A stretch of DNA of 64,000 bases, taken from Brevibacterium sp. p3-SID960 (lineage in GTDB: Bacteria; Actinomycetota; Actinomycetes; Actinomycetales; Brevibacteriaceae). Shown here one piece after another: positions 1 to 64,000 of the stretch (positions are counted from its first letter, which is position 1; each line of letters opens with the position of its first letter). The stretch lies in contig NZ_JALXKS010000012.1 of assembly GCF_025144725.1 (NCBI RefSeq), positions 3,407 to 67,406 on the forward strand, given 5' to 3'. A model generated the notes under the pieces. It was not told where the DNA came from. It was given only the letters and a program-made list of their open reading frames with translations, and ran no database searches. A program made the position numbers and the translations under genes.

Positions 1-1
1 C

Positions 2-751
2 TTCCCCTCACTCAACTGGGGAGAATCTGACGCCTGCGCTGGCCCGGACTTCAGCGTCCTCGGCGGTCCGAGCAACGGCACCTATGCCGAGCTCATCGCA
101 GTGCCGGAGGAGAACCTGTTCCCCAAGCCCAAGCGGATGGCCTGGGCCGAAGCCGGTGCGCTGGCGCTGTCGGGAGTGACCGCTTACCGCGCCCTGTTCA
201 CCGTCGGGCAGCTGAAGAAGGGCCAGACGGTCGTCATCCTCGGAGCCGGCTCCGGACTCTCGCTGCTGGCCCTGCAACTGGCGGTCAAGGCCGGTGCGCG
301 TGTGGCGGTGACCTCGTCGAATCACGACAAGATCAACCTGGCCAAGGAACTCGGCGCTGTGGCCGGAGTGGACTACACAGTCGACGACTGGGAGCTGACC
401 CTGCGCGACGAGACCGGCGAGGCCGATCTGGTTTTCGACTCCGTGGGCTCGACGCTGCAGGAATCGGTCATGATGCTCAAGCCCGGCGGCGCCGTCGTCG
501 CCCTCGGCGGGACCGAGAACCAGGGAGTCGTCGAGGACTTCGACATCCGCACGCTCTACCTGGCCCACAAGCGGGTGCTCGGCACCGCCATGGGTTCCCC
601 GCGGGACTTCGCCGGCCTGCTCGACATGGTCGAAGACGGTTCGATCGACCCGGTCATCGACTCCGTCTACCCGCTTGACGAGGCGGCAGAAGCCCATGCG
701 CAGCTCGACTCGAACCTGCGCTTCGGCAAGATCGTGCTGAGCACCGACTGA
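2..751 (+). CDS. NADPH:quinone oxidoreductase / zinc-binding-type alcohol dehydrogenase, 5' truncated
   Basis: The frame is open from the window edge, so the N terminus lies outside. It encodes a medium-chain dehydrogenase/reductase. A catalytic-domain remnant with NWGESDA and FSVLGGPSNGTYAEL precedes the Rossmann nucleotide-binding domain, whose glycine motif is GAGSGLSLLALQLA. The C-terminal segment (LDEAAEAHAQL followed by FGKIVL) is typical of quinone-oxidoreductase-like members. No zinc-ligand cluster is visible in the part present, which fits the quinone reductase branch rather than zinc alcohol dehydrogenases. The substrate cannot be deduced. It is followed by a strong bidirectional hairpin. 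Confidence 0.85.
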   Translation, partial: FPSLNWGESDACAGPDFSVLGGPSNGTYAELIAVPEENLFPKPKRMAWAEAGALALSGVTAYRALFTVGQLKKGQTVVILGAGSGLSLLALQLAVKAGARVAVTSSNHDKINLAKELGAVAGVDYTVDDWELTLRDETGEADLVFDSVGSTLQESVMMLKPGGAVVALGGTENQGVVEDFDIRTLYLAHKRVLGTAMGSPRDFAGLLDMVEDGSIDPVIDSVYPLDEAAEAHAQLDSNLRFGKIVLSTD

Positions 752-807
752 TCCACTGCACAGGCACTGCTCCGGTTCCTCTTTGCACCGGCTGCTGAGA
801 CACGAAA

Positions 808-839
808 CGGGCCGCACACCTGCTCAGGTGTGCGGCCCG
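808..839. terminator. Bidirectional hairpin terminator
   Basis: A perfect 14-bp inverted repeat (808-821 and 826-839) with a 4-nt GCTC loop lies between the convergent oxidoreductase and hsp20 genes. On the minus strand it is followed by TTTCG; there is no real T-run on the plus strand. Confidence 0.7.
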
Positions 840-876
840 CCGGCGTAATGAGCTGGGCGCCGGAGCGCTCAGCCGT

Positions 877-1314
877 TCAGACCTGAGTGTCGTCGCCGGA
901 GATGACCTCTCCGCGCTGGGTGTGGTTGACCGAGATCTTGCGCGGCTTGGCCTCTTCTGCCACCGGGATGGTCAGCAGCAGCACGCCGTCCTCGTACGCA
1001 GCGGTGATCTGGTCGAGGGCGATGCGGTTGCCCAGCGTCAGCTGGCGGGCGAACGTGCCCGTCGGGCGCTCACGGCTGAGCCACTGCACCTCGGAGCTCT
1101 CCGTCGAGGCGGTCCGCTCGGCGCGCACCGTCAGCGTGCGATCCTGCACGTCGACATCGATGCTCGACGGGTCGACGCCGGGCATATCGATGCGGGCGAC
1201 GAAGGCGTCACCGTCGCGGTACAGGTCCATCGGCAGGGCGGTGCTGTTGGGGGTGCGGGTGATGTCGGAGAAGAACCGGTCGAGGTCGCGGATCGGATCG
1301 AACTTTGCAGCCAT
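877..1314 (-). CDS. Small heat-shock protein, Hsp20/alpha-crystallin family
   Basis: This is an ATP-independent holdase chaperone of 145 aa, the normal length. The alpha-crystallin domain spans roughly residues 37-125 (VARIDMPGVDPSSIDVDVQDRTLTV, then ERPTGTFARQLTLG), and a C-terminal I-x-V motif (KISVN) can mediate oligomerisation. The ATG is preceded by an AAAGGAG ribosome site. Upstream is a GGGAAT-N18-GTT promoter overlapped by an inverted repeat of the HspR-binding HAIR type, so it is very probably induced by heat and redox/proteotoxic stress. It is transcribed divergently from the AEC transporter. Confidence 0.93.
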   Translation of the reverse strand: MAAKFDPIRDLDRFFSDITRTPNSTALPMDLYRDGDAFVARIDMPGVDPSSIDVDVQDRTLTVRAERTASTESSEVQWLSRERPTGTFARQLTLGNRIALDQITAAYEDGVLLLTIPVAEEAKPRKISVNHTQRGEVISGDDTQV

Positions 1315-1346
1315 AGCAGGCTCCTTTCGGTCAGCTGGTCGCTTAC

Positions 1347-1367
1347 GTTGAGTCTAACGCGCTCAAG
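1347..1367 (-). promoter_or_regulatory. HAIR operator (HspR-binding inverted repeat) of hsp20
   Basis: On the plus strand it reads GTTGAGT-N7-GCTCAAG. The known HAIR consensus is CTTGAGT-N7-ACTCAAG, so 12 of 14 defined positions match with exact spacing. It covers the spacer and -10 of the hsp20 promoter, where a bound repressor would block initiation. Confidence 0.8.
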
Positions 1368-1382
1368 TTTGGTTTCATTCCC
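1356..1382 (-). promoter_or_regulatory. SigH/SigR-type promoter of hsp20
   Basis: The minus strand reads GGGAAT, exactly 18 nt, then GTT. This equals the consensus of the actinobacterial redox/heat sigma factors SigR (Streptomyces) and SigH (mycobacteria, corynebacteria). The predicted start is about 35 nt before the ATG. Confidence 0.8.
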
Positions 1383-1421
1383 GTCTCGTGACCAGTTTCC
1401 TGGGAATCACCTCAGTCTCCA

Positions 1422-1427
1422 TAGAGT
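1422..1427 (+). promoter_or_regulatory. -10 element of a leaderless AEC transporter mRNA
   Basis: TAGAGT ends 6 nt before the ATG at 1434 and no ribosome site is present. A GGGAAT (1402-1407) lies 18 nt before a GTG, an imperfect SigR-like pair, so stress input is possible but weakly supported. Confidence 0.55.
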
Positions 1428-1433
1428 GGGCTC

Positions 1434-2366
1434 ATGGACTTCGTCAGCGTCGTCGGCGCGCTCATTCCCGTCGCCGGCCTCATCGCGTTCGGCTGGGTGC
1501 TGCGCCGGCTGCGGCTGCTGAGCGATCCTGACTTCTGGTCCGGTGCTGAGAAGCTCGCCTATTTCGTTCTCCTGCCGGTGCTGCTCTTCCGCAACATCTC
1601 CGCCGTCGACATCTCCCACGTCGACATCGGCCGCCTGGCAGCAGCCCTCGTCCTGCCGACCATCGGCATCACGATCATCCTCTTCGCGCTCAACCGGGTG
1701 CTCGCCTCCGACCGCTCGTCCTTCACCTCGGTCGTCCAGGGCGCGATCCGCTTCAACACCTACATCGGGCTGTCGCTGTCGGCGACTCTCTTCGGCCCCG
1801 AGGGCGCAGCCCTTGCTGCCATCGTCGGTGCCGTGCTCGTCCCGCTCGTCAACGTGCTCTCCTCGATCGCCTTCGAGCTCTTCCTCGTCGACAAGCGCTC
1901 CTGGCTGGCACTCGGCCGATCGGTCATCCTGAATCCGCTCGTGCTCGGCTGTGCTGCCGGTGCGGCGTGGAACGTGCTGCCGGTGACCACGCCCGAGGCG
2001 GTGGCCGGGATGATCGATCCACTCGCCGCGGCCGCGCTGCCGATCGGTCTGCTGTGCGTGGGGGCCGGCATCAGACGGTTCTCAGTGCGCGAACATGCAG
2101 TCGCCTTCTTCTCGGCGACGGTGCTCAAGCTGCTCATCGTCCCGGCGGTCACGGTCGTCTCGCTGCTGGCATTCGGTCTCAGGGGAGAGGCAGCGGTGGT
2201 CGGTCTCATCTTCCAGTCGATCGCCACAGCCTCCAGCGCTTACGTCATGGCGCGACAACTCGGCGGCAACGCCACCCTCATGGCTGCCCTCATCGCAGCT
2301 CAGACGGTCATCTCGATGCTGACGCTGCCGATCGTTTTGACGGCTGGTGCGCAGCTGCTGCTTTGA
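1434..2366 (+). CDS. AEC (auxin efflux carrier) family transporter
   Basis: This 310-aa polytopic membrane protein has about ten hydrophobic segments arranged as two five-helix halves, as expected for AEC transporters related to MdcF and YfdV. The conserved central region includes FNTYIGLSLSATLFGPEGAA and, near the end, FQSIATASSAYVMARQLGGN. It probably exports a small organic anion; the substrate cannot be read from the sequence. The start is fixed by the leaderless-type -10 element. It stands alone, divergent from hsp20. Confidence 0.85.
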   Translation: MDFVSVVGALIPVAGLIAFGWVLRRLRLLSDPDFWSGAEKLAYFVLLPVLLFRNISAVDISHVDIGRLAAALVLPTIGITIILFALNRVLASDRSSFTSVVQGAIRFNTYIGLSLSATLFGPEGAALAAIVGAVLVPLVNVLSSIAFELFLVDKRSWLALGRSVILNPLVLGCAAGAAWNVLPVTTPEAVAGMIDPLAAAALPIGLLCVGAGIRRFSVREHAVAFFSATVLKLLIVPAVTVVSLLAFGLRGEAAVVGLIFQSIATASSAYVMARQLGGNATLMAALIAAQTVISMLTLPIVLTAGAQLLL

Positions 2367-2426
2367 GAGACTTTCGGATTCCTCACATTCACCGGATTCC
2401 GCGTGCATCTCCACAGGGGCACGGAC

Positions 2427-2432
2427 TAAGAT
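2427..2432 (+). promoter_or_regulatory. Probable -10 of the polysaccharide deacetylase gene
   Basis: TAAGAT lies 45 nt before the ATG at 2478. An AGGA at 2463-2466 could serve as a weak ribosome site. No clear -35 element is visible. Confidence 0.35.
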
Positions 2433-2477
2433 CAGCACCGTCCTCGCATCCCCGTCTGCACCCAGGATCGTCTCCTC

Positions 2478-3953
2478 ATGCCGCGTCGTCCCCGCGCCGC
2501 TGTCGCCTCAGCGGCAATCGCCGCCCTGCTGCTCAGCAGCTGCGCCTCGAACGGCGCCACCCGCGAGGCGACAGCACAGGTCACCGCACTCGCTGATGGC
2601 CGCACACCGTTCGCGGCTGCAGCCGAACCTGCCGATGTGCTCAGCCAGCGGCACGAATCAGACAGCCCGCTCTACACGCTGCGCTTTCCCGAAGTCCGGG
2701 GCGCCGAGGCGTTCAATCGCACGATCAGCGACTTCGTCAGCGACCTGCGCCAGCAGCGGATCCCGCAGTCCGATGCGAGGCACCAGAATGGGAAGAAGGA
2801 CCTGCCAGGGGAGTACGAACTCGACTGGCAGGTGACCCAGAATAGCCGCGGCCACCTCTCGTTCCTGCTCCATGACCGCAGCAGCCTGCCCGGTGCCGGG
2901 CCGGAGGCCTATTACACGAAGGTGCTCGACCGCGATGCCGGGATCGAGATCCCGCCGACTGTTCTGTTCACCGACACCGGGAAGCGAGAACTCGCCGCCC
3001 ATGTGCTGGAGGCACTGAAGCGGAAGGGCTACCGGACCAGTGCCCACGACGCTGCGCACCTGAGCAGTGTGCAGATCGATGCCATCACCGCCGGCACCAC
3101 CGCCGACGGTCGCGGGGGACTGGTGGCCCACCTGGGCAGCGGCATCCTCAACGCCCGCGGCGACGAACCGGTAGCCATCAGCTTCACCGGTGAGCAGGCT
3201 CGCGGCTGGCTGACTGCCGCCGGACGCGACTGGCTGGACGATGCGGCACCCGGCCCGCAGCTGAAAGCCGGTGAGACGATTCCTGAGCACGTCACGCGCG
3301 ACCGCAGCGATGTCGACTGCGCTGAGACCAAGTGCGTGGCCCTGACCTATGACGACGGGCCAGGAGAGGCGACCCCGCAGCTGCTCGACGGCCTGGAGGC
3401 TGAAGGCGTGCCGGCCACGTTCTTCGTCAAGGGCACCTCGATCGCCGGCAATGAGGCGACGCTCAAGCGGATGGCCGAGGCCGGCCATGAGATCGGCAGC
3501 CACACATGGAACCATCCCCAGCTGACGAAGATCTCGCGCCCGGCTGCTGAAAAGGAACATGCCCGCGTCAACGGGGCGATCGAGAAGGTGACAGGGGAGA
3601 AGCCCACCGTCTTCCGCCCGCCCTACGGTGCCTATGCCACCGGCGTTCCCGACGGCGGTCTGCCGTCGATCATCTGGAGCCTGGACACCAATGACTGGCA
3701 GAATAAGAAGGCACCGGAGAAGACCGTCAGGGCCGCAACCACCAATGTGCGGCCCGGCGACATCATCCTCATGCACGACATCCACAAGCCCAGCGTCGAC
3801 GCCAGCCCGGAGATCATCGCCGAGCTCAAGGAGCAGGGCTTCACCTTGGTGACCGTCAGCGAGCTCTTCGGCCGGGAACTCAAGCCAGGCCAGAGCTACT
3901 ACAGCGATGAGCGGATGGAGGGCAGCCGCCACATTCCGCGCTGGGCTGGGTGA
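2478..3953 (+). CDS. Lipoprotein polysaccharide deacetylase (NodB domain)
   Basis: This 491-aa protein is exported and lipid-anchored: a short signal peptide ends in the lipobox LLSSC. A middle region of about residues 60-265 resembles the DUF3298/RsiV-type module found in PdaC-like deacetylases. The C-terminal NodB homology domain (about 285-475) has all catalytic motifs: TYDDGP (catalytic base and metal Asp), SHTWNHP (metal histidines), RPPYG, LDTNDW and HDIH. It should remove acetyl groups from peptidoglycan or another N-acetylated wall glycan at the cell surface. Length and domain order fit the family. Confidence 0.9.
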   Translation: MPRRPRAAVASAAIAALLLSSCASNGATREATAQVTALADGRTPFAAAAEPADVLSQRHESDSPLYTLRFPEVRGAEAFNRTISDFVSDLRQQRIPQSDARHQNGKKDLPGEYELDWQVTQNSRGHLSFLLHDRSSLPGAGPEAYYTKVLDRDAGIEIPPTVLFTDTGKRELAAHVLEALKRKGYRTSAHDAAHLSSVQIDAITAGTTADGRGGLVAHLGSGILNARGDEPVAISFTGEQARGWLTAAGRDWLDDAAPGPQLKAGETIPEHVTRDRSDVDCAETKCVALTYDDGPGEATPQLLDGLEAEGVPATFFVKGTSIAGNEATLKRMAEAGHEIGSHTWNHPQLTKISRPAAEKEHARVNGAIEKVTGEKPTVFRPPYGAYATGVPDGGLPSIIWSLDTNDWQNKKAPEKTVRAATTNVRPGDIILMHDIHKPSVDASPEIIAELKEQGFTLVTVSELFGRELKPGQSYYSDERMEGSRHIPRWAG

Positions 3954-4023
3954 GAGCAGATCACGTCGCCCGGCGGCTGCGAGGAACCGGCAGGTCGGCT
4001 ACCAGCTGTGTCTCAGCATTGGG

Positions 4024-4029
4024 TATCCT
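4024..4029 (+). promoter_or_regulatory. Candidate -10 element of the small membrane-protein gene
   Basis: TATCCT lies 55 nt upstream of the GTG at 4084. No convincing -35 is visible. Confidence 0.3.
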
Positions 4030-4083
4030 TGTTTCGAGACACGCAATGGCCCGCTCAACAACCCGTTTCAGGAGGTGCATCAC

Positions 4084-4203
4084 GTGGAAGACATCATCAT
4101 CTCCATGTGCATCGTCGGTGCAGTCATGTTCGCGCCGATGATAGCAACGCTTTTCATGCCGGCCGGACGCGGTCGTACGACCGTAACCAGCCAGGACGAC
4201 TGA
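4084..4203 (+). CDS. Small single-span membrane protein (39 aa)
   Basis: A GTG start is preceded at 7 nt by a perfect AGGAGGT (4070-4076), one of the best ribosome sites in the window. The peptide begins VEDIIISMC, has one hydrophobic helix of about 20 residues (IVGAVMFAPMIATLFM), and ends in a polar positively charged then acidic tail (GRGRTTVTSQDD). The frame is open further upstream, but those codons do not look protein-like. A hairpin terminator follows. I do not recognise the family; membrane insertion is inferred from hydrophobicity only. Confidence 0.6.
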   Translation: MEDIIISMCIVGAVMFAPMIATLFMPAGRGRTTVTSQDD

Positions 4204-4244
4204 GGAACGCACTCGTCTGCCAGCCTCGCTGAGCGGGACGATGA

Positions 4245-4283
4245 CGAAACGGTGCACTGCCACAGCGGCGGTGCGCCGTTTCG
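4245..4283 (+). terminator. Hairpin terminator after the small membrane-protein gene
   Basis: A 13-bp stem (4245-4257 with 4271-4283, one G-T pair) encloses a 13-nt loop. It lies 41 nt after the stop codon. Confidence 0.5.
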
Positions 4284-4363
4284 CATTCACGAACACGCCT
4301 GCGCATCGGTGAGGGAGAGCGACAGGGCGGCTGTGCCGGGAGGCGGGGTAAGACGCCATAACA

Positions 4364-4751
4364 TGTAGTTTACATAATGTATATTATCGGCAGGTGCGGC
4401 GGCCGCGGGTCCGGGCGAACAGCGGTCTGGCGATCGGAATGAATCTGTGAGGCTGGACATACCGCTGCATCCGACGCAACTCCGCCAGACTGCGCATTCG
4501 CATTCAGGTGCGAGCTTCTTCCGTCGCCAGCCGCCGGCCTTCGCGGGCACTGCGTGCAGTCGCCTTGCTGATGCCGGGCTGATCCGGGGTGATCCGGTTG
4601 CCTCATGCGCAGCCTGACGCGCTCAGTCACTCGCACCTGACGTGCGGTGATGCTCTCACGGTACCCTTGTCCTCGCTGCCGTGGTCGCGCGCCGCTCTGT
4701 GGACCTGCGCTGTCAGCGCCGAGCGTCATGGCCACTATTATGTCAACTACA
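4364..4751. repeat. Segment bounded by a 15-bp inverted repeat
   Basis: TGTAGTTTACATAAT at 4364-4378 recurs inverted at 4737-4751 with one mismatch (14/15). The two copies enclose 388 bp with no gene. They are conspicuously AT-rich in GC-rich DNA. No target-site duplication is visible. This could be a small non-autonomous mobile element, a pair of regulator or recombinase sites, or coincidence. Confidence 0.45.
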
Positions 4752-4961
4752 AGACGGGCTTCTCGCCAGCTTGCTCACGGTCTCGATGTGCGTGCTCGCG
4801 ACGCGATGACCGTGCAGAACGCCGTGCAGGGTTGGCCGGTGCCCGGTGCCCGGTGCGCGGCGCAGCAATCCGTAAAGGCTCGCCGGGCAACCGCCTCGGG
4901 AGTGGCCCCTGCTCCCCCGCGCCGTCGGCAGCCCGCATTTCTATTCTGGAATGTTTCCGCG

Positions 4962-4980
4962 TTAGGCGTTCTTTGCCTTA
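4962..4980 (+). promoter_or_regulatory. Candidate DtxR/IdeR iron box upstream of ferritin
   Basis: The 19-bp interrupted palindrome TTAGGC-N7-GCCTTA matches about 12 of 19 positions of the DtxR/IdeR box (TTAGGTTAGGCTAACCTAA), including both outer arms. It ends 22 nt before a TATAAG hexamer at 5003-5008. In M. tuberculosis, iron-loaded IdeR activates ferritin bfrB from upstream boxes. Confidence 0.5.
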
Positions 4981-5002
4981 CTGGAACCGGCTGAAGGGCT
5001 GC

Positions 5003-5008
5003 TATAAG
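5003..5008 (+). promoter_or_regulatory. Probable -10 of the ferritin gene
   Basis: TATAAG lies 134 nt upstream of the ferritin ATG with no good -35, as expected for an activator-dependent promoter. It lies just downstream of the candidate iron box. Confidence 0.4.
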
Positions 5009-5136
5009 CTCGAAACTGCGCACATGCCCGCAGGACGAATCGCTGTCAACGCGATTGTCGCCTCATCCGGACCGAAGGCGAATCTCCTGCACCTCACTAC
5101 TGGTCCGATCACTCACACGATCGAAAAGGAGCAGTT

Positions 5137-5652
5137 ATGGAACTCACCCAGAACATGGTCGCCGCAGTCAGTGACCAGGTCACCATGGAACTCGAAGCCT
5201 CTATCGTCTACCTGCAGCTGTCCATCGAACTCGAAGACCAGGATCTTACCGGCATGAGCTCATGGATGCGGGCCCAGGCCGAGGAGGAGCAGGTCCACGC
5301 CGCTAAGTTCATCCAGCACGCGCTCGACCGCGGCACCTCCCCGCAGATCGGCACTATCACCGCCCCGAGCTTCGCAGACAAGTCCCCCGTTGGGCTCTTC
5401 CAGGCCGCACTCGATCACGAGCGCAAGGTCTCCGAGTCGATCCGCAACCTGTACCGGACCGCGCAGAAGGAAGATGACATCGACATCATCCCGCTGCTCA
5501 ACTGGTTCATCGACGAGCAGCTCGAGGAGGAGGCCACCGTCGGTGAGATCGTCGGCCAGCTCGAGCGCGTCGGCGAAGACGGCAACGGAATCCTGCGCAT
5601 GGATGCCAAACTCGGCGCCCGCACCCCGGACGTCGTTGCCGCCGAAGGCTGA
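5137..5652 (+). CDS. Ferritin (non-haem, BfrB/Ftn type)
   Basis: This 171-aa four-helix-bundle protein oxidises Fe(II) and stores ferric mineral in a 24-mer cage. Ferroxidase-centre residues are visible: Glu18 and Tyr25 in the first helix, Glu51 and His54 (EEEQVHA) in the second, and the acidic EQLEEEATV stretch in the fourth. No haem-ligating methionine context of bacterioferritin is evident. The ATG follows an AAAAGGAG site. The gene is monocistronic, closed by a very long hairpin, and probably iron-activated through the upstream box. Confidence 0.93.
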   Translation: MELTQNMVAAVSDQVTMELEASIVYLQLSIELEDQDLTGMSSWMRAQAEEEQVHAAKFIQHALDRGTSPQIGTITAPSFADKSPVGLFQAALDHERKVSESIRNLYRTAQKEDDIDIIPLLNWFIDEQLEEEATVGEIVGQLERVGEDGNGILRMDAKLGARTPDVVAAEG

Positions 5653-5714
5653 TACGCCGGCGAAGCCCGATGAGCCGCCGGCACTGATGGCCGGCAGCCC
5701 AACTGAGATCGCTC

Positions 5715-5766
5715 TGACGCAGAATGCGCCCCCTGCCTGCATGGGCAGGGGGCGCATTCTGCGTCA
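5715..5766. terminator. Very long perfect hairpin between ferritin and rlpA-like genes
   Basis: A perfect 23-bp stem (5715-5737 with 5744-5766) with a 6-nt loop lies between two convergent genes and can end transcription from both sides. Confidence 0.75.
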
Positions 5767-5780
5767 CAGGCACTGAGGGG

Positions 5781-6644
5781 TCAGAGAACCTCCCAATCGA
5801 CCGTGATGACACCGGAACTGATGCCGCCGACGGCCTTCATCGCACCTTCGCTGAGATCCAGACAGCGGCTGCCGACGAATGGCCCGCGATCATTGATGCG
5901 CACGACAACGGACTTGCCGTTGGCCTTGTTCGTGACTTTCACCTTGCTGTTGAAAGGCAGCTCCTTGTGGGCCGCGGTGATGCCCATCGGGTCATACGAT
6001 TCGCCATTGGCGGTGGTGTGGCCGGTGTTGTAGTACGAGGCTTTGCAGGTGCCGCCCTGGCCGGAGGCCTCGGTGTTCGGCTTCGGCTCGCTCTCATCAC
6101 GCTTCGGGCTGGAGTCCTCCGCCGAATCCGCGGGCGCATCCGCGCTGGCACTGGAGGCGCCTGTGGAGGCATCAGCACCGGCTGGCGTCGGGAGCTCCGG
6201 CGTGGCCGATGGCGGCGAAGGCGGTGTGGGCTTCGGCGATGCGGCGATCTCCTGGACGCCGACCTTCTCCTTCGACCGGCTGACGGCATCGTTCCAGTCC
6301 TTGCGGAGCTTCTCTGCATGCGCATTATCGGCTGATACAGCCTGCGCCGATGCGGGACCGGTGCGCGGCTGCTCTTCGCTGCTGAAGACGACGCGTTCAG
6401 GAGTGCCGCTGTCGGCTGGGGCGAGCATGAGGCCTGAGACGGCCAGGCTTGCAACTGCTGCTGTCGGGACGGCCAGTGCCGCCCAGTTCGGCATGCGTTT
6501 GGTGGATCGCAGAATGCTTGCCGCTGATGCCGGCTCTTCATCGATGTCGCTGTGGCGGCCGTGCCGCCTGGGTCCCAAAGACCGGAAGAAGTCAGCGATC
6601 CTTGCTGAGAGCTGTGTGTTCGGCGCGGAGTGCTTGCCCACCAT
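5781..6644 (-). CDS. RlpA-like double-psi beta-barrel cell-wall protein
   Basis: This 287-aa protein has a cytoplasmic N-terminal stretch, a single hydrophobic anchor or signal (WAALAVPTAAVASLAVSGLML), a long Pro/Ser/Ala/Glu-rich linker, and a C-terminal RlpA/expansin-like domain of about 90 residues. The domain shows CKASYYNTGHTTANGE, AAHKELPFNSKVKV and the signature RINDRGPFV with catalytic-type Asp. It probably acts on peptidoglycan glycan strands outside the membrane. The start was moved 27 codons downstream of the longest frame, where GAGAAGGG precedes ATG-GTG; the GTG at 6641 is also possible. The domain composition is seen; lytic activity is inferred. Confidence 0.82.
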   Translation of the reverse strand: MVGKHSAPNTQLSARIADFFRSLGPRRHGRHSDIDEEPASAASILRSTKRMPNWAALAVPTAAVASLAVSGLMLAPADSGTPERVVFSSEEQPRTGPASAQAVSADNAHAEKLRKDWNDAVSRSKEKVGVQEIAASPKPTPPSPPSATPELPTPAGADASTGASSASADAPADSAEDSSPKRDESEPKPNTEASGQGGTCKASYYNTGHTTANGESYDPMGITAAHKELPFNSKVKVTNKANGKSVVVRINDRGPFVGSRCLDLSEGAMKAVGGISSGVITVDWEVL

Positions 6645-6794
6645 CAGGCCCTTCTCGCGAATGTGACTGCGACAACACTCACAGCCTATGTAACGGAACG
6701 GTGAAGCGCTACCGATCTGGCCCATTCTGAGGAAACACTGATGAACGCCCCGCCCCGAAGACCGGTGCAGGGCATTCAGTGCGGGGCAGCCTCA

Positions 6795-6858
6795 TGCTCA
6801 GGGCTGACGATGCTCAGGGCTGACGATGCTCAGGGCTGACGATGCTCAGGGCTGACGA
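6795..6858. repeat. Four perfect tandem copies of a 16-bp unit
   Basis: The unit TGCTCAGGGCTGACGA is repeated four times without a mismatch. The stop codon of the neighbouring minus-strand gene lies in the last copy (6846-6848), so three copies lie beyond the gene. Slippage could therefore change only the 3' untranslated part. Confidence 0.9.
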
Positions 6859-7400
6859 TCGCCGGTCTCGGCAGAGCGGTCAGCGGTACGCGGAGGCACG
6901 ACGGCAGCGTCGACGGAACCCGCGGCCGGCTCCGGGACAGTGTCGACTGTGGTGCCGGCGTCGTTGCGGCGGATGAACTCACGGGCCTTATGGGCACCAG
7001 TGGTCACACCGCGCTGGACGGTGGTGAAAGTCTGGTCCATGCGCCCGGAGAACTGCTCCTGGGCACCTGAAAGCAGCTTCGTGAGCTTCTCCTCGGTCCA
7101 GTCCACGGCCTTATCGGACTTCGACAGGGTGGTCTTCGCCTGTGCCCGGCCCTTGTCGACAGCCCACCGGGCTCGGTCCTGGTAGGCGCGGGTGCGACCG
7201 CGCGGATTGTCCTTGAGCAGGCGTGCTTCGTCGCGCAGCTGGCTCGTGCCCTCGCGCGCGGTCCGACCGAGCACATCGGCGAAGCTGCGGCCGTAGGCGA
7301 AAGTCCGGCCGGCGAGCTTGCGCATCCGGTCGGTCGTCGACGTGTCGGTGGAATCGTGTACGGCAGTCGGTTCGATGGGTTCGTTCTCACTGCGTTTCAT
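6846..7400 (-). CDS. Conserved hypothetical protein, charged and helical
   Basis: I do not recognise this 184-aa protein. It is soluble and highly charged. Its central part (about residues 22-150) looks largely alpha-helical and amphipathic (AYGRSFADVLGRT, DEARLLKDNPRGRTRAYQDRARWAVDKG), followed by an acidic Pro/Ala-rich tail ending GDRQP. There is no signal peptide or membrane segment. Two in-frame ATGs (7406 and 7400) are possible; the second has the better distance from GAGGA. The gene ends inside a 16-bp tandem repeat. Confidence 0.6.
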   Translation of the reverse strand: MKRSENEPIEPTAVHDSTDTSTTDRMRKLAGRTFAYGRSFADVLGRTAREGTSQLRDEARLLKDNPRGRTRAYQDRARWAVDKGRAQAKTTLSKSDKAVDWTEEKLTKLLSGAQEQFSGRMDQTFTTVQRGVTTGAHKAREFIRRNDAGTTVDTVPEPAAGSVDAAVVPPRTADRSAETGDRQP

Positions 7401-7507
7401 AATCATCCGTCCTCGTAGATTGCGCGCTGAGACCAGTATGACAGCCTTGGCTGAGTCTTCGGTTGAGGCATCATCGATGTCGCCGACATATCGCAGCTGC
7501 CGTGCCA

Positions 7508-7513
7508 TAGGCT
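7508..7513 (+). promoter_or_regulatory. -10 element of leaderless glycerophosphodiesterase mRNA
   Basis: TAGGCT ends 7 nt before the ATG at 7521; GACATA 17 nt upstream may serve as a weak -35. No ribosome site is present. Confidence 0.6.
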
Positions 7514-7520
7514 GGCTGAT

Positions 7521-8249
7521 ATGACCGCTACGCGCCCGGACATCATCGCCCACCGCGGAGGCCTGTGGCCCGGCACAGCAGAGAACACGATGGCTGCCTT
7601 CGAACACGCCATCGCGCACGGAGTCACGATGCTCGAGACCGATGTGCATCTGTCGGCAGACGGAGTGCTCTTCGCCGCCCACGACGATGATCTCCAGCGG
7701 ATCGCCGGTCGCCCCGAGCAGCTCGCTGAGCTTCCGGCTGCCGAACTGGAGTCCATCGAGCTCATCGCCGGTGGAACACTCCCCCGGCTGGCTGACCTGC
7801 TCGCGGCATTCCCGACCGCCCACTTCAACATCGACGTCAAAGCCGACCGCTCGGCAGCGGCAGTCATCCGTCTGCTGCGGGACCAGTCCGACACCGATCG
7901 TCTGCGCTTGGCCTCCTTCTCCACCCGCCGCCTGCACATGCTGCGCCAGGCGCTGCCGGGCATCGCCACCTCGCTGGGCACTGCCGAAGTGGTGCGGCTG
8001 CGGCTGCTCGGCGCAGGCGGGTGGCGTCTCGACCCGTCGGTCGATGCTGTGCAGGTACCGGCCAGCCGGTGCGGCTTCCCCGTCATCACCACGGGGTTCA
8101 TCGGCGCTGCGCATAGTCTCGGACTCCGCGTTGACGCGTGGACGATCAACGAACCTGCAGAGATGCAGCGCTTGGCTCGCCTGGGGGTCGACGGGCTCGT
8201 CACCGATGAGCCGCTGACCGCCCAGACAGCGATGGCAGAGGCGGTTTAG
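7521..8249 (+). CDS. Glycerophosphodiester phosphodiesterase (GDPD/UgpQ type)
   Basis: This 242-aa TIM-barrel enzyme hydrolyses deacylated phospholipids to glycerol-3-phosphate and an alcohol. It has the motifs IAHRGG and ENTMAAF, the metal-binding LETDVHLSADG, and the catalytic-type AAHDDDLQR. Later barrel motifs (FNIDVKAD, and VDAWTINE near the C terminus) are also intact. No signal peptide is present, so it is cytosolic. It appears to be transcribed alone, leaderless, just upstream of rbpA. Confidence 0.9.
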   Translation: MTATRPDIIAHRGGLWPGTAENTMAAFEHAIAHGVTMLETDVHLSADGVLFAAHDDDLQRIAGRPEQLAELPAAELESIELIAGGTLPRLADLLAAFPTAHFNIDVKADRSAAAVIRLLRDQSDTDRLRLASFSTRRLHMLRQALPGIATSLGTAEVVRLRLLGAGGWRLDPSVDAVQVPASRCGFPVITTGFIGAAHSLGLRVDAWTINEPAEMQRLARLGVDGLVTDEPLTAQTAMAEAV

Positions 8250-8251
8250 GC

Positions 8252-8278
8252 GGGAATGAAACGAGTCGCTAGACTGTT
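8252..8278 (+). promoter_or_regulatory. SigR/SigH-type promoter of rbpA
   Basis: GGGAAT, exactly 18 nt, then GTT: a full match to the SigR consensus. S. coelicolor rbpA is a known SigR target. A housekeeping-like TAGACT (8270-8275) overlaps the same spacer. Confidence 0.8.
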
Positions 8279-8324
8279 CTGGTTCCCAAGAGCTTGAAAA
8301 CCATCATCGGAAGGTGTGCAACAG

Positions 8325-8666
8325 ATGAGTGAACGCAGTCTGCGGGGTACCCAGCTGGGCTCCCGGAGCCTCGAGTCGGAAGTCGGTGTCGAACCGGCCC
8401 CGCGCCAGATGGTCGAGTACGTCTGCGAAGACGGCCACACGTTCACCGTCCCCTTCTCCGTCGAAGCCGAGGTCCCGGCCACCTGGGATTCGGGAACCCA
8501 CGGCATCGGCACCCGCGTCGGAGGCGAAGAACCCGATGACGAGCCGGAGAAGCCGGTGCGCACCCACTGGGACATGTTGCTGGAGCGCCGCTCCTTCGAA
8601 GAGCTGCAGGTGCTCCTCGATGAGCGCCTGGCGATTCGCCGCGGGGAGATCCCACCACAGGTCTGA
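8325..8666 (+). CDS. rbpA: RNA polymerase-binding protein RbpA
   Basis: RbpA binds the beta subunit and principal sigma factor and stabilises open complexes in actinobacteria. The 113-aa protein matches along its length: N-terminal MSERSLRGTQLG, the core domain VEYVCEDGHTFTVPFSVEAEVPATW, and the sigma-interaction region RTHWDMLLERRSFEELQVLL. The CxxC pair that holds zinc in Streptomyces RbpA is replaced (DSGTHG), leaving only the first Cys-His pair, so a zinc-free fold is likely. The ATG was chosen over an upstream GTG because GGAAGG is correctly spaced. It sits under a SigR-type promoter. Confidence 0.95.
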   Translation: MSERSLRGTQLGSRSLESEVGVEPAPRQMVEYVCEDGHTFTVPFSVEAEVPATWDSGTHGIGTRVGGEEPDDEPEKPVRTHWDMLLERRSFEELQVLLDERLAIRRGEIPPQV

Positions 8667-8706
8667 AGACCCCTGTGGCAGCCATGCCGCAGTCACTGAA
8701 CGCACG

Positions 8707-8737
8707 GAGGGCGGATCCGATAGTCGGATCCGCCCTC
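8707..8737. terminator. Hairpin terminator after rbpA
   Basis: A 14-bp perfect stem (8707-8720 with 8724-8737) with a 3-nt loop lies between the convergent rbpA and mannosyltransferase genes. TTG follows on the plus strand. Confidence 0.7.
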
Positions 8738-8773
8738 TTGCCGTGTGTGTCTCAGCCAGTTCCTGTGTGCGTC

Positions 8774-9535
8774 TCAGGCAGCGCGCCCGGCGGTGACTCT
8801 GCCGACGAGTCGGCGAGCCTGGCTGAGACGGCGCTGCGCACCCCACTGGGCGACTCGGCCGACTGCCTCTCGGATGATGCTGCCGTGCATCTTCGACTCA
8901 CCGAGCTCTCGTTCGACGAACACGATCGGCACCTCGACGATGGACAGACCGGCCTCGTGCACGCGCTTGGTCATATCGATCTGGAAGCAGTAGCCCTGTG
9001 AGGCGATCTCGGCGAGATCGAGCTGTGCCAGGGTCTCACGCCGGTATGCACGGAAGCCTGCCGTCGCGTCCTTGACGCCCATGCCCATGAGCGCATCGAC
9101 GTAGATGTTCGCGCCCCGGGAGAGCACATGCCGGTTGCGCGGCCAGTTGACCACAGCACCGCCGGGGACCCAACGTGAACCGATTGCAAGATCCGCCCCA
9201 TCAGCCACCGCGTCAAGCAGCAGCGGCAGGTCCTTCCCGCGGTGGGACCCGTCGGCGTCCATCTCGCAGATGACCTCATACTCGCGTTCGAGCGCCCACT
9301 GGAAGCCGGCCACGTAGGCCGGTCCCAGCCCGGCTTTCTGCTCACGGTGCAGCACGTTGACGCGCGCGTCCTCAGCAGCGCGCTCATCAGCCCACCGGCC
9401 AGTGCCGTCAGGCGAGTTGTCATCGGCGATGAGGACATCGACGTGCGGAGCGTAGGTGTGGATCGCAGCGAGGGTCATCGGCAGCGAATCGAGCTCGTTG
9501 TACGTCGGGATGACGATCAGTGTAGACATATGCAC
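8774..9535 (-). CDS. ppm1: Polyprenol-phosphate mannose synthase (GT2)
   Basis: This 253-aa protein is a soluble family-2 glycosyltransferase without the N-terminal acyltransferase domain or C-terminal membrane domain of some Ppm1 proteins. Motifs: VIPTYNE, ADDNSPDGTG, the metal/nucleotide-binding EMDADGSHRGKDLP, and GSRWVPGG. It makes the mannosyl donor used outside the membrane for protein mannosylation and lipoglycans. The GTG at 9535 is preferred over the ATG at 9529 because a TAGGGT hexamer sits 6 nt upstream, giving a leaderless message. It is convergent with rbpA. Confidence 0.88.
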   Translation of the reverse strand: MHMSTLIVIPTYNELDSLPMTLAAIHTYAPHVDVLIADDNSPDGTGRWADERAAEDARVNVLHREQKAGLGPAYVAGFQWALEREYEVICEMDADGSHRGKDLPLLLDAVADGADLAIGSRWVPGGAVVNWPRNRHVLSRGANIYVDALMGMGVKDATAGFRAYRRETLAQLDLAEIASQGYCFQIDMTKRVHEAGLSIVEVPIVFVERELGESKMHGSIIREAVGRVAQWGAQRRLSQARRLVGRVTAGRAA

Positions 9536-9541
9536 GATTAC

Positions 9542-9547
9542 ACCCTA
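9542..9547 (-). promoter_or_regulatory. -10 element of leaderless ppm1 mRNA
   Basis: TAGGGT on the minus strand ends 6 nt before the GTG at 9535. Confidence 0.55.
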
Positions 9548-9606
9548 GAGGACCATCGCGCGCAGCTCATGAGGGCAACACGCCGGTGAGTGATGCGGAC
9601 CGGCGA

Positions 9607-10587
9607 TCAGGACGTCACCGCCGTGCCATGGGACCAGACGCGCAGCAGCTGCGGCAGTGCCGCATCAGGGCTGAGATCGGGCAGACCCGGTGTGCCTGAG
9701 CGTGGATCCGTACTCCAGGCGGCCACTCGCGAATCGGCTGCCTGCACCAGCAGGCTCTCAACTGACCACACGCATGCGGTGGCCGCAGCCCCAGGTGCCA
9801 GCACTCCCCCGTCGAAGCTGCCGACTGCCCGGTAGCCGAAGCGGGTGACGGCGTTGAAAGCCGCCCGGGCCGAGACACCGTCAGCGGAGTCGTACACGGC
9901 CGCCCGCAGGGTCTGCCACGGGTTCTCTGCTGTGAGTGCGAAGCTCACCTGCGCACCGGCCGACAGCAGCTGGGCCAGCGGCTGCCGGTGTGCCAGTGGA
10001 TCGACGGTGATGCCGAGCCCGGACTGGGCCAGCGCATCGATCGCCTCTGGCGAGACTGCCACGTTGATGAGCAGCCGCCAGGCGTGACGCTGCAGGTGGG
10101 CCCGCACTCCTGCATTCTCGAGCAGACCGAGGACAGCGCTGAGATCTGCTGCGCTGTCGACGAGAACGAACTGCGCCCCGTCCGGCAGCGCCCCGGCATC
10201 AAGCGCACCGGCATCGAGCGCACCACGGGTCTCCCCCGCGCCGCCGAGCCGATAGCAGGTGGTGACCAGCTCCTCGGGAGCGGCATCAGTGAACCGTGCC
10301 AGCTGCTCGCTGGTGCCGATGAGATGAGCGGCGGTCACGCCTCGGGACAGGAGCTCATCACCGGTCGGAGCCGGCCGCACCGCCTGCGGGCGCAGGTCGA
10401 CGGCCGCGGCGACGAGACCCGGGGTGACGAAGGCGCCGGCGAGATCGTGGTGCGTGCCGTCGAAGGCGCAGGCGGCCTCATCCGAGCCGACCCAGGCGAC
10501 GGTGTCACCGGTGAACATGATGGCGGTGGCGAAGGGATCGGCGCTGGAGTAGACATCAGCGTTGTACAGGATCGTCGAGTCAGTCAC
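9607..10587 (-). CDS. Amidohydrolase-like protein lacking metal ligands
   Basis: This 326-aa protein has the small N-terminal beta domain of YtcJ-like amidohydrolases (LYNADVYSSADPFATAIMF, then LAGAFVTPGLV) and a C-terminal strip typical of them (FDGGVLAPGAAATACVW). Where active enzymes have the His-x-His metal motif it reads VAAAVDLRP, and no later histidine cluster replaces it. It is also well short of the usual 450-550 aa. A small internal repeat (ALDAGALDAGALPDG) is present. It is probably non-catalytic or strongly diverged. The GTG start has a near-consensus CACAAT hexamer 6 nt upstream. Confidence 0.65.
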   Translation of the reverse strand: MTDSTILYNADVYSSADPFATAIMFTGDTVAWVGSDEAACAFDGTHHDLAGAFVTPGLVAAAVDLRPQAVRPAPTGDELLSRGVTAAHLIGTSEQLARFTDAAPEELVTTCYRLGGAGETRGALDAGALDAGALPDGAQFVLVDSAADLSAVLGLLENAGVRAHLQRHAWRLLINVAVSPEAIDALAQSGLGITVDPLAHRQPLAQLLSAGAQVSFALTAENPWQTLRAAVYDSADGVSARAAFNAVTRFGYRAVGSFDGGVLAPGAAATACVWSVESLLVQAADSRVAAWSTDPRSGTPGLPDLSPDAALPQLLRVWSHGTAVTS

Positions 10588-10651
10588 GCCGCTATTGTGT
10601 CACGACACCCGCCCTGTGCCAGTGCCGCCTGCCGCAGGATGGCTGCCGGGA

Positions 10652-10657
10652 TAGAGT
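10652..10657 (+). promoter_or_regulatory. -10 element of leaderless exonuclease-fusion mRNA
   Basis: TAGAGT ends 7 nt before the GTG at 10665; the nearest GAGG is only 3 nt from that GTG, too close for a ribosome site. Confidence 0.5.
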
Positions 10658-10664
10658 GAGGCGT

Positions 10665-12425
10665 GTGAAGGCTCCACTCATCATCCTGGACACACCGGCC
10701 CTGTACTATCGGGCGTTCTACGCGCTGCCGGACACGATCCGCTCGCCGGAGGGGTTCCCGGTCAACGCCGTGCGCGGTGTCCTCGACACGATCGCCCAGC
10801 TGGCCGAGACCTGGTCCTCGACCCGGATCGTCGCCACCATGGACGCCGACTGGCGGCCGGCCTTCCGGACCGCAGTCGTCCCGGAGTACAAAGCTCAGCG
10901 CATCGTCGATGCGGAAGCCGGCACGGAGACGCCGCCGGATCTGGAGGCCCAGCTGCCGCTTCTACGCTCGAGCCTCATCGCCGCTGGCATTCCCGTCGCC
11001 GAGGTGGCCGGCACTGAGGCCGACGACGTCATCGCCTCCCTCATCGCTGCGACCGCAGAACCGGTTGTCATCGTCTCCCCCGACCGCGATCTGCTCGCCC
11101 TGCTCGATGCCGACGGACGGGTGACCGTGTGCCGGCCGAAGAAGGGCGGGGTGTGGGAGACCGTGCAGGCGGCCGACCTGCCGGAGCTCTACGGCGTGCC
11201 CGATGGTCCGTCCTACCGGGCGCTGGCCGCATTGCGCGGCGACCCGTCCGACGGTCTGCCCGGCGTGCCGGGAATCGGAGAGAAGACCGCCGCCAAGCTC
11301 ATCGGCGGCTACGGCAGCCTCGATGCCGTCATCGCCGCAGCGCAGGCAGGGCAGAAGGCCCACGGCCTGAGCTCCAAGCGCCAGGAGAACATCGTCGCCT
11401 CCGCCGAGGCGGTGCGCCGCGGACACCAGGTGATGACGTGTGCTGATGACCTCGACGTTTCCGCCTTCCTCGCTGCAGTCGAGACCGCAGAGGAGAAGCG
11501 GGATGCCGCGACCCTGCGGGAACTGGCCGGCGACCACGGCTTCGAACGCAGCGCCGAACGTCTCATCGCTGTCCTCGTCCCATTCGCTGCACCCAGCGCG
11601 GCACCCGCCACCCCGGCAGCCGCCGAACCGGCGGCGGTGCACGCAGACGACCCAGCCGCCGCCGCTGATCAGGCAGCCCTGTTCCCCGCACCGCAGCCCC
11701 CGAAGCTGACCACCGGCTGGACCCGCTCACCGGTATGGGGCTTCGACTTGGAGACCACCGGCACCAACCCGCACACCGCCCGCATCGTCACTGCCGCACT
11801 GTGTGAGTTCCGCGATGGCGTCGAGACCAGTCGGCTCGAATGGCTGGCAGATGCCGGGGTCGAGATCCCCGCCGCGGCCGCCGAGGTGCACGGCATCTCC
11901 ACCGAGCATGTTCGCGCCTACGGCCGGCCGCTGCCAGAGGTGCTGGCTGAGCTGCTCGAATGGTTTGCACGCATCGACGATGACGGCGGGATCCTCGTCG
12001 GGCACAACATCGTCTACGACCTCACTGTCCTCGAATCCGAGACGATCCGGCTGGGCAGCCGACAGCGTGCCTCCCAGGTGTGCCCGCCGGTCATCGACAC
12101 CTTCGTCATCGACAAACAGGTCGACCCCTACCGGCGCGGCTCCCGCGTCCTCACCGCCCTGGCCGAGCACTGGAACGTCGAGCTCGACAACGCCCACGAC
12201 GCGACCGCCGACGCTCTGGCCGCCGTCGAGATCGCGCTGCGGATCGCCGCAGCCCACCCGGAGACGATCGGCACACTGAGTGCCGCGGAGATCCACGCCT
12301 CCCAGATCGCCTGGAAGCGGGACCAGTCGGCAAGCTTCGAAAGCTACCTGCGCCGCAAACGCGGCGATCAGAGCATCACCGTCAGCTGCGAATGGCCGTT
12401 CGAAACACCGCAGCTGCGCAGCTGA
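10665..12425 (+). CDS. Fused 5'-3' exonuclease (FEN-like) and DEDDh 3'-5' exonuclease
   Basis: This 586-aa protein joins two nucleases usually encoded separately. Residues 1 to about 295 are a Pol I-type 5'-3' exonuclease/flap nuclease (ILDTPALYYRAF, EADDVIASL, SPDRDLLALL, and the helix-hairpin-helix LPGVPGIGEKTAAKLI). An Ala/Pro linker of about 45 residues follows. From about 355 to 535 is a DnaQ-like domain with GFDLETTG (Asp, Glu), GHNIVYDLTVLE (Asp) and HDATADALA (His, Asp). The reading frame is uninterrupted. A role in Okazaki-fragment or repair end processing is inferred. An upstream GTG at 10656 is a less likely start. Confidence 0.88.
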   Translation: MKAPLIILDTPALYYRAFYALPDTIRSPEGFPVNAVRGVLDTIAQLAETWSSTRIVATMDADWRPAFRTAVVPEYKAQRIVDAEAGTETPPDLEAQLPLLRSSLIAAGIPVAEVAGTEADDVIASLIAATAEPVVIVSPDRDLLALLDADGRVTVCRPKKGGVWETVQAADLPELYGVPDGPSYRALAALRGDPSDGLPGVPGIGEKTAAKLIGGYGSLDAVIAAAQAGQKAHGLSSKRQENIVASAEAVRRGHQVMTCADDLDVSAFLAAVETAEEKRDAATLRELAGDHGFERSAERLIAVLVPFAAPSAAPATPAAAEPAAVHADDPAAAADQAALFPAPQPPKLTTGWTRSPVWGFDLETTGTNPHTARIVTAALCEFRDGVETSRLEWLADAGVEIPAAAAEVHGISTEHVRAYGRPLPEVLAELLEWFARIDDDGGILVGHNIVYDLTVLESETIRLGSRQRASQVCPPVIDTFVIDKQVDPYRRGSRVLTALAEHWNVELDNAHDATADALAAVEIALRIAAAHPETIGTLSAAEIHASQIAWKRDQSASFESYLRRKRGDQSITVSCEWPFETPQLRS

Positions 12426-12448
12426 GCCGTGTTCGGGAACTGAGCACG

Positions 12449-12454
12449 TAGACT
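12449..12454 (+). promoter_or_regulatory. Probable -10 of secA2
   Basis: TAGACT lies 68 nt upstream of the secA2 ATG, just after the stop of the exonuclease gene, so secA2 may have its own promoter. Confidence 0.35.
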
Positions 12455-12522
12455 TTCCACAGCACGAACCCCCGGCGCCGACACAGGCGCCCCTCCCCGA
12501 GACGATTCCGAGGACGTGACAC

Positions 12523-14787
12523 ATGGGATTCCTCTCCCGCCTGCTCAACCGACCCGGTGCCCAAGCAGAGAAGAGCATCGGCTGGCTCGAGAAGGCCTGG
12601 CCGCAGATCGACACCCTGGCCGAGGAGTACGCGGAACTCAGCGATGAGGCCATCGCGGTGAAGGCCGCCGACATCTTCACCTCCGGATCGCGGCAGGAGC
12701 AGCTGCGCCAGTACGCAGCCCTCGTGCGCGAAGCCGCCGACCGGGCACTCGACGAGCGGCCCTACAACTCCCAGATCCAGGGACTCATCGGCCTGCTCGA
12801 CGGCTCGATCGTGCAGATGCTCACCGGCGAGGGAAAGACGCTTGTCGGCGCGATGGCCGCTGCCGGCTACGCGCTGCAGGGCCGCACCGTGCACGTCGTG
12901 TCCGTCAACGACTACCTCGCCGTCCGCGACCGCAACTGGATGAAGCCGCTGTTCGACCTCCTCGGCGTCGAATCGGCCAGCATCTCAGAAGCCGACAGCG
13001 ACGGCACCCGCCGCCAGTCCTACGGCGCTGAAGTCGTCTACGGGGCGGTCACGGAGATCGGATTCGACGTCCTGCGCGACCGGTTCATCGTCGACGACGA
13101 TGAGATCCGCGTGCCCAGCCGCGACGTCGTCATCGTCGACGAAGCCGATTCGGTGCTCATCGACGAGGCCCGCGTGCCCCTCGTGCTCGCCGGCTCAACC
13201 GAGGTGCAGGACGCCGATGAGAAGATCGCCGCCCTCGTGACGAACCTCGAACCCGGCCTCCACTACGATGTCAGCGACGACAAGCAGGCGGTTTCCCTTT
13301 CCGACGCCGGCGTCGACCACATCGAAGAGCTCCTCGACGCCGACCTGTTCGGCGAGGACGCTCAGACGCTGGCAGCCATCAACCTCGCCCTCTACGCTGA
13401 GGCGCTCGTCAAGCGCGATGTCGACTACCTCATCGTCGACGGTCAGGTGAAGCTCATCTCCGGTTCCCGCGGACGTGTCGCCGATCTGCAGCGCTGGCCC
13501 GATGGCCTGCAGGCGGCCGTCGAGGCCAAGGAGAAGCTCAAAACCACCGAATCCGGTGAGATCCTCGACCAGATGACCGTCGAGGAGTTCATCCGCGGCT
13601 ACGAAACCGTCTGCGGGATGACCGGCACGGCACTGGCCGTCGGCGATGACCTGCGCGAGTTCTACGATCTGGAGATCGTCCCGGTCGAACCGCATGAGAA
13701 GGTCATCCGTGACGACGAACCCGACCGGCTCTACACCTTCCAGGAGTCCAAGGAACGCGCGATCGTCGAGGAGGTCGACGAACAGCACGCCAACGGCCGG
13801 CCGGTGCTCATCGGCACCCGCTCGGTTGCCGAATCCGAAAGCCTCGCCGCGCGGCTGCGCGAACGCGGGATCTCCTGCCAGGTGCTCAACGCCAAGGACG
13901 ACTCCCGGGAAGCCGAGATCATCGCCGAGGCCGGCCGCAGCGGCGCGGTGACCGTGTCCACACAGATGGCCGGGCGCGGCACCGATATTCGGCTGGTCGA
14001 CGAGAAGGCCGTCGAAGCCGGTGGTCTGCTCGTCATCGGCGCCGGACGCTACCCGTCGTCACGCCTCGACGATCAGCTCCGCGGGCGTGCCGGCCGGCAG
14101 GGCGACCCGGGTTCCTCGGTGTTCTTCACCAGCCTTGAGGACGAGCTCATGAGCCGGGTGCCCGAAGCCAAGCGCTTCGTCGAAGAAGGCGATGAGACCG
14201 GCCACATCGCCAACCGGCGGGCAGCTCAGCTCGTCGAACACGCCCAGCGCATGTCGGAGGGCCACAACACCGCCGTGCACCGCGATACATGGCGGTTCAA
14301 CCACCTGATGAAGCAGCAGCGTGAGATCGTCCTGGGCAAGCGCGACCGGATTCGCAAAGAGCATTCGGGTGCGGATGAGCTGCGTGAGCGGCTGCCGGAG
14401 CAGACCGAAGCCTGGGATGAGAAGCTCGGCAGTGCAGTCGTCGACGACGCGCTGCGCGATGTGCTGCTCTTCCAGCTCGACCAGCGGTGGGTCGAGCACC
14501 TGGCCTATCTCAACAACCTGCGCGAGGGCATCCACCTGCGCACCCTGGCCAAGGAGCGCCCGCACGAGGCATTCAACACCGAATCGATCCAGGCTTTCGA
14601 CACCTTCTGGCCCGACGTCCTCGACGCCGCGACCGCGGCGCTGGAGGATGCTGAGATCACCGGAGACGGCATCGACCTGCCCTCCCACGGCATGAAGCGC
14701 CCATCCTCAACGTGGACATATCTCACCACCGAGTCGACGTTCGGCTCGGACATCGAAACCGTCGTCAAGCGGGCACGGGGACGCTGA
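12523..14787 (+). CDS. secA2: Accessory Sec translocase ATPase SecA2
   Basis: This is a SecA-family DEAD-like motor of 754 aa, shorter than housekeeping SecA (about 900) and without the C-terminal zinc/SecB-binding tail. Domains: N-terminal helical region, Walker A MLTGEGKT near residue 105, VNDYLAVRD, the DEAD-type VIVDEADSVLIDEAR, a preprotein cross-linking insertion, and helicase motifs TQMAGRGTDI and LDDQLRGRAGRQGDPGSS. It presumably exports a subset of proteins across the membrane with SecYEG. The GAGG site is 9 nt before the ATG. It is convergent with helY. Confidence 0.92.
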   Translation: MGFLSRLLNRPGAQAEKSIGWLEKAWPQIDTLAEEYAELSDEAIAVKAADIFTSGSRQEQLRQYAALVREAADRALDERPYNSQIQGLIGLLDGSIVQMLTGEGKTLVGAMAAAGYALQGRTVHVVSVNDYLAVRDRNWMKPLFDLLGVESASISEADSDGTRRQSYGAEVVYGAVTEIGFDVLRDRFIVDDDEIRVPSRDVVIVDEADSVLIDEARVPLVLAGSTEVQDADEKIAALVTNLEPGLHYDVSDDKQAVSLSDAGVDHIEELLDADLFGEDAQTLAAINLALYAEALVKRDVDYLIVDGQVKLISGSRGRVADLQRWPDGLQAAVEAKEKLKTTESGEILDQMTVEEFIRGYETVCGMTGTALAVGDDLREFYDLEIVPVEPHEKVIRDDEPDRLYTFQESKERAIVEEVDEQHANGRPVLIGTRSVAESESLAARLRERGISCQVLNAKDDSREAEIIAEAGRSGAVTVSTQMAGRGTDIRLVDEKAVEAGGLLVIGAGRYPSSRLDDQLRGRAGRQGDPGSSVFFTSLEDELMSRVPEAKRFVEEGDETGHIANRRAAQLVEHAQRMSEGHNTAVHRDTWRFNHLMKQQREIVLGKRDRIRKEHSGADELRERLPEQTEAWDEKLGSAVVDDALRDVLLFQLDQRWVEHLAYLNNLREGIHLRTLAKERPHEAFNTESIQAFDTFWPDVLDAATAALEDAEITGDGIDLPSHGMKRPSSTWTYLTTESTFGSDIETVVKRARGR

Positions 14788-14796
14788 ACCGCTCGC

Positions 14797-14842
14797 GCCT
14801 CACCCGTCGGTAAGCCGCCGCCTCACCCGTCGGTGAGCCGGG
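14797..14842. repeat. Two tandem 23-bp repeats between secA2 and helY
   Basis: The 23-bp unit beginning GCCTCACCCGTCGGT is present twice with a few differences. Each copy contains a short hairpin (CTCACC-CGTC-GGTGAG in the second), so it may act as a weak bidirectional terminator between the convergent genes. Confidence 0.6.
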
Positions 14843-14848
14843 GGCGTA

Positions 14849-17548
14849 TCAGGAGTCGGCAACGACACCGCGGCGGATCGCATCGGCAGCCCTGCGCACG
14901 GTCGGTTCGACCGCCGGCGGGCAGACGTCGGCGATCTGGCCGAGCATGTCGAGGGTCTGCTTGGCCCAGCGCACGAAGTCACCGGCGGCGACATCGCTGC
15001 CAGCCAGCGCGCCGCTGAGGTTCCTGCCCTCGGTCCAGCGGAAGATCGCCTGCACGAGACCGAAGTCGGGTTCGGGAGTCGGCGGCAGCCGGAAGTCCGT
15101 CTCGAGCCGGAACAGCTCGGCCCACAGACCGCGCAGCTCGCCTGCCGCGTCCTGCAGGGCGGATGTCGGCATCGGGGGCATCCCCCAGCCGCCTTCGCGC
15201 CGGGACTGGTAGCACAGCGCTGAGGCCAGCCCCGCCGCCTCGGATTCGGTCAGCTCATCCCACAGACCTGCACGCACGCTCATCGCTGCGAGCAGGTCGC
15301 GTTCACCGTAGATGCGGCGCAGGATCCGTGAATCGTCAGGCAGGAAGCGCAGCGCGGTGAGCACCGAGCAGACCCGGTCGAAGACGTGGGCGATCGATGA
15401 GGTGCGCCCGGAGATCTGCTTGCGCAGCTGGGCGGTCTCCTGCTGCAGCTTGAACAGCCGTTCGGCCCACCGGGAGTGGTTCTCCCGCTCCGGGCAGGAA
15501 TGGCACGGATGGGCGCGCAGCTGCTGACGGACCTCGTCGATCTCGGCCTCGCCGCTGCGCTGCGGACGGTGCTTGGCCTTGTGCTTGCCCTTCGGGGAGG
15601 TGAGCTGACCGCGGTCGAAAGCGGCCTCCATCGTCTCGATGACCTGCCGGCGGGCAGCGACCTGCCGGTGGTTGAATTTCCGCGGCATGCGGATGTGGCC
15701 CAGCAGCTGGGCCGGCTCGGTCACCTCGTGCGGGCGCAGATGCCAGACCTTGCCGAAGCTGGTGAGGATGGTCGGCAGCCGGCTGGTGCCGTCCTGGCTC
15801 TGCATCTCCTGGATGACAACAGCCGGTTCGGAGAACTTGTGAGACGGCAGCACAATGACATCCCCAGGCTGCAGCCCGGCCAGGGATTCGACGACGTCGC
15901 GCTGCTTGACCTTCGAACGGTACCGGCTGGCCTTCTTCTCCATCGTCGACAGCGTCCGGCGCAGCTGCGCGTAGGACATGAAGTCCCCGGCCTCGCATTC
16001 GATTGAACGCTCGTAACCGGCCATGGCCTCTTCATTGCGCCGCAGCTTCTTGGCCAGACCCACCACTCCGCGGTCGGCTTGGAACTGCGCGAACGAGGTC
16101 TCCAGCACCTTCGCGGCATCATCCCTGGTCATGCGGGCCAGCAGGTTGGCGGCCATGTTGTAGGTCGGGGTGAACTGGCTGCGCAGCGCATAGGTGCGCT
16201 TCGAAGCCAGCGCCTGGATCTCCTCGGGCTCGATCGTCGGATGCCACACCACCACGGCATGGCCTTCGACATCGATGCCGCGCCGCCCGGCTCGGCCGGT
16301 CAGCTGTGTGTACTCCCCCGGCGTGATCTGGACATGGGACTCACCGTTGAACTTCGTCAGCTTCTCCAGCACCACAGTGCGGGCGGGCATGTTGATGCCC
16401 AGAGCCAGCGTTTCGGTGGCGAAGACGACGTGCAGGTGCCCGGTGGCGAACAGCTCCTCGACGAGCTCCTTGAACTGCGGGATGAGCCCGGCATGGTGGG
16501 CGGCGAACCCCTGGACCATACCGGTGGCGAAGCTGTGGAAGCCGAGCACACCGAGATCCTCTTGGGCCAGTTCGTCCTGCAGGTCTTCGAGCCGGGCGCG
16601 GATGTGGCGCTTCTGCGTCGAGGTGGTGAGATCGAGGCCCGCGGCCAGGCACTGTTCGACGGCGTCATCGCAGGCGCTGCGGGAGAAGATGAAGTAGATC
16701 GCCGGCAGCAGCCGCTCATGGAGCAGCTCGCTGATGAGGGAGGTGCGCGAGGGCCGGCGGAAGCGCATCTGCCGGGGGTTGCGGCGGTCGCGGCGGCTGG
16801 TGGGCCGGCGGGTGAACTTCTGCGTCGCGTAGGTCAGATCGCGGTTGAGCTTGTGGGCGTTCTTCCTGCCCGGGGCGAAGAGCGGATAGAGGTGCGTGCC
16901 GACGGCGACGTGGTTGTACAGCGGCACCGGCCGGTGCTCAGAGACGATGACGTCGGTGTCGCCGCGCACCTCGGCCAGCCAGTCGCCGAACTCCTCGGCG
17001 TTGGACACGGTCGCCGACAGGCTCACAAGCGCCACGTGCATCGGCAGGTGGATGATGACCTCTTCCCACACCGGCCCGCGGAACCTGTCACCGAGGTAGT
17101 GGACCTCGTCGAGGACGACGAAGCCGAGCTTCGAGAGGTCGGTGCCGGAGTAGATCATGTTGCGCAGCACCTCGGTCGTCATGACGATGACTTGAGCGTC
17201 GCGGCGGATCGTCGTATCACCGGTGAGCAGCCCGACGCTGTCCTCGCCGTACTCCTCGCACAGCTCTTGGAACTTCTGGTTGCTCAGCGCCTTGATCGGG
17301 GTGGTGTAGAAGGCGCGCACGCCGCGTTCGAAGGCCAGCCGCACAGCGAACTGGGCGACGACGGTCTTGCCGGCTCCCGTCGGGGCCGCCACGAGCACAG
17401 ACTTGCCGGCCTGCAGTGACAGGCAGGCGGTCTTCTGGAAGTCATCGAGCTCATAGTCGAGTTCAGCGGCATAGCGGCCAAGCGGTGAGCTCGCCTCTTT
17501 CACGCGTCGCTGGTGAGCGGCATAGGCTTCGGCAGGTGAGAGCTCCAT
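14849..17548 (-). CDS. helY: Ski2/Mtr4-like DEAD-box helicase (HelY type)
   Basis: This 899-aa superfamily-2 ATPase is related to eukaryotic RNA helicases Mtr4/Ski2. Motifs: FQKTACLSL, Walker A APTGAGKT, DEVHYLGDRFRG (motif II), SLSATVSN (motif III), FATETLALGINMPA and QLTGRAGRRGID (motifs V and VI). The C-terminal half is the DSHCT/exosome-helicase-like region. It probably unwinds structured RNA or RNA-DNA hybrids. The ATG is preceded at 8 nt by TAGACT, indicating leaderless expression. The helY-tatC-tatA-paf order is conserved in actinobacteria. Confidence 0.9.
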   Translation of the reverse strand: MELSPAEAYAAHQRRVKEASSPLGRYAAELDYELDDFQKTACLSLQAGKSVLVAAPTGAGKTVVAQFAVRLAFERGVRAFYTTPIKALSNQKFQELCEEYGEDSVGLLTGDTTIRRDAQVIVMTTEVLRNMIYSGTDLSKLGFVVLDEVHYLGDRFRGPVWEEVIIHLPMHVALVSLSATVSNAEEFGDWLAEVRGDTDVIVSEHRPVPLYNHVAVGTHLYPLFAPGRKNAHKLNRDLTYATQKFTRRPTSRRDRRNPRQMRFRRPSRTSLISELLHERLLPAIYFIFSRSACDDAVEQCLAAGLDLTTSTQKRHIRARLEDLQDELAQEDLGVLGFHSFATGMVQGFAAHHAGLIPQFKELVEELFATGHLHVVFATETLALGINMPARTVVLEKLTKFNGESHVQITPGEYTQLTGRAGRRGIDVEGHAVVVWHPTIEPEEIQALASKRTYALRSQFTPTYNMAANLLARMTRDDAAKVLETSFAQFQADRGVVGLAKKLRRNEEAMAGYERSIECEAGDFMSYAQLRRTLSTMEKKASRYRSKVKQRDVVESLAGLQPGDVIVLPSHKFSEPAVVIQEMQSQDGTSRLPTILTSFGKVWHLRPHEVTEPAQLLGHIRMPRKFNHRQVAARRQVIETMEAAFDRGQLTSPKGKHKAKHRPQRSGEAEIDEVRQQLRAHPCHSCPERENHSRWAERLFKLQQETAQLRKQISGRTSSIAHVFDRVCSVLTALRFLPDDSRILRRIYGERDLLAAMSVRAGLWDELTESEAAGLASALCYQSRREGGWGMPPMPTSALQDAAGELRGLWAELFRLETDFRLPPTPEPDFGLVQAIFRWTEGRNLSGALAGSDVAAGDFVRWAKQTLDMLGQIADVCPPAVEPTVRRAADAIRRGVVADS

Positions 17549-17556
17549 ATCGCACC

Positions 17557-17562
17557 AGTCTA
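17557..17562 (-). promoter_or_regulatory. -10 element of leaderless helY mRNA
   Basis: TAGACT on the minus strand ends 8 nt before the ATG at 17548. Confidence 0.5.
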
Positions 17563-17627
17563 CCGTCTTGGAAGCGGCCCGTCGGGTGCGGGCGCGCCTG
17601 CGATCGAGCGGGCGTTGGGCAGTCAGC

Positions 17628-18458
17628 TCAGCGGTCTCGGACCTCGTCGAGCTCTGCCGGATCGACCCAGGTGCCCTCGGCGATCATCCGCTTCTTGCGC
17701 TTGCGGTCGTTGAGCAGGCAGACGACCCAGGCGAGGAAGAACATCAGCATCATCGGGATGACGAGGAAGAACATCGACAGCGCATCCGGTGACGGGGTCG
17801 CGATCGCAGCGAAGGCGAAGACGAGCACAACGATCCAGCGCCAGGACCGGCGGATCGTGTCTGCTGAGAGGATGCCGACGAGGTTGAGCCCGACCATGAG
17901 CACCGGCAGCACGAAGGCGATGCCGAAGACGACGATGATGAGCATGACGAAGGAGAAGTAGTCCTGCGCCGGCACGAAGTTCGACGCTCCCATCGGCGTG
18001 AACGTCATGAGTGCGCGCACCGCATTGGGCAGCGCGAAGAATGCCAGTGCTGCGCCGGTGAAGAACAGCGGGACGGCAGCGGCGAGGAACCCGAGGGCGT
18101 AGAGCTTCTCCTTCTTCGTCAGCCCCGGCATGATGAAGGCCCACAGCTGGTAGAGCCACAGCGGGGTGGTGAGGATGATGCCGAGGAACAGCGAGACCTT
18201 GATCTTGAGGTCGAACGGGGAGGCGACGCCGGCGAAGTTCAGGGTCGCGTCACGGCCGTCCTGTTCGGCGACCTGCCGGATCGGGGTCTGCAGGATCTCC
18301 AGCACCGGGTCGTAGAGTATCCACCCCACGATCCCGCCGAGCAGCAGCCCGATGAGGCAGATGATGACCCGGTTGCGGAGCTCGAGGAGATGCCCGGCCA
18401 GGGACATCCGCTTCTCGGGGTTCTGACGTCGGGGCAGACGTCTGGGAAGTTTCGCCAC
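17628..18458 (-). CDS. tatC: Twin-arginine translocase subunit TatC
   Basis: This 276-aa membrane protein binds twin-arginine signal peptides and nucleates the Tat pore for folded proteins. It begins with the conserved cytoplasmic segment MSLAGHLLELRNRV, has six hydrophobic helices, and carries FDLKIKVSLFLGI and the signature WAFIMPGLTKKEK. The C-terminal tail is basic then acidic (KRKKRMIAEGTW). It lies 8 nt after tatA and is surely cotranscribed with it. Confidence 0.96.
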   Translation of the reverse strand: MAKLPRRLPRRQNPEKRMSLAGHLLELRNRVIICLIGLLLGGIVGWILYDPVLEILQTPIRQVAEQDGRDATLNFAGVASPFDLKIKVSLFLGIILTTPLWLYQLWAFIMPGLTKKEKLYALGFLAAAVPLFFTGAALAFFALPNAVRALMTFTPMGASNFVPAQDYFSFVMLIIVVFGIAFVLPVLMVGLNLVGILSADTIRRSWRWIVVLVFAFAAIATPSPDALSMFFLVIPMMLMFFLAWVVCLLNDRKRKKRMIAEGTWVDPAELDEVRDR

Positions 18459-18466
18459 CGACGGCC

Positions 18467-18757
18467 TCAGAGGCGGTCGTCGTGCCGCGGCTCACCTTCG
18501 GTGCGGGGTTCGCCGATGCGCTCCTCTGCGGTCCTCTCAGCCCGGTGGGAGCCACCGGTGCCGGCGCGGCGCTGCGCGTCGGTGATCTCCTTGGCCTCGT
18601 CGTCGGCGCTCTCATCGTCGCGGAGGTCCTTGACCTCGGATTTGAACACCTTCATCGACTTGCCGAGGTTCTTGGCCACCATCGGCAGCTTGGCTGCGCC
18701 GAAGATGACGATGATGACAAGCACGAGGATGAGAAAGTGAACAGGGCTCGGGCGCAT
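18467..18757 (-). CDS. tatA: Twin-arginine translocase subunit TatA
   Basis: This 96-aa protein has one N-terminal transmembrane helix (VHFLILVLVIIVIFGA), then the FGAAKLPMVAKNLGKSMKVFKSE amphipathic helix characteristic of TatA/E, then a hydrophilic charged tail. It forms the oligomeric conduit of the Tat system. An AAAGGAG site is 6 nt before the ATG. A TACAAT hexamer 27 nt upstream of the start suggests its own promoter. Confidence 0.95.
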   Translation of the reverse strand: MRPSPVHFLILVLVIIVIFGAAKLPMVAKNLGKSMKVFKSEVKDLRDDESADDEAKEITDAQRRAGTGGSHRAERTAEERIGEPRTEGEPRHDDRL

Positions 18758-18784
18758 GGAGTCTCCTTTGCAATGACTGCCTCG

Positions 18785-18790
18785 ATTGTA
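18785..18790 (-). promoter_or_regulatory. Probable -10 of tatA-tatC
   Basis: TACAAT on the minus strand ends 27 nt upstream of the tatA ATG, in the 72-bp gap after pafC. The match to a -10 is good; no obvious -35 is visible. Confidence 0.45.
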
Positions 18791-18829
18791 GTCCTTCCGG
18801 CCGTGTGCTTCACACCGTCGGACTGTGCG

Positions 18830-19816
18830 CTACCCGGCAGCGCGGTGCGGCGGTGAGCTGATCTCCTCGCGGGCGGCTTTCGACTGGCGCAGCGCCTCAT
18901 GGGCGGCATCGACCGGGTCGAGGGCGATAACATGCCTGCCGTGGGCGAGCAGCCAGCGCACCAGCCACGCCTGGTCGTACACAGGCAGGGTGATCGTCAC
19001 CGTCCCGGGACCGTGGGTGTCATACCGTGTCTGGACCGGCAGGTCCTCCACGAGCCGGGCGCCGGTGCTCGTCAGCGTCATCGTCACCGTACCCGAGGCG
19101 CCGGCCGGCTGTGCGCGCTCGGTACCCTCCGCCTCGGGGGCGGTGGCGTCGGCTGGACCAGCCGCGCCTGCGTGTTCCCGGGCTGGCACCGGGCGGATGC
19201 GGCGGATGTTGTCGAGGGCGAAGCTGCGCAGCCCGCCGGCGGTGTGACAGTGGGCTTCGAGGTACCAGCGGCCGGAGAGCCTCAGCGTCAGCGGGTCGAC
19301 GACCCGTTCGGTGAGCTCATCGCGACTGGGCACGTAGTAGGACAGCTGCAGGTCATCACCGCTGGCCAAGGCTTCCTCGATGACACGTCTGACCTGCGGG
19401 TCGACTTGTGGGAGCACAATGTCGAAGCGCTGCCCGGTCTCCTCCAGGCTGGCCGCGGCGGCGATCTTGTCGGTGGCGCTGCGCACCGCCTCGGCGTCGG
19501 GCGGGTCGAGGGCGAGGATCGTCTCGAGCGCCAAGGTCAGGGTGCCGGCCTCGGCGCGCGACAGGCGCACCGGCACGGACACCTCCTCGGCGTTGGAGAC
19601 GTAGATGCGGTCGTCCTCCCAGCTTGCCTCGATGAGGTCATCGGGCATGTGGCCGGGGCGACCGGAGACGAAGAGCAGCTCCAGATCGTCGATGAGCTCC
19701 TCACGGGTGCAGCCGAATGCCTCGGCCACCTCGTGAAGCTCAGCCCCCGGATTCGCCGTCAGGTACGGGACCAGGCCGAGCAGCCGGCTGAGCCGCTCAG
19801 GTGTCGTCTGCGCCAT
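18830..19816 (-). CDS. pafC: WYL-domain regulator PafC
   Basis: This 328-aa protein forms, with PafB, the activator of the RecA/LexA-independent DNA-damage response in actinobacteria; it is not a proteasome component. An N-terminal winged helix (LGLVPYLTANPGAELHEVAEAFG) is followed by the WYL domain (LQLSYYVPSRDELTERVVDPLTLRLSGRWYLEAHCH) and a C-terminal domain. The start was set at the ATG 6 nt after AGGAGG (a longer upstream frame exists), giving a 20-nt overlap with pafB and translational coupling. Confidence 0.92.
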   Translation of the reverse strand: MAQTTPERLSRLLGLVPYLTANPGAELHEVAEAFGCTREELIDDLELLFVSGRPGHMPDDLIEASWEDDRIYVSNAEEVSVPVRLSRAEAGTLTLALETILALDPPDAEAVRSATDKIAAAASLEETGQRFDIVLPQVDPQVRRVIEEALASGDDLQLSYYVPSRDELTERVVDPLTLRLSGRWYLEAHCHTAGGLRSFALDNIRRIRPVPAREHAGAAGPADATAPEAEGTERAQPAGASGTVTMTLTSTGARLVEDLPVQTRYDTHGPGTVTITLPVYDQAWLVRWLLAHGRHVIALDPVDAAHEALRQSKAAREEISSPPHRAAG

Positions 19817-20861
19817 CGTCATCCTCCTCCCCTGCTCTGGCGGCTGAACCCGCGCCCGCCTCACCGGATAGCAGCCCGGTGAGTGCCGAGATCGTCGCCT
19901 GCACATGCACGCGGTGGGCTGCGGCGAGCTCACGCGGGCTCATGACCCGCACACTGGGGCCGAACTCGGCCAGTGTCGTCGCGCACAGCTCCTCATCTTC
20001 GTATTCCAAGCTGAAGGTGTCCCAGCCGCGAGCGGTCGTGCCGGTGTGGGTGCCCTCGCGGCGTAGCGGCTCGGCCCGACCCGGGGCGATCGCGATGACC
20101 GCCTGTTTGCGGATGCCGGCCTCCGGGCCGGGATCGAAGTGGGCGGCGGCGTCGAAGCCGGCTGGGATCTCGTAGTCCCCAGCAGTGCGCCTGGGGGCCT
20201 TGCGGATCCGGCCCATGATGCGTGAGAGCCGGAAGGTGCGCACTGCCTTCCGGTCAACATCGCGGCCCATGAGGTAGACGCGGTTGCCGCGGGTCAGCAG
20301 CGCATAGGGCTCCAGGGTGCGAGTGGCGGTCTCGCCGCTGGTCTTGCGGTAGGAGAAACGCACCGGCAGGCGTTCGCTCGTGACGCTGATGGCGGTGGCG
20401 ACGTCGCCGGGCCAGAACTCCGGGGACGGAGTGACCGCCGCCTCGGGGCCGGTGGCCGGCTGGCTGAGCTCGGTGCCGAGGCCGGTGAGCTTGTAGCGGG
20501 CGCGTTCGGCTTGCCCGGCGGCCGGTGAGGAGCGCCACCAGTCGGCGGCGACGGACAGGGCCGCGGCTTCGGCGGGGGTGAATTCGATGGCCGGCAGCTC
20601 GTAGTCCTCATTGGTGATCCGGTAACCGTAGACGGTGTCGGTCGAGCCGATGTCCGTCCAGTTGGTCGTCGAGATCTCAATCCCCAGCTCGCGCAGCGCG
20701 TCCTTGTCGCGGGAGAACATCCGGTCGAAGGCCTCGTCACTCAGGTCGTGATAGCCGCTGATCCTGCGCCTGAGCGTGTCGCGATCGACCCAGCCGGAGG
20801 CGGCACGCAGGGCGATGAGCAGGTTGAGCAGCCGCTCGGTGGCCTGGCGTATCTGGTTCAC
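19797..20861 (-). CDS. pafB: WYL-domain regulator PafB
   Basis: This 354-aa partner of PafC begins with an HTH region (ATERLLNLLIALRAASGWVDRDTLRRRI) followed by a WYL domain (TLEPYALLTRGNRVYLMGRD with FRLSRI) thought to sense a nucleic-acid ligand after DNA damage. The C-terminal tail is acidic. The GTG start lies 6 nt after TAGCTT, so pafB heads a leaderless pafB-pafC transcript. It is divergent from the DUF3866 gene, with a 39-bp gap holding both promoters. Confidence 0.92.
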   Translation of the reverse strand: MNQIRQATERLLNLLIALRAASGWVDRDTLRRRISGYHDLSDEAFDRMFSRDKDALRELGIEISTTNWTDIGSTDTVYGYRITNEDYELPAIEFTPAEAAALSVAADWWRSSPAAGQAERARYKLTGLGTELSQPATGPEAAVTPSPEFWPGDVATAISVTSERLPVRFSYRKTSGETATRTLEPYALLTRGNRVYLMGRDVDRKAVRTFRLSRIMGRIRKAPRRTAGDYEIPAGFDAAAHFDPGPEAGIRKQAVIAIAPGRAEPLRREGTHTGTTARGWDTFSLEYEDEELCATTLAEFGPSVRVMSPRELAAAHRVHVQATISALTGLLSGEAGAGSAARAGEEDDDGADDT

Positions 20862-20867
20862 GCTTCT

Positions 20868-20873
20868 AAGCTA
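20868..20873 (-). promoter_or_regulatory. -10 element of leaderless pafBC mRNA
   Basis: TAGCTT on the minus strand ends 6 nt before the GTG at 20861. Confidence 0.5.
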
Positions 20874-20887
20874 CTACGTTTGCCCGG

Positions 20888-20893
20888 TACGGT
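20888..20893 (+). promoter_or_regulatory. -10 element of leaderless DUF3866 mRNA
   Basis: TACGGT ends 7 nt before the ATG at 20901; no ribosome site is present. Confidence 0.5.
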
Positions 20894-20900
20894 TAAGCAC

Positions 20901-22049
20901 ATGATCCATTGGCGTGAAGGAACCGTCTGCGAGGTCACCACGACCTGGCCAGGCGTCCACCAGACCCGTGTCGAGCTCACTGCCGCGCTGCCCGGCCGTG
21001 GGGATGATGACCGGTTCATCACCGCGATCGCCTACACCGACATGGTCGGCACTCCAGCGGCTGGTGACCGCGTGCTCGTCAACGTCTCGGCGCTGGCCCG
21101 CAGGCTGGGCACCGGCGGCTTCGGGCTCATCGTCGCGCTGCCGCAGAAGCTGCCGGACGATCCCCCGCCGCAGCCAGGGCACATGGTCAAGGACCGCTAC
21201 GCCCCGCTGCAGACGATGGTGTTGGGCGTTGACGACCAGGAATCCGAGCATCACGCCACGATCCGCGACACCTCCTCGCTGTCCGGCCTGCCGGTCGTCG
21301 TCGCCGATCTGCACTCCGCCCTGCCGGCGATCCTGGCCGGGATCCGGGCGGCGAATCCCGAGCTGCGGGTCGTCTACGTCATGACCGATGGGGCGGCGCT
21401 GCCGTTGCCGTTCTCCCGTTCGGTCGCCGAGCTGCGCGAGTGCGGCTGGCTGGCTGCCACGATCAGCGTCGGGCAGGCCTATGGCGGTGACTATGAGGCA
21501 GTGACGATCCACTCAGCGCTGCTGGCCGCCGCCGAGGTGGCAGGCGCCGATGTCGTCATCGTCTCCCAGGGTCCGGGCAACCTCGGCACCGGCACCCCGT
21601 ACGGGTTCACAGGCATGATGGTGGCCGATCACCTGAATGCCGCAGCGTTCCTCGGCGGGCTGCCGATCGCGGCGGCGCGGATGTCGAATGCCGATGCCCG
21701 GGGCCGCCACTTCGGCATCTCCCACCACACGCTCACTGCTGTCGGGCGGGCGGCCAATCCCGGCTGTCTCGTCCCGCTGCCGGACCTCACCCAGCTGACC
21801 GATGCCGAGGTGGCAGCGGCGATCGGCGCCGAGGGTGCCGATCCGCGTGCGGTCATCGATACGGTGGATTCCCAGCTGCCGGAGCTGTCCCGTCAGGAGG
21901 TCGACTGGGTCGACCCCCGTGGTCTGCTGGCTGAATTGCAGCAGGTGCCCGTGCGGCTGTCGACGATGGGACGGGGTTTGTCTGAGGACCCGCTGTCCTT
22001 CATCGCCGCTGCTGCGGCGGGCACCTGTGCTGCTGGGCGGCTGGCCTGA
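20901..22049 (+). CDS. DUF3866 family protein
   Basis: This 382-aa protein resembles DUF3866, a family common in actinobacteria and Firmicutes with no established function. It begins MIHWREGTVCEVTTTWPG and contains DTSSLSGLPVVVADLHSALPAILAG, a DGAALP segment and VSQGPGNLGTGTPYGFTGM, with several glycine-rich loops suggesting a nucleotide- or phosphate-binding alpha/beta fold. No signal peptide or membrane helix is present. The longer upstream open frame is discarded because the leaderless -10 fixes the ATG. It sits within the paf/tat/proteasome neighbourhood. Confidence 0.8.
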   Translation: MIHWREGTVCEVTTTWPGVHQTRVELTAALPGRGDDDRFITAIAYTDMVGTPAAGDRVLVNVSALARRLGTGGFGLIVALPQKLPDDPPPQPGHMVKDRYAPLQTMVLGVDDQESEHHATIRDTSSLSGLPVVVADLHSALPAILAGIRAANPELRVVYVMTDGAALPLPFSRSVAELRECGWLAATISVGQAYGGDYEAVTIHSALLAAAEVAGADVVIVSQGPGNLGTGTPYGFTGMMVADHLNAAAFLGGLPIAAARMSNADARGRHFGISHHTLTAVGRAANPGCLVPLPDLTQLTDAEVAAAIGAEGADPRAVIDTVDSQLPELSRQEVDWVDPRGLLAELQQVPVRLSTMGRGLSEDPLSFIAAAAAGTCAAGRLA

Positions 22050-22066
22050 GGCCAGGACAGCCGCCC
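22035..22066. terminator. Possible bidirectional hairpin at the DUF3866/FKBP junction
   Basis: GGGCGGCT (22035-22042) pairs with AGCCGCCC (22059-22066), with an inner GGCC-TGA-GGCC stem. The stop codon of the plus-strand gene falls within the inner loop. Confidence 0.4.
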
Positions 22067-22082
22067 TTGCGGGTTCAGCGGC

Positions 22083-22457
22083 TCAGCTGACGCCTTCGAG
22101 ATCGCACACGAAGATGAGGCTTTCGTTCGGAGCGATCGCCCCGGGCACTCCCGAGGGACCGTAGGCCATGTGCGGCGGAATGCGCAGGGTGCGGCGTCCG
22201 CCGACCTTCATGCCCTGCACTCCTTCGTCCCAGCCCTGGATGACCATGCCGACGCCGAGCTTGAACTGCAGCGGCTGACCGCGGTCCCAGGAGGCGTCGA
22301 ACTGCTCACCGGTGGAGTGGGCGACACCGACGTAGTGCACGGACACGGTGTCGCCGGCCTTCGCCTCTGGGCCGTCACCGACGATGTCGTCGATGATCTC
22401 GAGCTGATTCGGTGGGTTCTCGCCGGGGAAGTCGACTTCGGGTTTCGTCTTGGCCAT
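22083..22457 (-). CDS. Cytosolic FKBP-type peptidyl-prolyl isomerase
   Basis: This compact single-domain FKBP of 124 aa retains active-site residues: VHYVGV (Tyr), FDASWDRGQP (Phe, Asp), GMVIQGWDEGVQGMKVGG (Val-Ile, Trp) and HMAYGPSG, closing with FVCDLEGVS. It catalyses proline cis-trans isomerisation during folding. The start was moved 13 codons downstream of the longest frame, to the ATG following GAAGAGG. It lies 35 nt after the lipoprotein FKBP, probably in one operon. Confidence 0.9.
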   Translation of the reverse strand: MAKTKPEVDFPGENPPNQLEIIDDIVGDGPEAKAGDTVSVHYVGVAHSTGEQFDASWDRGQPLQFKLGVGMVIQGWDEGVQGMKVGGRRTLRIPPHMAYGPSGVPGAIAPNESLIFVCDLEGVS

Positions 22458-22492
22458 GATTCCTCTTCTCGTAGCTTGCAGGTGGGCAGTGA

Positions 22493-23464
22493 TCACTTGC
22501 CGCCGGTGGCGGACAGGATGTCGACGACGAAGATGAGCGTCGCGTTGCCGGGGATGTTCGGCGGCGAGCCCTGCTCACCGTAGCCCTTGTCCGGGGGCGC
22601 GATGACGAGCAGCTGCGAGCCGACCTTCTGACCGGCCACCGCCTCGTCCCAGCCCTTGATGACCTCACCGGCACCGACGGTGAACGAGAAGGGCTCGCCG
22701 CGGTCCCAGCTGGAGTCGAAGGTCTTCGTCACATCGTCGTACAGCCAGCCGGAGTAGTGGGCCTGGACGGTCTGGCCCTCTTCGACCACCGGCCCGTCGC
22801 CCTCGATCGTCGGCTCGACGACGAGCTCCTCGGGCGCCTCGCCCTCAGGGGCTTCGACGCTGGGCTTGCCGGTGTCGTCGCGGGTGACCGTCGGCAACCC
22901 GGCTGGCAGCTCCTTCTCAGTGCCCTCGGCCCTCTCCAGCGGCTCGGGCAGCTTCTCCGCATTGACGATGTCGATGACGTAGACGAGCGTCTCCGGATCA
23001 TCGCCGGACTTCGCTGCGCCGTTGAGGCTCATGAGCACCCGCGAACCGACCGGCACGTCGATGACGGCGTCGTAGAGCGCCTCGTTGATCTGCGCCTTGT
23101 CGACGGGGAAGCCGGAGGGCTGCTCGGTGTCGTAGCCGGATTCGACGATCTCACCGGAGTTCCCCGACACGAGCGTCATGTTCGCTGTCACCTGCTGGCC
23201 CTCTTCGACCTTGGGCCCGTCGCCTTCGGAGACGACGGTGCTCTCCGGCTGCTCGATGACCAGCGGGGCCTCGAATGCGACCTCCGGCTTCTGGTCGGGT
23301 TCGCCGGTGACCTCGACCTCGTCAAGCGAGGTGGACTTCGCATTCGAAGCGTCGACGGCCGGGCTCTCAGCCGGGTTGCCTTCGGCGCTGTCGTCGGCAC
23401 CGCAGCCGGTGAGCAGCAGCGCTGATACGGCAAGCGCGCCGATGAGGGTTCTTCGCACGGGCAT
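22493..23464 (-). CDS. FKBP-type peptidyl-prolyl isomerase lipoprotein
   Basis: This 323-aa exported lipoprotein (LLLTGC lipobox) has two FKBP-like modules. The first (about residues 75-170) is degenerate, without the FDSSW or Tyr active-site elements. The second (about 215-320) is complete: AHYSGWLY, FDSSWDRGEPF, GEVIKGWDEAVAGQKVGS, DKGYGEQGSPP. An acidic Glu/Pro linker separates them. It probably assists folding of exported proteins at the membrane surface. It is encoded downstream of pafA, an order seen in many actinobacteria. Confidence 0.9.
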   Translation of the reverse strand: MPVRRTLIGALAVSALLLTGCGADDSAEGNPAESPAVDASNAKSTSLDEVEVTGEPDQKPEVAFEAPLVIEQPESTVVSEGDGPKVEEGQQVTANMTLVSGNSGEIVESGYDTEQPSGFPVDKAQINEALYDAVIDVPVGSRVLMSLNGAAKSGDDPETLVYVIDIVNAEKLPEPLERAEGTEKELPAGLPTVTRDDTGKPSVEAPEGEAPEELVVEPTIEGDGPVVEEGQTVQAHYSGWLYDDVTKTFDSSWDRGEPFSFTVGAGEVIKGWDEAVAGQKVGSQLLVIAPPDKGYGEQGSPPNIPGNATLIFVVDILSATGGK

Positions 23465-23571
23465 TCCTCTCAGGTCGGAGTGATCTCCACAAACGTACAG
23501 AATCTTACTGGCATAGATCTGTGTGTCGCACGCACGCGGCCTTGACGCTCTCTGCTGACCGGCAGACGCGA

Positions 23572-25044
23572 TCAGACGTCGAACGCGGCAGGCTCACCGT
23601 CGAGCCCGGCGATGAGCTTCTCGGCCTGTTCGTGCTCGGCGGAGAACGGGTCCTTGAGCACGACCGCCCGCTGCAGCTGGTCATTGAGCCGCAGATGCAC
23701 CCAGTCGACGGTGTAGTCCTTGCCTGCGCCTTGGGCGCCGGCGACGAACTGGCCGCGCAGGTGCGCCCGGGTGGTCGCCGGCGGGTGGTGGCGTGCCTGC
23801 TCGACGGATTCTGGAGCTACGGCGCGTGCGGCTGCGCCCTTGGCCTCGAACTGCTTGAAGATCGAGGTCTGCGGGGTCAGGTCGTGGTAGGCGAAATCGA
23901 GCCGGGCGATGCGCGGATCAGACAGTTCGATGTCCCCGCGGGCGATGTAGCGGTCGAAGAGCTGGCGTTTGATCACCCAGTCGATCTCACCTGCCACGAG
24001 CGCGAAGTCACCGGTGTCCACGGCGGTGAGCATCCGCTGCCAGCGGTCGATGACCCGTGCGGCGGTCGCATCATCGCCGAGGCTGTGGTCGCCTTTGGTC
24101 ACCAGCTTCTGCGCTCGGCGCAGGTAGATGCCGAGCAGCTCCAAGGTCGTCATCGTCTGCCCGGAGGACAGTTCGAGTTCGGTGCGGCCGGTGAGATCCC
24201 GAGCGACACGGCGGATGTCGCGGATCGGGTTGCGCAGGCTCAGGTCCTCGATCGGCACGCCTGTTTCGATGAGATCGAGGACGAGGGCAGCCGAGCCGAC
24301 CTTGAGCTCGGTCGTCGTCTGCGACATCGAGGAGTCCCCGACGATGACATGCAGCCGCCGGTACTTCTCGGCATCGGCATGCGGTTCGTCACGGGTGTTG
24401 ATGATCGGCCGCGATCGGGTCGTCGCCGACGACACGCCCTCCCACATGACATCGGAGCGGGCGGAGAGCCCGAACTGCAGCTGTCCGGGGTCCAGCTGCG
24501 GGGTGCGGGCCGGGGCGTGCGGGTTCGCGCGGTTCGAATCAGCCGGCTTGAGCTCGGTCGTCACCTTTGCCGGGATGATCGCCCCCGCACCGACGAGCAG
24601 CTGGCGGGTGACGAGGAAGGGCAGCAGCACAGTGGTGAGATGGGAGAAGTCCATCGACCGGCGGATGAGGAAGTTCTCGTGGCTGCCGTAGGAGTTGCCG
24701 GCGGAATCGACGTTGTTCTTGACCAGATGGGCGCGGCCGTCGATGCCGTCGGCGGTCAACGCCTGCTGCGCCTGCCCCAGCAGCTCGACCATGATCTGGT
24801 CGCCGGCGGCATCCTGGGCGAGCAGATCGGGAAGCCGGTCGCATTCGGCTGTTGCGTACTCCGGATGCGAGCCGACATCGAGATACAGCCTGGCTCCGTT
24901 GGGCAGGAACACGTTCGATGACCGGCCCCATTCGACGACCGGGCGGAACAGATACCGGGCGATCTCCTCGGGCCCCACCCGCCGTGATTCTCCCTGCGTG
25001 TATGCCAGCCCGTACTCGGTTTCGAGTCCGAAGATCCGCTTCAC
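23572..25044 (-). CDS. pafA: Pup-protein ligase PafA
   Basis: PafA (490 aa) phosphorylates the C-terminal Glu of Pup and joins it to substrate lysines. It matches M. tuberculosis PafA throughout: FGLETEYGL with the metal-binding Glu, RSSNVFLPNGARLYLDVGSHPEYATAECD, NNVDSAGNSYGSHENF, TRDEPHADAEKYRRLHVIVGD, and the C-terminal domain VDWVHLRLNDQ used in Pup binding. No Dop-loop insertion is present, which separates it from Dop. It starts inside the prcA stop (ATGA overlap at 25041-25044), so it is translationally coupled. Confidence 0.97.
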   Translation of the reverse strand: MKRIFGLETEYGLAYTQGESRRVGPEEIARYLFRPVVEWGRSSNVFLPNGARLYLDVGSHPEYATAECDRLPDLLAQDAAGDQIMVELLGQAQQALTADGIDGRAHLVKNNVDSAGNSYGSHENFLIRRSMDFSHLTTVLLPFLVTRQLLVGAGAIIPAKVTTELKPADSNRANPHAPARTPQLDPGQLQFGLSARSDVMWEGVSSATTRSRPIINTRDEPHADAEKYRRLHVIVGDSSMSQTTTELKVGSAALVLDLIETGVPIEDLSLRNPIRDIRRVARDLTGRTELELSSGQTMTTLELLGIYLRRAQKLVTKGDHSLGDDATAARVIDRWQRMLTAVDTGDFALVAGEIDWVIKRQLFDRYIARGDIELSDPRIARLDFAYHDLTPQTSIFKQFEAKGAAARAVAPESVEQARHHPPATTRAHLRGQFVAGAQGAGKDYTVDWVHLRLNDQLQRAVVLKDPFSAEHEQAEKLIAGLDGEPAAFDV

Positions 25045-25826
25045 TGGCCCTCGTCCCCCCGGGCTTCGGTGTCCGCGCCCGAGGCGGTGGTCGCCTCGTC
25101 ACCGCCGGTCCCCTCGCCGCTGGTCGCCTCGTCGGTGGTCGGGGCTGCCAGCAGGGCGCGCAGATCATCAGGCTGCAGGCGGCGGAAGGTGCGGTGCGAG
25201 GATGCGGAGCGTTCGAGCACGGCGGCTTCGAGATCGTCGAGGTCGACGTCCTCGTCGCGTCCGGTGCCCAGCACCGTGTGGCCGATCGCGAGCACCTCAG
25301 CCAGCGGTTTGCCGGCCGTGCGCAGCCCGGATAGGCGCTTGCCGATCTCTTCGGCCTGCCCGCCGATGGCCACATGCTCGTTCTCATCGGCGACCGATCC
25401 GTCATAGGACAGCCGGAAGAGCCGGTCGCTGGAGGGATGCTCACCGATCTCGGCGACAACGAGCTCGACTTCGAAGGGCTTCGACTCGGTGGTGAAGACA
25501 CTCGCCAGCGTCTGGGCGTAGGCGTTCGTCAGCCCGCGGGCGGTGACATCGGCACGGTCGTAGGAGAAGCCGCGCAGATCGGCGTAGCGCACGCCGGCCT
25601 GCCGGAGGGTTTCGAACTCGTTGTACTTGCCGACAGCGGCGAAGGCGATCCGGTCGTAGATCTCGGCGATCTTGTGCAGGGTCGCCGACGGGTTCTCGGC
25701 CAGCAGTAGGATTCCGTCGTCGTAGCGCAGCACGACGACCGAGCGGCCGCGGGCGATGCCCTTGCGGGCGAACTCCGCCCGGTCCTTCATCAGCTGCTCG
25801 GGAGAGACATAGAACGGTGCGCTCAT
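25041..25826 (-). CDS. prcA: 20S proteasome alpha subunit PrcA
   Basis: This 261-aa alpha subunit forms the outer gating rings of the 20S core. The N-terminal [28 protein letters not shown] is typical of actinobacterial alpha subunits, and there is no catalytic Thr. The C-terminal approximately 30 residues are an acidic Thr/Gly/Asp-rich tail ending RGDEGQ, of unknown role. The gene overlaps prcB and pafA by 4 nt on each side. Confidence 0.96.
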
Positions 25827-26641
25827 GGGCGGTCTCCTTCTGCACGGGAGGCGACGACCGCAGTGGCGTACTGCAGCACCTCGGATTCAGGGATCCGGCG
25901 CACGCCGTCGGCGTCGACGACGCGCACGACCGGGGCGACCTGGCGGACGAAGTCCGGTCCGCCGGTGGCCGAGTCGTCATCGGCGGCATCGATGAGCGCC
26001 TCGACAGCGACCCGCACTCCCCCGGCCTCGGACAGGCCCGGCGACCACAGCTTCTTGAGCGCACCGCGGGCGAATCCCGAACCGGAGCCGATCGAGTGGA
26101 AGTTCACTTCCTCGTATTTCCCTCCGGTGACGTCGAAGCTGAAGATTCGCCCGGAGTCCCGGCCGGGTTCGACGCCGGCGAACAGCGGCACGACCGCCAG
26201 GCCCTGCATCGCAAGGCCGAGTCCGGCGCGCAGCATCGAGGCCAAGCGGTTGGCCTTGCCCTCCAGGGACAGCGGGGTGCCCTCGATCTTCTCGTAGTGC
26301 TCGAGTTCGAGCTGGAAGAGCCTGATGAGCTCGAGTGCCAGGCCGGCGGTGCCGGCGATGCCGATGACCGAGGCGGAATCGGCGGCGTGGACCTTCTCGA
26401 TGATATGGCTGGCGATGAGGTTGCCGACTGTCGCCCGCCGGTCACCGGCCATGAGCACGCCGTGGGCGGTCTTGAACGCGATGATCGTCGTGCCATCCGG
26501 CACACCGGCCCGGTGACCAGGAGCGGCCGCGAGCTGCTCGGATGAGACATGTGGCAGGACATCGGGGGCGACGCTGCGGGCGAAGTCGGTGAACGAGTTC
26601 GTCGTCGCTGAGAGGAAAGCGGGATCGAAGCCGGTGTTCAC
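25823..26641 (-). CDS. prcB: 20S proteasome beta subunit PrcB
   Basis: The catalytic subunit (272 aa) has a propeptide of about 50 residues ending PDG, removed to expose Thr51 as the N-terminal nucleophile (TTIIAFK). In mature numbering Asp17 (AGDRR) and Lys33 (HIIEKV) are present, completing the active site. The [14 protein letters not shown] motif is also conserved. The start codon overlaps the pup stop (26638-26641). Confidence 0.97.
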
Positions 26642-26832
26642 TGGCCGCCCTTCTGCACGAAGTTGCGGACGAACTCCTCGGCGTTCGTCTCGAGTACCGA
26701 GTCGATGTCATCGAGGATCGAGTCGACGGCCTCCGTGCTGATCTGGGTCTGCGCCTGCGGGGCGACCGGTGTCTCCTCCGGCGGTTCGGCTCCGTCCTTG
26801 CGATGGTGGCGGATCTGCTCCTGGCCGCTCAT
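26638..26832 (-). CDS. pup: Prokaryotic ubiquitin-like protein Pup
   Basis: Pup is 64 aa and intrinsically disordered. The C-terminal half is conserved ([16 protein letters not shown], then [15 protein letters not shown]), while the N-terminal half ([14 protein letters not shown]) threads into the ATPase. It ends in Gln, so Dop must deamidate it to Glu before PafA can use it. The start was moved 16 codons downstream of the longest frame, to the ATG with GAGGT 5 nt upstream; it begins 1 nt after the dop stop. Confidence 0.97.
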
Positions 26833-26833
26833 C

Positions 26834-28393
26834 TCACACCTCATTCCTGTCCCTGTGGACTGCTGGACTGCTGTCCTCAAGTGTAGTGATGCCCAATGAT
26901 TTCAACAGCTCACCGACGCTGCCGGCTGATTCGACGATCTCGCCGACCAGTGACTTCGTGCCCTTGAGCGGGTACTTCATCGGCACCCGCACGTGCCGCT
27001 CGCCGCCGGTGGTGAAGACCAATGAGTCCCAGCTGGCGGAGACGAGCGCATCGGTGAACTTCTCCACCACGCGGCCGCGCAGGTAGGCCCGCGTGTCCTC
27101 CGGCGGGTTCTCCACCGCATGGGAGACCTGCGCATCGGTGGTGAATCGGCGGATCCGCCCGGCGGCCTCGAGCTTGTAGAACAGCCCTTTGGAGGGGCGC
27201 ACATCGTGGTACTGCACGTCGATGAGGGCGAGCTTCGGATGGTTCCACGGCAGGGATTCGCGCTGCTGATAGCCGGTCAGCAGCTGCAGCTTGGCGATCC
27301 AGTCGATCTCGCCGGCCAGGCGCATCGGGTCCTCGGCCAGGTCGGTGAGGAACCGATCCCACATCTCGATCACCTCGGCAGTGTCCTCATCTGCTGAGGC
27401 GCCCACCGCCTCGGCGGCGGCCTGCCAGTACATCCGCTGGATCTCGACGGCGGTCATGTGCGATCCGTCGGCCAGCTCGAGCGGTGCCGAGAGGCTGAGG
27501 TCGTGGGAGACCTGCTGGAGAGCTGCGACCGGGTCGGCGAGCTCGATGCGCGGGCACTGCCCGGCTTCGATGAGCCCGAGGACGAGCGAGGTCGCTCCGA
27601 AGCGCACGAGAGTGGCCGGCTCGGCCATCGTCGCATCGCCGATGATGACGTGCAGTCGCCGGTAGAGCAGTGGATCGGCATGCGGTTCGTCGCGGGTGTT
27701 GACGATCGGGCGGCGCAGGGTCGTCTCCAACCCGATCTCGGTTTCGAAGAAGTCCGCCCGGGAGGAGATCTGGTAGCCCGGCTCCTCCCCTGAGGCGCCG
27801 ATCCCGACCCGGCCGGCACCGCACAGGATCTGCCGGGTAGCGAAGAACGGGATGAGGCAGGCGGCCAATTCGTCGAAGTCGACGCTGCGGTCGACGAGGT
27901 AGTTCTCGTGCGCGCCGTAGCTGGCACCCTTGGAGTCGGTGTTGTTCTTGTACAGGTTGACCGGCTCCTCGCCGCCGGCCAGCGCCTCGACCGAGCGCAG
28001 CGCCACGACATCCCCGGCCCGGTCCCACAGCACGACATCGCGCGGGGTCAGCGTCTCCGGTGAGGAGTACTCGGGGTGGGCGTGGTCGACGTAGTAGCGG
28101 GCGCCGTTCTCCAGCACCACGTTGGCCAGGTACTGGGCGTCCGGCTGCGCCTGGGGCAGGTGGGTCAGCTGTGAGATGTGGGCCTGGGCTTCGTTCATGA
28201 TGAAGCCGCGGGCATCGGCCAGCGGGGATTCGGTGTCGAAGTCCCAGAAGCTCTGCGCGGACTTCAGGCCCCGTGGACCTGCGTAGGCGTCGATGACGCG
28301 GGCGGAATCGCGCATCGGGTTGGCGCGTGGTCGGCCGGGCTGGGAGATCCCGAACTCGGTCTCCGCCCCCATGACCCGTGTGACACTCAGCAT
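26834..28393 (-). CDS. dop: Deamidase/depupylase Dop
   Basis: Dop (519 aa) deamidates Pup-Gln and cleaves Pup from substrates. It is homologous to PafA but longer. MGAETEFGI carries the first metal ligand, and the insertion at about residues 38-75 (the Dop-loop region, ending GFIMNEAQAHIS) distinguishes it from PafA. ENGARYYVDHAHPEYSSPE includes the nucleophile-region Asp, followed by NNTDSKGASYGAHENY and TRDEPHADPLLYRRLHVIIGD. An AGGAGG site precedes the ATG. It heads the dop-pup-prcB-prcA-pafA operon. Confidence 0.96.
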   Translation of the reverse strand: MLSVTRVMGAETEFGISQPGRPRANPMRDSARVIDAYAGPRGLKSAQSFWDFDTESPLADARGFIMNEAQAHISQLTHLPQAQPDAQYLANVVLENGARYYVDHAHPEYSSPETLTPRDVVLWDRAGDVVALRSVEALAGGEEPVNLYKNNTDSKGASYGAHENYLVDRSVDFDELAACLIPFFATRQILCGAGRVGIGASGEEPGYQISSRADFFETEIGLETTLRRPIVNTRDEPHADPLLYRRLHVIIGDATMAEPATLVRFGATSLVLGLIEAGQCPRIELADPVAALQQVSHDLSLSAPLELADGSHMTAVEIQRMYWQAAAEAVGASADEDTAEVIEMWDRFLTDLAEDPMRLAGEIDWIAKLQLLTGYQQRESLPWNHPKLALIDVQYHDVRPSKGLFYKLEAAGRIRRFTTDAQVSHAVENPPEDTRAYLRGRVVEKFTDALVSASWDSLVFTTGGERHVRVPMKYPLKGTKSLVGEIVESAGSVGELLKSLGITTLEDSSPAVHRDRNEV

Positions 28394-28424
28394 GTCCTCC
28401 TCCTGTCTGCCACCGGCGCGGACG

Positions 28425-28430
28425 TAGAAT
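28425..28430 (+). promoter_or_regulatory. -10 element of leaderless DUF3054 mRNA
   Basis: TAGAAT ends 6 nt before the GTG at 28437. Confidence 0.55.
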
Positions 28431-28436
28431 CGCTGC

Positions 28437-28814
28437 GTGGCTGCAAAGAAATCATCTCACCTGTTCATCGCCATCGTCGTCGACGCGTGCCTGGTCGCGC
28501 TGTTCACGATCGTCGGCCATTACACGCACCACCAGTCGCTGGTGCCCGAGCAGATCCTCAGCACCGCCTGGCCGTTCCTCGCCGGGCTCGTCATCGCCTG
28601 GCTGCTCAACGCCGTCTGGGCCGCCCCGCTCGCGCCGCTGCGCACCGGCACCGGCCTGTGGGCGACGACCGTGCTGCTCGGCCTCGTGATCCGGGCGCTG
28701 ACCGGCGAGGGCACCGAGGGCCCGTTCATCGTCGTGGCCGCCAGCCTCAACCTCGTCACCCTCGTCGGCTGGCGGGTCATCGCCACCGCCGTAGCCGGAC
28801 GCTCGGCGCGCTGA
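28437..28814 (+). CDS. DUF3054 family membrane protein
   Basis: This 125-aa protein with four predicted transmembrane helices (LFIAIVVDACLVALFTIVGHY, WPFLAGLVIAWLLNAVW, GLWATTVLLGLVIRALTG, and FIVVAASLNLVTLVGWRVIA) matches DUF3054, a family of unknown function. It lies on the opposite strand between arc and dop, splitting the proteasome locus and running convergently into the end of arc. It is expressed leaderless from a GTG. Nothing in the sequence links it mechanistically to pupylation. Confidence 0.82.
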   Translation: MAAKKSSHLFIAIVVDACLVALFTIVGHYTHHQSLVPEQILSTAWPFLAGLVIAWLLNAVWAAPLAPLRTGTGLWATTVLLGLVIRALTGEGTEGPFIVVAASLNLVTLVGWRVIATAVAGRSAR

Positions 28815-28833
28815 GCTGACGGGCAGCCCCGGC

Positions 28834-30558
28834 TCACAGCAGGTCCGAGTCCGGGGTCGCGGTCTCCGGTTCGACCACCGTGCCCGAGGCGGCGCGCACC
28901 TCGGCGTCGAGCTGCCGGTCGCGTTCGGCGCGCACCTCGGCCTCGGCGGCCTGTGAGCGCTGCTGGCCGAGCATCCGCAGGTGGGTGACGCGTTCGCCCT
29001 TGCGGCCGGAGATCCGCGACCATTCATCCGGGTTCGAAGTGTTGGGCAGGTCCTCGTGTTCGGAGAACTCCTCGACGATCGCCTGCTCGAGATGGGCCCA
29101 GCTGATGCCGCGCTGCCCCTCGGACAGCAGCGCCTTGATCGCATGCTTCTTCGCCCGGTCGACGATGTTGGAGATCATCGCTCCGGAGGCGAAGTCCGAG
29201 TAGTACAGCACCTCGGCGCTGCCATCGGCGTAAGTGACCTCAACGAACTCGTTGTCCTCGCTGTGGGAGTACATCCGCTCCACACACCGCCAGATGAGCG
29301 CCTCGACGGCCTGCACACGTGAACCCTCGACGGCGTCGAGCACCGTCTCGTGCAACGGCAGTTCGGGCACGAGGTACTTCGAGAAGATCTCGGCTGCCCC
29401 GGAGCGGTCCGGGCGCTGGATGCGGATCTTGACGTCGAGGCGACCCGGGCGCAGGATCGCCGGGTCGATGAGATCCTCGCGGTTCGAGGCACCGATGACG
29501 ATGACGTTCTCCAACTGCTCGACACCATCGATCTCGGCCAGCAGCTGCGGGACGATCGTCGTCTCGACATCGGAGGACTTGCCGGTGCCGCGGGTACGGA
29601 ACAGCGACTCCATCTCATCGAAGAACACCACGACTGGTGAGCCGGCTGTCGCCTTCTCCCGTGCCCGGGCGAAGATGATCCGCAACTGGCGTTCGGTCTC
29701 GCCGACGTACTTGTCGAGCAGCTCGGGTCCCTTGATGTTGAGGAAGTACGAACGCTTCGTCGCATCTGCGCGGCGCTGAGCCAGGGAGTGGGCGACGGCC
29801 TTGGCGATGAGCGTCTTGCCGCAGCCGGGCGGGCCGTAGAGCAGAATGCCCTTGGGCGGCTTGAGGCCGTGCTCGGTGTAGAGCTCCGGGTGCTCGAAGG
29901 GCATCTCGACGGCATCCTGGATCATCTCGATCTGGGTTGCCAGACCGCCGATGTCGTTGTACGAGATGTCCGGGACGGCCTCGAGCAGCAGCGAGGACAC
30001 CTCGGGTTTGGCGATCTTCTCGTAGGCGAACCGGGTGCGGGTGTCGACGAGCACCGCGTCACCGGGACGCACGCCCTCCTCCTGCAGGACGGCAGAGAGG
30101 ATGTAGACCTGCTCGTCGTCTCCGGGGGTGCCGATGAGGATCCGGTCATCGCTCATCACCTCGCGCACGGTGACGACGTCTCCGACCCGGTTGTAGTCGC
30201 AGGCTTCGAGGGCGACGAGGCCTTCAGACAGGCGCACCTGGATGCCCGGGCGCAGCTCGGCGGTGTCGAGCTCTGTCGAGATCGCCACGCGCATCCGGCG
30301 CCCGGAGACGTGGACGTCGAGTTCGGGCACGCCTTCAGCGTCGGTGACGACTTCAAGGACGGTGCCGAAGGAGTTCGGCGGATCGGACATCCGCTCGGCT
30401 TCGGTGCGGATCCGGGCGAGCTCGTCACGCGCCTGGCGCAGCGTCTTCGACAGGGCCTCATTGCGCTTCGAGGCGTTGAACAGCTGCTGGCGCAGCTGGG
30501 CTGAGTCTTTGCGCAGCTTGGCAAGATCCGCGGTGGGATCCGGGGTGGTGGGGCTCAC
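28834..30558 (-). CDS. arc: Proteasomal AAA+ ATPase ARC/Mpa
   Basis: This 574-aa ring ATPase unfolds pupylated proteins. It has an N-terminal coiled coil (about 8-58) that captures Pup, OB interdomains (about 60-190), an AAA domain with Walker A GPPGCGKT (242-249), pore loop YFLNIKGPELLDKYVGETER, Walker B VVFFDEMES, and a C-terminal helical domain ending in a charged tail. The C terminus reads DSDLL and lacks the QYL-type motif that M. tuberculosis Mpa uses to open the 20S gate. The GTG start after AAGGAGG overlaps the trmI stop by 4 nt. Confidence 0.95.
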   Translation of the reverse strand: MSPTTPDPTADLAKLRKDSAQLRQQLFNASKRNEALSKTLRQARDELARIRTEAERMSDPPNSFGTVLEVVTDAEGVPELDVHVSGRRMRVAISTELDTAELRPGIQVRLSEGLVALEACDYNRVGDVVTVREVMSDDRILIGTPGDDEQVYILSAVLQEEGVRPGDAVLVDTRTRFAYEKIAKPEVSSLLLEAVPDISYNDIGGLATQIEMIQDAVEMPFEHPELYTEHGLKPPKGILLYGPPGCGKTLIAKAVAHSLAQRRADATKRSYFLNIKGPELLDKYVGETERQLRIIFARAREKATAGSPVVVFFDEMESLFRTRGTGKSSDVETTIVPQLLAEIDGVEQLENVIVIGASNREDLIDPAILRPGRLDVKIRIQRPDRSGAAEIFSKYLVPELPLHETVLDAVEGSRVQAVEALIWRCVERMYSHSEDNEFVEVTYADGSAEVLYYSDFASGAMISNIVDRAKKHAIKALLSEGQRGISWAHLEQAIVEEFSEHEDLPNTSNPDEWSRISGRKGERVTHLRMLGQQRSQAAEAEVRAERDRQLDAEVRAASGTVVEPETATPDSDLL

Positions 30559-31616
30559 TGGTCCTCCTTCGCGATGGGGTCGTCGCTGGCGGCTGCGGCC
30601 GTCTCTTCGGCGGCCTCCTCGGCTTTCCGCCGGGAGCCGACCTCGCGTTTGAGGCGGCGCATCTTCTTGCCGGTCGCATAGCGGTGGCCGATGGTCTCGT
30701 CGGTGAACTCGCCTCCCTCCCAGTGGGCGCGGTCCTCGGCACTGGGTTCGGAGCCCTGCGGGCGCTTCTTGCGCTCGAGCGGGTCGACACCAGGCGCGAG
30801 CCGGCGGGCGAAGAGCAGGAACCCGGTGTGGCCGATCATCCGGTGGACCGGGCGCACCGCCAGTCCCTCGAGATGCCAGTCGCGGATCATCGATTCCATG
30901 GCGTGCGGTTCGGTGTACATGCGCGTCGCGCGGATCGCCTCGGCGGTGCGCGAGAGCTGGGTGGCGGTGGCCACGTAGACGATCAGCACTCCCCCGGGAA
31001 TGAGGGCGTCGGTGACAGCCGGCAGGCATTCCCATGGGGCGAGCATGTCGAGGACGACCCGGTCGACCTCACCGGGTGCGAAGGCCTTCGGCAGCTCCTC
31101 TGCGAGATCGCCGGTGGTGCACGACCACGCCGGGTGCTGCCCGCCGAAGAAGTCGGCGATGTTGCCGGCGGCGATCTCGGCGAAGTCCGGGCGCATCTCA
31201 AAGGAGTGGACGCGGCCCTGATCGCCGACCGCGCGCAGCAGCGACAGGGTCAGTGCGCCGGAGCCGACGCCGGCTTCGACGACGACTGCACCGGGGAAGA
31301 TATCGCCCAGCGTGGTGATGAGCGCGGCGTCCTTCGGGTAGATGACCGCGGCTCCCCGCGGCATCGACAGCACGAAATCCTCCAGCAGCGGACGCAGCGC
31401 CTGATAGGCGGTGCCGCTGGAGTTGCGCACGATGACGCCTTCGGGCTGGCCGATGAGCTGGGCGTGATCGAGCGTGCCGGTGTGGGCGTGGAAGGTGCCG
31501 TCTGGAGTCAGCACGATCGTCTGCAGTCGACCCTTCGGGTCGGTCAGCTGGACCTTGTCGCCGATCCGGAAGGGGCCGCGCCGCACGGGCGCGCCGGAAG
31601 CCTGCTGTGCATTCAT
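30555..31616 (-). CDS. trmI: tRNA (adenine-N1-)-methyltransferase TrmI (m1A58)
   Basis: This 353-aa SAM-dependent methyltransferase modifies A58 in the T-loop of tRNA. An N-terminal beta domain (FRIGDKVQLTDPKGR) precedes the Rossmann core with VVEAGVGSGALTLSLLRAVG (SAM site), SFEMRPDFAEIAAGN and VVLDMLAPWECL (catalytic Asp). A C-terminal basic tail rich in Lys/Arg and Ala is longer than usual. It is placed directly upstream of arc, an arrangement conserved in actinobacteria. A TAGAGT hexamer lies 9 nt before the ATG, so the message has a very short or no leader. Confidence 0.93.
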   Translation of the reverse strand: MNAQQASGAPVRRGPFRIGDKVQLTDPKGRLQTIVLTPDGTFHAHTGTLDHAQLIGQPEGVIVRNSSGTAYQALRPLLEDFVLSMPRGAAVIYPKDAALITTLGDIFPGAVVVEAGVGSGALTLSLLRAVGDQGRVHSFEMRPDFAEIAAGNIADFFGGQHPAWSCTTGDLAEELPKAFAPGEVDRVVLDMLAPWECLPAVTDALIPGGVLIVYVATATQLSRTAEAIRATRMYTEPHAMESMIRDWHLEGLAVRPVHRMIGHTGFLLFARRLAPGVDPLERKKRPQGSEPSAEDRAHWEGGEFTDETIGHRYATGKKMRRLKREVGSRRKAEEAAEETAAAASDDPIAKEDQ

Positions 31617-31700
31617 ATGCTCCCCACTCTAGACCCTGGCCTGACCGGCTGGTCAGGCCTCTCACTGCGTGAACGCAGGCCGCAAGCGGTCACCGGCGGT

Positions 31701-32879
31701 TCAGTCGGCGAGGAGTTCGTCGAAGAACTCCTGCAGGTCGATGACACCGGTGAGTGTGGAGCCGCGCATCACGATGCAGTAGGCGGCCTTCGGCCGATGG
31801 GTCAGCGACTCGAGCAGATGCGGGGCCGTGATGTCCTCGGGCACCCCGATCCAGCCGCCGAAGGGCCGGGCATAGTCGGCGATCGTCTCAGACCGCTGCG
31901 CACCGATCGGCACCTGGGAGGCGGCATGCCGGTCGAGGAACGCATACGGCAGACCGCGCTCGTTGAGCACGACGATGATGACTGAGGGTCCCTTGCCGAG
32001 GGAGTCGGCGAAGCCGAGGGTCTGCTCGATGGTCGAATCGTGGGTGGCCGCGATCGCCGGCTGGATGACTGCGTGCAGATCGTAGGTCTCCATGCGGCGG
32101 GCGCGCTTGGCATGGGTGACGGCATCGCTGGCGGAGAACCACAGCATGAAGGCGATCGCCGACATCCACAGCACGGTGATGAGGTCGGGACGCTCGCCGC
32201 GCAGCAGCGGGGTGACCACAGCCCAGAAGACGAAACCGGCGGCGATGATCCGTCCGATCCAGGCGGCGATGACGGTCCCGAGGTACTGGCTGCTGGTGCC
32301 GCGCCAGATGAGGGCCTGGATCGCCCAGCCGCCGTCGAGCGGGATGCCCGGCAGCAGGTTGATGATGCCCAATGCGGCGTTGGCGAACGTGACGGCGATG
32401 AGCAGCAGCCATGGCACCGAGGACTGTTCAAAGGCCCCCATGGCCAACCAGCCGAGACCGGCGAGGGCGAGGTTGATGACCGGACCGACGACGGAGATGA
32501 TGAAGCTCGTCGATGCCGCTCGCTTCGGGTCCTCCTCGATCTTGGGTTCGAACCGGGTGAAGCCGCCCCAGATGTTGAGCTCGATCGCAGCGACCTTCTG
32601 CCCGACGGCAGCCCCTGCGATCGCGTGGGCGAGTTCGTGGAGGAAGACGGAGACGAAGAGGAACACCGCGTAGGCGAAAGCGACGATCCAGGAGAGAATC
32701 CCGAGGTCGGGCCGAACGTTGGACACCCATGGGGCGAAGAGCACTGTGATGATGACCGCGGCGATGAACCAGGACCAGGCGAGGACGACGGGAGCACCGA
32801 AGACCCAACCGATGATGAGCCCGTTCGACGCCCCGGTCCGTTTGGCCGGGGGGTTTGCCTTCGCGCTCGCCTCAGTCAT
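31701..32879 (-). CDS. Site-2 protease family (M50) with C-terminal CBS-like region
   Basis: This 392-aa intramembrane zinc metalloprotease has six or so hydrophobic helices. The zinc motif HELAH sits in the helix VSVFLHELAHAIAGAAVG, and the second signature LLPGIPLDGGW supplies the third ligand. The C-terminal approximately 130 residues resemble a pair of CBS domains (HAVIQPAIAATHDSTIEQ, then PYAFLDRHAA), as in Rip3-type proteases. The substrate is unknown. The start was reassigned to the ATG 7 nt after TAGGAT, 23 codons inside the longest frame. Confidence 0.88.
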   Translation of the reverse strand: MTEASAKANPPAKRTGASNGLIIGWVFGAPVVLAWSWFIAAVIITVLFAPWVSNVRPDLGILSWIVAFAYAVFLFVSVFLHELAHAIAGAAVGQKVAAIELNIWGGFTRFEPKIEEDPKRAASTSFIISVVGPVINLALAGLGWLAMGAFEQSSVPWLLLIAVTFANAALGIINLLPGIPLDGGWAIQALIWRGTSSQYLGTVIAAWIGRIIAAGFVFWAVVTPLLRGERPDLITVLWMSAIAFMLWFSASDAVTHAKRARRMETYDLHAVIQPAIAATHDSTIEQTLGFADSLGKGPSVIIVVLNERGLPYAFLDRHAASQVPIGAQRSETIADYARPFGGWIGVPEDITAPHLLESLTHRPKAAYCIVMRGSTLTGVIDLQEFFDELLAD

Positions 32880-32886
32880 GTCCACC

Positions 32887-32892
32887 ATCCTA
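32887..32892 (-). promoter_or_regulatory. -10 element of leaderless site-2 protease mRNA
   Basis: TAGGAT on the minus strand ends 7 nt before the ATG at 32879. Confidence 0.55.
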
Positions 32893-32979
32893 AAGGGGAT
32901 GCCCTGCTGTCTCTGCGCGCCCATGCCGAGGAGAGTCTGCCCGTCCATGCCGAGGAGCGAACGGTCAGTGTTGGGCCGG

Positions 32980-32985
32980 TAGGGT
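32980..32985 (+). promoter_or_regulatory. -10 element of leaderless RecB-like nuclease mRNA
   Basis: TAGGGT ends 7 nt before the ATG at 32993. Confidence 0.55.
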
Positions 32986-32992
32986 TTCGGTT

Positions 32993-33826
32993 ATGGCCAA
33001 ACTCGTCGCGCTCTCTCCGTCCCGGGCCAATGACTTCGTCCAGTGCCCGCTGAAGTTCCGCTTCCGCACCGTCGACAAGATCCCTGAGCCGCTGTCGCCG
33101 GCCGCGTTCCGCGGCACGCTCGTCCATGCCGTGCTCGAGCGCCTCTTCGACGCGGTCGCCCCCGAGCGGACGTGGGAGAAGACGATCGAGCTGCTGCCCA
33201 TCGAGCTGACGCGGCTGACCGACGAGGACGGGCGTGTCGCTGAGCTCTTCCCCGCTGAGGAGGATCGCCGCCGCCTGCTCAACGAGTCAGCCGAGCTGTG
33301 CCGTTCGTACTTCGCGCTCGAGATTCCGCAGATGCTCGAACCGGACCGGCGGGAGGAGTACGTGCAGGTGCCGCTCGCGGGCGGGCCGGTGCTGCGCGGG
33401 TTCATCGACCGCGTCGACGCCTCCCCGGGTGGCGCGGTGCGGCTGGTCGATTACAAGACCGGCAAACAGCCCAAACCGCAGTACGGCCGCGAGGCAGATT
33501 TCCAGATGCGCTTCTATGCCCTCATGCACTACCTGGCTGAGGGCCGGCTCGTGCACACCCTCAAGCTGCTCTACCTCGGCTCGCGCAGCTCGATCGACAT
33601 GCAGCCGACGATGGGTGATATCGAGCGCACCGAATTCGAAGTCCGCGGCATCTGGAACGAGATCACCGATGCCGCCCAGTCCGGGCGCTGGCGTCCGCGC
33701 CGCTCCCCGCTGTGCACTTGGTGTTCGTTCAAGCCGATGTGCCCGGCATGGGGCAATACGCCCCCGGAGCCCCCGCCGATCACCGAGATCGCCGGTGTCG
33801 ATCTGCTCTCAGGCAGCACCGACTGA
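32993..33826 (+). CDS. RecB-like PD-(D/E)XK exonuclease with Fe-S cysteines
   Basis: This 277-aa stand-alone nuclease domain is of the RecB/AddB/Cas4 type. It begins LSPSRANDFVQCPLKFRF, where the first Cys is one cluster ligand. The catalytic core is GTLVHAVLERLFD (His), LRGFIDRVD (Asp) and VRLVDYKTGKQ (Asp, Lys). The C terminus has CTWCSFKPMCPAW, three more cysteines that can complete a 4Fe-4S cluster as in AddB/Cas4 nucleases. It probably processes DNA ends. No CRISPR context exists, so it is not a Cas4 of a local system. Confidence 0.9.
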   Translation: MAKLVALSPSRANDFVQCPLKFRFRTVDKIPEPLSPAAFRGTLVHAVLERLFDAVAPERTWEKTIELLPIELTRLTDEDGRVAELFPAEEDRRRLLNESAELCRSYFALEIPQMLEPDRREEYVQVPLAGGPVLRGFIDRVDASPGGAVRLVDYKTGKQPKPQYGREADFQMRFYALMHYLAEGRLVHTLKLLYLGSRSSIDMQPTMGDIERTEFEVRGIWNEITDAAQSGRWRPRRSPLCTWCSFKPMCPAWGNTPPEPPPITEIAGVDLLSGSTD

Positions 33827-33850
33827 GCCAGCCTGCAGGGGTCTGTTCGC

Positions 33851-34555
33851 TCACCCGTCGTCGCTGGACTGCTGAGCGTCGGCGACGCCGGGCCCGTGCG
33901 GGACGGCCGAGCCGATCAGGCCGTCGAGGGACTGGGCGCTCATCCCCTCCAGGGTCGGCACGAGCCGTCGGCCCGGTCGTTCGGGGATCGGCACCAGATG
34001 CGGCACCCCGAACGCAATCGTTCCTGCGGATTCGGCGCTGGTGAGTCCTGGCACAGAGTCCTCGAATGCCACACATGCTCCGGGCGGTACGCCGATCTGC
34101 CCGGCGCCGATGAGATAGGGCGCTGGATCCGGCTTGCCGGCCGGCACCTCGTCGCCGGTGACAAGCGCTGCGAACGCTCCGTTCGGGCAGGCGGCGACGA
34201 CCGCCTCGGCGAGCCGGCGATACGACATCGTCACCAGCGCACACGGCACGCTTTCGGCCTGCAGGTCTGCCAACAGCTCACGTGCCCCGGGCCGGAACGG
34301 CACATGCTCGCCGATGAGTTCGATGACCCGATCGAGGAGCAGTTCGACGATCTCCTCAGCGGGCAGCGTCAGGCCGTGGGCGATGAGGATGTGGGCCGAG
34401 GTCAGCAGCTCGTTGCCGACCATGAGCATGCCCTTCTCCTCGTCCCAGTCGAGACCGTGAGCGCGCATGAGCTCTGTTTCGGCCGTGATCCAGTACGGTT
34501 CGGTGTCGACGAGAGTGCCGTCCATGTCCCACAGGACTGCCGAGTAGAATCGCAT
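33851..34555 (-). CDS. HAD-family hydrolase (beta-phosphoglucomutase-like phosphatase)
   Basis: This 234-aa haloacid-dehalogenase-type phosphatase has motif I LWDMDGTLVDTEP with the nucleophile and general acid Asp, an alpha-helical cap (residues about 18-85), motif II VTMS, motif III lysine in AGKPDPAPY, and motif IV VAFEDSVPGLTSA. The substrate is likely a small sugar or nucleotide phosphate. It is divergent from the PAC2 gene, and the two -10 elements overlap. Confidence 0.9.
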   Translation of the reverse strand: MRFYSAVLWDMDGTLVDTEPYWITAETELMRAHGLDWDEEKGMLMVGNELLTSAHILIAHGLTLPAEEIVELLLDRVIELIGEHVPFRPGARELLADLQAESVPCALVTMSYRRLAEAVVAACPNGAFAALVTGDEVPAGKPDPAPYLIGAGQIGVPPGACVAFEDSVPGLTSAESAGTIAFGVPHLVPIPERPGRRLVPTLEGMSAQSLDGLIGSAVPHGPGVADAQQSSDDG

Positions 34556-34562
34556 GACTCCT

Positions 34563-34568
34563 AGCGTA
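34563..34568 (-). promoter_or_regulatory. -10 element of leaderless HAD hydrolase mRNA
   Basis: TACGCT on the minus strand ends 7 nt before the ATG at 34555. It overlaps the divergent -10 at 34567-34572 by 2 bp. Confidence 0.5.
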
Positions 34569-34572
34569 GTCT
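34567..34572 (+). promoter_or_regulatory. -10 element of leaderless PAC2 mRNA
   Basis: TAGTCT ends 6 nt before the ATG at 34579. Confidence 0.5.
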
Positions 34573-34578
34573 GTGCCC

Positions 34579-35415
34579 ATGGACTTTCTGCCTCCCTCCG
34601 ATCGCTGGCTGCGGATCATCGCCGTCGAAGGTATGGATGACGCAGGTCAGAGCGCCGTCGACGCCGCGCATCACCTGGTCGAGGCGTGGGATCTGCGCCC
34701 GGCTGAGGAACTGCTGACCGATGGCTACTACGACTACACGCTGGTGCGTCCGCAGCTGCGCCGCTCCGGTCTGACCGCCGAAATCGAGTGGCCGTGCATC
34801 GAGACCTATCTCGGGACGGTGCCGGGCACGCCGATCAGCGTGATCGTCGCGATCGGTCCGGAGCCGACCTCCCACTGGGCTGATGCCTTCGAGGTGCTGC
34901 TGGACGGTGCTCATTCCGACGATCGTGTGGTGCTCATCAGCGGGGCTGCCGCATCGGTGTCCCATCGCCGTCCGCTGCCGGCGGCGGTCACAAGCGAGCA
35001 GTCCGATGTGGTATCCGCCTATGACGGCGTCGAATCGGCCTGCGGTGAGGGTACTGCCGGTCTGCTGGAGGTCTTCGCCGTCCTGCTCGCCGCGCAGCGC
35101 ATCCCGGCGGTCACCCTGACGGTGTCCGTGCCCGGGTATGTCGCCGGCACCACCTCGCCGAAGGCGATCCTGTCGCTCCTCGGCGCCTTCGAGGACCTGA
35201 CCGGGTTGGTCGTGCCTCAGCACGACCTCGTCGAGGATGCCCGTGCCTGGGAGTTCGGCGTCGAGGAGTTCGTCGAAGCAAACCCCGACCTGCAGGATCA
35301 CGTCGAGCATCTCGAATCGGTCGCGGAGACCTCCGAGCTGCCCGAAGCCAAGGGCGAGGCGATCGCCCGTGAGTTCGAGCGCTACCTGCAGCACCGGCGC
35401 CGCGACGGAGGCTGA
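34579..35415 (+). CDS. PAC2 (proteasome assembly chaperone-like) family protein
   Basis: This 278-aa protein matches the PAC2 fold, named for a eukaryotic proteasome assembly chaperone; its bacterial role is not established. It begins with FLPPSDRWLRIIAVEGMDDAGQSAV, has LVRPQLRRSGLTAEIEWPCIE and a conserved TLTVSVPGYV/TTSPKAIL core, and an acidic helical C-terminal end. The ATG at 34579 is fixed by the leaderless -10; a start two codons earlier is unlikely. It lies 4 kb from the proteasome ATPase and next to mshC, as in Streptomyces. Confidence 0.83.
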   Translation: MDFLPPSDRWLRIIAVEGMDDAGQSAVDAAHHLVEAWDLRPAEELLTDGYYDYTLVRPQLRRSGLTAEIEWPCIETYLGTVPGTPISVIVAIGPEPTSHWADAFEVLLDGAHSDDRVVLISGAAASVSHRRPLPAAVTSEQSDVVSAYDGVESACGEGTAGLLEVFAVLLAAQRIPAVTLTVSVPGYVAGTTSPKAILSLLGAFEDLTGLVVPQHDLVEDARAWEFGVEEFVEANPDLQDHVEHLESVAETSELPEAKGEAIAREFERYLQHRRRDGG

Positions 35416-35421
35416 GACGCC

Positions 35422-35453
35422 GCCGGCCCCGCACCACGAGGTGCGCGGCCGGC
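35422..35453. terminator. Hairpin between PAC2 gene and mshC
   Basis: A 14-bp stem with one mismatch (35422-35435 and 35440-35453) and a 4-nt ACGA loop lies between convergent genes. Confidence 0.6.
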
Positions 35454-35475
35454 CGTCAGTGTGCGGCCGGAGTTG

Positions 35476-36708
35476 TCAGAGCCTGATGCCGAGGAGGGCG
35501 TCGATCGCCTCGACGATCTCCTCGGTGTCGGCGCGCGATCCCTCGCTGCTCGTCGCGGCAGCCCAGCGGTCGAGCGTCGACAGCGCTGAGGGCGTGTCGA
35601 GGTCGTCGCTGAGGTCGTGGCGCAGATCGTCGATGACGTCAGCGGCGCTGACCGTCGATCCGAGGTCGGCGGCCCTGCGCCAGGTGGTCAGCCGCTGCTG
35701 GGCCTGCTCGAGCACCTCATCGGAATAGCTCCAGTCGCAGCGGTAGTGGTGCGCCAGCAGGGTCAGCCGCACCGCCATCGGGTCGACACCGGATTCGCGC
35801 AGCGCGGAGACGAAGACGAGATTCCCGCGGGACTTGCTCATCTTCTCGCCCTCGTAGCCGACCATGCCGGTATGCATGAACACCTGGGCGAACGGCTCGC
35901 CGGTCAGTGCGGTCGCGTGGGCTGCGCACAGCTCGTGGTGCGGGAAGATCAGGTCTGAGCCGCCGCCCTGGATGGTGAGCGGGAAGCCGAGGTACTCGTT
36001 GGCGATGGCCGCGCATTCGATGTGCCAGCCGGGGCGACCTGGGCCGAGCTCGCCGCCGTCCCAGGACGGCTCGCCTTCGCGTTCGGCACGCCACAGCAGC
36101 GCGTCGAGCGGGTCTTCCTTGCCCGGTGTGTCGGGGTCGCCGCCGCGTTCGCCGAACAGGCGCATCATGGTGTCGCGGTCGTAATGGGACTCCGAGCCGA
36201 ACGCCGGCTTGATCGCGGCGTTGACGCGGTAATACACATCGCCGTTGTCGAGCCGGTAGGCATAGCCGTTGTGCAGCAGCTCCGTGACCGCGTCGACGAC
36301 GAGGTCGATGCTCTCGACGGCACCGATGAAGTGGTCGGGGGCGATGACCCGCAGCACCTCCATGTCGCTGCGGAATCGTTCGATCTCACCGTCGGCCAGA
36401 TCCCGCCAGTCGACGCCGGTGGCCTCGGCCCGTTCGAGGAGCGGGTCGTCGATGTCGGTGATGTTCTGGACGTAGGACACCTCCACACCGGCATCGCGCC
36501 ACACCCGCTGCAGCACGTCGAAGGCCACATAGGTGGCAGCGTGACCGAGGTGGGTTGAGTCATAGGGGGTGATCCCGCAGACGTAGAGTCGCGCGACCTT
36601 CTCCTTGCCCGGCGCCTGTACGGGACCCTGCTCTGCAGTGCAGTAGACATCGGGGCCGCGGCCGGAGCTGGAGAGCCTGGGAACATCAGGAGATTGCCAT
36701 GGTTTCAC
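35476..36708 (-). CDS. mshC: Cysteine-mycothiol precursor ligase MshC
   Basis: MshC (410 aa) uses ATP to join cysteine to glucosaminyl-inositol in mycothiol synthesis. It is a class I cysteinyl-tRNA synthetase paralogue: [20 protein letters not shown] (HIGH-like motif and zinc Cys), [21 protein letters not shown], and [12 protein letters not shown] (KMSKS). The tRNA anticodon-binding domain is absent, as expected. The start was moved 27 codons downstream to the GTG ([10 protein letters not shown]), which matches the family N terminus and lies 6 nt after TATGCT. Confidence 0.95.
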
Positions 36709-36714
36709 GCCCCC

Positions 36715-36720
36715 AGCATA
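36715..36720 (-). promoter_or_regulatory. -10 element of leaderless mshC mRNA
   Basis: TATGCT on the minus strand ends 6 nt before the GTG at 36708. Confidence 0.55.
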
Positions 36721-36816
36721 CGAGTGAGCAATCAGCGACCTCAACACGGCAGATCTCCCGGCGCGCCGGAACGGCATGTGTCCACCCACCGGATCGGAAA
36801 CCTCAGCCTGCCGCGG

Positions 36817-37722
36817 TCACAGCGGCGGCCACGGAATCGGCGTCCGGGTCGCCGGCGGCAGCGGGAATGCCCCGAGCTCGCTCAGGGCCGCTGCGCGTGC
36901 CGCGGTGGCGTCTGCCTCGGCATCGGTGAGCCAGGTCCCGAGGCGGTGCCGCAGTTCGGTGCTCTCGGCGACCTCGGCCAAAAGCCTGTTCTCAGCAGGT
37001 GTGAAGGGTTCGCCGCAAAAGCCCCACAGCACGGTGCGCAGCTTCGGTTCGGCGTGGAAGGTCAGTCCGTGGTCGATGCCGAACACGCCGGGTGCGGTGC
37101 CGTCGAAGCGGTAGTGCCCGCTGAGGATGTGTGAGGCTTTGCGGTCGGCGTTGTTGACGATGAGGTCGAACAGTGCGATCTGCCGCAGTGCCGGTGCGAG
37201 CGCGTGAGCGACGATGAGGTCCTCACCGTCTTCAGACACGGCGGCGAAGATCGCAGCCCAGCCCTCAGGCACCTCGTCGGGTTCGAAGATGTCGACGAGC
37301 GCATCGCCGTGGCTGAGCGTCTCGACATACGCCTGCACTGAGCCCGGTCCGGCCGGCATGTCAGTGCGCATGACCGTCGGCGGGGCCACCAGCAGCCCGA
37401 TGGCCTGCCCGAGTTCGAAACAGGCGACCTCCCGGCCGGCCAGCGACTGGTGGGGGAAGTCATGCAGCGGCCGCTCCCCCGCGGCGGGCTTGTAGACCGC
37501 GCGCAGCACAGTCTCACCTGCTGTCACCGTGATGAGCCGCGTGTCATTCGAGGCGTGCGGGATGCGCCCGAGCTGGTGGACCTCACCGGCGGTGAGCACG
37601 TCGACGATGCTGGCGGTGTCGTCTGCCGCTGACAGGTGCGTCGGTGTGTCGATGCGCACGGAGATCTCCGGCCAGTCGGGGCTGGAGTCGCTGTGTCCGC
37701 TGCGGGTGGTCATATCCGGCAT
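36817..37722 (-). CDS. SCO1664-family protein (kinase-like fold)
   Basis: This 301-aa protein belongs to an actinobacterial family found beside mshC and DUF3090. It resembles phosphatidylinositol 3/4-kinase-like folds: VLRAVYKPAAGERPLHDFP (Lys of a nucleotide site), LFDLIVNNADRKASHIL (catalytic-loop-like Asn-Asn-Asp-Arg) and GIDHGLTFH (DHG, metal-binding-like). Kinase activity is inferred only from these motifs. The ATG overlaps the DUF3090 stop (TGATG), so the two are coupled; the longer upstream frame is discarded. Confidence 0.85.
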   Translation of the reverse strand: MPDMTTRSGHSDSSPDWPEISVRIDTPTHLSAADDTASIVDVLTAGEVHQLGRIPHASNDTRLITVTAGETVLRAVYKPAAGERPLHDFPHQSLAGREVACFELGQAIGLLVAPPTVMRTDMPAGPGSVQAYVETLSHGDALVDIFEPDEVPEGWAAIFAAVSEDGEDLIVAHALAPALRQIALFDLIVNNADRKASHILSGHYRFDGTAPGVFGIDHGLTFHAEPKLRTVLWGFCGEPFTPAENRLLAEVAESTELRHRLGTWLTDAEADATAARAAALSELGAFPLPPATRTPIPWPPL

Positions 37723-38288
37723 CAGCGGGCGATTCCGTTGGCGCGCGGGCACATGTGACCGGCCGGATCGAGCGGCAGCGCGCAGAACGGGCAGTCCGAG
37801 CGTCCGGCATTGACGACCTGGTCGGCGCGGCGGGCGAACTCGCGGGCCTGGCCAGCGGTGAGGGTGACCTTGAGTGAGCGTCGCTCCTGCGTGTCGTCAT
37901 CCGGGTCGCCGCTGGTGCCCGACTCGGCGTCCTGCTGGGTGAGTTCGAAGCATTCGACGATGAGCAGACCGGCCTGGGTGTCCCAGCCCAGACTCATGGT
38001 GCCGACGATGAACTCGGCGTCGACGGGCATCGCCAGGCCGGCGTTGTCGATGAGCTCCTCGAGCGGGCCGACCGGGATCGGCACAGTGCTGGCGCCCTTG
38101 GCCCTGACCATGTCGAGCAGCTCGTCCATCCGCTCCCCGAGCATCTCGACCTGCTCCTTCTCCAGCGTCACCGAGGTGACGACGCCCTCGGAGGCGGCCT
38201 GCAGGAAGAACGTGCGCTCGCCCGGCAGGCCGACGGTCCCGGCGATGAACCGGTCGGGCGACGAGTGTTCGAAGATCGGGGCAGCCAT
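37722..38288 (-). CDS. DUF3090 family protein
   Basis: This 188-aa protein matches DUF3090: FEHSSPDRFIAGTVGLPGERTFFLQA at the N terminus, AEFIVGTMSLGWD in the middle, and a C-terminal FARRADQVVNAGRSDCPFCALPLDPAGHMCPR with three or four cysteines that could bind a metal. Function unknown; the partnership with the SCO1664-like gene is conserved. The start is set by the TAGGGT hexamer 7 nt upstream, so the very long upstream frame that runs antisense through the Asp-tailed gene is ignored. Confidence 0.88.
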   Translation of the reverse strand: MAAPIFEHSSPDRFIAGTVGLPGERTFFLQAASEGVVTSVTLEKEQVEMLGERMDELLDMVRAKGASTVPIPVGPLEELIDNAGLAMPVDAEFIVGTMSLGWDTQAGLLIVECFELTQQDAESGTSGDPDDDTQERRSLKVTLTAGQAREFARRADQVVNAGRSDCPFCALPLDPAGHMCPRANGIAR

Positions 38289-38295
38289 AGTCCTT

Positions 38296-38301
38296 ACCCT
38301 A
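38296..38301 (-). promoter_or_regulatory. -10 element of leaderless DUF3090 mRNA
   Basis: TAGGGT on the minus strand ends 7 nt before the ATG at 38288. Confidence 0.55.
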
Positions 38302-38360
38302 TGGCATTCGATTCCCCTCGTCATCGGCTCGAACTGGTGACGCGGCCTGCAGAAGGGGGG

Positions 38361-38366
38361 TACATT
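38361..38366 (+). promoter_or_regulatory. -10 element of the Asp-tailed protein gene
   Basis: TACATT ends 6 nt before the ATG at 38373. A GGAGG also lies there but only 1 nt from the start, too close to act as a ribosome site. Confidence 0.45.
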
Positions 38367-38372
38367 GGAGGC

Positions 38373-38732
38373 ATGAGCCTTGAACCCGATGTGGCCCTGG
38401 AAGAGTTCCTTTCGGCAATCCGCGAGCACTACGCTGCAGCGGCCCACCGTTCCTCCGATGAGGACCCGCGAGTCGAAGCCACCTACATGGCCCTGGCCGA
38501 GGCTTTCGACATCTACGAGGACGCCCTCTACCGTGCGTTCGAGGAGGTCACTCCGTTTGAGCTCTTCGACGATCAGGAAGACGCCAAGGCTGACCTCGGT
38601 GACGATGACGACGATGATGACGACGACTTCGATGATGATTTCGACGATGATGACGATGACTACGACGACGACGATGATGATGACGACTTCGACGACGATG
38701 ATTACGACGATGAGGTCTCCGTCAAGCAGTGA
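38373..38732 (+). CDS. Small acidic protein with poly-aspartate tail
   Basis: This 119-aa protein has an N-terminal helical domain of about 65 residues (PDVALEEFLSAIREHYAAAAHR, VEATYMALAEAFDIYEDALYRAFEEVTPFELF) conserved in Micrococcales, where it has been annotated, without evidence I know of, as a primosomal protein. Residues 77-113 are almost entirely Asp, broken by Phe and Tyr, and encoded by GAY triplets. Such a tail could mimic DNA or bind cations or basic proteins; this is inference. The upstream longer frame is discarded on the basis of the leaderless -10. Confidence 0.75.
   Translation: MSLEPDVALEEFLSAIREHYAAAAHRSSDEDPRVEATYMALAEAFDIYEDALYRAFEEVTPFELFDDQEDAKADLGDDDDDDDDDFDDDFDDDDDDYDDDDDDDDFDDDDYDDEVSVKQ
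38600..38714 (+). repeat. GAY trinucleotide tract encoding the Asp tail
   Basis: About 115 bp of near-continuous GAC/GAT codons interrupted by TTC and TAC. The tract can change length in steps of three by slippage while keeping the frame. Confidence 0.85.
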
Positions 38733-38790
38733 GCGCTGAGCGCTGCTGTCCCACCCTCGACTGACTGCGGCTGCTGCCGCGCCCGAGGTG

Positions 38791-39696
38791 TCAGCCGGGT
38801 TCGGAGATCTGGTCGAGGACCTGGAGGATCTCCGGCTGCAGTTCGGCATCGCTGTTGAGCAGCTGGGTGAGCTGCTCGGTGGTGCGCGGGCTGATGAGGC
38901 TGCAGGCCGGTGCCTGTGAGCGCATCCAGGCCAGCGCGACATCCACCGGGGCGATCTCCAGGCTCGAGGCGGCTTTGCTCACTCCCGCCACGATCCGCTG
39001 CGCGTCGTCGGTCAGATAGCGCTGCATGTAGCCGTCCCGGTGGAGCGCCGCCCGCGAATCCGCCGGGACGGCCTTGAGGTACTGACCCGAGAGCGCGCCG
39101 CGGCCGAGTGCAGCACCGGCGACCATGCCGATGCCCAGGTAGTCGGCCGCCGGGGCGACCTCGGACTCCGCCGAGCGCTCGAGCAGCGAATGCTCGTTGA
39201 AGGCGGCGACCACCGGTATCCCGGCTCCGGCGACGGCGGCCAGCTGCCAGCCGGAATGGTAGGCACAGGCGACGTAGCCGATTTCCCCGGCGCTCAGCAG
39301 CGTCTCAAGCGCTGAGGCGGTCTCCTCCAGCGGTGTGGCCGCATCGAAGCCGTCGAGGACGAGGACATCGATGTGGTCCCGGCGCATCCGCTGCATGAGC
39401 TGCCGGGCCTGTCGGAGCACCTGCTGCCGGGACAGGCTGAGGACGGGTTCGTGCCCGCGCTGGGCGACGCCGACACGGGCGCACACAGTGACTTCGGGGC
39501 TGACTGTCAGCTTGCCGAGCAGATCGGCCGCCGGCGAGGCGAACGACGGCAGCTCAAGAGTCGTGCCTCCGGCCTCGCTGTAGGAATCGAGGAGCTGCTG
39601 GGCGGTGTCCGCCTCAACGCGACTGCCCCAGTCGAAGGTGCCGAGTCCGAGCTCAGAGAGCTCCAGACCTGATGTTCCGACGCGGTGAACGTGCAT
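38791..39696 (-). CDS. Aldo/keto reductase-like protein without the catalytic tetrad
   Basis: This 301-aa TIM-barrel protein has AKR-type strands (GLELSELGLGTFDWGS, YVACAYHSGWQLA, and the C-terminal VALAWMRSQ). Each catalytic position appears replaced: the usual FD..xxYG region reads LELPSFAS (Asp to Glu, Tyr lost), the Lys strand reads CARVGV (Lys to Arg), and the His strand reads VLVLDGFD (His to Asp). The cofactor-binding end (SLISPRTTEQLTQLL) is partly kept. It is probably a non-enzymatic or repurposed relative. Leaderless start at 39696. Confidence 0.8.
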   Translation of the reverse strand: MHVHRVGTSGLELSELGLGTFDWGSRVEADTAQQLLDSYSEAGGTTLELPSFASPAADLLGKLTVSPEVTVCARVGVAQRGHEPVLSLSRQQVLRQARQLMQRMRRDHIDVLVLDGFDAATPLEETASALETLLSAGEIGYVACAYHSGWQLAAVAGAGIPVVAAFNEHSLLERSAESEVAPAADYLGIGMVAGAALGRGALSGQYLKAVPADSRAALHRDGYMQRYLTDDAQRIVAGVSKAASSLEIAPVDVALAWMRSQAPACSLISPRTTEQLTQLLNSDAELQPEILQVLDQISEPG

Positions 39697-39701
39697 AGTC
39701 C

Positions 39702-39731
39702 TTGAGGTTACCTGATCAGTGGGTCTACCCT
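39702..39731 (+). promoter_or_regulatory. Candidate promoter of uppP
   Basis: TTGAGG (39702-39707), an 18-nt spacer, then TACCCT (39726-39731). It would give a leader of about 135 nt and overlaps the divergent -10 of the AKR-like gene. Confidence 0.45.
39705..39710 (-). promoter_or_regulatory. -10 element of leaderless AKR-like mRNA
   Basis: TAACCT on the minus strand ends 8 nt before the ATG at 39696. Confidence 0.45.
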
Positions 39732-39872
39732 GATGTGGGTCTGGCCGCCGGTGCGTCGTCGCTGTCTCTCAGCGAAGCCCCCGCCGCGAGCACCTCAGCC
39801 CGCAGCCATATCCCCGGCGCGGGCGTCTGCCCACACCGCTATTCGCGGGTGCCTACAGCTAGGAGCAAGTGC

Positions 39873-40700
39873 ATGGATTGGCTCATCGCCGCGATCCTCG
39901 GAATCGTGCAGGGACTCACCGAGTTCCTGCCGATCTCCTCTTCAGCACATCTGCGGATCGTCGGCGAGTTCCTGCTGCCGGGGCAGGATCCGGGGGCGTT
40001 CTTCACCGCCATCGTGCAGATCGGCACCGAAACCGCGGTGCTCGTGTACTTCTGGAAGGACATCACCAGCATCATCGCCGCCTGGTGCAGGGCGCTTGTG
40101 GGCCGCGGGCCCAAGGACGACCCGAAGGTCCGGCTCGGCTGGCTCATCATCCTCGGCTCGATTCCCATCGCGGTGCTCGGGCTGCTGTTCGAAAGCCAGA
40201 TCGAGACGGTGCTGCGCAGCTTGTGGATCACTGCGACGATGCTCATCGTCTTCGGCATCATCCTCGGTCTGGCCGACAAGTACGGTTTGCGGACCTATGA
40301 GCTCAAGGACATGACCTGGGGTCAGGGCATCCTCTACGGCCTGGCACAGGCGATGGCGCTCATCCCCGGTGTGTCGCGCTCCGGCGGCACGATCATCGCC
40401 GGCCGGCTGATGGGCTTCAAGCGCGAAGCCGCCGCCCGCTATTCGTTCCTGCTCGCTGTCCCGGCGGTGATGGCCTCGGGCTTCTACGGCCTGTTCAAGA
40501 GCATCGGCGAGCCGATGGTGCTCGGCTGGGGGCCGACCGCACTGGCCACACTGGTGAGCTTCGTCGTCGGCTACATCGTCATCGTCGGGTTCCTCAAGTT
40601 CATCTCGACCCGCTCCTTCGCCGTCTTCGTCTGGTACCGCGTCATCATCGGCCTGGTCATCTACGCCCTGTTGGGCGCCGGGGTCATCTCAGCGATCTGA
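39873..40700 (+). CDS. uppP: Undecaprenyl-diphosphate phosphatase UppP/BacA
   Basis: This 275-aa integral membrane enzyme recycles the lipid carrier of peptidoglycan synthesis by removing one phosphate from undecaprenyl diphosphate. Signature motifs: GIVQGLTEFLPISSSAHL (the (E/Q)-rich catalytic box) and LIPGVSRSGGTI with the catalytic-type Ser/Arg. About eight hydrophobic helices are present. The start at 39873 follows AGGAG by 7 nt; the in-frame upstream extension lacks membrane-protein character. Confidence 0.95.
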   Translation: MDWLIAAILGIVQGLTEFLPISSSAHLRIVGEFLLPGQDPGAFFTAIVQIGTETAVLVYFWKDITSIIAAWCRALVGRGPKDDPKVRLGWLIILGSIPIAVLGLLFESQIETVLRSLWITATMLIVFGIILGLADKYGLRTYELKDMTWGQGILYGLAQAMALIPGVSRSGGTIIAGRLMGFKREAAARYSFLLAVPAVMASGFYGLFKSIGEPMVLGWGPTALATLVSFVVGYIVIVGFLKFISTRSFAVFVWYRVIIGLVIYALLGAGVISAI

Positions 40701-40715
40701 CCTAAGCGCTGCGCG

Positions 40716-40784
40716 CCAGTGCCGGTTCGGCCCATCGCGGCGCGGGTTCGTCCCAGTGCGGGTTCGGCCCAGTGCGGGGTCGGC
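40716..40784. repeat. Imperfect 16-bp tandem repeats between uppP and a phosphatase gene
   Basis: Variants of CCAGTGCGGGTTCGGC occur at 40716, 40753 and 40769, with a 21-bp diverged unit between the first two. They fill the gap between two convergent genes and end at the phosphatase stop codon. Confidence 0.7.
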
Positions 40785-41464
40785 TACCGGCCGCCGCCGA
40801 GGTCGGGGCTGGCCTGGCGTCCGCCGGCGGTGACCGACATGGCGGTCACGACCGGATGCCCGGTGGCCGGGTAGGAGATGACGCTGAAGGATCCGGGAGC
40901 CACCGCGATGCGCTGGAACCGGTCGAGCGGGATGCCGAGGGCATCGGCGAGGATCGCCTTGATGATGTCACCGTGGCTGACGATGATCCCCACGCCGTCC
41001 TCACAGCTGTTCTCGTCCTGACCGCTGCCTGCGGTGAGCTGGCGCAGCTCGGCGACCAGCGCCTGGGCTGCAGCGATCCCCCGGGCGGCAGCCGCCTTGA
41101 GCGATTCTCCGCCGGGGAAGACCATCGACGAGGGGCACTCGGCGACGCGTGTCCACTCAGGCTGTGCCTTGAGCGAGGTGAGCGGCTGGCCGCTCCACTG
41201 CCCGTAGTCGACTTCTGCCAGGTCCGGGTCCTCCCGGGTCTGAGCGACGGTGACGATGCCGAGCAGCTCTTCGGTCGTCTGCACACAGCGCATGAGCGGA
41301 GAGTGCCGCAGCGCGGTGATCGAGGCGAACGGCAGGACGCCGGCCAGACTGCGGATCTGGGCGCGGCCAGCCGCAGTGAGAGCGACCCCGGGCGTCCGGC
41401 CGGCGAGCAGGCCGGCGGCGTTGGCATCGCTCTCCCCATGCCGGATGAGAACCAGATGGACCAT
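40784..41464 (-). CDS. Histidine phosphatase family protein (MSMEG_4193-like)
   Basis: This 226-aa protein belongs to the phosphoglycerate-mutase-like branch. LVLIRHGESDANAAG has the phosphorylated His, FASITALRHSPLMRCVQTTEEL the second phosphate pocket with Arg, and GIIVSHGDIIKAILADALG the second catalytic His. The substrate is unknown; members of this subfamily lie near mshC in many actinobacteria. The start was placed at the ATG 7 nt after TATCCT, 52 codons inside the longest frame. Confidence 0.88.
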   Translation of the reverse strand: MVHLVLIRHGESDANAAGLLAGRTPGVALTAAGRAQIRSLAGVLPFASITALRHSPLMRCVQTTEELLGIVTVAQTREDPDLAEVDYGQWSGQPLTSLKAQPEWTRVAECPSSMVFPGGESLKAAAARGIAAAQALVAELRQLTAGSGQDENSCEDGVGIIVSHGDIIKAILADALGIPLDRFQRIAVAPGSFSVISYPATGHPVVTAMSVTAGGRQASPDLGGGR

Positions 41465-41471
41465 ACGCCTC

Positions 41472-41477
41472 AGGATA
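41472..41477 (-). promoter_or_regulatory. -10 element of leaderless histidine phosphatase mRNA
   Basis: TATCCT on the minus strand ends 7 nt before the ATG at 41464. Confidence 0.55.
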
Positions 41478-41566
41478 ATGCACGCCGGGTGCGGCGTGTC
41501 CGCCCTGCGAGCAGCCCGGGAAACAGGCCCGCCTGGTGATAATCTCATCGAAGCGAAGGAGGGAAT

Positions 41567-41770
41567 GTGAAGCGACGTCGTACACCTGTGGAGTACGAAT
41601 TCCGGACCGTGAGCCTGCATCGGGAGATGACCCGATCAGAAGCCGCCCGCCTCCTGACCGAAGAAGCCGAATACGGCCGCTGGGAGCTGGCACGCACCCG
41701 GATCGGGATGGGCGGGTCGAAGACGGTGTGGCTGCGTCGCCGCATCATCCGCATCAAGCACTCCGCATGA
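41567..41770 (+). CDS. DUF5703 family small protein
   Basis: This 67-aa basic protein (VEYEFRTVSLHREMTRSEAARLL, then RWELARTRI and a basic C terminus KTVWLRRRIIRIKH) matches DUF5703, a short actinobacterial family of unknown function. The GTG start follows AGGAGG. Its stop overlaps the next start (ATGA at 41767-41770), so it is cotranscribed and coupled with the transporter. Confidence 0.8.
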   Translation: MKRRRTPVEYEFRTVSLHREMTRSEAARLLTEEAEYGRWELARTRIGMGGSKTVWLRRRIIRIKHSA

Positions 41771-42735
41771 GGGCCACCGCATCACGCGGGCCGGCGCTGC
41801 TGTCAGCCGCGGCGATGATCGCCGCCGGCATCGCGATGTCCATCCAGGGCACCGCCAACGGTCACCTCGCCGCCGCCCTCGGCCACGGCCTGTATGCCGC
41901 ATTCCTGTCCTTCACCGGCGGCTTCGTCGTCCTCTGCCTTGCCATCCCCTTCGAACCCGGCGCCCGCCGCGGACTCGGACGCGCCTGGCAGCTGGTGCGC
42001 CGCGGTGAGTTCCCGTGGTGGATGCTCACCGGCGGCATCGGCGGCGCCTCTGTCGTCATCGCCCAGTCGCTGACCGTCCCGCTGTTCGGCGTGGCGACGT
42101 TCATCATGTCCTTCGTGTGCGGTCAGCTGCTCGGCGGGCTCATCGTCGACAACACCCGGCTGAGCCCAGGCGGGCGCCGGGCTCCCAGCGTCCCCCGTGT
42201 CGCCGGCGTCATCATCGTCCTGCTCGGCGTCGTCGTGTCCTCATCCGGTGCGCTGTCCCACGGCGTACCCCTGTGGGCGCCGCTGCTGCCGCTGACCTCC
42301 GGTGCGCTCACGGCGTTCCAGCAGGCCTTCAACGGCAACCTCAACACCGCCTCCCGCTCGGCCTACGCGGCGACGTTCACGAACTTCCTCGTCGGTTCGC
42401 TGTTCCTTCTCGCAGCGGCTGTCATCGTGCGCCTGTCCGGTGTGCCGATCGCCGGATTCCCGGAGATGCCCGGCCAGTGGTGGATGCTCCTCGGCGGTGT
42501 GCTCGGCGTCATGTACATCAGCTTCTCCACCGTGGCCGTCGGCCGTCTGGGAGTGCTGCTCATCAGCCTGCTGGCGCTGTTCGGCAACCTGCTCGGCTCA
42601 CTCGTCATCGATCTGCTCTTCCCTGTCGGGGCAGCTCCGGTCGGCCCGCAGACGTTCATCGCCATCGGGCTCGTGCTCCTCGGCGTCGTCGTCGCCTCGG
42701 TCCAGCGCCGTCAGCGCTGGCTCGACGACCACTGA
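41767..42735 (+). CDS. DMT-superfamily (YdcZ/DUF606-like) membrane transporter
   Basis: This 322-aa protein has ten hydrophobic helices made of two similar halves. AGIAMSIQGTANGHLAAALG in the first half parallels FQQAFNGNLNTASRSAYAAT in the second, and FIMSFVCGQLLGGLIVDN parallels VLLISLLALFGNLLGSLVID. This internal duplication is typical of the DMT_YdcZ group. The substrate is unknown. It is translated from the ATGA overlap with DUF5703. Confidence 0.85.
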   Translation: MRATASRGPALLSAAAMIAAGIAMSIQGTANGHLAAALGHGLYAAFLSFTGGFVVLCLAIPFEPGARRGLGRAWQLVRRGEFPWWMLTGGIGGASVVIAQSLTVPLFGVATFIMSFVCGQLLGGLIVDNTRLSPGGRRAPSVPRVAGVIIVLLGVVVSSSGALSHGVPLWAPLLPLTSGALTAFQQAFNGNLNTASRSAYAATFTNFLVGSLFLLAAAVIVRLSGVPIAGFPEMPGQWWMLLGGVLGVMYISFSTVAVGRLGVLLISLLALFGNLLGSLVIDLLFPVGAAPVGPQTFIAIGLVLLGVVVASVQRRQRWLDDH

Positions 42736-42775
42736 CATCCGTGCGGCTGTCGCCGTGGGAGCACGAGCGGCCGGC

Positions 42776-44086
42776 TCAGGCTTCCATGAGGAACCGGCCG
42801 AGAACCCGGGCGCCGAACTCAAGGGCTGAGACCGGCACCCGCTCGTCGACACCGTGGAACATCGCCGGGAAGTCCAGATCCGGGGTCAGACGCAGCGGTG
42901 CGAAGCCGTAGCCGGTGATCCCCAGCAGCGAGAGCGCCTTGTTGTCGGTGCCGCCCGAAAGCGTGTACGGCAGCACCGTGGCGTCCGGATCCTCCTCCTG
43001 CAGGGAGGCGACCATCGTGTCGACGAGCCGACCGCCGAAGGGTGATTCGAGAGCAGTGGCCACGATCTCCTCTTCGATGTCGACGCCCTCGCCGGCGAGC
43101 TCCTTGAGTTTGAGTCTGAGGTCCTCGTACTGACCGGGCAGGTGCCGGCAGTCGATGTAGGCCGAGGCCGTCGAGGGGATGACGTTGTGCTTGTACCCGG
43201 CTTCGAGCATCGACGGATTCGAGGTGTTGGCGAAAGTCGCGCCGACGAACTTGGCCACCGATCCGAGTTCGTCGAGCAGCTCGCCGTAGGTCTCTGCGCT
43301 GAATGGGATCCCGGTGAGCTCGGAGACGCCGACGAGCAGGTCACGGGTGGCCTGCGGCATCTGCTCAGGCCACTCGTACGCGCCGATCCGTGCGACCGCC
43401 TCGGCGAGCTTGGTGACCGGGTTGTCGCGGTTGATCTGGGAACCGTGCCCGGCGGTGCCGCGGGCGATGAGCTTGAGCCACGCGATGCCCTTCTCCGCAG
43501 TCTGCACGAGGTACACGCGCTGGCCGCGGATGTCGACGGAATAGCCGCCGACCTCGGAGATCGCCTCGGTGGCACCGTCGAACACCTCAGGATGGTTCTT
43601 GGCCATCCACTGTGAGCCGTAGAGTCCGCCAGCCTCCTCATCGGCGAAGAACACGATGATGAGATCCCGGCGCGGACGCAGATTCTCACGCATCATCGTC
43701 CGCACGACCGCGACGATCATCGCGTCCATGTCCTTCATGTCGACGGCCCCACGGCCCCAGACGAGACCATCGCGGATCTCCCCGGCGAACGGGTCGACAG
43801 ACCATTCCGCGGCATCGGCGGGCACGACGTCGGTGTGGCCGTGCACCACGAGCGCCGGCGCCTCGGGATCGGTGCCCGGCACCCGGGTCACGAGCGTCGC
43901 GCGTCCGGGGGCGGACTCGTAGATCTGCGACTCCAGGCCGACCTCGGCGAACCACGCGGCGATCTGGTCGGCGGCCGGGCGCTCGGGATTGCATCTGTTG
44001 TTGCCCCAGTTCTGCGTATCGATGCGGATGAGCTCCTGGCACAGGCGGGTGACCTCTGCCTCGGCGCTGGCGAACTGATGACTCAT
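42776..44086 (-). CDS. M20/M25/M40 family zinc metallopeptidase (dipeptidase-like)
   Basis: This 436-aa cytosolic di-zinc hydrolase has VVHGHTDVVP (zinc His, Asp), WGRGAVDMKDMDA (bridging Asp), FFADEEAGG (catalytic Glu, zinc Glu), a dimerisation domain (about residues 190-310), and a C-terminal MFHGVDERVP with the last zinc His. Related proteins remove acyl or amino acid groups from small peptides. The start is at the ATG 7 nt after GGAG, two codons inside the longest frame. Confidence 0.93.
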   Translation of the reverse strand: MSHQFASAEAEVTRLCQELIRIDTQNWGNNRCNPERPAADQIAAWFAEVGLESQIYESAPGRATLVTRVPGTDPEAPALVVHGHTDVVPADAAEWSVDPFAGEIRDGLVWGRGAVDMKDMDAMIVAVVRTMMRENLRPRRDLIIVFFADEEAGGLYGSQWMAKNHPEVFDGATEAISEVGGYSVDIRGQRVYLVQTAEKGIAWLKLIARGTAGHGSQINRDNPVTKLAEAVARIGAYEWPEQMPQATRDLLVGVSELTGIPFSAETYGELLDELGSVAKFVGATFANTSNPSMLEAGYKHNVIPSTASAYIDCRHLPGQYEDLRLKLKELAGEGVDIEEEIVATALESPFGGRLVDTMVASLQEEDPDATVLPYTLSGGTDNKALSLLGITGYGFAPLRLTPDLDFPAMFHGVDERVPVSALEFGARVLGRFLMEA

Positions 44087-44335
44087 CGACACTCTCCATT
44101 CTCACTTCCGGCGGTGCGGCCGGGCCGGCCTGAGGCGAGCGTACACCCGAAGCACATGCACGTCGGCAGCCGTTCGTCATCCGGAAATCGGCGAACCGCA
44201 GATGAATACCCCGTAACGCCTTTGCAGCCAGCGCCCTCCGGCGCGCCGGCACGTACGTGGGCGCGGAGCGCATATGACAGACTACGACTAAGTGTCCCGG
44301 CGCGCACGCGCCGCCGTCGATCGAGGAGGAGCAAG

Positions 44336-45625
44336 ATGAAGACTGTTGTCTGCGGTGGAGACGGGTTCTGCGGCTGGCCGACAGCCCTGCATCTCTCAGC
44401 GCGAGGCCACGACGTCGTTATCCTCGACAATCTCTCGCGCCGGGAGATCGACGAGGAGCTCGGTGCAGAGTCGCTGACCCCGATCGCCTCGATCGAAGAC
44501 CGCATCGCCGCCTGGGAGGAGCTGACTGGCAAGCGGATCGGCTTCGCCCAGATCGACCTGGCTCAGGACTACGAGGCGGTGCTGCGCCTGCTCGGCGAGT
44601 ACGCACCTGACACCGTCATCCACTTCGCCGAACAGCGCGCTGCGCCGTACTCGATGAAGTCCCCGGCACACAAGCGCTACACCGTCGACAACAACGTCAA
44701 CGCCACCCACAACCTGCTCGCCGCAATCGTCGAGAACGGTTCGGACATCCACCTTGTGCACCTGGGCACCATGGGCGTCTACGGATACGGCACCGCCGGG
44801 ATGGAGATCCCCGAGGGCTACCTCGACGTGCAGGTCACTGCCGACAAGGACGCCGAGGGACGGCCATGCGAGCCGTACCAGGTCGAACAGCAGATCCTGT
44901 ACCCGACCAACCCGGGTTCGATCTACCACATGACGAAGGTGCTCGACCAGCACCTGTTCGCCTACTACGCCAAGAACGACGCGCTGCGCATCACCGACCT
45001 GCACCAGGGCATCATCTGGGGCACGAACACCGCCGAGACCAAACTCGACGAACGGCTGGTCAACCGCTTCGACTACGACGGCGACTACGGCACCGTGCTC
45101 AACCGGTTCCTCATGCAGTCGGCGGTCGGCTACCCGCTGACCGTCCACGGCACCGGCGGTCAGACGCGCGCGTTCATCCACATCCAGGACATGGTCCGCT
45201 GCGTCGAGATCGCGGTGGACAATCCGCCTGCGGCCGGTGAGCGGGTCAAGATCTTCAACCAGCTGACCGAGACCCACCGGGTGCGCGAACTCGCCGAACT
45301 CATCTGCTCGATCACCGGTGCCCGCCTGGAGAACGTGCCCAATCCGCGGCACGAGTCGGCCGAGAACGACCTCCACGCCTCGAATGCGACGTTCCTGGCA
45401 CTCGGACTCAAGCCGACGACGCTGTCCGACGGGCTACTCATGGAGGTCAATGAGACCGCCAAGCGCTATGCCCACCGGGCGGACCTGTCGAAGATCCCCG
45501 CGTCCTCTGTCTGGACCAAGCACCAGCAGCCGGGTGTGCCGACCGTCCCGACCGACACCTCGGGCCTGGCAGATGCGCAGGCCAGCGGTGACCACGACGA
45601 GACGGCGGCGGTCTCCGGCAGCTGA
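44336..45625 (+). CDS. sqdB: UDP-sulfoquinovose synthase (SqdB/SQD1-like)
   Basis: This 429-aa SDR enzyme closely resembles plant SQD1 and bacterial SqdB, which combine UDP-glucose and sulfite to form UDP-sulfoquinovose. Family-specific sequence: GGDGFCGWPTALHLS (NAD site), SLTPIASIEDRI, HFAEQRAAPYSM, LGTMGVYG with Thr145, YHMTK with Tyr197 and Lys201, and FDYDGDYGTVLNRFLMQSAVGYPL followed by GGQTRAFIHIQDM. There is a 15-residue insertion between Thr145 and Tyr197 relative to SQD1, and a C-terminal tail of about 40 residues. GAGGAGGA precedes the ATG. The stop overlaps the next start by one base. Confidence 0.88.
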   Translation: MKTVVCGGDGFCGWPTALHLSARGHDVVILDNLSRREIDEELGAESLTPIASIEDRIAAWEELTGKRIGFAQIDLAQDYEAVLRLLGEYAPDTVIHFAEQRAAPYSMKSPAHKRYTVDNNVNATHNLLAAIVENGSDIHLVHLGTMGVYGYGTAGMEIPEGYLDVQVTADKDAEGRPCEPYQVEQQILYPTNPGSIYHMTKVLDQHLFAYYAKNDALRITDLHQGIIWGTNTAETKLDERLVNRFDYDGDYGTVLNRFLMQSAVGYPLTVHGTGGQTRAFIHIQDMVRCVEIAVDNPPAAGERVKIFNQLTETHRVRELAELICSITGARLENVPNPRHESAENDLHASNATFLALGLKPTTLSDGLLMEVNETAKRYAHRADLSKIPASSVWTKHQQPGVPTVPTDTSGLADAQASGDHDETAAVSGS

Positions 45626-46812
45626 TGCGCATCGCCCTCTTCACGGAAGTCTTCCTTCCGAAAATCGACGGGGTCGTCACCCGGCTCATGGGCACCCTCG
45701 ACCACCTGGCCGAAATGGGTCATGAGGTCGTCGTGTTCGCGCCGGGCCATCCGCCGGCCCGCTATGCGGGGTTCCGGGTGGTTCCGGTGCGCTCGGTGTC
45801 CTTCAAGCCGTGGTATCCCGAGCTGCGCGTCGGCCTGCCGACTTCGAACATCGCCAGGACGATGGAGCGCTTCCACCCGCATGTCGTCCATGCCGTCAAT
45901 CCGATCTGGCTGGCCGCCTACGGCACGATGTCCTCGAAGCGGCGCGACCTGCCGATGCTCGCGTCGTTCCATACCAACGTGCCCGAATACACGCAGCGGC
46001 TCGGACTTGAGTGGATCACCGACACGACCGAACGGTGGATCACGTGGATCCACAACCTCGCAGAGGTCAATCTGTGCACCTCGCAGCCGATGATCGAGCA
46101 GGCTGCGGCTGCCGGGATCAAGAACCTCGACCTCTGGCCGCGGGCGGTCGACACGCAGACCTACCATCCGGGCAACTACTCGCAGCGGATGCGTGAGCGA
46201 CTCACCGACGGGCATCCAGAGGATCGGCTGCTCGTCTATGTCGGGCGGATGTCGAAGGAGAAGGACCTCGATGTGCTGCGCGGCGTCATCGACCGCGCTC
46301 CGGAGGGCACCCGGTTGGCAATGGTCGGATCCGGCCCGCACCTGGGCCAGCTGGAGGCCGAGTTCGCCGGCACGCCGACGGTCTTCACCGGGTACATGAG
46401 CGGTCAGGAGCTGGCCGAGGCCTACGCCTCAGCCGATGTGTTCGTCTTCCCCTCGACGACTGAGACGCTGGGGCTGGTGGCACTGGAGTCGATGGCCTCG
46501 GGAGTGCCGGTCGTCGCTGCCCGGGCTGGTGGCATCCCGTTCGCCGTGCCCGATGGTGTCGGCGGTCTGCTGTGCAAACCCCATTCGAGTGAGGACATGT
46601 CAGCTCAGGTCAATCGTCTGCTGGCAGATGAGAGCCTGCGCTCGGCATTGGCCGCCGGAGGCAAGGCCGAGATGGAGCAGCACAGCTGGCGGGCAGCGAC
46701 GGAGAAGCTCGTCGAGAGCTACGAGCTGGCAATCGAACGGCACTGGTCGGACTATGTGCCACCGCGTTGGCGGATCAAGACGTTCGGGCGGCCGATGCCG
46801 CGTGCGACCTGA
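45625..46812 (+). CDS. sqdX: Sulfoquinovosyltransferase-like GT4 glycosyltransferase (SqdX/SQD2-like)
   Basis: This 395-aa GT-B glycosyltransferase is very similar to SQD2, which moves sulfoquinovose from the UDP sugar to diacylglycerol. Shared features: EVFLPKIDGVVTRL, SFHTNVPEYTQRLGLEWI, LDLWPRAVDTQTYHP, MRERLTDGHPEDRLLVYVGR, and the donor-site EX7E stretch TTETLGLVALESMASGVPVVAARAGGIP. Membrane association is likely peripheral. TGATG overlap couples it to sqdB. A mannosyltransferase of the PimB/MgtA type is the main alternative, but the sqdB partner argues for sulfolipid. Confidence 0.82.
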   Translation: MRIALFTEVFLPKIDGVVTRLMGTLDHLAEMGHEVVVFAPGHPPARYAGFRVVPVRSVSFKPWYPELRVGLPTSNIARTMERFHPHVVHAVNPIWLAAYGTMSSKRRDLPMLASFHTNVPEYTQRLGLEWITDTTERWITWIHNLAEVNLCTSQPMIEQAAAAGIKNLDLWPRAVDTQTYHPGNYSQRMRERLTDGHPEDRLLVYVGRMSKEKDLDVLRGVIDRAPEGTRLAMVGSGPHLGQLEAEFAGTPTVFTGYMSGQELAEAYASADVFVFPSTTETLGLVALESMASGVPVVAARAGGIPFAVPDGVGGLLCKPHSSEDMSAQVNRLLADESLRSALAAGGKAEMEQHSWRAATEKLVESYELAIERHWSDYVPPRWRIKTFGRPMPRAT

Positions 46813-46823
46813 ACGAGCCGGGA

Positions 46824-47450
46824 TCAGGCCCGCTCGGCTGCGACCTTGGCGTTGTTCCAGCTGCCGAAGTGATTGCGCACCGAGGCACCTGAGGGCCTGG
46901 TCCGGCCGGCGGCGCGCTCGTCCTTGGCCCATGCCTCATAGCGGTTGAAGCTCTCAGCTCCCCCATCTGCGCGCGCATCGGTGAGGAAATCGATGACAGC
47001 GCTGCGGAATGCCTCAGGAGAGTAGTGGAAGGCACCTCTCTTGCGGCCGCCGCCCGAGGTGGGGAAGCCCAGTGAGCTCAGCGCATCGTTCCAGAAGTTC
47101 GTACCCAGGCGCTTGCGAACGGTCTGGCTCGTCGGCGGCCAGATCTGGTGACCGGCCCGGCCGGCGAACTCCAGTCCGCGCACGGCACGCGCTCGCGCGG
47201 CATCGTAGGTGTCCTTCGAGAACGGCACAGCTGATCCGGTGGTGAGCTCGGTTCGGGTGGCGGCGATCAATGCGAAGACGTTGATCACTTCCGCACGTGT
47301 CCTGCCCTGCTCGTGCAGGATTTCCTCGAGTTCCGCAGCGGTCTCGAATTCGACTGCACCGCTGATCTCCGCTGCCGGTGTCAGGTTCTGTGACAGCGCG
47401 TACAGATAGTGGACGGCGGCAGTGACGAGCTCACTTCGCGTAGAATGCAC
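46824..47450 (-). CDS. Protein with HNH-endonuclease-associated repeats, no nuclease domain
   Basis: This 208-aa protein has two copies of a repeat known from homing-endonuclease-associated regions: PPTSQTVRKRLGTNFWNDAL in the middle and PSGASVRNHFGSWNNAKVAAE at the C terminus, each shaped like a small DNA-binding helix-turn-helix. No HNH or other nuclease motif is visible. A helical N-terminal region (residues 1-95) is unrecognised. DNA binding is inferred. The start was set at the GTG 6 nt after AAGGAAG. It lies beside the tRNA-Leu gene and ends 12 nt from sqdX. Confidence 0.65.
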   Translation of the reverse strand: MHSTRSELVTAAVHYLYALSQNLTPAAEISGAVEFETAAELEEILHEQGRTRAEVINVFALIAATRTELTTGSAVPFSKDTYDAARARAVRGLEFAGRAGHQIWPPTSQTVRKRLGTNFWNDALSSLGFPTSGGGRKRGAFHYSPEAFRSAVIDFLTDARADGGAESFNRYEAWAKDERAAGRTRPSGASVRNHFGSWNNAKVAAERA

Positions 47451-47552
47451 TGATGACTTCCTTGTCTTGCCGGGAACACGGTTCGGATGGGCTGCATCCT
47501 CACCGGCGAGTATGTCACAGAATCCCGTGCAGACGGAGGGGTCGCCGACATG

Positions 47553-47591
47553 CTGAAAGCCCCGGAACCTCAATGGTTCCGGGGCTTTCAG
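47553..47591. terminator. Hairpin terminator downstream of tRNA-Leu
   Basis: A perfect 17-bp stem (47553-47569 with 47575-47591) and a 5-nt loop lie 17 nt past the tRNA 3' end. The stem base is AAAGCC/GGCTTT. Confidence 0.75.
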
Positions 47592-47607
47592 CGGCCTGAG
47601 CCGGTTG

Positions 47608-47695
47608 TGCGCGAGGGGGGACTTGAACCCCCACGCCCGATATAGTGGGCACTAGCACCTCAAGCTAGCGCGTCTACCAATTCCGCCACCCGCGC
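47608..47695 (-). tRNA. tRNA-Leu (GAG)
   Basis: An 88-nt class II tRNA. The acceptor stem GCGCGGG pairs with CTCGCGC (one G-U) and the discriminator is A. The D-arm sequence is GGAATTGGTAGAC. The anticodon stem CTAGC/GCTAG encloses the loop TTGAGGT, giving anticodon GAG (47659-47661) for CUC/CUU. A long variable arm (TGCCC...GGGCG) and the T-arm GGGGGTTCAAGTCCCCC confirm leucine class. CCA is not encoded. Confidence 0.96.
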
Positions 47696-47825
47696 GGGCA
47701 ACAGAGAACACATTACATGCTCTGAACCCGATTGCAAAATCGGTTTCGCCCTCTGTGACGAACACCGCACAAACATGCATGGCTGCGTGCATCCGCGCAG
47801 GTCAGGCGGGGTTCCGACACACTAT

Positions 47826-48704
47826 TCACGCCAGCGGAGCGACGCTTCCGAGCACGTGCGGCTTGCCGTTCTTGACGCTCCACACCGCATAGCGGCGAGT
47901 GGCGCCCTCGTGATCGTCGAAGACCCCGAAGCCCACCCGCGCCGGCAGGATGACCGGCTTGGCGAACTGCGCTTCCCACACGTAGCCGCCGGCCGGGGCC
48001 TGGGACGCGGACAGCGCACGAGAGGCGGTGTACATGCCGTGGGCGATCGAGGCCGGGAAGCCGAAGGCCTTGGCAGCCAGCGGGTTGAGGTGGATCGGGT
48101 TGTAGTCTCCTGAGACCTTCGCATACGTCGGGCCGGTTGAGCGCGGCAGCTTCCAGATGGCTGACGGGACTCCCGGGGCCTCGAACTCGCTGCGCTCCTC
48201 CTCGCGTTCGGACTCGGCGCTGCTGAGGTGCTTGCCGACGGCCAGATAGGTGGCGGTCTCCTCGAAGACCGTCTCACCGTCGACGACTCCCGTGACGAGT
48301 ACGTCGAACTCAGTGCCCTTGCGGTGCTTGCGGGCCTGCCCGATCCGCACCGATGTCGTCACGGTTTCGCCGATGAGGACCGGCCGGTGCAGGCGGAACC
48401 GGTTGACGATGTGCACCAGGCCCAGCAGCGGCAGCGGGAAGCTGGGGTCGGTCATGAGCTGCATTGCCAGCGGGAAGCCGAGTTTGTGCAGATACCCCGG
48501 ATGCACGGAGTCCGTCACCGGTGCCTCGACGACGCGGTGGAACGCTGCCACCTCGACGGGATCGAGCGTGGTGGTCGACTCCACCGAGCGGGTCGGCATA
48601 TGGGCAGAGCTGTGCGGGCGCTTCTTGAACTGGCGCAGGACGGCTTTGGCGAGCACTGCGCCGGAGTTGATGGGCCGCGGTACGCCTCGAGTGAATCTCG
48701 TCAT
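47826..48704 (-). CDS. htdX: MaoC-like (R)-hydratase/dehydratase, HtdX type
   Basis: This 292-aa double-hotdog protein has an N-terminal half that is substrate-binding and a C-terminal half with the hydratase-2 motif YAKVSGDYNPIHLNPLAAKAFGFPASIAHG (catalytic Asp and His). It would hydrate or dehydrate enoyl/hydroxyacyl thioesters in lipid metabolism. The ATG overlaps the fabG4-like stop (TGATG), so it is the last gene of a coupled thiolase-reductase-dehydratase operon. Confidence 0.9.
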   Translation of the reverse strand: MTRFTRGVPRPINSGAVLAKAVLRQFKKRPHSSAHMPTRSVESTTTLDPVEVAAFHRVVEAPVTDSVHPGYLHKLGFPLAMQLMTDPSFPLPLLGLVHIVNRFRLHRPVLIGETVTTSVRIGQARKHRKGTEFDVLVTGVVDGETVFEETATYLAVGKHLSSAESEREEERSEFEAPGVPSAIWKLPRSTGPTYAKVSGDYNPIHLNPLAAKAFGFPASIAHGMYTASRALSASQAPAGGYVWEAQFAKPVILPARVGFGVFDDHEGATRRYAVWSVKNGKPHVLGSVAPLA

Positions 48705-50080
48705 CACGCCCCCAGCAGACTCTGGCCGCACACACGCAGCGTCTTGCCGTTGATGCCGCCGGCGGCCGGCTGGGCGAAGAACGCGATGGCCTCGGCGACG
48801 TCGCGCGGCGTGCCGCCCTGCTGCAGGCTCGACAGCCGGCGGCCGAGCTCGCGAGGAACCATCGGCATCGCCGCGGTCATATCGGTCTCAATGAAGCCCG
48901 GAGCCACGGCGTTGATCGTGCCGCTGCGCGCAGCGAAGTCCTCTGCGCCAGCTGCGACCATTCCCACCACGCCGGCCTTCGAAGCCGAATAGTTCGTCTG
49001 CCCGCGGTTGCCTGCCAGGCCGGCGATCGAGGCCAGCGACACGACACGAGGAGCCTCACCCCAGCCGTTGGCAGCGGTGATCGACTCGTTGATGCGCAGC
49101 TGGGAGGAGATGTTGACGGCGATCGCGGAGGCCCAGCGGGATTCGTCCATGTTCGCCAGCAGTTTGTCACGTGTGATGCCGGCATTGTGGATGAGGATGT
49201 CGATCGGGGCGCCGACGCGCTCCATGATCTGCTGACCCGCGTTCTCAGCGGTGATGTCGAGCTGGATGGCGACTCCGCCGATGCTGTTCATCGTCTGCGC
49301 CAGGGCCTGCCCGGCCTGCGGAACGTCGACGCCGTAGACCTGTGCCCCATCCCGGTGGAGCACACGGGCGATCTCTGCGCCGATGCCGCGGGCGGCACCG
49401 GTGACGACAGCGACTGCGCCGTTGAGCGGTCCGGTCTGGCCGGTGGCGGCGAACTCCGCGGCCGAGGTGGTGGTTCCGCGGTCGCTGGAAACGGTGAGGA
49501 GCTGCCCGGAGACGTAGGCGGACTTCGCCGAGAGCAGGAACCACAGGGCCGCTACGGCCGACGGTGCTGTGGGCGGTACGCCGTCGAGGACGATGCCGTT
49601 GGCGGTCGAGCCGGCGCGCATCTCGTGTGCGAGCGAACGGGTGATGCCGGTGACGGCGTTGCGGACGGCGTTGAGCGCCGGGTCGGCATCGGTGGTGTGC
49701 GGGAAGACGACGCCGGCGTCGGCGACGGTGATGACCCGGCCGCACCTGGTCAGCTGGCGCAGTGCCGCACCGATGGCCAGGGTCGTGTCCTGCAGCTGGT
49801 CGGGGTGGTTCAGGCCGTCGTAGGCGGCGATGATCGCCTGGTATCGCAGACCCGGATTCGGGGTGCGGTGCACGCTGAATCCGTTGTCGAGCAGCAGCTG
49901 GCTCAGCGCGTCGGCCCCTTCGGTCTCACCGAGCACGAGGACCGGCTCGCTGAGGTAACCGTGAGCGCTGTCGGCCGGGTCGAAGCGGCGCAGCGGCACA
50001 GGTGCGGGCAAGCCGAGGGTCTTGACGATCTTCCTGAGCGGCCCATTGGCCAGCGAAATGTACTTGTCGTTCATGGTCAT
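48704..50080 (-). CDS. fabG4: High-molecular-weight 3-oxoacyl reductase (FabG4 type)
   Basis: This 458-aa protein has a divergent N-terminal flavodoxin-like/SDR-like half (about residues 1-200) and a C-terminal catalytic SDR half with VTGAARGIGAEIA (cofactor), HNAGITRDKLL, SLASIAGLAGNRGQTNYSASK (Ser, Tyr, Lys) and APGFIETDMT. This two-part arrangement is that of FabG4 (Rv0242c), an NADH-dependent beta-ketoacyl-CoA reductase. It overlaps the thiolase stop by 4 nt (ATGA). Confidence 0.93.
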   Translation of the reverse strand: MTMNDKYISLANGPLRKIVKTLGLPAPVPLRRFDPADSAHGYLSEPVLVLGETEGADALSQLLLDNGFSVHRTPNPGLRYQAIIAAYDGLNHPDQLQDTTLAIGAALRQLTRCGRVITVADAGVVFPHTTDADPALNAVRNAVTGITRSLAHEMRAGSTANGIVLDGVPPTAPSAVAALWFLLSAKSAYVSGQLLTVSSDRGTTTSAAEFAATGQTGPLNGAVAVVTGAARGIGAEIARVLHRDGAQVYGVDVPQAGQALAQTMNSIGGVAIQLDITAENAGQQIMERVGAPIDILIHNAGITRDKLLANMDESRWASAIAVNISSQLRINESITAANGWGEAPRVVSLASIAGLAGNRGQTNYSASKAGVVGMVAAGAEDFAARSGTINAVAPGFIETDMTAAMPMVPRELGRRLSSLQQGGTPRDVAEAIAFFAQPAAGGINGKTLRVCGQSLLGA

Positions 50081-51357
50081 GCCTCCAGGATGGCGGTGAG
50101 TCCCTGACCGCCGGCGGCGCAGATCGAGATGAGCGCGCGCGTTCCGCCGGTCTCCTTCAGATGCTTGGCTGCGGTGGCGATGATGCGCCCGCCGGTGGCG
50201 GCGAACGGGTGCCCGGCTGCCAGCGACGAGCCGTTGGGATTGAGCTTGGTGCGGTCGATCGAACCGAGGGCGCCGTCGAGACCGAGGCGCTCACGGCAGA
50301 ACTCCTCGGATTCCCATGCCGCAAGGTGGCACAGCACAGTCGAGGCAAAGGCCTCGTGGATCTCGAAGAAGTCGAAGTCGGCGAACGTCAGGCCGTTGCG
50401 CGCCAGCAACCGCGGAACGGCATAGGTGGGGGCCATGAGCAGGCCCTCTCCCCCGTGGACGAAGTCGACGGCGGCCGCCTCAGCGTCACGGAAGTATGCC
50501 AGCGGCTCCAGGCCGCGGGCGGCAGCGTACTCGTCGCTGCCGATGAGCACGGCAGAAGCGCCGTCGGTCAGCGGAGTCGAATTGCCTGCCGTCATGGTCG
50601 CAGGCTCCGGCAGGTTGCGGCCGAAGACGGGCTTGAGTTCGGCGAGCTTCTCCATCGTCGAGTCCGGGCGCAGATTCGTATCGATACTCACGCCCTGGTA
50701 GGAGGTGACGAGGTCGTCGAAGAATCCGCGATCCCACGCAGCGGCGAGGTTGCGGTGCGACTCGACGGCCAGAGCATCCTGGTCTTCGCGACTGATTCCC
50801 CAGGCTGCGGTGCTGATCGCCTGGTGCTCGCCCATCGACATGCCGGTGCGGGCCTCGCCGGTGCTCGGCGCCTGTGGTGCCAGGTGCTGCGGACGCAGCC
50901 GCGTCAGGGCCTTGATGCGCTGGCCGTTGGACTTCGCGCGCGAGAGATCGAGCAGGATCGACCGCAGCTCTTCGGTCACGACGATCGGGGCATCGGATGC
51001 CGAGTCGACACCGCACGCGATGCCGGATTCGATCTGACCGTGCATGACCTTGTGGCTGATCGAGACCACGGTCTCCAAGCCGGTGGCGCAGGCCTGGCCG
51101 ATGTCGAAAGCGGGGGTGTGGGGGTCGAGTGCGGATCCGAGGACGGCCTCACGAGTGAGGTTGATGTCCTTGCTGTGCTTGAGCACGGCTCCGCCTGCGA
51201 TCTCTCCGAGGCGTTCGCCGGCCATGCCGTAGCGAGCGACGAGGCCGTCGAGTGCGCTGGTGAGCATGTCCTGGTTCGAAGCGTGGGCGTACTGCTTGTT
51301 GCTGCGTGCGAACGGGATGCGGTTGCCTCCCAGGACCGCGGCTCGGCGCTGCGTCAT
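50077..51357 (-). CDS. Acetyl-CoA acetyltransferase / thiolase (FadA2/FadI-like)
   Basis: This 426-aa thiolase begins RRAAVLGGNRIPFARSNKQYA. The nucleophile Cys lies in FDIGQACATGLETV. The C-terminal motifs EIHEAFAS (catalytic His), NPNGSSLAAGHPFAATGGR (His) and SICAAGGQGL (Cys) are intact. Its length and sequence fit the FadI/Rv0243-like group acting on 3-ketoacyl-CoA. GGAGGAATCAC precedes the ATG; the upstream open frame through the intergenic region is discarded. First gene of the operon, divergent from the TetR regulator. Confidence 0.93.
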   Translation of the reverse strand: MTQRRAAVLGGNRIPFARSNKQYAHASNQDMLTSALDGLVARYGMAGERLGEIAGGAVLKHSKDINLTREAVLGSALDPHTPAFDIGQACATGLETVVSISHKVMHGQIESGIACGVDSASDAPIVVTEELRSILLDLSRAKSNGQRIKALTRLRPQHLAPQAPSTGEARTGMSMGEHQAISTAAWGISREDQDALAVESHRNLAAAWDRGFFDDLVTSYQGVSIDTNLRPDSTMEKLAELKPVFGRNLPEPATMTAGNSTPLTDGASAVLIGSDEYAAARGLEPLAYFRDAEAAAVDFVHGGEGLLMAPTYAVPRLLARNGLTFADFDFFEIHEAFASTVLCHLAAWESEEFCRERLGLDGALGSIDRTKLNPNGSSLAAGHPFAATGGRIIATAAKHLKETGGTRALISICAAGGQGLTAILEA

Positions 51358-51407
51358 GTGATTCCTCCGGGGGTCGTGGTTGTCAGATCGATGCGGGCGC
51401 ACCATGA

Positions 51408-51434
51408 GTATCTGTGACCGACAGTACCTGATAC
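51408..51434. promoter_or_regulatory. Candidate operator of the TetR regulator
   Basis: GTATC-N17-GATAC with an inner CTGT-N5-ACAG forms an imperfect palindrome in the 87-bp gap between the divergent thiolase and tetR genes. It overlaps the tetR -10, as expected for autorepression and control of both operons. Confidence 0.4.
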
Positions 51435-51437
51435 CGT
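51432..51437 (+). promoter_or_regulatory. -10 element of leaderless tetR mRNA
   Basis: TACCGT ends 7 nt before the ATG at 51445 and lies within the candidate operator. Confidence 0.5.
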
Positions 51438-51444
51438 TCGTCAT

Positions 51445-52125
51445 ATGAAACCCGTCACTCAAGATGGCCGGCGCGCACGCTGGGACGCCCATCGCCGCGA
51501 GCGCCGCAAGATGCTCTTGCGCACCGTGCGCCATGCCGTCGCCGACTACGGTCCCGGGATCTCCATGGAGCAGCTCTCCGTGAAGGCGCAGACGACGAAG
51601 ACGGTGCTCTACCGCTACTTCGGCGACCGCGGCGGGCTGCAGCGGGCCATGGGCGAGTGGGCGATGAAGACCATCACCCGCTCCCTCGACCAGGCTGACT
51701 ACAGCCCGGATACCCCGCGTGAGTCTCTGCGGGCGATGATCGCCGCGTTCGTCGATCTCGCCGCCCGGGCCCCGAACGTCTACCGCTTCTGCGACGCAGC
51801 AGTGACCAGCGCGGCAGATCCGAAGGCCGACAACGACTACGACACCTTCTTCGAGGGCATCACCGCGCTGCTGTGCCGCAGACTCCAGCTTTCCGGCGAC
51901 GCCGAACTGCAGTGGGCCTACGGCGCCATCGGGTTCGTTCGTGCGAGCACCGAACGCTGGTTGCTGCACCCCACTGACCAAGCCGGATTCGTCGACCAGC
52001 TCACGACCTGGCTGTGGAGCTCCCGCAGCACCGCCCTGACCGGCATCGCCGAGCAACCCCAGAACGCCTCGGGCGCGTCCGCCCGCACGACTCCACCCGC
52101 ACCGAATTCCGAAACCAAGGAGTGA
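51445..52125 (+). CDS. TetR family transcriptional regulator
   Basis: This 226-aa protein has an N-terminal HTH of the TetR type (MLLRTVRHAVADYGPGISMEQLSVKAQTTKTVLYRYFGDRGGLQRAM) and a helical ligand-binding domain, then a disordered Pro/Ala tail. It is placed between a divergent thiolase-fabG4-htdX operon and an acyl-CoA dehydrogenase/oxidase gene 2 nt downstream, so it probably responds to an acyl-CoA or fatty acid and controls both. That role is inferred from position. Confidence 0.9.
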   Translation: MKPVTQDGRRARWDAHRRERRKMLLRTVRHAVADYGPGISMEQLSVKAQTTKTVLYRYFGDRGGLQRAMGEWAMKTITRSLDQADYSPDTPRESLRAMIAAFVDLAARAPNVYRFCDAAVTSAADPKADNDYDTFFEGITALLCRRLQLSGDAELQWAYGAIGFVRASTERWLLHPTDQAGFVDQLTTWLWSSRSTALTGIAEQPQNASGASARTTPPAPNSETKE

Positions 52126-52127
52126 CC

Positions 52128-54197
52128 ATGAGCAAGAAGCACCAGCTGTCCGTCGATCCCGCCCGCATCGGTGCCGTGCTCGACGGACGATGGGCTGAGC
52201 AGCGCTACATCGGCCGCAGCTTCATCGACAGCGAACACGCCGTGCTCAGTGAGACCGGCGACCTCGACCAGCTGCGTGAGGAGACCCTCGCCGGCGTCAA
52301 GGCGCTCATCGACACCGGGATCTCCGGTCTGCCGCTGCCGGAATCCGAAGGCGGCCAGAACGATCATGCCGGCTACGTCGCCGCTTTCGAGGAGCTTGTC
52401 ACCGCTGAGCCGAGCATCCAGATCAAAGCAGGTGTGCAATTCGGCCTCTTCGCCGGGGCGATCCAGCATCTGGGCAATGCCGAACAGCATGACAGGTGGC
52501 TCAAACCCGCCATCCGCGGCGAGCTCCTCGGCGCCTTCGCGATGACGGAGATCGGCCACGGTTCCGACGTCGCCTCGATCGGCACCACCGCCACCTACGA
52601 TCCGTCCGACGAGACCTTCGTCATCAACACCCCCTTCCGGGCGGCGACGAAGGAGTACCTCGGCAACGCAGCCGTCCACGGTGAGGCCGCCGTCGTCTTC
52701 GCCCAGCTCATCACCAACGGCGTCAACCACGGCGTGCACTGCTTCTTCGTCCCGATCCGCGACGGCGCTGCAGGCGAACCGCTGCCCGGCATCACACCTG
52801 AGGACGACGGCCGCAAGGGCGGCCTGCTCGGCATCGACAACGGCCGCCTGTCCTTCGACAACGTCCGCGTGCCGCGCACCAACCTGCTCAACCGCTACGG
52901 CGACGTCGCAGCCGACGGCACCTACTCCTCGGACATCGAATCGCCTGGCCGGCGCTTCTTCACGATGCTCGGCACCCTCGTCCAGGGCCGCGTGTCACTC
53001 GACGGCTCGGGCGTCACCGCAGCGAAGCTCGCCCTTGACATCGCCATGCGCTACGGGCTCGAGCGCCGCCAGTTCACCGGTGGCGACGACGCCGTCGAGG
53101 AGGTGCTGATGGACTACCAGCAGCACCAGCGCCGGCTCATGCCGCTGGTGGCCCGGGTGTTCGCCAATGCGGTGGCCCACGACCAGCTGCTGGAGTCCTT
53201 CCAGCTGGTCTTCGGCGGTGAGGACGATTCCGATGAGGCCCGTCAGCGGCTCGAAACCCAGGCCGCCGGCTTCAAAGCGATCACCACCTGGGATGCGCTG
53301 CGCACGATCCAGGAATGCCGCGAAGCCTGCGGCGGCGCCGGCTACATGTGGGAGAACCGGCTCGTGGGTCTCTACGGAGACCTCGACGTCTACGTCACCT
53401 TCGAAGGCGACAACACCGTTCTGCTGCAGCTGGTCGCCAAGCGCCTGCTGAGCGACTACGCCGCCGAATTCAAGGACATCGACCTCGGCGGTGTGGCCCG
53501 CTACATCGGCACCCAGGCCGCCGAGCATTCGCTGTACCGGTCCGGTTTGGCCAATGTCGGGCGCACCATCGGCGACATCTTCACCCCTGCACTGAATAAC
53601 AAGCGGGTGCGCTCCGGTCATGTGCAGCAGGCGATGCTGCACAACCGGGTCGAGGTCATGGTCGCCGACCTCGCCGGCACGCTGCGCCCGGCCGCCTCGA
53701 TGCCCCCGGCGAAGGCGGCCGACGTATTCAACAGCGTGCAGCATCAGCTCATCGAGGCCGCCCGCGCCTATATCGAAGCGCTGAAGTGGGAAGCGCTCAA
53801 CGATGCGATGCATGAGGCGCAGAAGCGCACCGGCCATGAGGAGGAGGCCAAGCTGCTGCGCCGCATCCGCGACCTCTACGGCCTGAGCCTCATCGAAGAC
53901 CACATCGGCTGGCACATCATGTACGGCCGGCTGTCGATGTCGCGAGCCCGCCAGATCGGCCCGACGATCGACAGCCTGTGCGCGAAGCTGGCCGCCAACG
54001 CCGGCGACATCTGCGAGTCCTTCGGCTACGGGCCCAAGCACCGCCGGGCCACGATCGCCGAGGGCATCGAGGCCGAACGCCAGCAGGAGGCGATGGACTA
54101 CTACCGGAACGCGCGCGCCCAGCGCGACTTCCCCGTCGATGAGCGCCACCTGTACAAGCAGCGCAGGGCCGAGGGGAAGAAGGCCAAGCGCAGCTGA
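52128..54197 (+). CDS. Acyl-CoA oxidase/dehydrogenase family flavoenzyme
   Basis: This 689-aa FAD enzyme opens fatty acid beta-oxidation. It contains GAFAMTEIGHGSDVASIGTTATYD (acyl-CoA dehydrogenase middle domain), a helical domain with RQFTGGD and EACGGAGYMWENRL, the catalytic-base motif YVTFEGDNTVLLQLVAKRLL, and a further C-terminal helical domain of about 200 residues. The extra domain and the TFEGDN motif favour the acyl-CoA oxidase branch (electrons to oxygen); M. tuberculosis has the dehydrogenase FadE5 in the matching place. AAGGAG precedes the ATG. Confidence 0.87.
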   Translation: MSKKHQLSVDPARIGAVLDGRWAEQRYIGRSFIDSEHAVLSETGDLDQLREETLAGVKALIDTGISGLPLPESEGGQNDHAGYVAAFEELVTAEPSIQIKAGVQFGLFAGAIQHLGNAEQHDRWLKPAIRGELLGAFAMTEIGHGSDVASIGTTATYDPSDETFVINTPFRAATKEYLGNAAVHGEAAVVFAQLITNGVNHGVHCFFVPIRDGAAGEPLPGITPEDDGRKGGLLGIDNGRLSFDNVRVPRTNLLNRYGDVAADGTYSSDIESPGRRFFTMLGTLVQGRVSLDGSGVTAAKLALDIAMRYGLERRQFTGGDDAVEEVLMDYQQHQRRLMPLVARVFANAVAHDQLLESFQLVFGGEDDSDEARQRLETQAAGFKAITTWDALRTIQECREACGGAGYMWENRLVGLYGDLDVYVTFEGDNTVLLQLVAKRLLSDYAAEFKDIDLGGVARYIGTQAAEHSLYRSGLANVGRTIGDIFTPALNNKRVRSGHVQQAMLHNRVEVMVADLAGTLRPAASMPPAKAADVFNSVQHQLIEAARAYIEALKWEALNDAMHEAQKRTGHEEEAKLLRRIRDLYGLSLIEDHIGWHIMYGRLSMSRARQIGPTIDSLCAKLAANAGDICESFGYGPKHRRATIAEGIEAERQQEAMDYYRNARAQRDFPVDERHLYKQRRAEGKKAKRS

Positions 54198-54237
54198 TGC
54201 CGACCGGGCCACTGCCTCGGGCCCGGTGAGCGCCAGG

Positions 54238-54275
54238 GATCAGCCGGCCGCCCCGTCTGGGGTGGCCGGCTGATC
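54238..54275. terminator. Bidirectional hairpin between acyl-CoA oxidase and metX
   Basis: A 17-bp stem with one G-T pair (54238-54254 and 54259-54275) and a 4-nt loop lies between convergent genes. Confidence 0.7.
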
Positions 54276-54291
54276 GTGTGAGGAAGGCTGA

Positions 54292-55422
54292 TCATGTGAG
54301 GAACCGGCGCAGGTGCGGTGAGAGCTGGACGCCTTCGGTGAGGAACCCGTCATGGCCTGCCCACGAGTCGATCACCTGGGTTTCGACCTCGCCCGGCAGC
54401 GCGGCCGCGAGCTGGGCCACCTGAGCCGGCGGGTAGAGGCGGTCGCTGGAGACGCTGATGATCTGGAACTTCGCCTGCGCTGCCGACAGGGCCTCCGCGA
54501 GGTTCGTCGAGCGACCGCGGCGCACGTCGTGATCGCGCAGTGCCTGCGTGAGGATTCGATAGGACTGCGCATCGAACCGGTCGACGAGCTTGGTCGCCTG
54601 ATAGTCGAGATAGCTCTGGATGGCGTAGTAGGCATCACCCGCTGAGGCCGGGCGCGGCCGGTGGGCGAGGTCCGGCCACTGCGCCTGGCGGGTGTTGGCG
54701 AAACGCTCGTTGAGCTCGGAGTCCGCCCGATAGGTCAGGTGAGCGATCTGCCGGGCCAGCCCGAGGCCGCGGCGCGGGAACCGGCCGATGACCGCATAGT
54801 CCCCGCCGCAGAAGTCCGGATCGAGTTCAATCGCCTGGATCTGCGTGTGCGCCCAGGCGATCTGATCGGCATCCGAGAATGCCGGTGCAGCCAGGATGGT
54901 GGCGCGCTTGACCCGTTCGGGGGCCACCAACGCGAACTCCAGCGCCCGGGCCCCGCCCATCGACCCGCCGATGACCGCATGCCAAGCCGGGATGCCGAGT
55001 CGGTCGCTCAGCAGCACCTCGGCTGCGGCCATATCGCGGATCGACACGTCCGGGAATCGCGACCCGTGCGCCAGCCCATCGGCGGCGGGTGAGGTCGGAC
55101 CGGTCGAGCCGTTGCAGCCGCCGATCGCATTGGCGCACACGACGAAGAACTCGTTCGTGTCGACCGCCCGGCCCGGCCCGACGACCTCTTCCCACCAGCC
55201 GGCGGCGAACGACCGCGGTGACGCAGCCGCCGCCGGGTTCGCCACCCCGGAGCTGACGTGCGGGTCCCCGGTGAGCGCATGCTCGATGAGCACTGCGTTC
55301 GACCTCTCCGCGTTCAGCTGCCCGTAGGTCTCGTAGGCGATGTGCAGCTGCTCGAAGACGTACCCGGATTCGAGCACGACGTCGTGGAACTCGGCGACGG
55401 CTGTGCGGCTGGCGACCTGCAT
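54292..55422 (-). CDS. metX: Homoserine O-acetyltransferase MetX
   Basis: This 376-aa alpha/beta-hydrolase-fold enzyme acetylates homoserine for methionine synthesis. LIEHALTGDPHV is the oxyanion-region signature, ANAIGGCNGSTGPTSP the family signature, GGSMGGARALEF carries the nucleophilic Ser, and the catalytic Asp (SSDRLYPP) and His (AGHDGFL) follow. It starts 6 nt after the metY stop and is certainly cotranscribed with it. Confidence 0.95.
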   Translation of the reverse strand: MQVASRTAVAEFHDVVLESGYVFEQLHIAYETYGQLNAERSNAVLIEHALTGDPHVSSGVANPAAAASPRSFAAGWWEEVVGPGRAVDTNEFFVVCANAIGGCNGSTGPTSPAADGLAHGSRFPDVSIRDMAAAEVLLSDRLGIPAWHAVIGGSMGGARALEFALVAPERVKRATILAAPAFSDADQIAWAHTQIQAIELDPDFCGGDYAVIGRFPRRGLGLARQIAHLTYRADSELNERFANTRQAQWPDLAHRPRPASAGDAYYAIQSYLDYQATKLVDRFDAQSYRILTQALRDHDVRRGRSTNLAEALSAAQAKFQIISVSSDRLYPPAQVAQLAAALPGEVETQVIDSWAGHDGFLTEGVQLSPHLRRFLT

Positions 55423-55428
55423 TGCGCA

Positions 55429-56739
55429 TCAGCCGCGGGCGGCGGCGAACCCCTTCTCCAGATCGGCGATGATGTCATCGATGCCCTCGATGCCCACAGC
55501 CAGGCGGACGAAGGCCGGGCTGACACCGGCGGCGCGCTGGGCGTCCTCGTCGAGCTGCGCATGCGTCGTCGAGGCCGGGTGGATGACCAGCGAGCGGACA
55601 TCGCCGATGTTGGCGACATGCGAGTGCAGCTCGAGGGCATCGACGAACGTCACTGCTGCGTCGTAGCCACCGGCGATCTCGAAGCCGAGCACCGAACCGA
55701 CGCCCTTGGGCAGATACTTCCGGCCGAGCTCGTACCACGGGCTCGACGGCAGCCCGGCGAAGTGGACCCTCTCGACCTGGTCATGGCTCTCCAGGAACTC
55801 AGCGACCCGCTGGGCATTGGCGACATGGCGTTCGATGCGCAGACTCAGGGTCTCCAGGCCCTGGGCGATGAGGAAGGCGTTGAACGGCGAGGCGGCCGGG
55901 CCGAGATCGCGCAGCAGCTGCACGCGGGCCTTGAGGCCATAGGAGACGTTCGCGCCGAACGCCGAATCCGGGCCGAGGTCGCGGGCGAAGACGAGACCGT
56001 CGTAGGAGTCGTCGGGCTGGTTGAAGCCGGGAAAGCGCTCAGGTTCGGCGCCGTAGTCGAAGTTGCCGCTGTCGACGATGATCCCGGCGATCGATGTGCC
56101 GTGGCCGCCGAGGTACTTCGTGGCCGAGTGGATGACGACATCAGCACCGTGCTCGATCGGGCGGACGAGGTAAGGGGTCGCGAGGGTGTTGTCGATGATG
56201 AGCGGCACCCCGGCGGCATGCGCGGTCTCTGCCACCGCGGCGATGTCGAGGACGTCGGAGCGGGGGTTGGCCACGGATTCGGCGAAGAACAGCTTGGTGT
56301 TGGGCTTGACGGCTGCCTTCCATGCCTCGAGGTCGCCGGGGTCGGAGACGAAGGTCGTCTCGACGCCGAGCTTGCGCAGGGTGACGTCGAGGAGGTTGTA
56401 GGTGCCGCCGTACAGGCTGGGGCTGGCGACGACGTGGTCGCCGGCTTCAGCGATGTTGATGATGGCGAGGAACTCCGCGGACTGGCCGGAGGCTACAAGG
56501 ACACCCTGCACGCCGCCTTCGAGGTCGGCGATGCGATTTTCGACGGCTTCGACGGTCGGGTTGCCGATGCGTGTGTACACCGGACCGAGGTCGGCCAGCG
56601 CAAAGCGGTTGGCGGCGGTCTCGGCGCTGTCGAAGACGTACGAGGTGGTCTGGTAGATCGGCAGGGCGCGGGCGCCGGTGACGGTATCCGGTGACTGTCC
56701 GGCGTGGATCTGGCGGGTCTCGAAGCTCAGTTCGCTCAT
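55429..56739 (-). CDS. metY: O-acetylhomoserine sulfhydrylase MetY
   Basis: This 436-aa PLP enzyme makes homocysteine from O-acetylhomoserine and sulfide. RALPIYQTTSYVFD and NPTVEAVENRIADLEGG are typical of the Cys/Met-metabolism PLP family; VIHSATKYLGGHG carries the PLP lysine; and the C-terminal HPASTTHAQLDE is diagnostic for MetY-type sulfhydrylases. Direct sulfhydrylation fits the adjacent metX. AAGGAG is 6 nt from the ATG, five codons inside the longest frame. Confidence 0.95.
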   Translation of the reverse strand: MSELSFETRQIHAGQSPDTVTGARALPIYQTTSYVFDSAETAANRFALADLGPVYTRIGNPTVEAVENRIADLEGGVQGVLVASGQSAEFLAIINIAEAGDHVVASPSLYGGTYNLLDVTLRKLGVETTFVSDPGDLEAWKAAVKPNTKLFFAESVANPRSDVLDIAAVAETAHAAGVPLIIDNTLATPYLVRPIEHGADVVIHSATKYLGGHGTSIAGIIVDSGNFDYGAEPERFPGFNQPDDSYDGLVFARDLGPDSAFGANVSYGLKARVQLLRDLGPAASPFNAFLIAQGLETLSLRIERHVANAQRVAEFLESHDQVERVHFAGLPSSPWYELGRKYLPKGVGSVLGFEIAGGYDAAVTFVDALELHSHVANIGDVRSLVIHPASTTHAQLDEDAQRAAGVSPAFVRLAVGIEGIDDIIADLEKGFAAARG

Positions 56740-56783
56740 GGGTTGCTCCTTCAAGCTAGTACAGGTCGGTGGTGACGTCGTCC

Positions 56784-56789
56784 ACGCTA
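56784..56789 (-). promoter_or_regulatory. Candidate -10 of metY-metX
   Basis: TAGCGT on the minus strand would start transcription near 56777, giving a leader of about 38 nt. There is no matching -35, which suggests an activator. Confidence 0.3.
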
Positions 56790-56820
56790 GGGAGCCGGCC
56801 TCACCGGGCGGGCCCCTTCC

Positions 56821-56856
56821 GTCATCTGTCTGTCATGTGCCGTCATATGCCGTCAT
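56821..56856. promoter_or_regulatory. Four helically phased GTCAT repeats upstream of metYX
   Basis: GTCAT occurs at 56821, 56832, 56842 and 56852, spaced 11, 10 and 10 bp, so all copies face one side of the helix. They lie about 80-115 nt upstream of the metY start. The last three are embedded in the longer unit TGNCGTCAT-like context. Probable regulator-binding array; the regulator is unknown. Confidence 0.5.
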
Positions 56857-56914
56857 ACACGGGCGTGGGGTGCCTGCAGAACCGCATCGCGGGAGACAGG
56901 ACGAGCCGGTGGTC

Positions 56915-59900
56915 TCACCGGAAGTTCCGTGATTTCACCGGCATCTTGACGTCGAGTGGGATGAGCTTGTCGGCCGTGACGCTGACCACCGTGCCGACCC
57001 GCTGCACCCGCCCGCGGATAACGAGCACATTGTGGCTGTAGGAGATCGGCCGGTAGCGGCGCATGAGACCCGGTGAGCAGGCGATGTTGAGCATCCCGAA
57101 CTCGTCTTCGAGGTTCATGAACGTCACCCCTGAGGCGGTGCCGGGCCGCTGCCGGTGCGTCACCAGCCCGGCGACGGTGATCGTCTGCCCATCAACGGTC
57201 TGCTGGGCATCAGCGGTCGAGGCGTACCCGCGTTCGCGCAGCCTCGCGCGCAGCTGCTCGGTCGGGTAGCCGTCGACGGTCAGGCCGGTGGAGAACAGCT
57301 CGGCAAGCGTGATGTCGAAGCTGCTCATCAGCGGCAGCGCCGGAGCCTCGGCGACTGGGGCGGTGCCCGGCAGCATGCCCGGACCCGACCCGCCCTGGGA
57401 GCCGGCCACCCACAGCGCCTGCCTGCGATCGAGACCGAAGCAGGAGAACGCCCCAGCAGTGGCGAGGCTTTCGAGCACGGCGACATCGACACCGGTGCGC
57501 TGTGCGAGGTCCCCGATCGAAGTGAAGGGGCCGGCGGCCTCGCGCGCGGCGACGATCACCTCGGCAGCAGAATCGGCGCCGCGGACCGCTGAGAGCCCGA
57601 TCCGGATGGCGAAGCCGCCGGTCGAATCCGCATCGGCCTCCAGATCAGCCTGCGCGCTGGAGGCCTGCACATCGACCGGCAGGATCCGCACCCCATGCCT
57701 GCGGGCATCGGCGATGAGCGACTGAGCGGAGTAGAAGCCCATCGGCTGGGCGCGCAGCAGCCCGGCGGTGAACGCGGCATGATGGTAGCGCTTGAACCAG
57801 GCGGAGTCGTAGACGAGGTTGGCGAAGCTGATGGCATGGCTTTCGGGGAACCCGTAGTTGGCGAAGGCGGCGATCTTGTCGAAGATCACCTGCGAGGTCT
57901 GCGCATCGACCCCGCGGGCCGCAGCCCCAGCATGGAACCGGTCGGCCAGCTGCCGCATCCGCTCCTTCGACCGCTTGGCCCCCATCGCCCGGCGCAGCTG
58001 GTCGGCATCGCCGCCGGAGAACCCGGCGACGTCGATGGCCAGCTGCATGAGCTGTTCCTGGAACAGCGGCACCCCCAGGGTCTTCTCCAGTGCCGAGCGG
58101 GTCAGCGGGTGCAGGTAGTCGGGGTTCTCAAGTCCCTGCCGGCGCCGGATGTAGGGATGGACTGACCCGCCCTGGATGGGCCCAGGCCGGATGAGCGCGA
58201 CCTGGACGGCCAGGTCGTAGAAGCAGCGCGGCTGCATCCGCGGCAGGGTGGCCATCTGGGCGCGGGACTCGACCTGAAAGACGCCGATGGCATCGCCGTC
58301 GCACAGCATGTCGAAGACCTCCGGGTCCTCCTGCGGCAGCCGCGCCCGCTCGATGCGCTCACCGGTGTGGGCGGCGATGAGGTCGACCATCTCGTGCAGT
58401 GCGGTGAGCATGCCCAAGCCGAGCAGGTCGAACTTCACCAGGTCCATATGTGCGCAGTCGTCTTTGTCCCACTGCACGACGGTGCGCCGCTCCATCGTCG
58501 CCGGTTCGATCGGCACGACCTCGCCGATCGGCCGGTCGGCTAAGATCATGCCCCCGGAGTGGATGCCCAGATGGCGGGGCGTGCCGAGCAGCCCGCGGGC
58601 AGCGGCGATGACCGGGCCGGGCACCCCCTGCTGCCCGCCTGCTCCCCCAGTGCTGTCGTCGTCATCGTCGCCTTCAGGCAGCCGCGACCAGCGTTCGAGG
58701 CCCTTGGAGAAGGCATCCTGCTGGCCGGGATCGTAGCCGAAGGCGGCTGCGGCATCGCGGACGGCGGACTTGGCCCGGTAGGTGATGACATTGGCGACCT
58801 GCCCGGCCCGGTCGCGGCCGTAGTGGTCGTAGACGTACTGGATGACCTCCTCGCGGCGGCCGGATTCGATGTCGACGTCGATATCGGGATAGCCTTCGCG
58901 CTCGGGGGCGAGGAACCGGTCGAACAGCAGCCCGAAGCGCACCGCGTCGACAGCGGTGATGCCGAGGACGTAGCAGACCGCGGAGTTCGCCGCCGACCCC
59001 CGGCCCTGGCAGAAGATGTCGTGCTCCCGGCAGAACCGGGCGATGTCGTAGACGATGAGGAAGTACCCGCAGAAGCCCATCTGCTCGATGGTGGACAGCT
59101 CCTGGTCCAGCAGCGCCCAGGCATCCGGGCGCTGCTCGCGGGTGCCGTAGAGCCTGAGCCCGCCGGCGGTGACGAGCTCGCGCAGGAAAGCGGCATCGCT
59201 CATCCCTTCTGGCATCGGCGCCTGCGGCAGGCCGGCCCGGGCGGCACGCAGCTCGAAGGCGCAGTCGGCGGCGATCTCGACGGCCGCATCGAGTGCCTCA
59301 GCTGGGAACCGGCCGGCCATCTCCGCCCCGGTGTGGATGCGCTGCAGGGCCGCCGGCGGCAGCCAGCCGGCAACCTCATCGAGGCTTGAGTTCGCGCGCA
59401 CGGCCGCCCGCACCTGCGCATCGCGGAACTGCTCCCGGCTGGCGTAGTGGACCTGGTTCGTCGCCGCCGTGCGCACCCCTGCCCGGGCTGCGAGCTCGCA
59501 CAGGTGGCGGATGCGCTCATCGTCTTCAGGCAGCCCGGTGCGGGTGAGCTCGACGACGAGACGGTCGCGGCCGAACATCGATACCAGTCGGCGCAGCCTG
59601 TCCAGCCCACCGTCAGGATCGCCCAGATGCGGGATGAGCAGCCCTTTGCGGCAGCCGGTGAGCACATACCAGTCCCCACTGCCCTGCTCGGCGGCCGCGG
59701 CCAGGTCCTCAAGCTCGATGACCGGTCGGTTCTTCGTCCCGGCCATATGCGCCTGCGTCAGGGTGGCCGAGAGCTGCCGGTAGCCGGGCACCCCGCGGGC
59801 GAGGACGAGGGCGTGGGCGGCCTCCGGGTCGATCTGGCCGGGGATCTTCGCTCTGAGCCCCAGCGAGATCTCCGCGCCGTAGACGGTGCCGATCCCCCGC

Positions 59901-60238
59901 CCGGCGGCTGCCTGGGCGAAGCGGGCGGCACCGTAGAGTCCGTTGTGATCGGTCAGCGCGATCGCCTCGAGCCCGGCGTCGATGGCGGCATCGATGAGCT
60001 CTTCGGGTTCTGAGGCCCCGTCGAGGAAGCTCATGGTCGAATGCACGTGCAGCTCCGCCCATGGCCGGCCCCGCCGCCGAGGCGGTGCTTCCGTCCCAGT
60101 CCGACCGGAACCTGTCCCACCGGACCGCAGGTCAGGGGGACGCAGCTGCAGCGGCTCAGCAGCCGCCTCGGCGGCGGTGCGGGAGGACAGCCGGCGCTCG
60201 AGCTCCGACCATGGGATCGGCGGATTGCAGTATCCCAT
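56915..60238 (-). CDS. dnaE2: Error-prone DNA polymerase DnaE2
   Basis: This 1107-aa C-family polymerase performs damage-induced mutagenic synthesis. It has the PHP domain (AELHVHSTMSFLDGASEPEEL, then LTDHNGLYGA), the palm with PDIDVDIESGRREEVIQYVYDHYGRD (catalytic Asp residues) and SGGMILADRP, finger elements, FRRAMGAKRS-type sequence, and a C-terminal OB fold (ITVAGLVTHRQRPGTASGVTFMNLEDE). It lacks the tau-binding tail of replicative DnaE. AGGAGG precedes the ATG and overlaps the imuB stop. Third gene of imuA'-imuB-dnaE2. Confidence 0.95.
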   Translation of the reverse strand: MGYCNPPIPWSELERRLSSRTAAEAAAEPLQLRPPDLRSGGTGSGRTGTEAPPRRRGRPWAELHVHSTMSFLDGASEPEELIDAAIDAGLEAIALTDHNGLYGAARFAQAAAGRGIGTVYGAEISLGLRAKIPGQIDPEAAHALVLARGVPGYRQLSATLTQAHMAGTKNRPVIELEDLAAAAEQGSGDWYVLTGCRKGLLIPHLGDPDGGLDRLRRLVSMFGRDRLVVELTRTGLPEDDERIRHLCELAARAGVRTAATNQVHYASREQFRDAQVRAAVRANSSLDEVAGWLPPAALQRIHTGAEMAGRFPAEALDAAVEIAADCAFELRAARAGLPQAPMPEGMSDAAFLRELVTAGGLRLYGTREQRPDAWALLDQELSTIEQMGFCGYFLIVYDIARFCREHDIFCQGRGSAANSAVCYVLGITAVDAVRFGLLFDRFLAPEREGYPDIDVDIESGRREEVIQYVYDHYGRDRAGQVANVITYRAKSAVRDAAAAFGYDPGQQDAFSKGLERWSRLPEGDDDDDSTGGAGGQQGVPGPVIAAARGLLGTPRHLGIHSGGMILADRPIGEVVPIEPATMERRTVVQWDKDDCAHMDLVKFDLLGLGMLTALHEMVDLIAAHTGERIERARLPQEDPEVFDMLCDGDAIGVFQVESRAQMATLPRMQPRCFYDLAVQVALIRPGPIQGGSVHPYIRRRQGLENPDYLHPLTRSALEKTLGVPLFQEQLMQLAIDVAGFSGGDADQLRRAMGAKRSKERMRQLADRFHAGAAARGVDAQTSQVIFDKIAAFANYGFPESHAISFANLVYDSAWFKRYHHAAFTAGLLRAQPMGFYSAQSLIADARRHGVRILPVDVQASSAQADLEADADSTGGFAIRIGLSAVRGADSAAEVIVAAREAAGPFTSIGDLAQRTGVDVAVLESLATAGAFSCFGLDRRQALWVAGSQGGSGPGMLPGTAPVAEAPALPLMSSFDITLAELFSTGLTVDGYPTEQLRARLRERGYASTADAQQTVDGQTITVAGLVTHRQRPGTASGVTFMNLEDEFGMLNIACSPGLMRRYRPISYSHNVLVIRGRVQRVGTVVSVTADKLIPLDVKMPVKSRNFR

Positions 60239-60247
60239 CAGATCCTC

Positions 60248-61816
60248 CTAGGCGTAGCGTCCGGTGATGTGCCAGCGGCCGTGCTCCTTGCACAGCAGGA
60301 AGGCCTGCCCGCAGGCGGTGAGCACCTGCAGCCGCACCCGGTACTGAGCGCGTGCCGGATCCCACCAGTCGGCCTCGACCGGCCAGGCCGAGGAGTGATC
60401 GACGATGCCGAACTGGGCACCGGACTCCAGCCGTAGGAGCACCGGGGTGCTGTCGAGTCCGCTGGGCCGGGCGATGACGCTCATCCCCTGCCGGTCAAGC
60501 AGCTCGACTGGGGCGCGGTCGACGATCATCGGGTGCGGGGCCGGCAGCCGGCCCGGCCACGGGGCAGCCGCACTGCGCTCGGGGCGGGGCTGCTGCTGCC
60601 ATGGCGTCCACAGGTTCGTCTCCGCCGGCTCCCGGCCGCCCTGCAGCTGGGGCACGCGCACCGCCTCGGGCCCGTAGAGGCCCTGCAGCCGTTCCAGGGT
60701 GTGGGTGACATAGCCCGAACGCTGGGCGAACAGCGAGGTGTGGGCCTCCAGCGGGGCGAGCAGCTCAGCGGCGGCCAGCGTCAGGGCACACACGCCATCG
60801 GCCTCGGCCAGCCCCTCATCGACCGGTTCGGCGGCAACGGCTGACTGTCCGGCCAGCCAGCCTTCGGACTGCCAGCGCACCCGGTCGGCGACGAGGTTCT
60901 CGTCCATGAGCTCCAGCCGCCAGGTCCGCTGGCTGCGCTGCCCGCCGGCGGCGACCAGCTCGATCGTCAGGCTCGGGCACACGAACCCGGCCGCCCGGAT
61001 CCCGGCGAACAGCTCGGCGGCAGCCGTGCGGGCGTGGAAGGACAGCTCGTCGCCGCGCGTGCTCGGCGGGCTGATCGGCACCTCGATGAGGTGCTCGCGC
61101 TGGCGGACGTGGTCGACCGGCTGGTGGACCGGCAGCCCGCGGGCCAGTCGGTGGGCCTGCACGCCGAGGGTGCCGAAGCGGGTGCGCATCTGCCCTTCGC
61201 TCAGCTGCGCCAGCGCTCCGAGGGTGTCGAGTCCGAGGCGTTCGAAGACGGTGACGAGCTCGCCGTAGGTGTGGGCATCGGCATAGGCCAGCGCGGCCGT
61301 CGGCTGAGCGGCGAGGAAGTCCGGCGTCTGCCCGGGCAGCACCCGGGTGGCGGTGCGGGCGGCGAGCATCGCAGCGAAGACCGAATCGGCGATGCCGGCG
61401 AAGAACTCCCAGCCGGTGGCGTCGGTGACGGTGGTGAGCAGCTCTTCGACCGCGGCGTCTTCACTGGGGTAGGTGCGCGCGAGTGCGGTCAGCGGAATGC
61501 TCACCTCCCCCGGGGCGAGCATGGTGAAGCGGGCGAGGCTGGTTTCGAGCACATCGAGACCGGTGGCGAAGATCCGCTGGTCGAGGTCCTCGTCCCAGCC
61601 GGTGATGCGCACCTGCGGGCAGCGCAGCTGGGCGGCGCGCTTGTTGATCCCGGTGGTGATGCCGGCGGCCCGGGCGGCGGCATTGCACGAGACGATCCGC
61701 CCGCCGCGCAGCACTGCGACCGGTTCGTGGGCCGCCCAGCCGTGCGTCTCGGCTGCAGCGGTCGCCGACCAGTCCGGGACCGTGAGCACGAGGGTCCGCT
61801 GGGTCTCAGCCGGCAC
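60248..61816 (-). CDS. imuB: Y-family polymerase-like mutasome subunit ImuB
   Basis: ImuB (522 aa) links DnaE2 to the sliding clamp. It has a Y-family fold (LVLTVPDWSATAAAE, NAAARAAGITTGINKRAAQLRCP) but not the catalytic SxDE motif, as known for ImuB. The helix-hairpin-helix region (FERLGLDTLGALAQL) and little finger are present, then a long C-terminal region. The GTG start lies inside the end of imuA' (11-nt overlap). It is cotranscribed with imuA' and dnaE2. Confidence 0.92.
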   Translation of the reverse strand: MPAETQRTLVLTVPDWSATAAAETHGWAAHEPVAVLRGGRIVSCNAAARAAGITTGINKRAAQLRCPQVRITGWDEDLDQRIFATGLDVLETSLARFTMLAPGEVSIPLTALARTYPSEDAAVEELLTTVTDATGWEFFAGIADSVFAAMLAARTATRVLPGQTPDFLAAQPTAALAYADAHTYGELVTVFERLGLDTLGALAQLSEGQMRTRFGTLGVQAHRLARGLPVHQPVDHVRQREHLIEVPISPPSTRGDELSFHARTAAAELFAGIRAAGFVCPSLTIELVAAGGQRSQRTWRLELMDENLVADRVRWQSEGWLAGQSAVAAEPVDEGLAEADGVCALTLAAAELLAPLEAHTSLFAQRSGYVTHTLERLQGLYGPEAVRVPQLQGGREPAETNLWTPWQQQPRPERSAAAPWPGRLPAPHPMIVDRAPVELLDRQGMSVIARPSGLDSTPVLLRLESGAQFGIVDHSSAWPVEADWWDPARAQYRVRLQVLTACGQAFLLCKEHGRWHITGRYA

Positions 61817-62537
61817 CGTCGATCACCTGAACCTGCGGATGTGCCGGCCGGCAGGTCGCAGCCTCCGCGCCCGAGGCGGTGGGCAGCTGCTGCACGCTGG
61901 CGGCACCGGGGGTCAGCGGCCAGGTGAGCAGATGCTCACCGGTGCGCGGATGCCGCACCCGTACGGTGCAGGCTCGCAACCGTCCGCTGCCTGCGTGCAG
62001 ACCGTCCCAGCCGGCGACGGAGACTTCGCAGCTTTCGCTGCTGCCGGGCATCGGGCCGAGGGCGATGAGGCTGGCGCGGCGTTCGCGGACCTTGGCGGTG
62101 AGGCGCTGGCGCTCCTGTGGGCTCGGGGCAGCCGGCGGGGCGATGATGAGCAGATCGAAGGTCTCCAGCAGGATTGAGACAACCCGCTGCCAGTCCGCCG
62201 GCGGGGTGCGCACATGCACGAAGTGCTCCAGGTCGATGCCGAGGTCGGCCAGGCCGGCGACCGCCAGCTCCGGGGTGTCGACGGCTGCGCACCAGTGCTG
62301 TTCGCGGGTGGACTTCGCTGCAGCCGCACACGCGAAGGACAGCGCGAGCGTGCCGGTGACGCTGAGGATCTCCCCGCGCGGCAGTCCACCGCGGGCGAAG
62401 ACCGGGGCCAGCATGCCGTCCACCGGCAGCGGTTCGGGACCGGTGAAGAGCTCGCGCGCAGTCGTGACACCCGGGAGACGGCTGAGCTGCTCTCTCAGCG
62501 TCTGCGGGTCGGCGGCGACGGCATGGTGGACGGACAT
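61806..62537 (-). CDS. imuA': Mutasome accessory protein ImuA'
   Basis: This 243-aa protein is a RecA-fold-like relative of mycobacterial ImuA' (Rv3395c). It begins MSVHHAVAADPQTLREQL, has GLPRGEILSVTGTLALSFA where RecA has its Walker A (here not canonical), and LLIIAPPAAPSPQERQRLTAKVRERRASLIALG in the core. It is needed with ImuB to recruit DnaE2. The ATG at 62537 lies 7 nt after TATAGT, so the message is leaderless, and a LexA box overlaps the -10. Confidence 0.85.
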   Translation of the reverse strand: MSVHHAVAADPQTLREQLSRLPGVTTARELFTGPEPLPVDGMLAPVFARGGLPRGEILSVTGTLALSFACAAAAKSTREQHWCAAVDTPELAVAGLADLGIDLEHFVHVRTPPADWQRVVSILLETFDLLIIAPPAAPSPQERQRLTAKVRERRASLIALGPMPGSSESCEVSVAGWDGLHAGSGRLRACTVRVRHPRTGEHLLTWPLTPGAASVQQLPTASGAEAATCRPAHPQVQVIDGAG

Positions 62538-62544
62538 ACCCATA

Positions 62545-62550
62545 ACTATA
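62545..62550 (-). promoter_or_regulatory. -10 element of leaderless imuA'-imuB-dnaE2 mRNA
   Basis: TATAGT on the minus strand ends 7 nt before the ATG at 62537 and shares two bases with the LexA box. Confidence 0.65.
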
Positions 62551-62564
62551 GAACACCTATTCGA
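62549..62564 (-). promoter_or_regulatory. LexA (SOS) box of the imuA'-imuB-dnaE2 operon
   Basis: The minus strand reads TCGAAT-AGGT-GTTCTA, against the actinobacterial consensus TCGAAC-N4-GTTCGA: 10 of 12 positions with exact spacing. A further TGTTCGAACA palindrome at 62578-62587 may be a second, weaker contact. Confidence 0.75.
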
Positions 62565-62630
62565 ATGCAGGCAATGCTGTTCGAACAGGTGCACAGCACC
62601 GGTCTGCTGAGCCGCTAAGCTTGGAACGCC

Positions 62631-63134
62631 ATGAATATCGACATCGTCTTCCACACCCCGGAGATCCCGGGAAACACGGGAAACGCCATCCGCCTGGCAG
62701 CGGTCACCGGAGCGCATCTGCACCTGGTCGAACCCCTCGGATTCGACCTCTCCGATGCCAAGCTGCGCCGGGCCGGACTCGACTACCACGACCTCGCGCA
62801 CGTGACCGTCCACCCGGATCTCGCGCACCTGTGGGAGCACCTCGGCGATCGCCGGGTCATCGCATTCACCACGCACGCACACACCGGTTTCGGTGAGATC
62901 GCCTACACTGACGGCGATGTGCTCCTGTTCGGCAAGGAGTCGACCGGCCTCGATGACGAGGTGCTAGCCGATCCGCATATCGCACAGCAGGTCAGAATCC
63001 CGATGCTGCCGGCCCGCCGGTCGCTCAACCTGGCGAACTCGGCTTCGGTTGCGATGTACGAGGCATGGAGACAGCACGGATACGCCGGAGCCGCCATGAC
63101 AGGGGCTGCGGCCGATGGAAAGGAACCCCAATGA
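62631..63134 (+). CDS. trmL: tRNA (cytidine/uridine-34 2'-O)-methyltransferase TrmL
   Basis: This 167-aa SPOUT-fold enzyme methylates the wobble ribose of tRNA-Leu isoacceptors. VFHTPEIPGNTGNAIRLAAVTGAHLHLVEPLGF is the N-terminal signature; the knot region has LLFGKESTGLDDEVL, IPMLPARRSLNLANSASVAMYEAWRQHG. A TAAGCT hexamer lies 9 nt before the ATG and no ribosome site is clear. Its stop overlaps the pdxK start (ATGA). Confidence 0.95.
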   Translation: MNIDIVFHTPEIPGNTGNAIRLAAVTGAHLHLVEPLGFDLSDAKLRRAGLDYHDLAHVTVHPDLAHLWEHLGDRRVIAFTTHAHTGFGEIAYTDGDVLLFGKESTGLDDEVLADPHIAQQVRIPMLPARRSLNLANSASVAMYEAWRQHGYAGAAMTGAAADGKEPQ

Positions 63135-63958
63135 CAGCACCTCGCGGCCTGACGGTGGCCGGACTCGATGTCTCCGGCGGCGCCGGCCTCGGCGCCGATA
63201 TGAAGATGTTCGAGGAATACGGCGTCTTCAGCGCAGCGGTCATCACCTGCGTGGTGACCTTCGACCCAGACAACGGCTTCTACCATTCCGCTGAGTTCCA
63301 GGACGCCGACTTCATCCGTCAGCAGCTCGACTCGACCCTGGCGATCCACGACTACGACGTCATCAAGTCCGGCATGGTCGGCTCTGTCGACTCCGCCCTC
63401 GTGCTCGCCGACCGGCTGAAGAACAACCACCTGCCCTACGTCTTCGATCCCGTGCTCGTGTGCAAGGGAACGGGTTCGATGGTCGACCTGAAGGACCTGT
63501 TCATCGAGAACCTCGTGCCGCTGGCCACCGTCATCACCCCGAACCTCGAAGAGGCCGCGACCCTCGTCGGGGCTGCCGAGCTCACGAACGTCGATGAGAT
63601 GGCAGAGGCGGCCAAGTCGATCCACGCGATGGGCGCTGACAACGTCGTCGTCAAGGGCGGGGCGCGCCTCGACAGCGATGAGGCCATCGACGTCCTCTAC
63701 GACGGCGAGACCCTGACGACCTTCAGCAGCCAGAAGATCACCAACGACCTCGTCAACGGCGCCGGCTGCTCCTTCGCCGCAGCGATCGCCGCCGGCCTGG
63801 CCACCGGCCTGTCCGTGCCCGAGGCGGTGCGCAAGTCCAAGGAGACCGTCGCCCACGGCATCGCTGCCGCTGTTGCGAACGCCACCGGCGTCGGCTCACT
63901 GCTGCACCCGGCCGCCCGCTGCTGCCCGCATGAGGGCATCGTCGTCGAACAGCACTGA
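63131..63958 (+). CDS. pdxK: Pyridoxal/pyridoxine kinase, ThiD-like PdxK
   Basis: This 275-aa ribokinase-fold enzyme phosphorylates B6 vitamers or hydroxymethylpyrimidine. It begins GLTVAGLDVSGGAGLGADMKMF and has IKSGMVGS, FDPVLVCKGTGSMVDL, VITPNLEEAATL and the lid/anion-hole motif NGAGCSFAAAIAAGLATG, where the GAGC cysteine is typical of ThiD and of Bacillus-type PdxK. The ending and the missing ThiD partners favour PdxK; a ThiD role cannot be excluded. Coupled to trmL by a 4-nt overlap. Confidence 0.85.
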   Translation: MTAPRGLTVAGLDVSGGAGLGADMKMFEEYGVFSAAVITCVVTFDPDNGFYHSAEFQDADFIRQQLDSTLAIHDYDVIKSGMVGSVDSALVLADRLKNNHLPYVFDPVLVCKGTGSMVDLKDLFIENLVPLATVITPNLEEAATLVGAAELTNVDEMAEAAKSIHAMGADNVVVKGGARLDSDEAIDVLYDGETLTTFSSQKITNDLVNGAGCSFAAAIAAGLATGLSVPEAVRKSKETVAHGIAAAVANATGVGSLLHPAARCCPHEGIVVEQH

Positions 63959-64000
63959 GGTAGTAAGAACTCTATAAAGCACTGCAAAGGCGGGCCCGCA

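What the first reader, a model, noticed from the sequence alone, without database searches (positions are those of the whole stretch)
44336..46812. Two-gene sulfolipid (SQDG) pathway in a non-photosynthetic actinomycete
A 429-aa SQD1/SqdB-like UDP-sulfoquinovose synthase with Thr145, Tyr197 and Lys201 is coupled by a one-base overlap to a GT4 glycosyltransferase whose sequence follows plant SQD2 (SFHTNVPEY, LWPRAVDTQTYHP, MRERLTDGHPED). In established biology this pair makes sulfoquinovosyl diacylglycerol in chloroplasts and cyanobacteria and in a few other bacteria. Inference: this organism makes an anionic sulfolipid, which would be unusual for its membrane and could replace phosphatidylglycerol under phosphate limitation. 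The 15-residue insertion in SqdB is distinctive.
Basis: partly seen in the sequence, partly recalled or inferred. Interest (0 to 1): 0.72.

Follow-up and report, generated by a model that had tools for sequence, protein, structure and literature searches.

The report
Cyanobacterial-type sulfolipid gene pair in Brevibacterium
A non-photosynthetic bacterium carries the two-gene recipe that cyanobacteria use to make a sulfur-containing membrane lipid; by sequence the pair looks intact and genuine, and related pairs are common in its bacterial group, so the find is sound but not exotic.

Summary
44336-45625 (+) encodes a 429-aa UDP-sulfoquinovose synthase, 45625-46812 (+) a 395-aa GT4 glycosyltransferase; they share one base. 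The host is a Brevibacterium near B. luteolum. The epimerase folds like plant SQD1 (Foldseek ranks 1-3) but lies in a second SqdB clade (100/99) with S. meliloti SqdB, Rhodobacteraceae and some cyanobacteria. This clade has Val where SQD1/Agl3 have a Glu that aids dehydration, and an insertion; the insertion is thus a clade trait. The glycosyltransferase groups with cyanobacterial SqdX (99/94), apart from a ~35% paralogue. In cyanobacteria one SqdX lineage partners both SqdB types, which points to one product. The pair is a present/absent module (12 of 37 Brevibacterium genomes) between an M20 peptidase and tRNA-Leu. Best reading: UDP-glucose plus sulfite gives UDP-sulfoquinovose, which is moved to diacylglycerol, giving SQDG. 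Not shown: any lipid, phosphate control or replacement of phosphatidylglycerol; PHO-box-like repeats upstream looked like ribosome sites of divergent genes. The kind is known and common in related actinomycetes, though NCBI's family cut-off leaves this SqdB clade out.

The parts
44336..45625 (+). sqdB-like UDP-sulfoquinovose synthase, 429 aa (P0001)
   Evidence: ORF; NF041015 331 bits, below the cut-off of 575, as is S. meliloti SqdB at 332; SQD1 top in PDB by sequence and fold; tree
45625..46812 (+). sqdX-like GT4 glycosyltransferase, 395 aa (P0002)
   Evidence: ORF, Pfam GT4/GT1 domains, tree with cyanobacterial SqdX, co-occurrence
44325..44331 (+). GGAGGAG, likely ribosome-binding site of sqdB, four bases before the ATG
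   Evidence: read from the sequence; AGGAG present at this place in the 10 Brevibacterium rows aligned
44765..44791 (+). active-site loop GTMGVYGYG (residues 144-152): Thr145; Val148 where SQD1 has Glu148 and Agl3 Glu147
   Evidence: alignments; residues 150-155 have pLDDT under 50
44846..44884 (+). 13-residue part of the insertion (about residues 171-183) relative to SQD1; modelled between and in strands 163-171 and 177-187
   Evidence: shorter versions in the rest of the clade
44924..44938 (+). YHMTK, catalytic YxxxK motif (Tyr197, Lys201)
42776..44092 (-). M20 family peptidase, divergent neighbour; left border of the present/absent module
   Evidence: Pfam; orthologue in 25 of 25 pair-less Brevibacterium
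47607..47695 (-). tRNA-Leu (GAG), right-hand landmark of the module's site
   Evidence: ARAGORN

Best explanation
The two genes are a coupled sqdB-sqdX unit. SqdB oxidises UDP-glucose at C4 with tightly bound NAD+, removes water across C5-C6 and adds sulfite at C6, giving UDP-sulfoquinovose. SqdX moves the sulfoquinovose to diacylglycerol, giving the anionic lipid SQDG. Shown here by sequence: the genes, their overlap, family placement and co-inheritance. Inferred: the reactions, the diacylglycerol acceptor, the lipid and translational coupling. In this clade the Glu that helps dehydration in Agl3 is a Val, so another residue or the loop must do that job.
For: SQD1 is the best solved relative by sequence and by fold (Foldseek ranks 1-3, TM-score 0.85 by query and 0.92-0.93 by target; rank 4 has 0.58 and 0.78; model pLDDT 84). 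His96, Thr145, Met146, Tyr149, Ser195, Tyr197, His198 and Lys201 are kept; Arg101 of the EQR motif is kept too (by eye). S. meliloti SqdB, in a ybgC-sqdB-GT8-(283-aa ORF)-ruvB locus, is 63% identical, shares the Val loop and scores the same in NF041015 (332 and 331 bits). The title of Weissenmayer 2000, seen only in the reference list of PMC5638391, says that a gene essential for SQDG was disrupted in S. meliloti; that it is this gene is recalled. In the phylum of a cyanobacterial genome 48 of 117 genomes have SqdB and the same 48 have a P0002 homologue at E 2.3e-90 or better; the genes are adjacent with sqdB first in 32 of 48. Seven of the 48 use a Val-type SqdB and three of these sit beside SqdX; SqdX forms one cyanobacterial clade with partners of both SqdB types in it. 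In Brevibacterium both genes are present together in 12 of 37 genomes and absent together in 25.
Against: No lipid or enzyme data. The SqdB falls below NCBI's cut-off (331 of 575 bits), though so do all six relatives tested, S. meliloti SqdB among them. The Glu of Agl3 whose alanine mutant keeps 12% activity (PMC4388408, section read) is absent. All 15 Val-type SqdB loci of other actinobacterial classes (L053-L067), and 13 of 14 Glu-type ones (L073-L086), have no P0002-like ORF in the fetched flanks, mostly about 5 kb, so sqdB alone does not prove SQDG. Plant SQD2 was not in the tree.
Confidence: 0.8

Rival explanations
1. SqdB makes UDP-sulfoquinovose, but the GT puts it on another acceptor: a different lipid, or a surface glycan or glycoprotein, as in the Sulfolobus N-glycan.
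For: Sulfoquinovose is part of N-glycans of S. acidocaldarius (PMC12890257, passage seen). A Val-type SqdB on a Rhodococcus plasmid is two genes before a GT2, and 15 of 15 Val-type loci from other actinobacterial classes lack a P0002-like GT in the fetched flanks.
Against: The window GT belongs to the SqdX clade (99/94) and not with the general paralogues; SQD2/SqdX moves sulfoquinovose to diacylglycerol (PMC8227023 passage).
Confidence: 0.12
2. The SqdB has lost sulfite chemistry and makes another UDP-sugar (a 4-keto, 5,6-ene or epimerised product); the GT then makes a neutral glycolipid.
For: Val148 replaces the dehydration Glu; the loop 150-155 is modelled with pLDDT under 50.
Against: S. 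meliloti SqdB has the same Val, and three cyanobacterial genomes have the Val-type beside an ordinary SqdX, so the loop seems compatible with SQDG.
Confidence: 0.04
3. The GT is a mannosyl- or glucuronosyl-diacylglycerol pathway enzyme (PimB/MgtA type) and its place beside sqdB is incidental.
For: GT4 domains; general GT4 hits in NCBIfam, best GlcN-PG synthase at 186 of 480 bits. MgtA and PimB were not in the trees.
Against: Tree and co-occurrence; the general paralogues are a separate clade at 32-37% identity, though I could not name them as MgtA or PimB; two cyanobacterial SqdX give the same weak GlcN-PG hit (157 and 161 bits).
Confidence: 0.04

Closest known systems
Cyanobacterial sqdB-sqdX pair (SQDG synthesis)
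   Same: Same order, sqdB then sqdX; GT 41-48% identical in the alignment (16 rows) and in one clade; three cyanobacterial genomes have a Val-type SqdB beside sqdX.
   Different: One-base overlap here against gaps of 12-30 bases in those three; longer SqdB insertion and C-tail; non-photosynthetic host.
Sinorhizobium meliloti sqdB locus (sqdBDC type, as in Rhodobacter sphaeroides)
   Same: SqdB of the same clade with the GTMGVYGY loop, 63% identical.
   Different: There the next gene is a GT8, not a GT4 SqdX. R. sphaeroides SqdB itself was not compared; its sqdBDC operon is known to me from a passage of PMC11346425.
Plant SQD1/SQD2
   Same: SQD1 is the nearest solved structure, 46% identical over 400 alignment columns.
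   Different: SQD1 is in the other SqdB clade (Glu loop, no insertion). SQD2 was not compared: no sequence was available.
Agl3 of Sulfolobus acidocaldarius
   Same: Same enzyme family; the positions of the essential His, Arg, Met, Tyr and Lys of Agl3 are kept (mutants in PMC4388408; mapped through SQD1).
   Different: Glu147 of Agl3 is Val here; glycan rather than lipid context. Agl3 itself was not in my tree; a Metallosphaera relative falls in the other clade.

Membership tests
UDP-sulfoquinovose synthase (SqdB/SQD1) | SDR fold closest to SQD1 | tested here: met
UDP-sulfoquinovose synthase (SqdB/SQD1) | Catalytic Thr, Tyr, Lys and the essential His, Arg and Met named for Agl3 | tested here: met
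   Arg101 by eye
UDP-sulfoquinovose synthase (SqdB/SQD1) | Glu of the GTMGEY loop | tested here: not met
   Val148. All 29 Val-clade rows of the tree lack it, S. meliloti SqdB among them, so I take it as a mark of the other clade and not of the enzyme
UDP-sulfoquinovose synthase (SqdB/SQD1) | Score over the NCBIfam NF041015 cut-off (575 bits) | tested here: not met
   331 bits; the six relatives tested fail too: S. meliloti 332, Pelagovum 344, cyanobacterial loci 326, 476, 481 and 555, so this cut-off is no test of SQDG-type SqdB
UDP-sulfoquinovose synthase (SqdB/SQD1) | Groups with a SqdB known from genetics | tested here: met
   In the Val clade with S. meliloti SqdB (100/99 for the clade); the closer grouping of the two is weak (86/58)
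UDP-sulfoquinovose synthase (SqdB/SQD1) | Makes UDP-sulfoquinovose from UDP-glucose and sulfite | not testable with these tools
   -
SQDG synthase SqdX | GT4 domains, full length | tested here: met
SQDG synthase SqdX | Groups with cyanobacterial SqdX and not with general GT4 paralogues | tested here: met
   99/94 in 53 rows; 93 SH-aLRT in 68 rows
SQDG synthase SqdX | Linked to and co-inherited with sqdB | tested here: met
   12 of 12 carriers, 0 of 25 non-carriers in Brevibacterium
SQDG synthase SqdX | Groups with plant SQD2 | not tested
   No SQD2 sequence was fetched
SQDG synthase SqdX | Transfers sulfoquinovose to diacylglycerol | not testable with these tools
   -

The most novel reading that the evidence does not exclude
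SQDG is a common but overlooked membrane lipid of non-photosynthetic actinomycetes (Brevibacterium, Citricoccus, Gulosibacter, Ornithinimicrobium and kin), carried as a two-gene cassette that comes and goes at one chromosomal site, and made by a SqdB clade that carries out the dehydration without the Glu thought to help it in Agl3; current annotation leaves it nameless because the family cut-off excludes this clade.
Probability: 0.45. Interest if true: 0.5.

Novelty: new member of a known kind. Interest (0 to 1): 0.3.

Why it matters
If the strain makes SQDG, an anionic, phosphorus-free lipid usually treated as a mark of photosynthesis would also mark ordinary actinomycetes, which bears on lipid biomarkers and on the sources of environmental sulfoquinovose. 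The clean empty site in related species gives natural with/without pairs for testing what the lipid does. The missing Glu makes the dehydration step of the enzyme testable by comparing two clades.

Tried and rejected
Phosphate control: GTTCACC-type 11-base direct repeats (PHO box; consensus recalled, from no call) were scored upstream of 15 Val-type and 17 Glu-type loci and against other spacings (13 Val-type, leaving out near-duplicates L002 and L009, and 17 Glu-type). For three copies, spacing 11 stood out in the Glu group (14.97 against 12.62-13.35) and hardly in the Val group (14.31 against 14.15 at spacing 15); for two copies 10.88 against 9.68-10.06, and 10.77 against 11.00 at spacing 15. 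Read by eye, the repeats in several Brevibacterium loci and in the Glu group hold the reverse complement of a ribosome site plus ATG of a possible divergent gene (those genes were not checked), so I do not count them as PHO boxes. The window's own best repeat (p 0.007 from 300 shuffles, uncorrected, minus strand) stays a weak lead. No sigma-70 or terminator match was found.

Paralogue as MgtA: the ~35% Brevibacterium paralogue lies near guaA and an ECF-type ATPase gene in the two loci checked (ten proteins), with no menaquinone gene among them, so I could not name it.

Recent horizontal transfer from base composition: no sign; GC 65.6% against 67.3% for the window; GC3 0.88 and 0.84, where 13 neighbours span 0.67-0.87. 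Gain against loss in Brevibacterium was not resolved.

Literature: ten searches of an open-licence library listed no paper whose title or shown abstract reports SQDG in Brevibacterium or its kin; one search matched 240 papers and listed 20, and older subscription work is not held, so this is no proof of absence. Papers seen: PMC4388408 (abstract, sections 5, 6, 11); passages only of PMC8227023, PMC4796936, PMC5638391, PMC11346425, PMC11278827, PMC12890257, PMC9594981, PMC13086504.

Full report
Observation. They form a lone two-gene unit: the M20 peptidase upstream is divergent, and the ORF downstream (46824-47573) points the other way. The window's own assembly is not held.

The epimerase. In the PDB by sequence the best hits are Arabidopsis SQD1 (E 2e-101 to 1e-100), far ahead of UDP-glucuronate decarboxylase (7e-11). 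An AlphaFold2 model (32 sequences, pLDDT 84, pTM 0.85) has the three SQD1 entries as Foldseek ranks 1-3, TM-score 0.85 by query and 0.92-0.93 by target, 46% identity; rank 4 falls to 0.58 and 0.78. The loop 150-155 has pLDDT under 50, and no coordinates were at hand, so I cannot say what replaces the missing Glu or whether the sulfite channel is kept. In SQD1 numbering His96, Thr145, Met146, Tyr149, Ser180, Tyr182, His183 and Lys186 are kept, Ser185 is Thr, and Glu148 is Val.

Two clades. In 58 SqdB sequences, with the loop and insertion columns left out, the rows with GTMGVY (GSIGVY in one) and the rows without form the two sides of one branch (100/99). The Val side holds the window, other Brevibacterium, Corynebacterium, Micrococcus, Citricoccus, Cellulosimicrobium, Gulosibacter, Ornithinimicrobium, S. 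meliloti, Pelagovum, Rhodococcus, R. rhizogenes, cyanobacteria and actinobacteria of other classes; the other side holds SQD1, cyanobacteria, Metallosphaera and further actinobacteria. One row on that other side, Pseudonocardia, has Lys instead of Glu. [quoted passage not shown] that these are my two clades is an inference. So the insertion called distinctive is a clade feature, longest in some of this Brevibacterium group and shorter elsewhere.

Does the Val matter? In Agl3 the alanine mutants of Glu147 and Tyr148 keep 12% and 15% activity, those of His95, Arg101, Met145, Tyr182 and Lys186 are inactive, and the one of Thr144 is fully active (PMC4388408, section read). The Val clade lacks the Glu. 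Yet S. meliloti SqdB has Val as well. The locus used for it lies between ybgC and ruvB, on a record labelled pSymB, and is followed by a GT8 gene and a 283-aa ORF, the order expected for sqdBDC (recalled). The title of the genetic study, seen only in a reference list (PMC5638391), says that a gene essential for SQDG was disrupted in S. meliloti; the link between that gene and this locus is my inference.

The glycosyltransferase. In 53 GT4 sequences the actinobacterial partners of Val-type SqdB, the cyanobacterial homologues and two actinobacterial partners of Glu-type SqdB form one group (99/94). The actinobacterial paralogues form another, with one Streptomyces protein (100/100), and MshA-like proteins (none over the MshA cut-off) a third. 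A quick tree of all 68 rows gives the same grouping (93). Mean identity to the window GT is 45% for cyanobacteria (16 rows), 34.5% for paralogues (13) and 22% for MshA-like proteins (4). A full-length paralogue of this 33-38% kind is listed in 36 of the 37 Brevibacterium genomes (all but G015). The place of the Anaerolineae row L169 is unsure (95/59). Plant SQD2, MgtA and PimB were not in the trees.

Co-occurrence in cyanobacteria. I drew 117 genomes from the phylum of G351, the genome behind a record titled uncultured cyanobacterium. 48 have SqdB at E 1e-30 or better, and the same 48 have a P0002 homologue at E 2.3e-90 or better; three further genomes have only a weak GT hit (1e-31 to 1e-34). 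In 32 of the 48 the genes are within 1.5 kb on one strand, sqdB first in all 32; in 16 they are not. Seven of the 48 SqdBs are 63-69% identical to the window and all seven carry GTMGVYGY; three of these seven adjoin SqdX. Since SqdX is one cyanobacterial clade (100/99) holding partners of both SqdB types, the simplest reading is that the two SqdB types make the same product. This is my strongest argument for the product.

Co-occurrence in actinobacteria. Of 37 Brevibacterium genomes 12 have SqdB at 75-99% identity, the same 12 have the GT at 70-99% right beside it (one cut by a contig end), and the other 25 have neither. In the order, 48 of 396 genomes have some SqdB: 12 at 73-99% and 36 at 45-49% identity. 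Of 23 new loci read, 5 of 5 Val-type have the GT within 36 bases; of 18 Glu-type, 15 have a P0002-like GT (37-48% identity) within 100 bases, 2 about 1.3 kb away and 1 not in the flanks; of these GTs none but that of G047, fetched earlier, was in a tree. Against this, 15 of 15 Val-type and 13 of 14 Glu-type loci from other classes of the phylum have no P0002-like ORF in the fetched flanks, so other partners or other uses of sulfoquinovose exist.

Module. All 25 pair-less Brevibacterium keep the M20 peptidase. In the 8 of these 25 whose surroundings I fetched, the order transporter-M20-MaoC-type gene-SDR-two more genes is kept without the pair. A tRNA-Leu (GAG) lies at the site in the window and in all 10 loci scanned, 2 with and 8 without the pair. 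So sqdB-sqdX comes and goes as a unit between the M20 gene and the tRNA. Composition gives no sign of recent arrival.

Annotation. NF041015 has a cut-off of 575 bits; the window scores 331, S. meliloti SqdB 332, Pelagovum 344, cyanobacterial loci 326, 476, 481 and 555. In 296 genomes of the phylum none exceeds the cut-off. Among the 120 proteins listed, NCBI names are mostly NAD-dependent epimerase/dehydratase family protein, with UDP-sulfoquinovose synthase for two Brevibacterium species and for the JGI entries.

Known or new. Actinobacterial genes were already in the 2015 Agl3 tree of UDP-sulfoquinovose synthases (Mycobacterium, Propionibacterium, Saccharopolyspora), and a Gram-positive said to supplement its membrane with sulfolipids, Bacillus coahuilensis, is cited in PMC12890257 (passage; that it is Gram-positive is recalled). 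The window is therefore a new member of a known kind. Surprise for a specialist is modest: SQDG in these actinomycetes did not turn up in the ten searches I ran, and it is easily tested.

Noticed in passing
46824-47573 (-) and 47607-47695 (-): A 249-aa protein with a marginal homing-endonuclease-associated repeat (PF18780) next to tRNA-Leu(GAG); a 39% relative stands near the same spot in pair-less G010 (L305) and a 44% one in L071. The spot looks like a tRNA-linked variable site.
   Followed up: partly
L053-L067: Val-type SqdB without a P0002-like glycosyltransferase in the fetched flanks in other actinobacterial classes; the use of their sulfoquinovose is unknown.
   Followed up: no
L092 (Rhodococcus qingshengii plasmid) and L094 (Pelagovum plasmid): Plasmid-borne Val-type sqdB: one two genes before a GT2, with a SulP transporter and an alkyl-sulfatase-like gene near; the other directly before a PAPS reductase, which could supply sulfite.
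   Followed up: no
L093 (Pseudonocardia autotrophica plasmid): SqdB relative with GTLGKY, Lys in place of the Glu, with a cysteine-synthase-family gene about 1.2 kb downstream.
   Followed up: no
NCBIfam NF041015: The UDP-sulfoquinovose synthase model has a cut-off that leaves out S. meliloti SqdB and the cyanobacterial SqdBs tested.
   Followed up: partly
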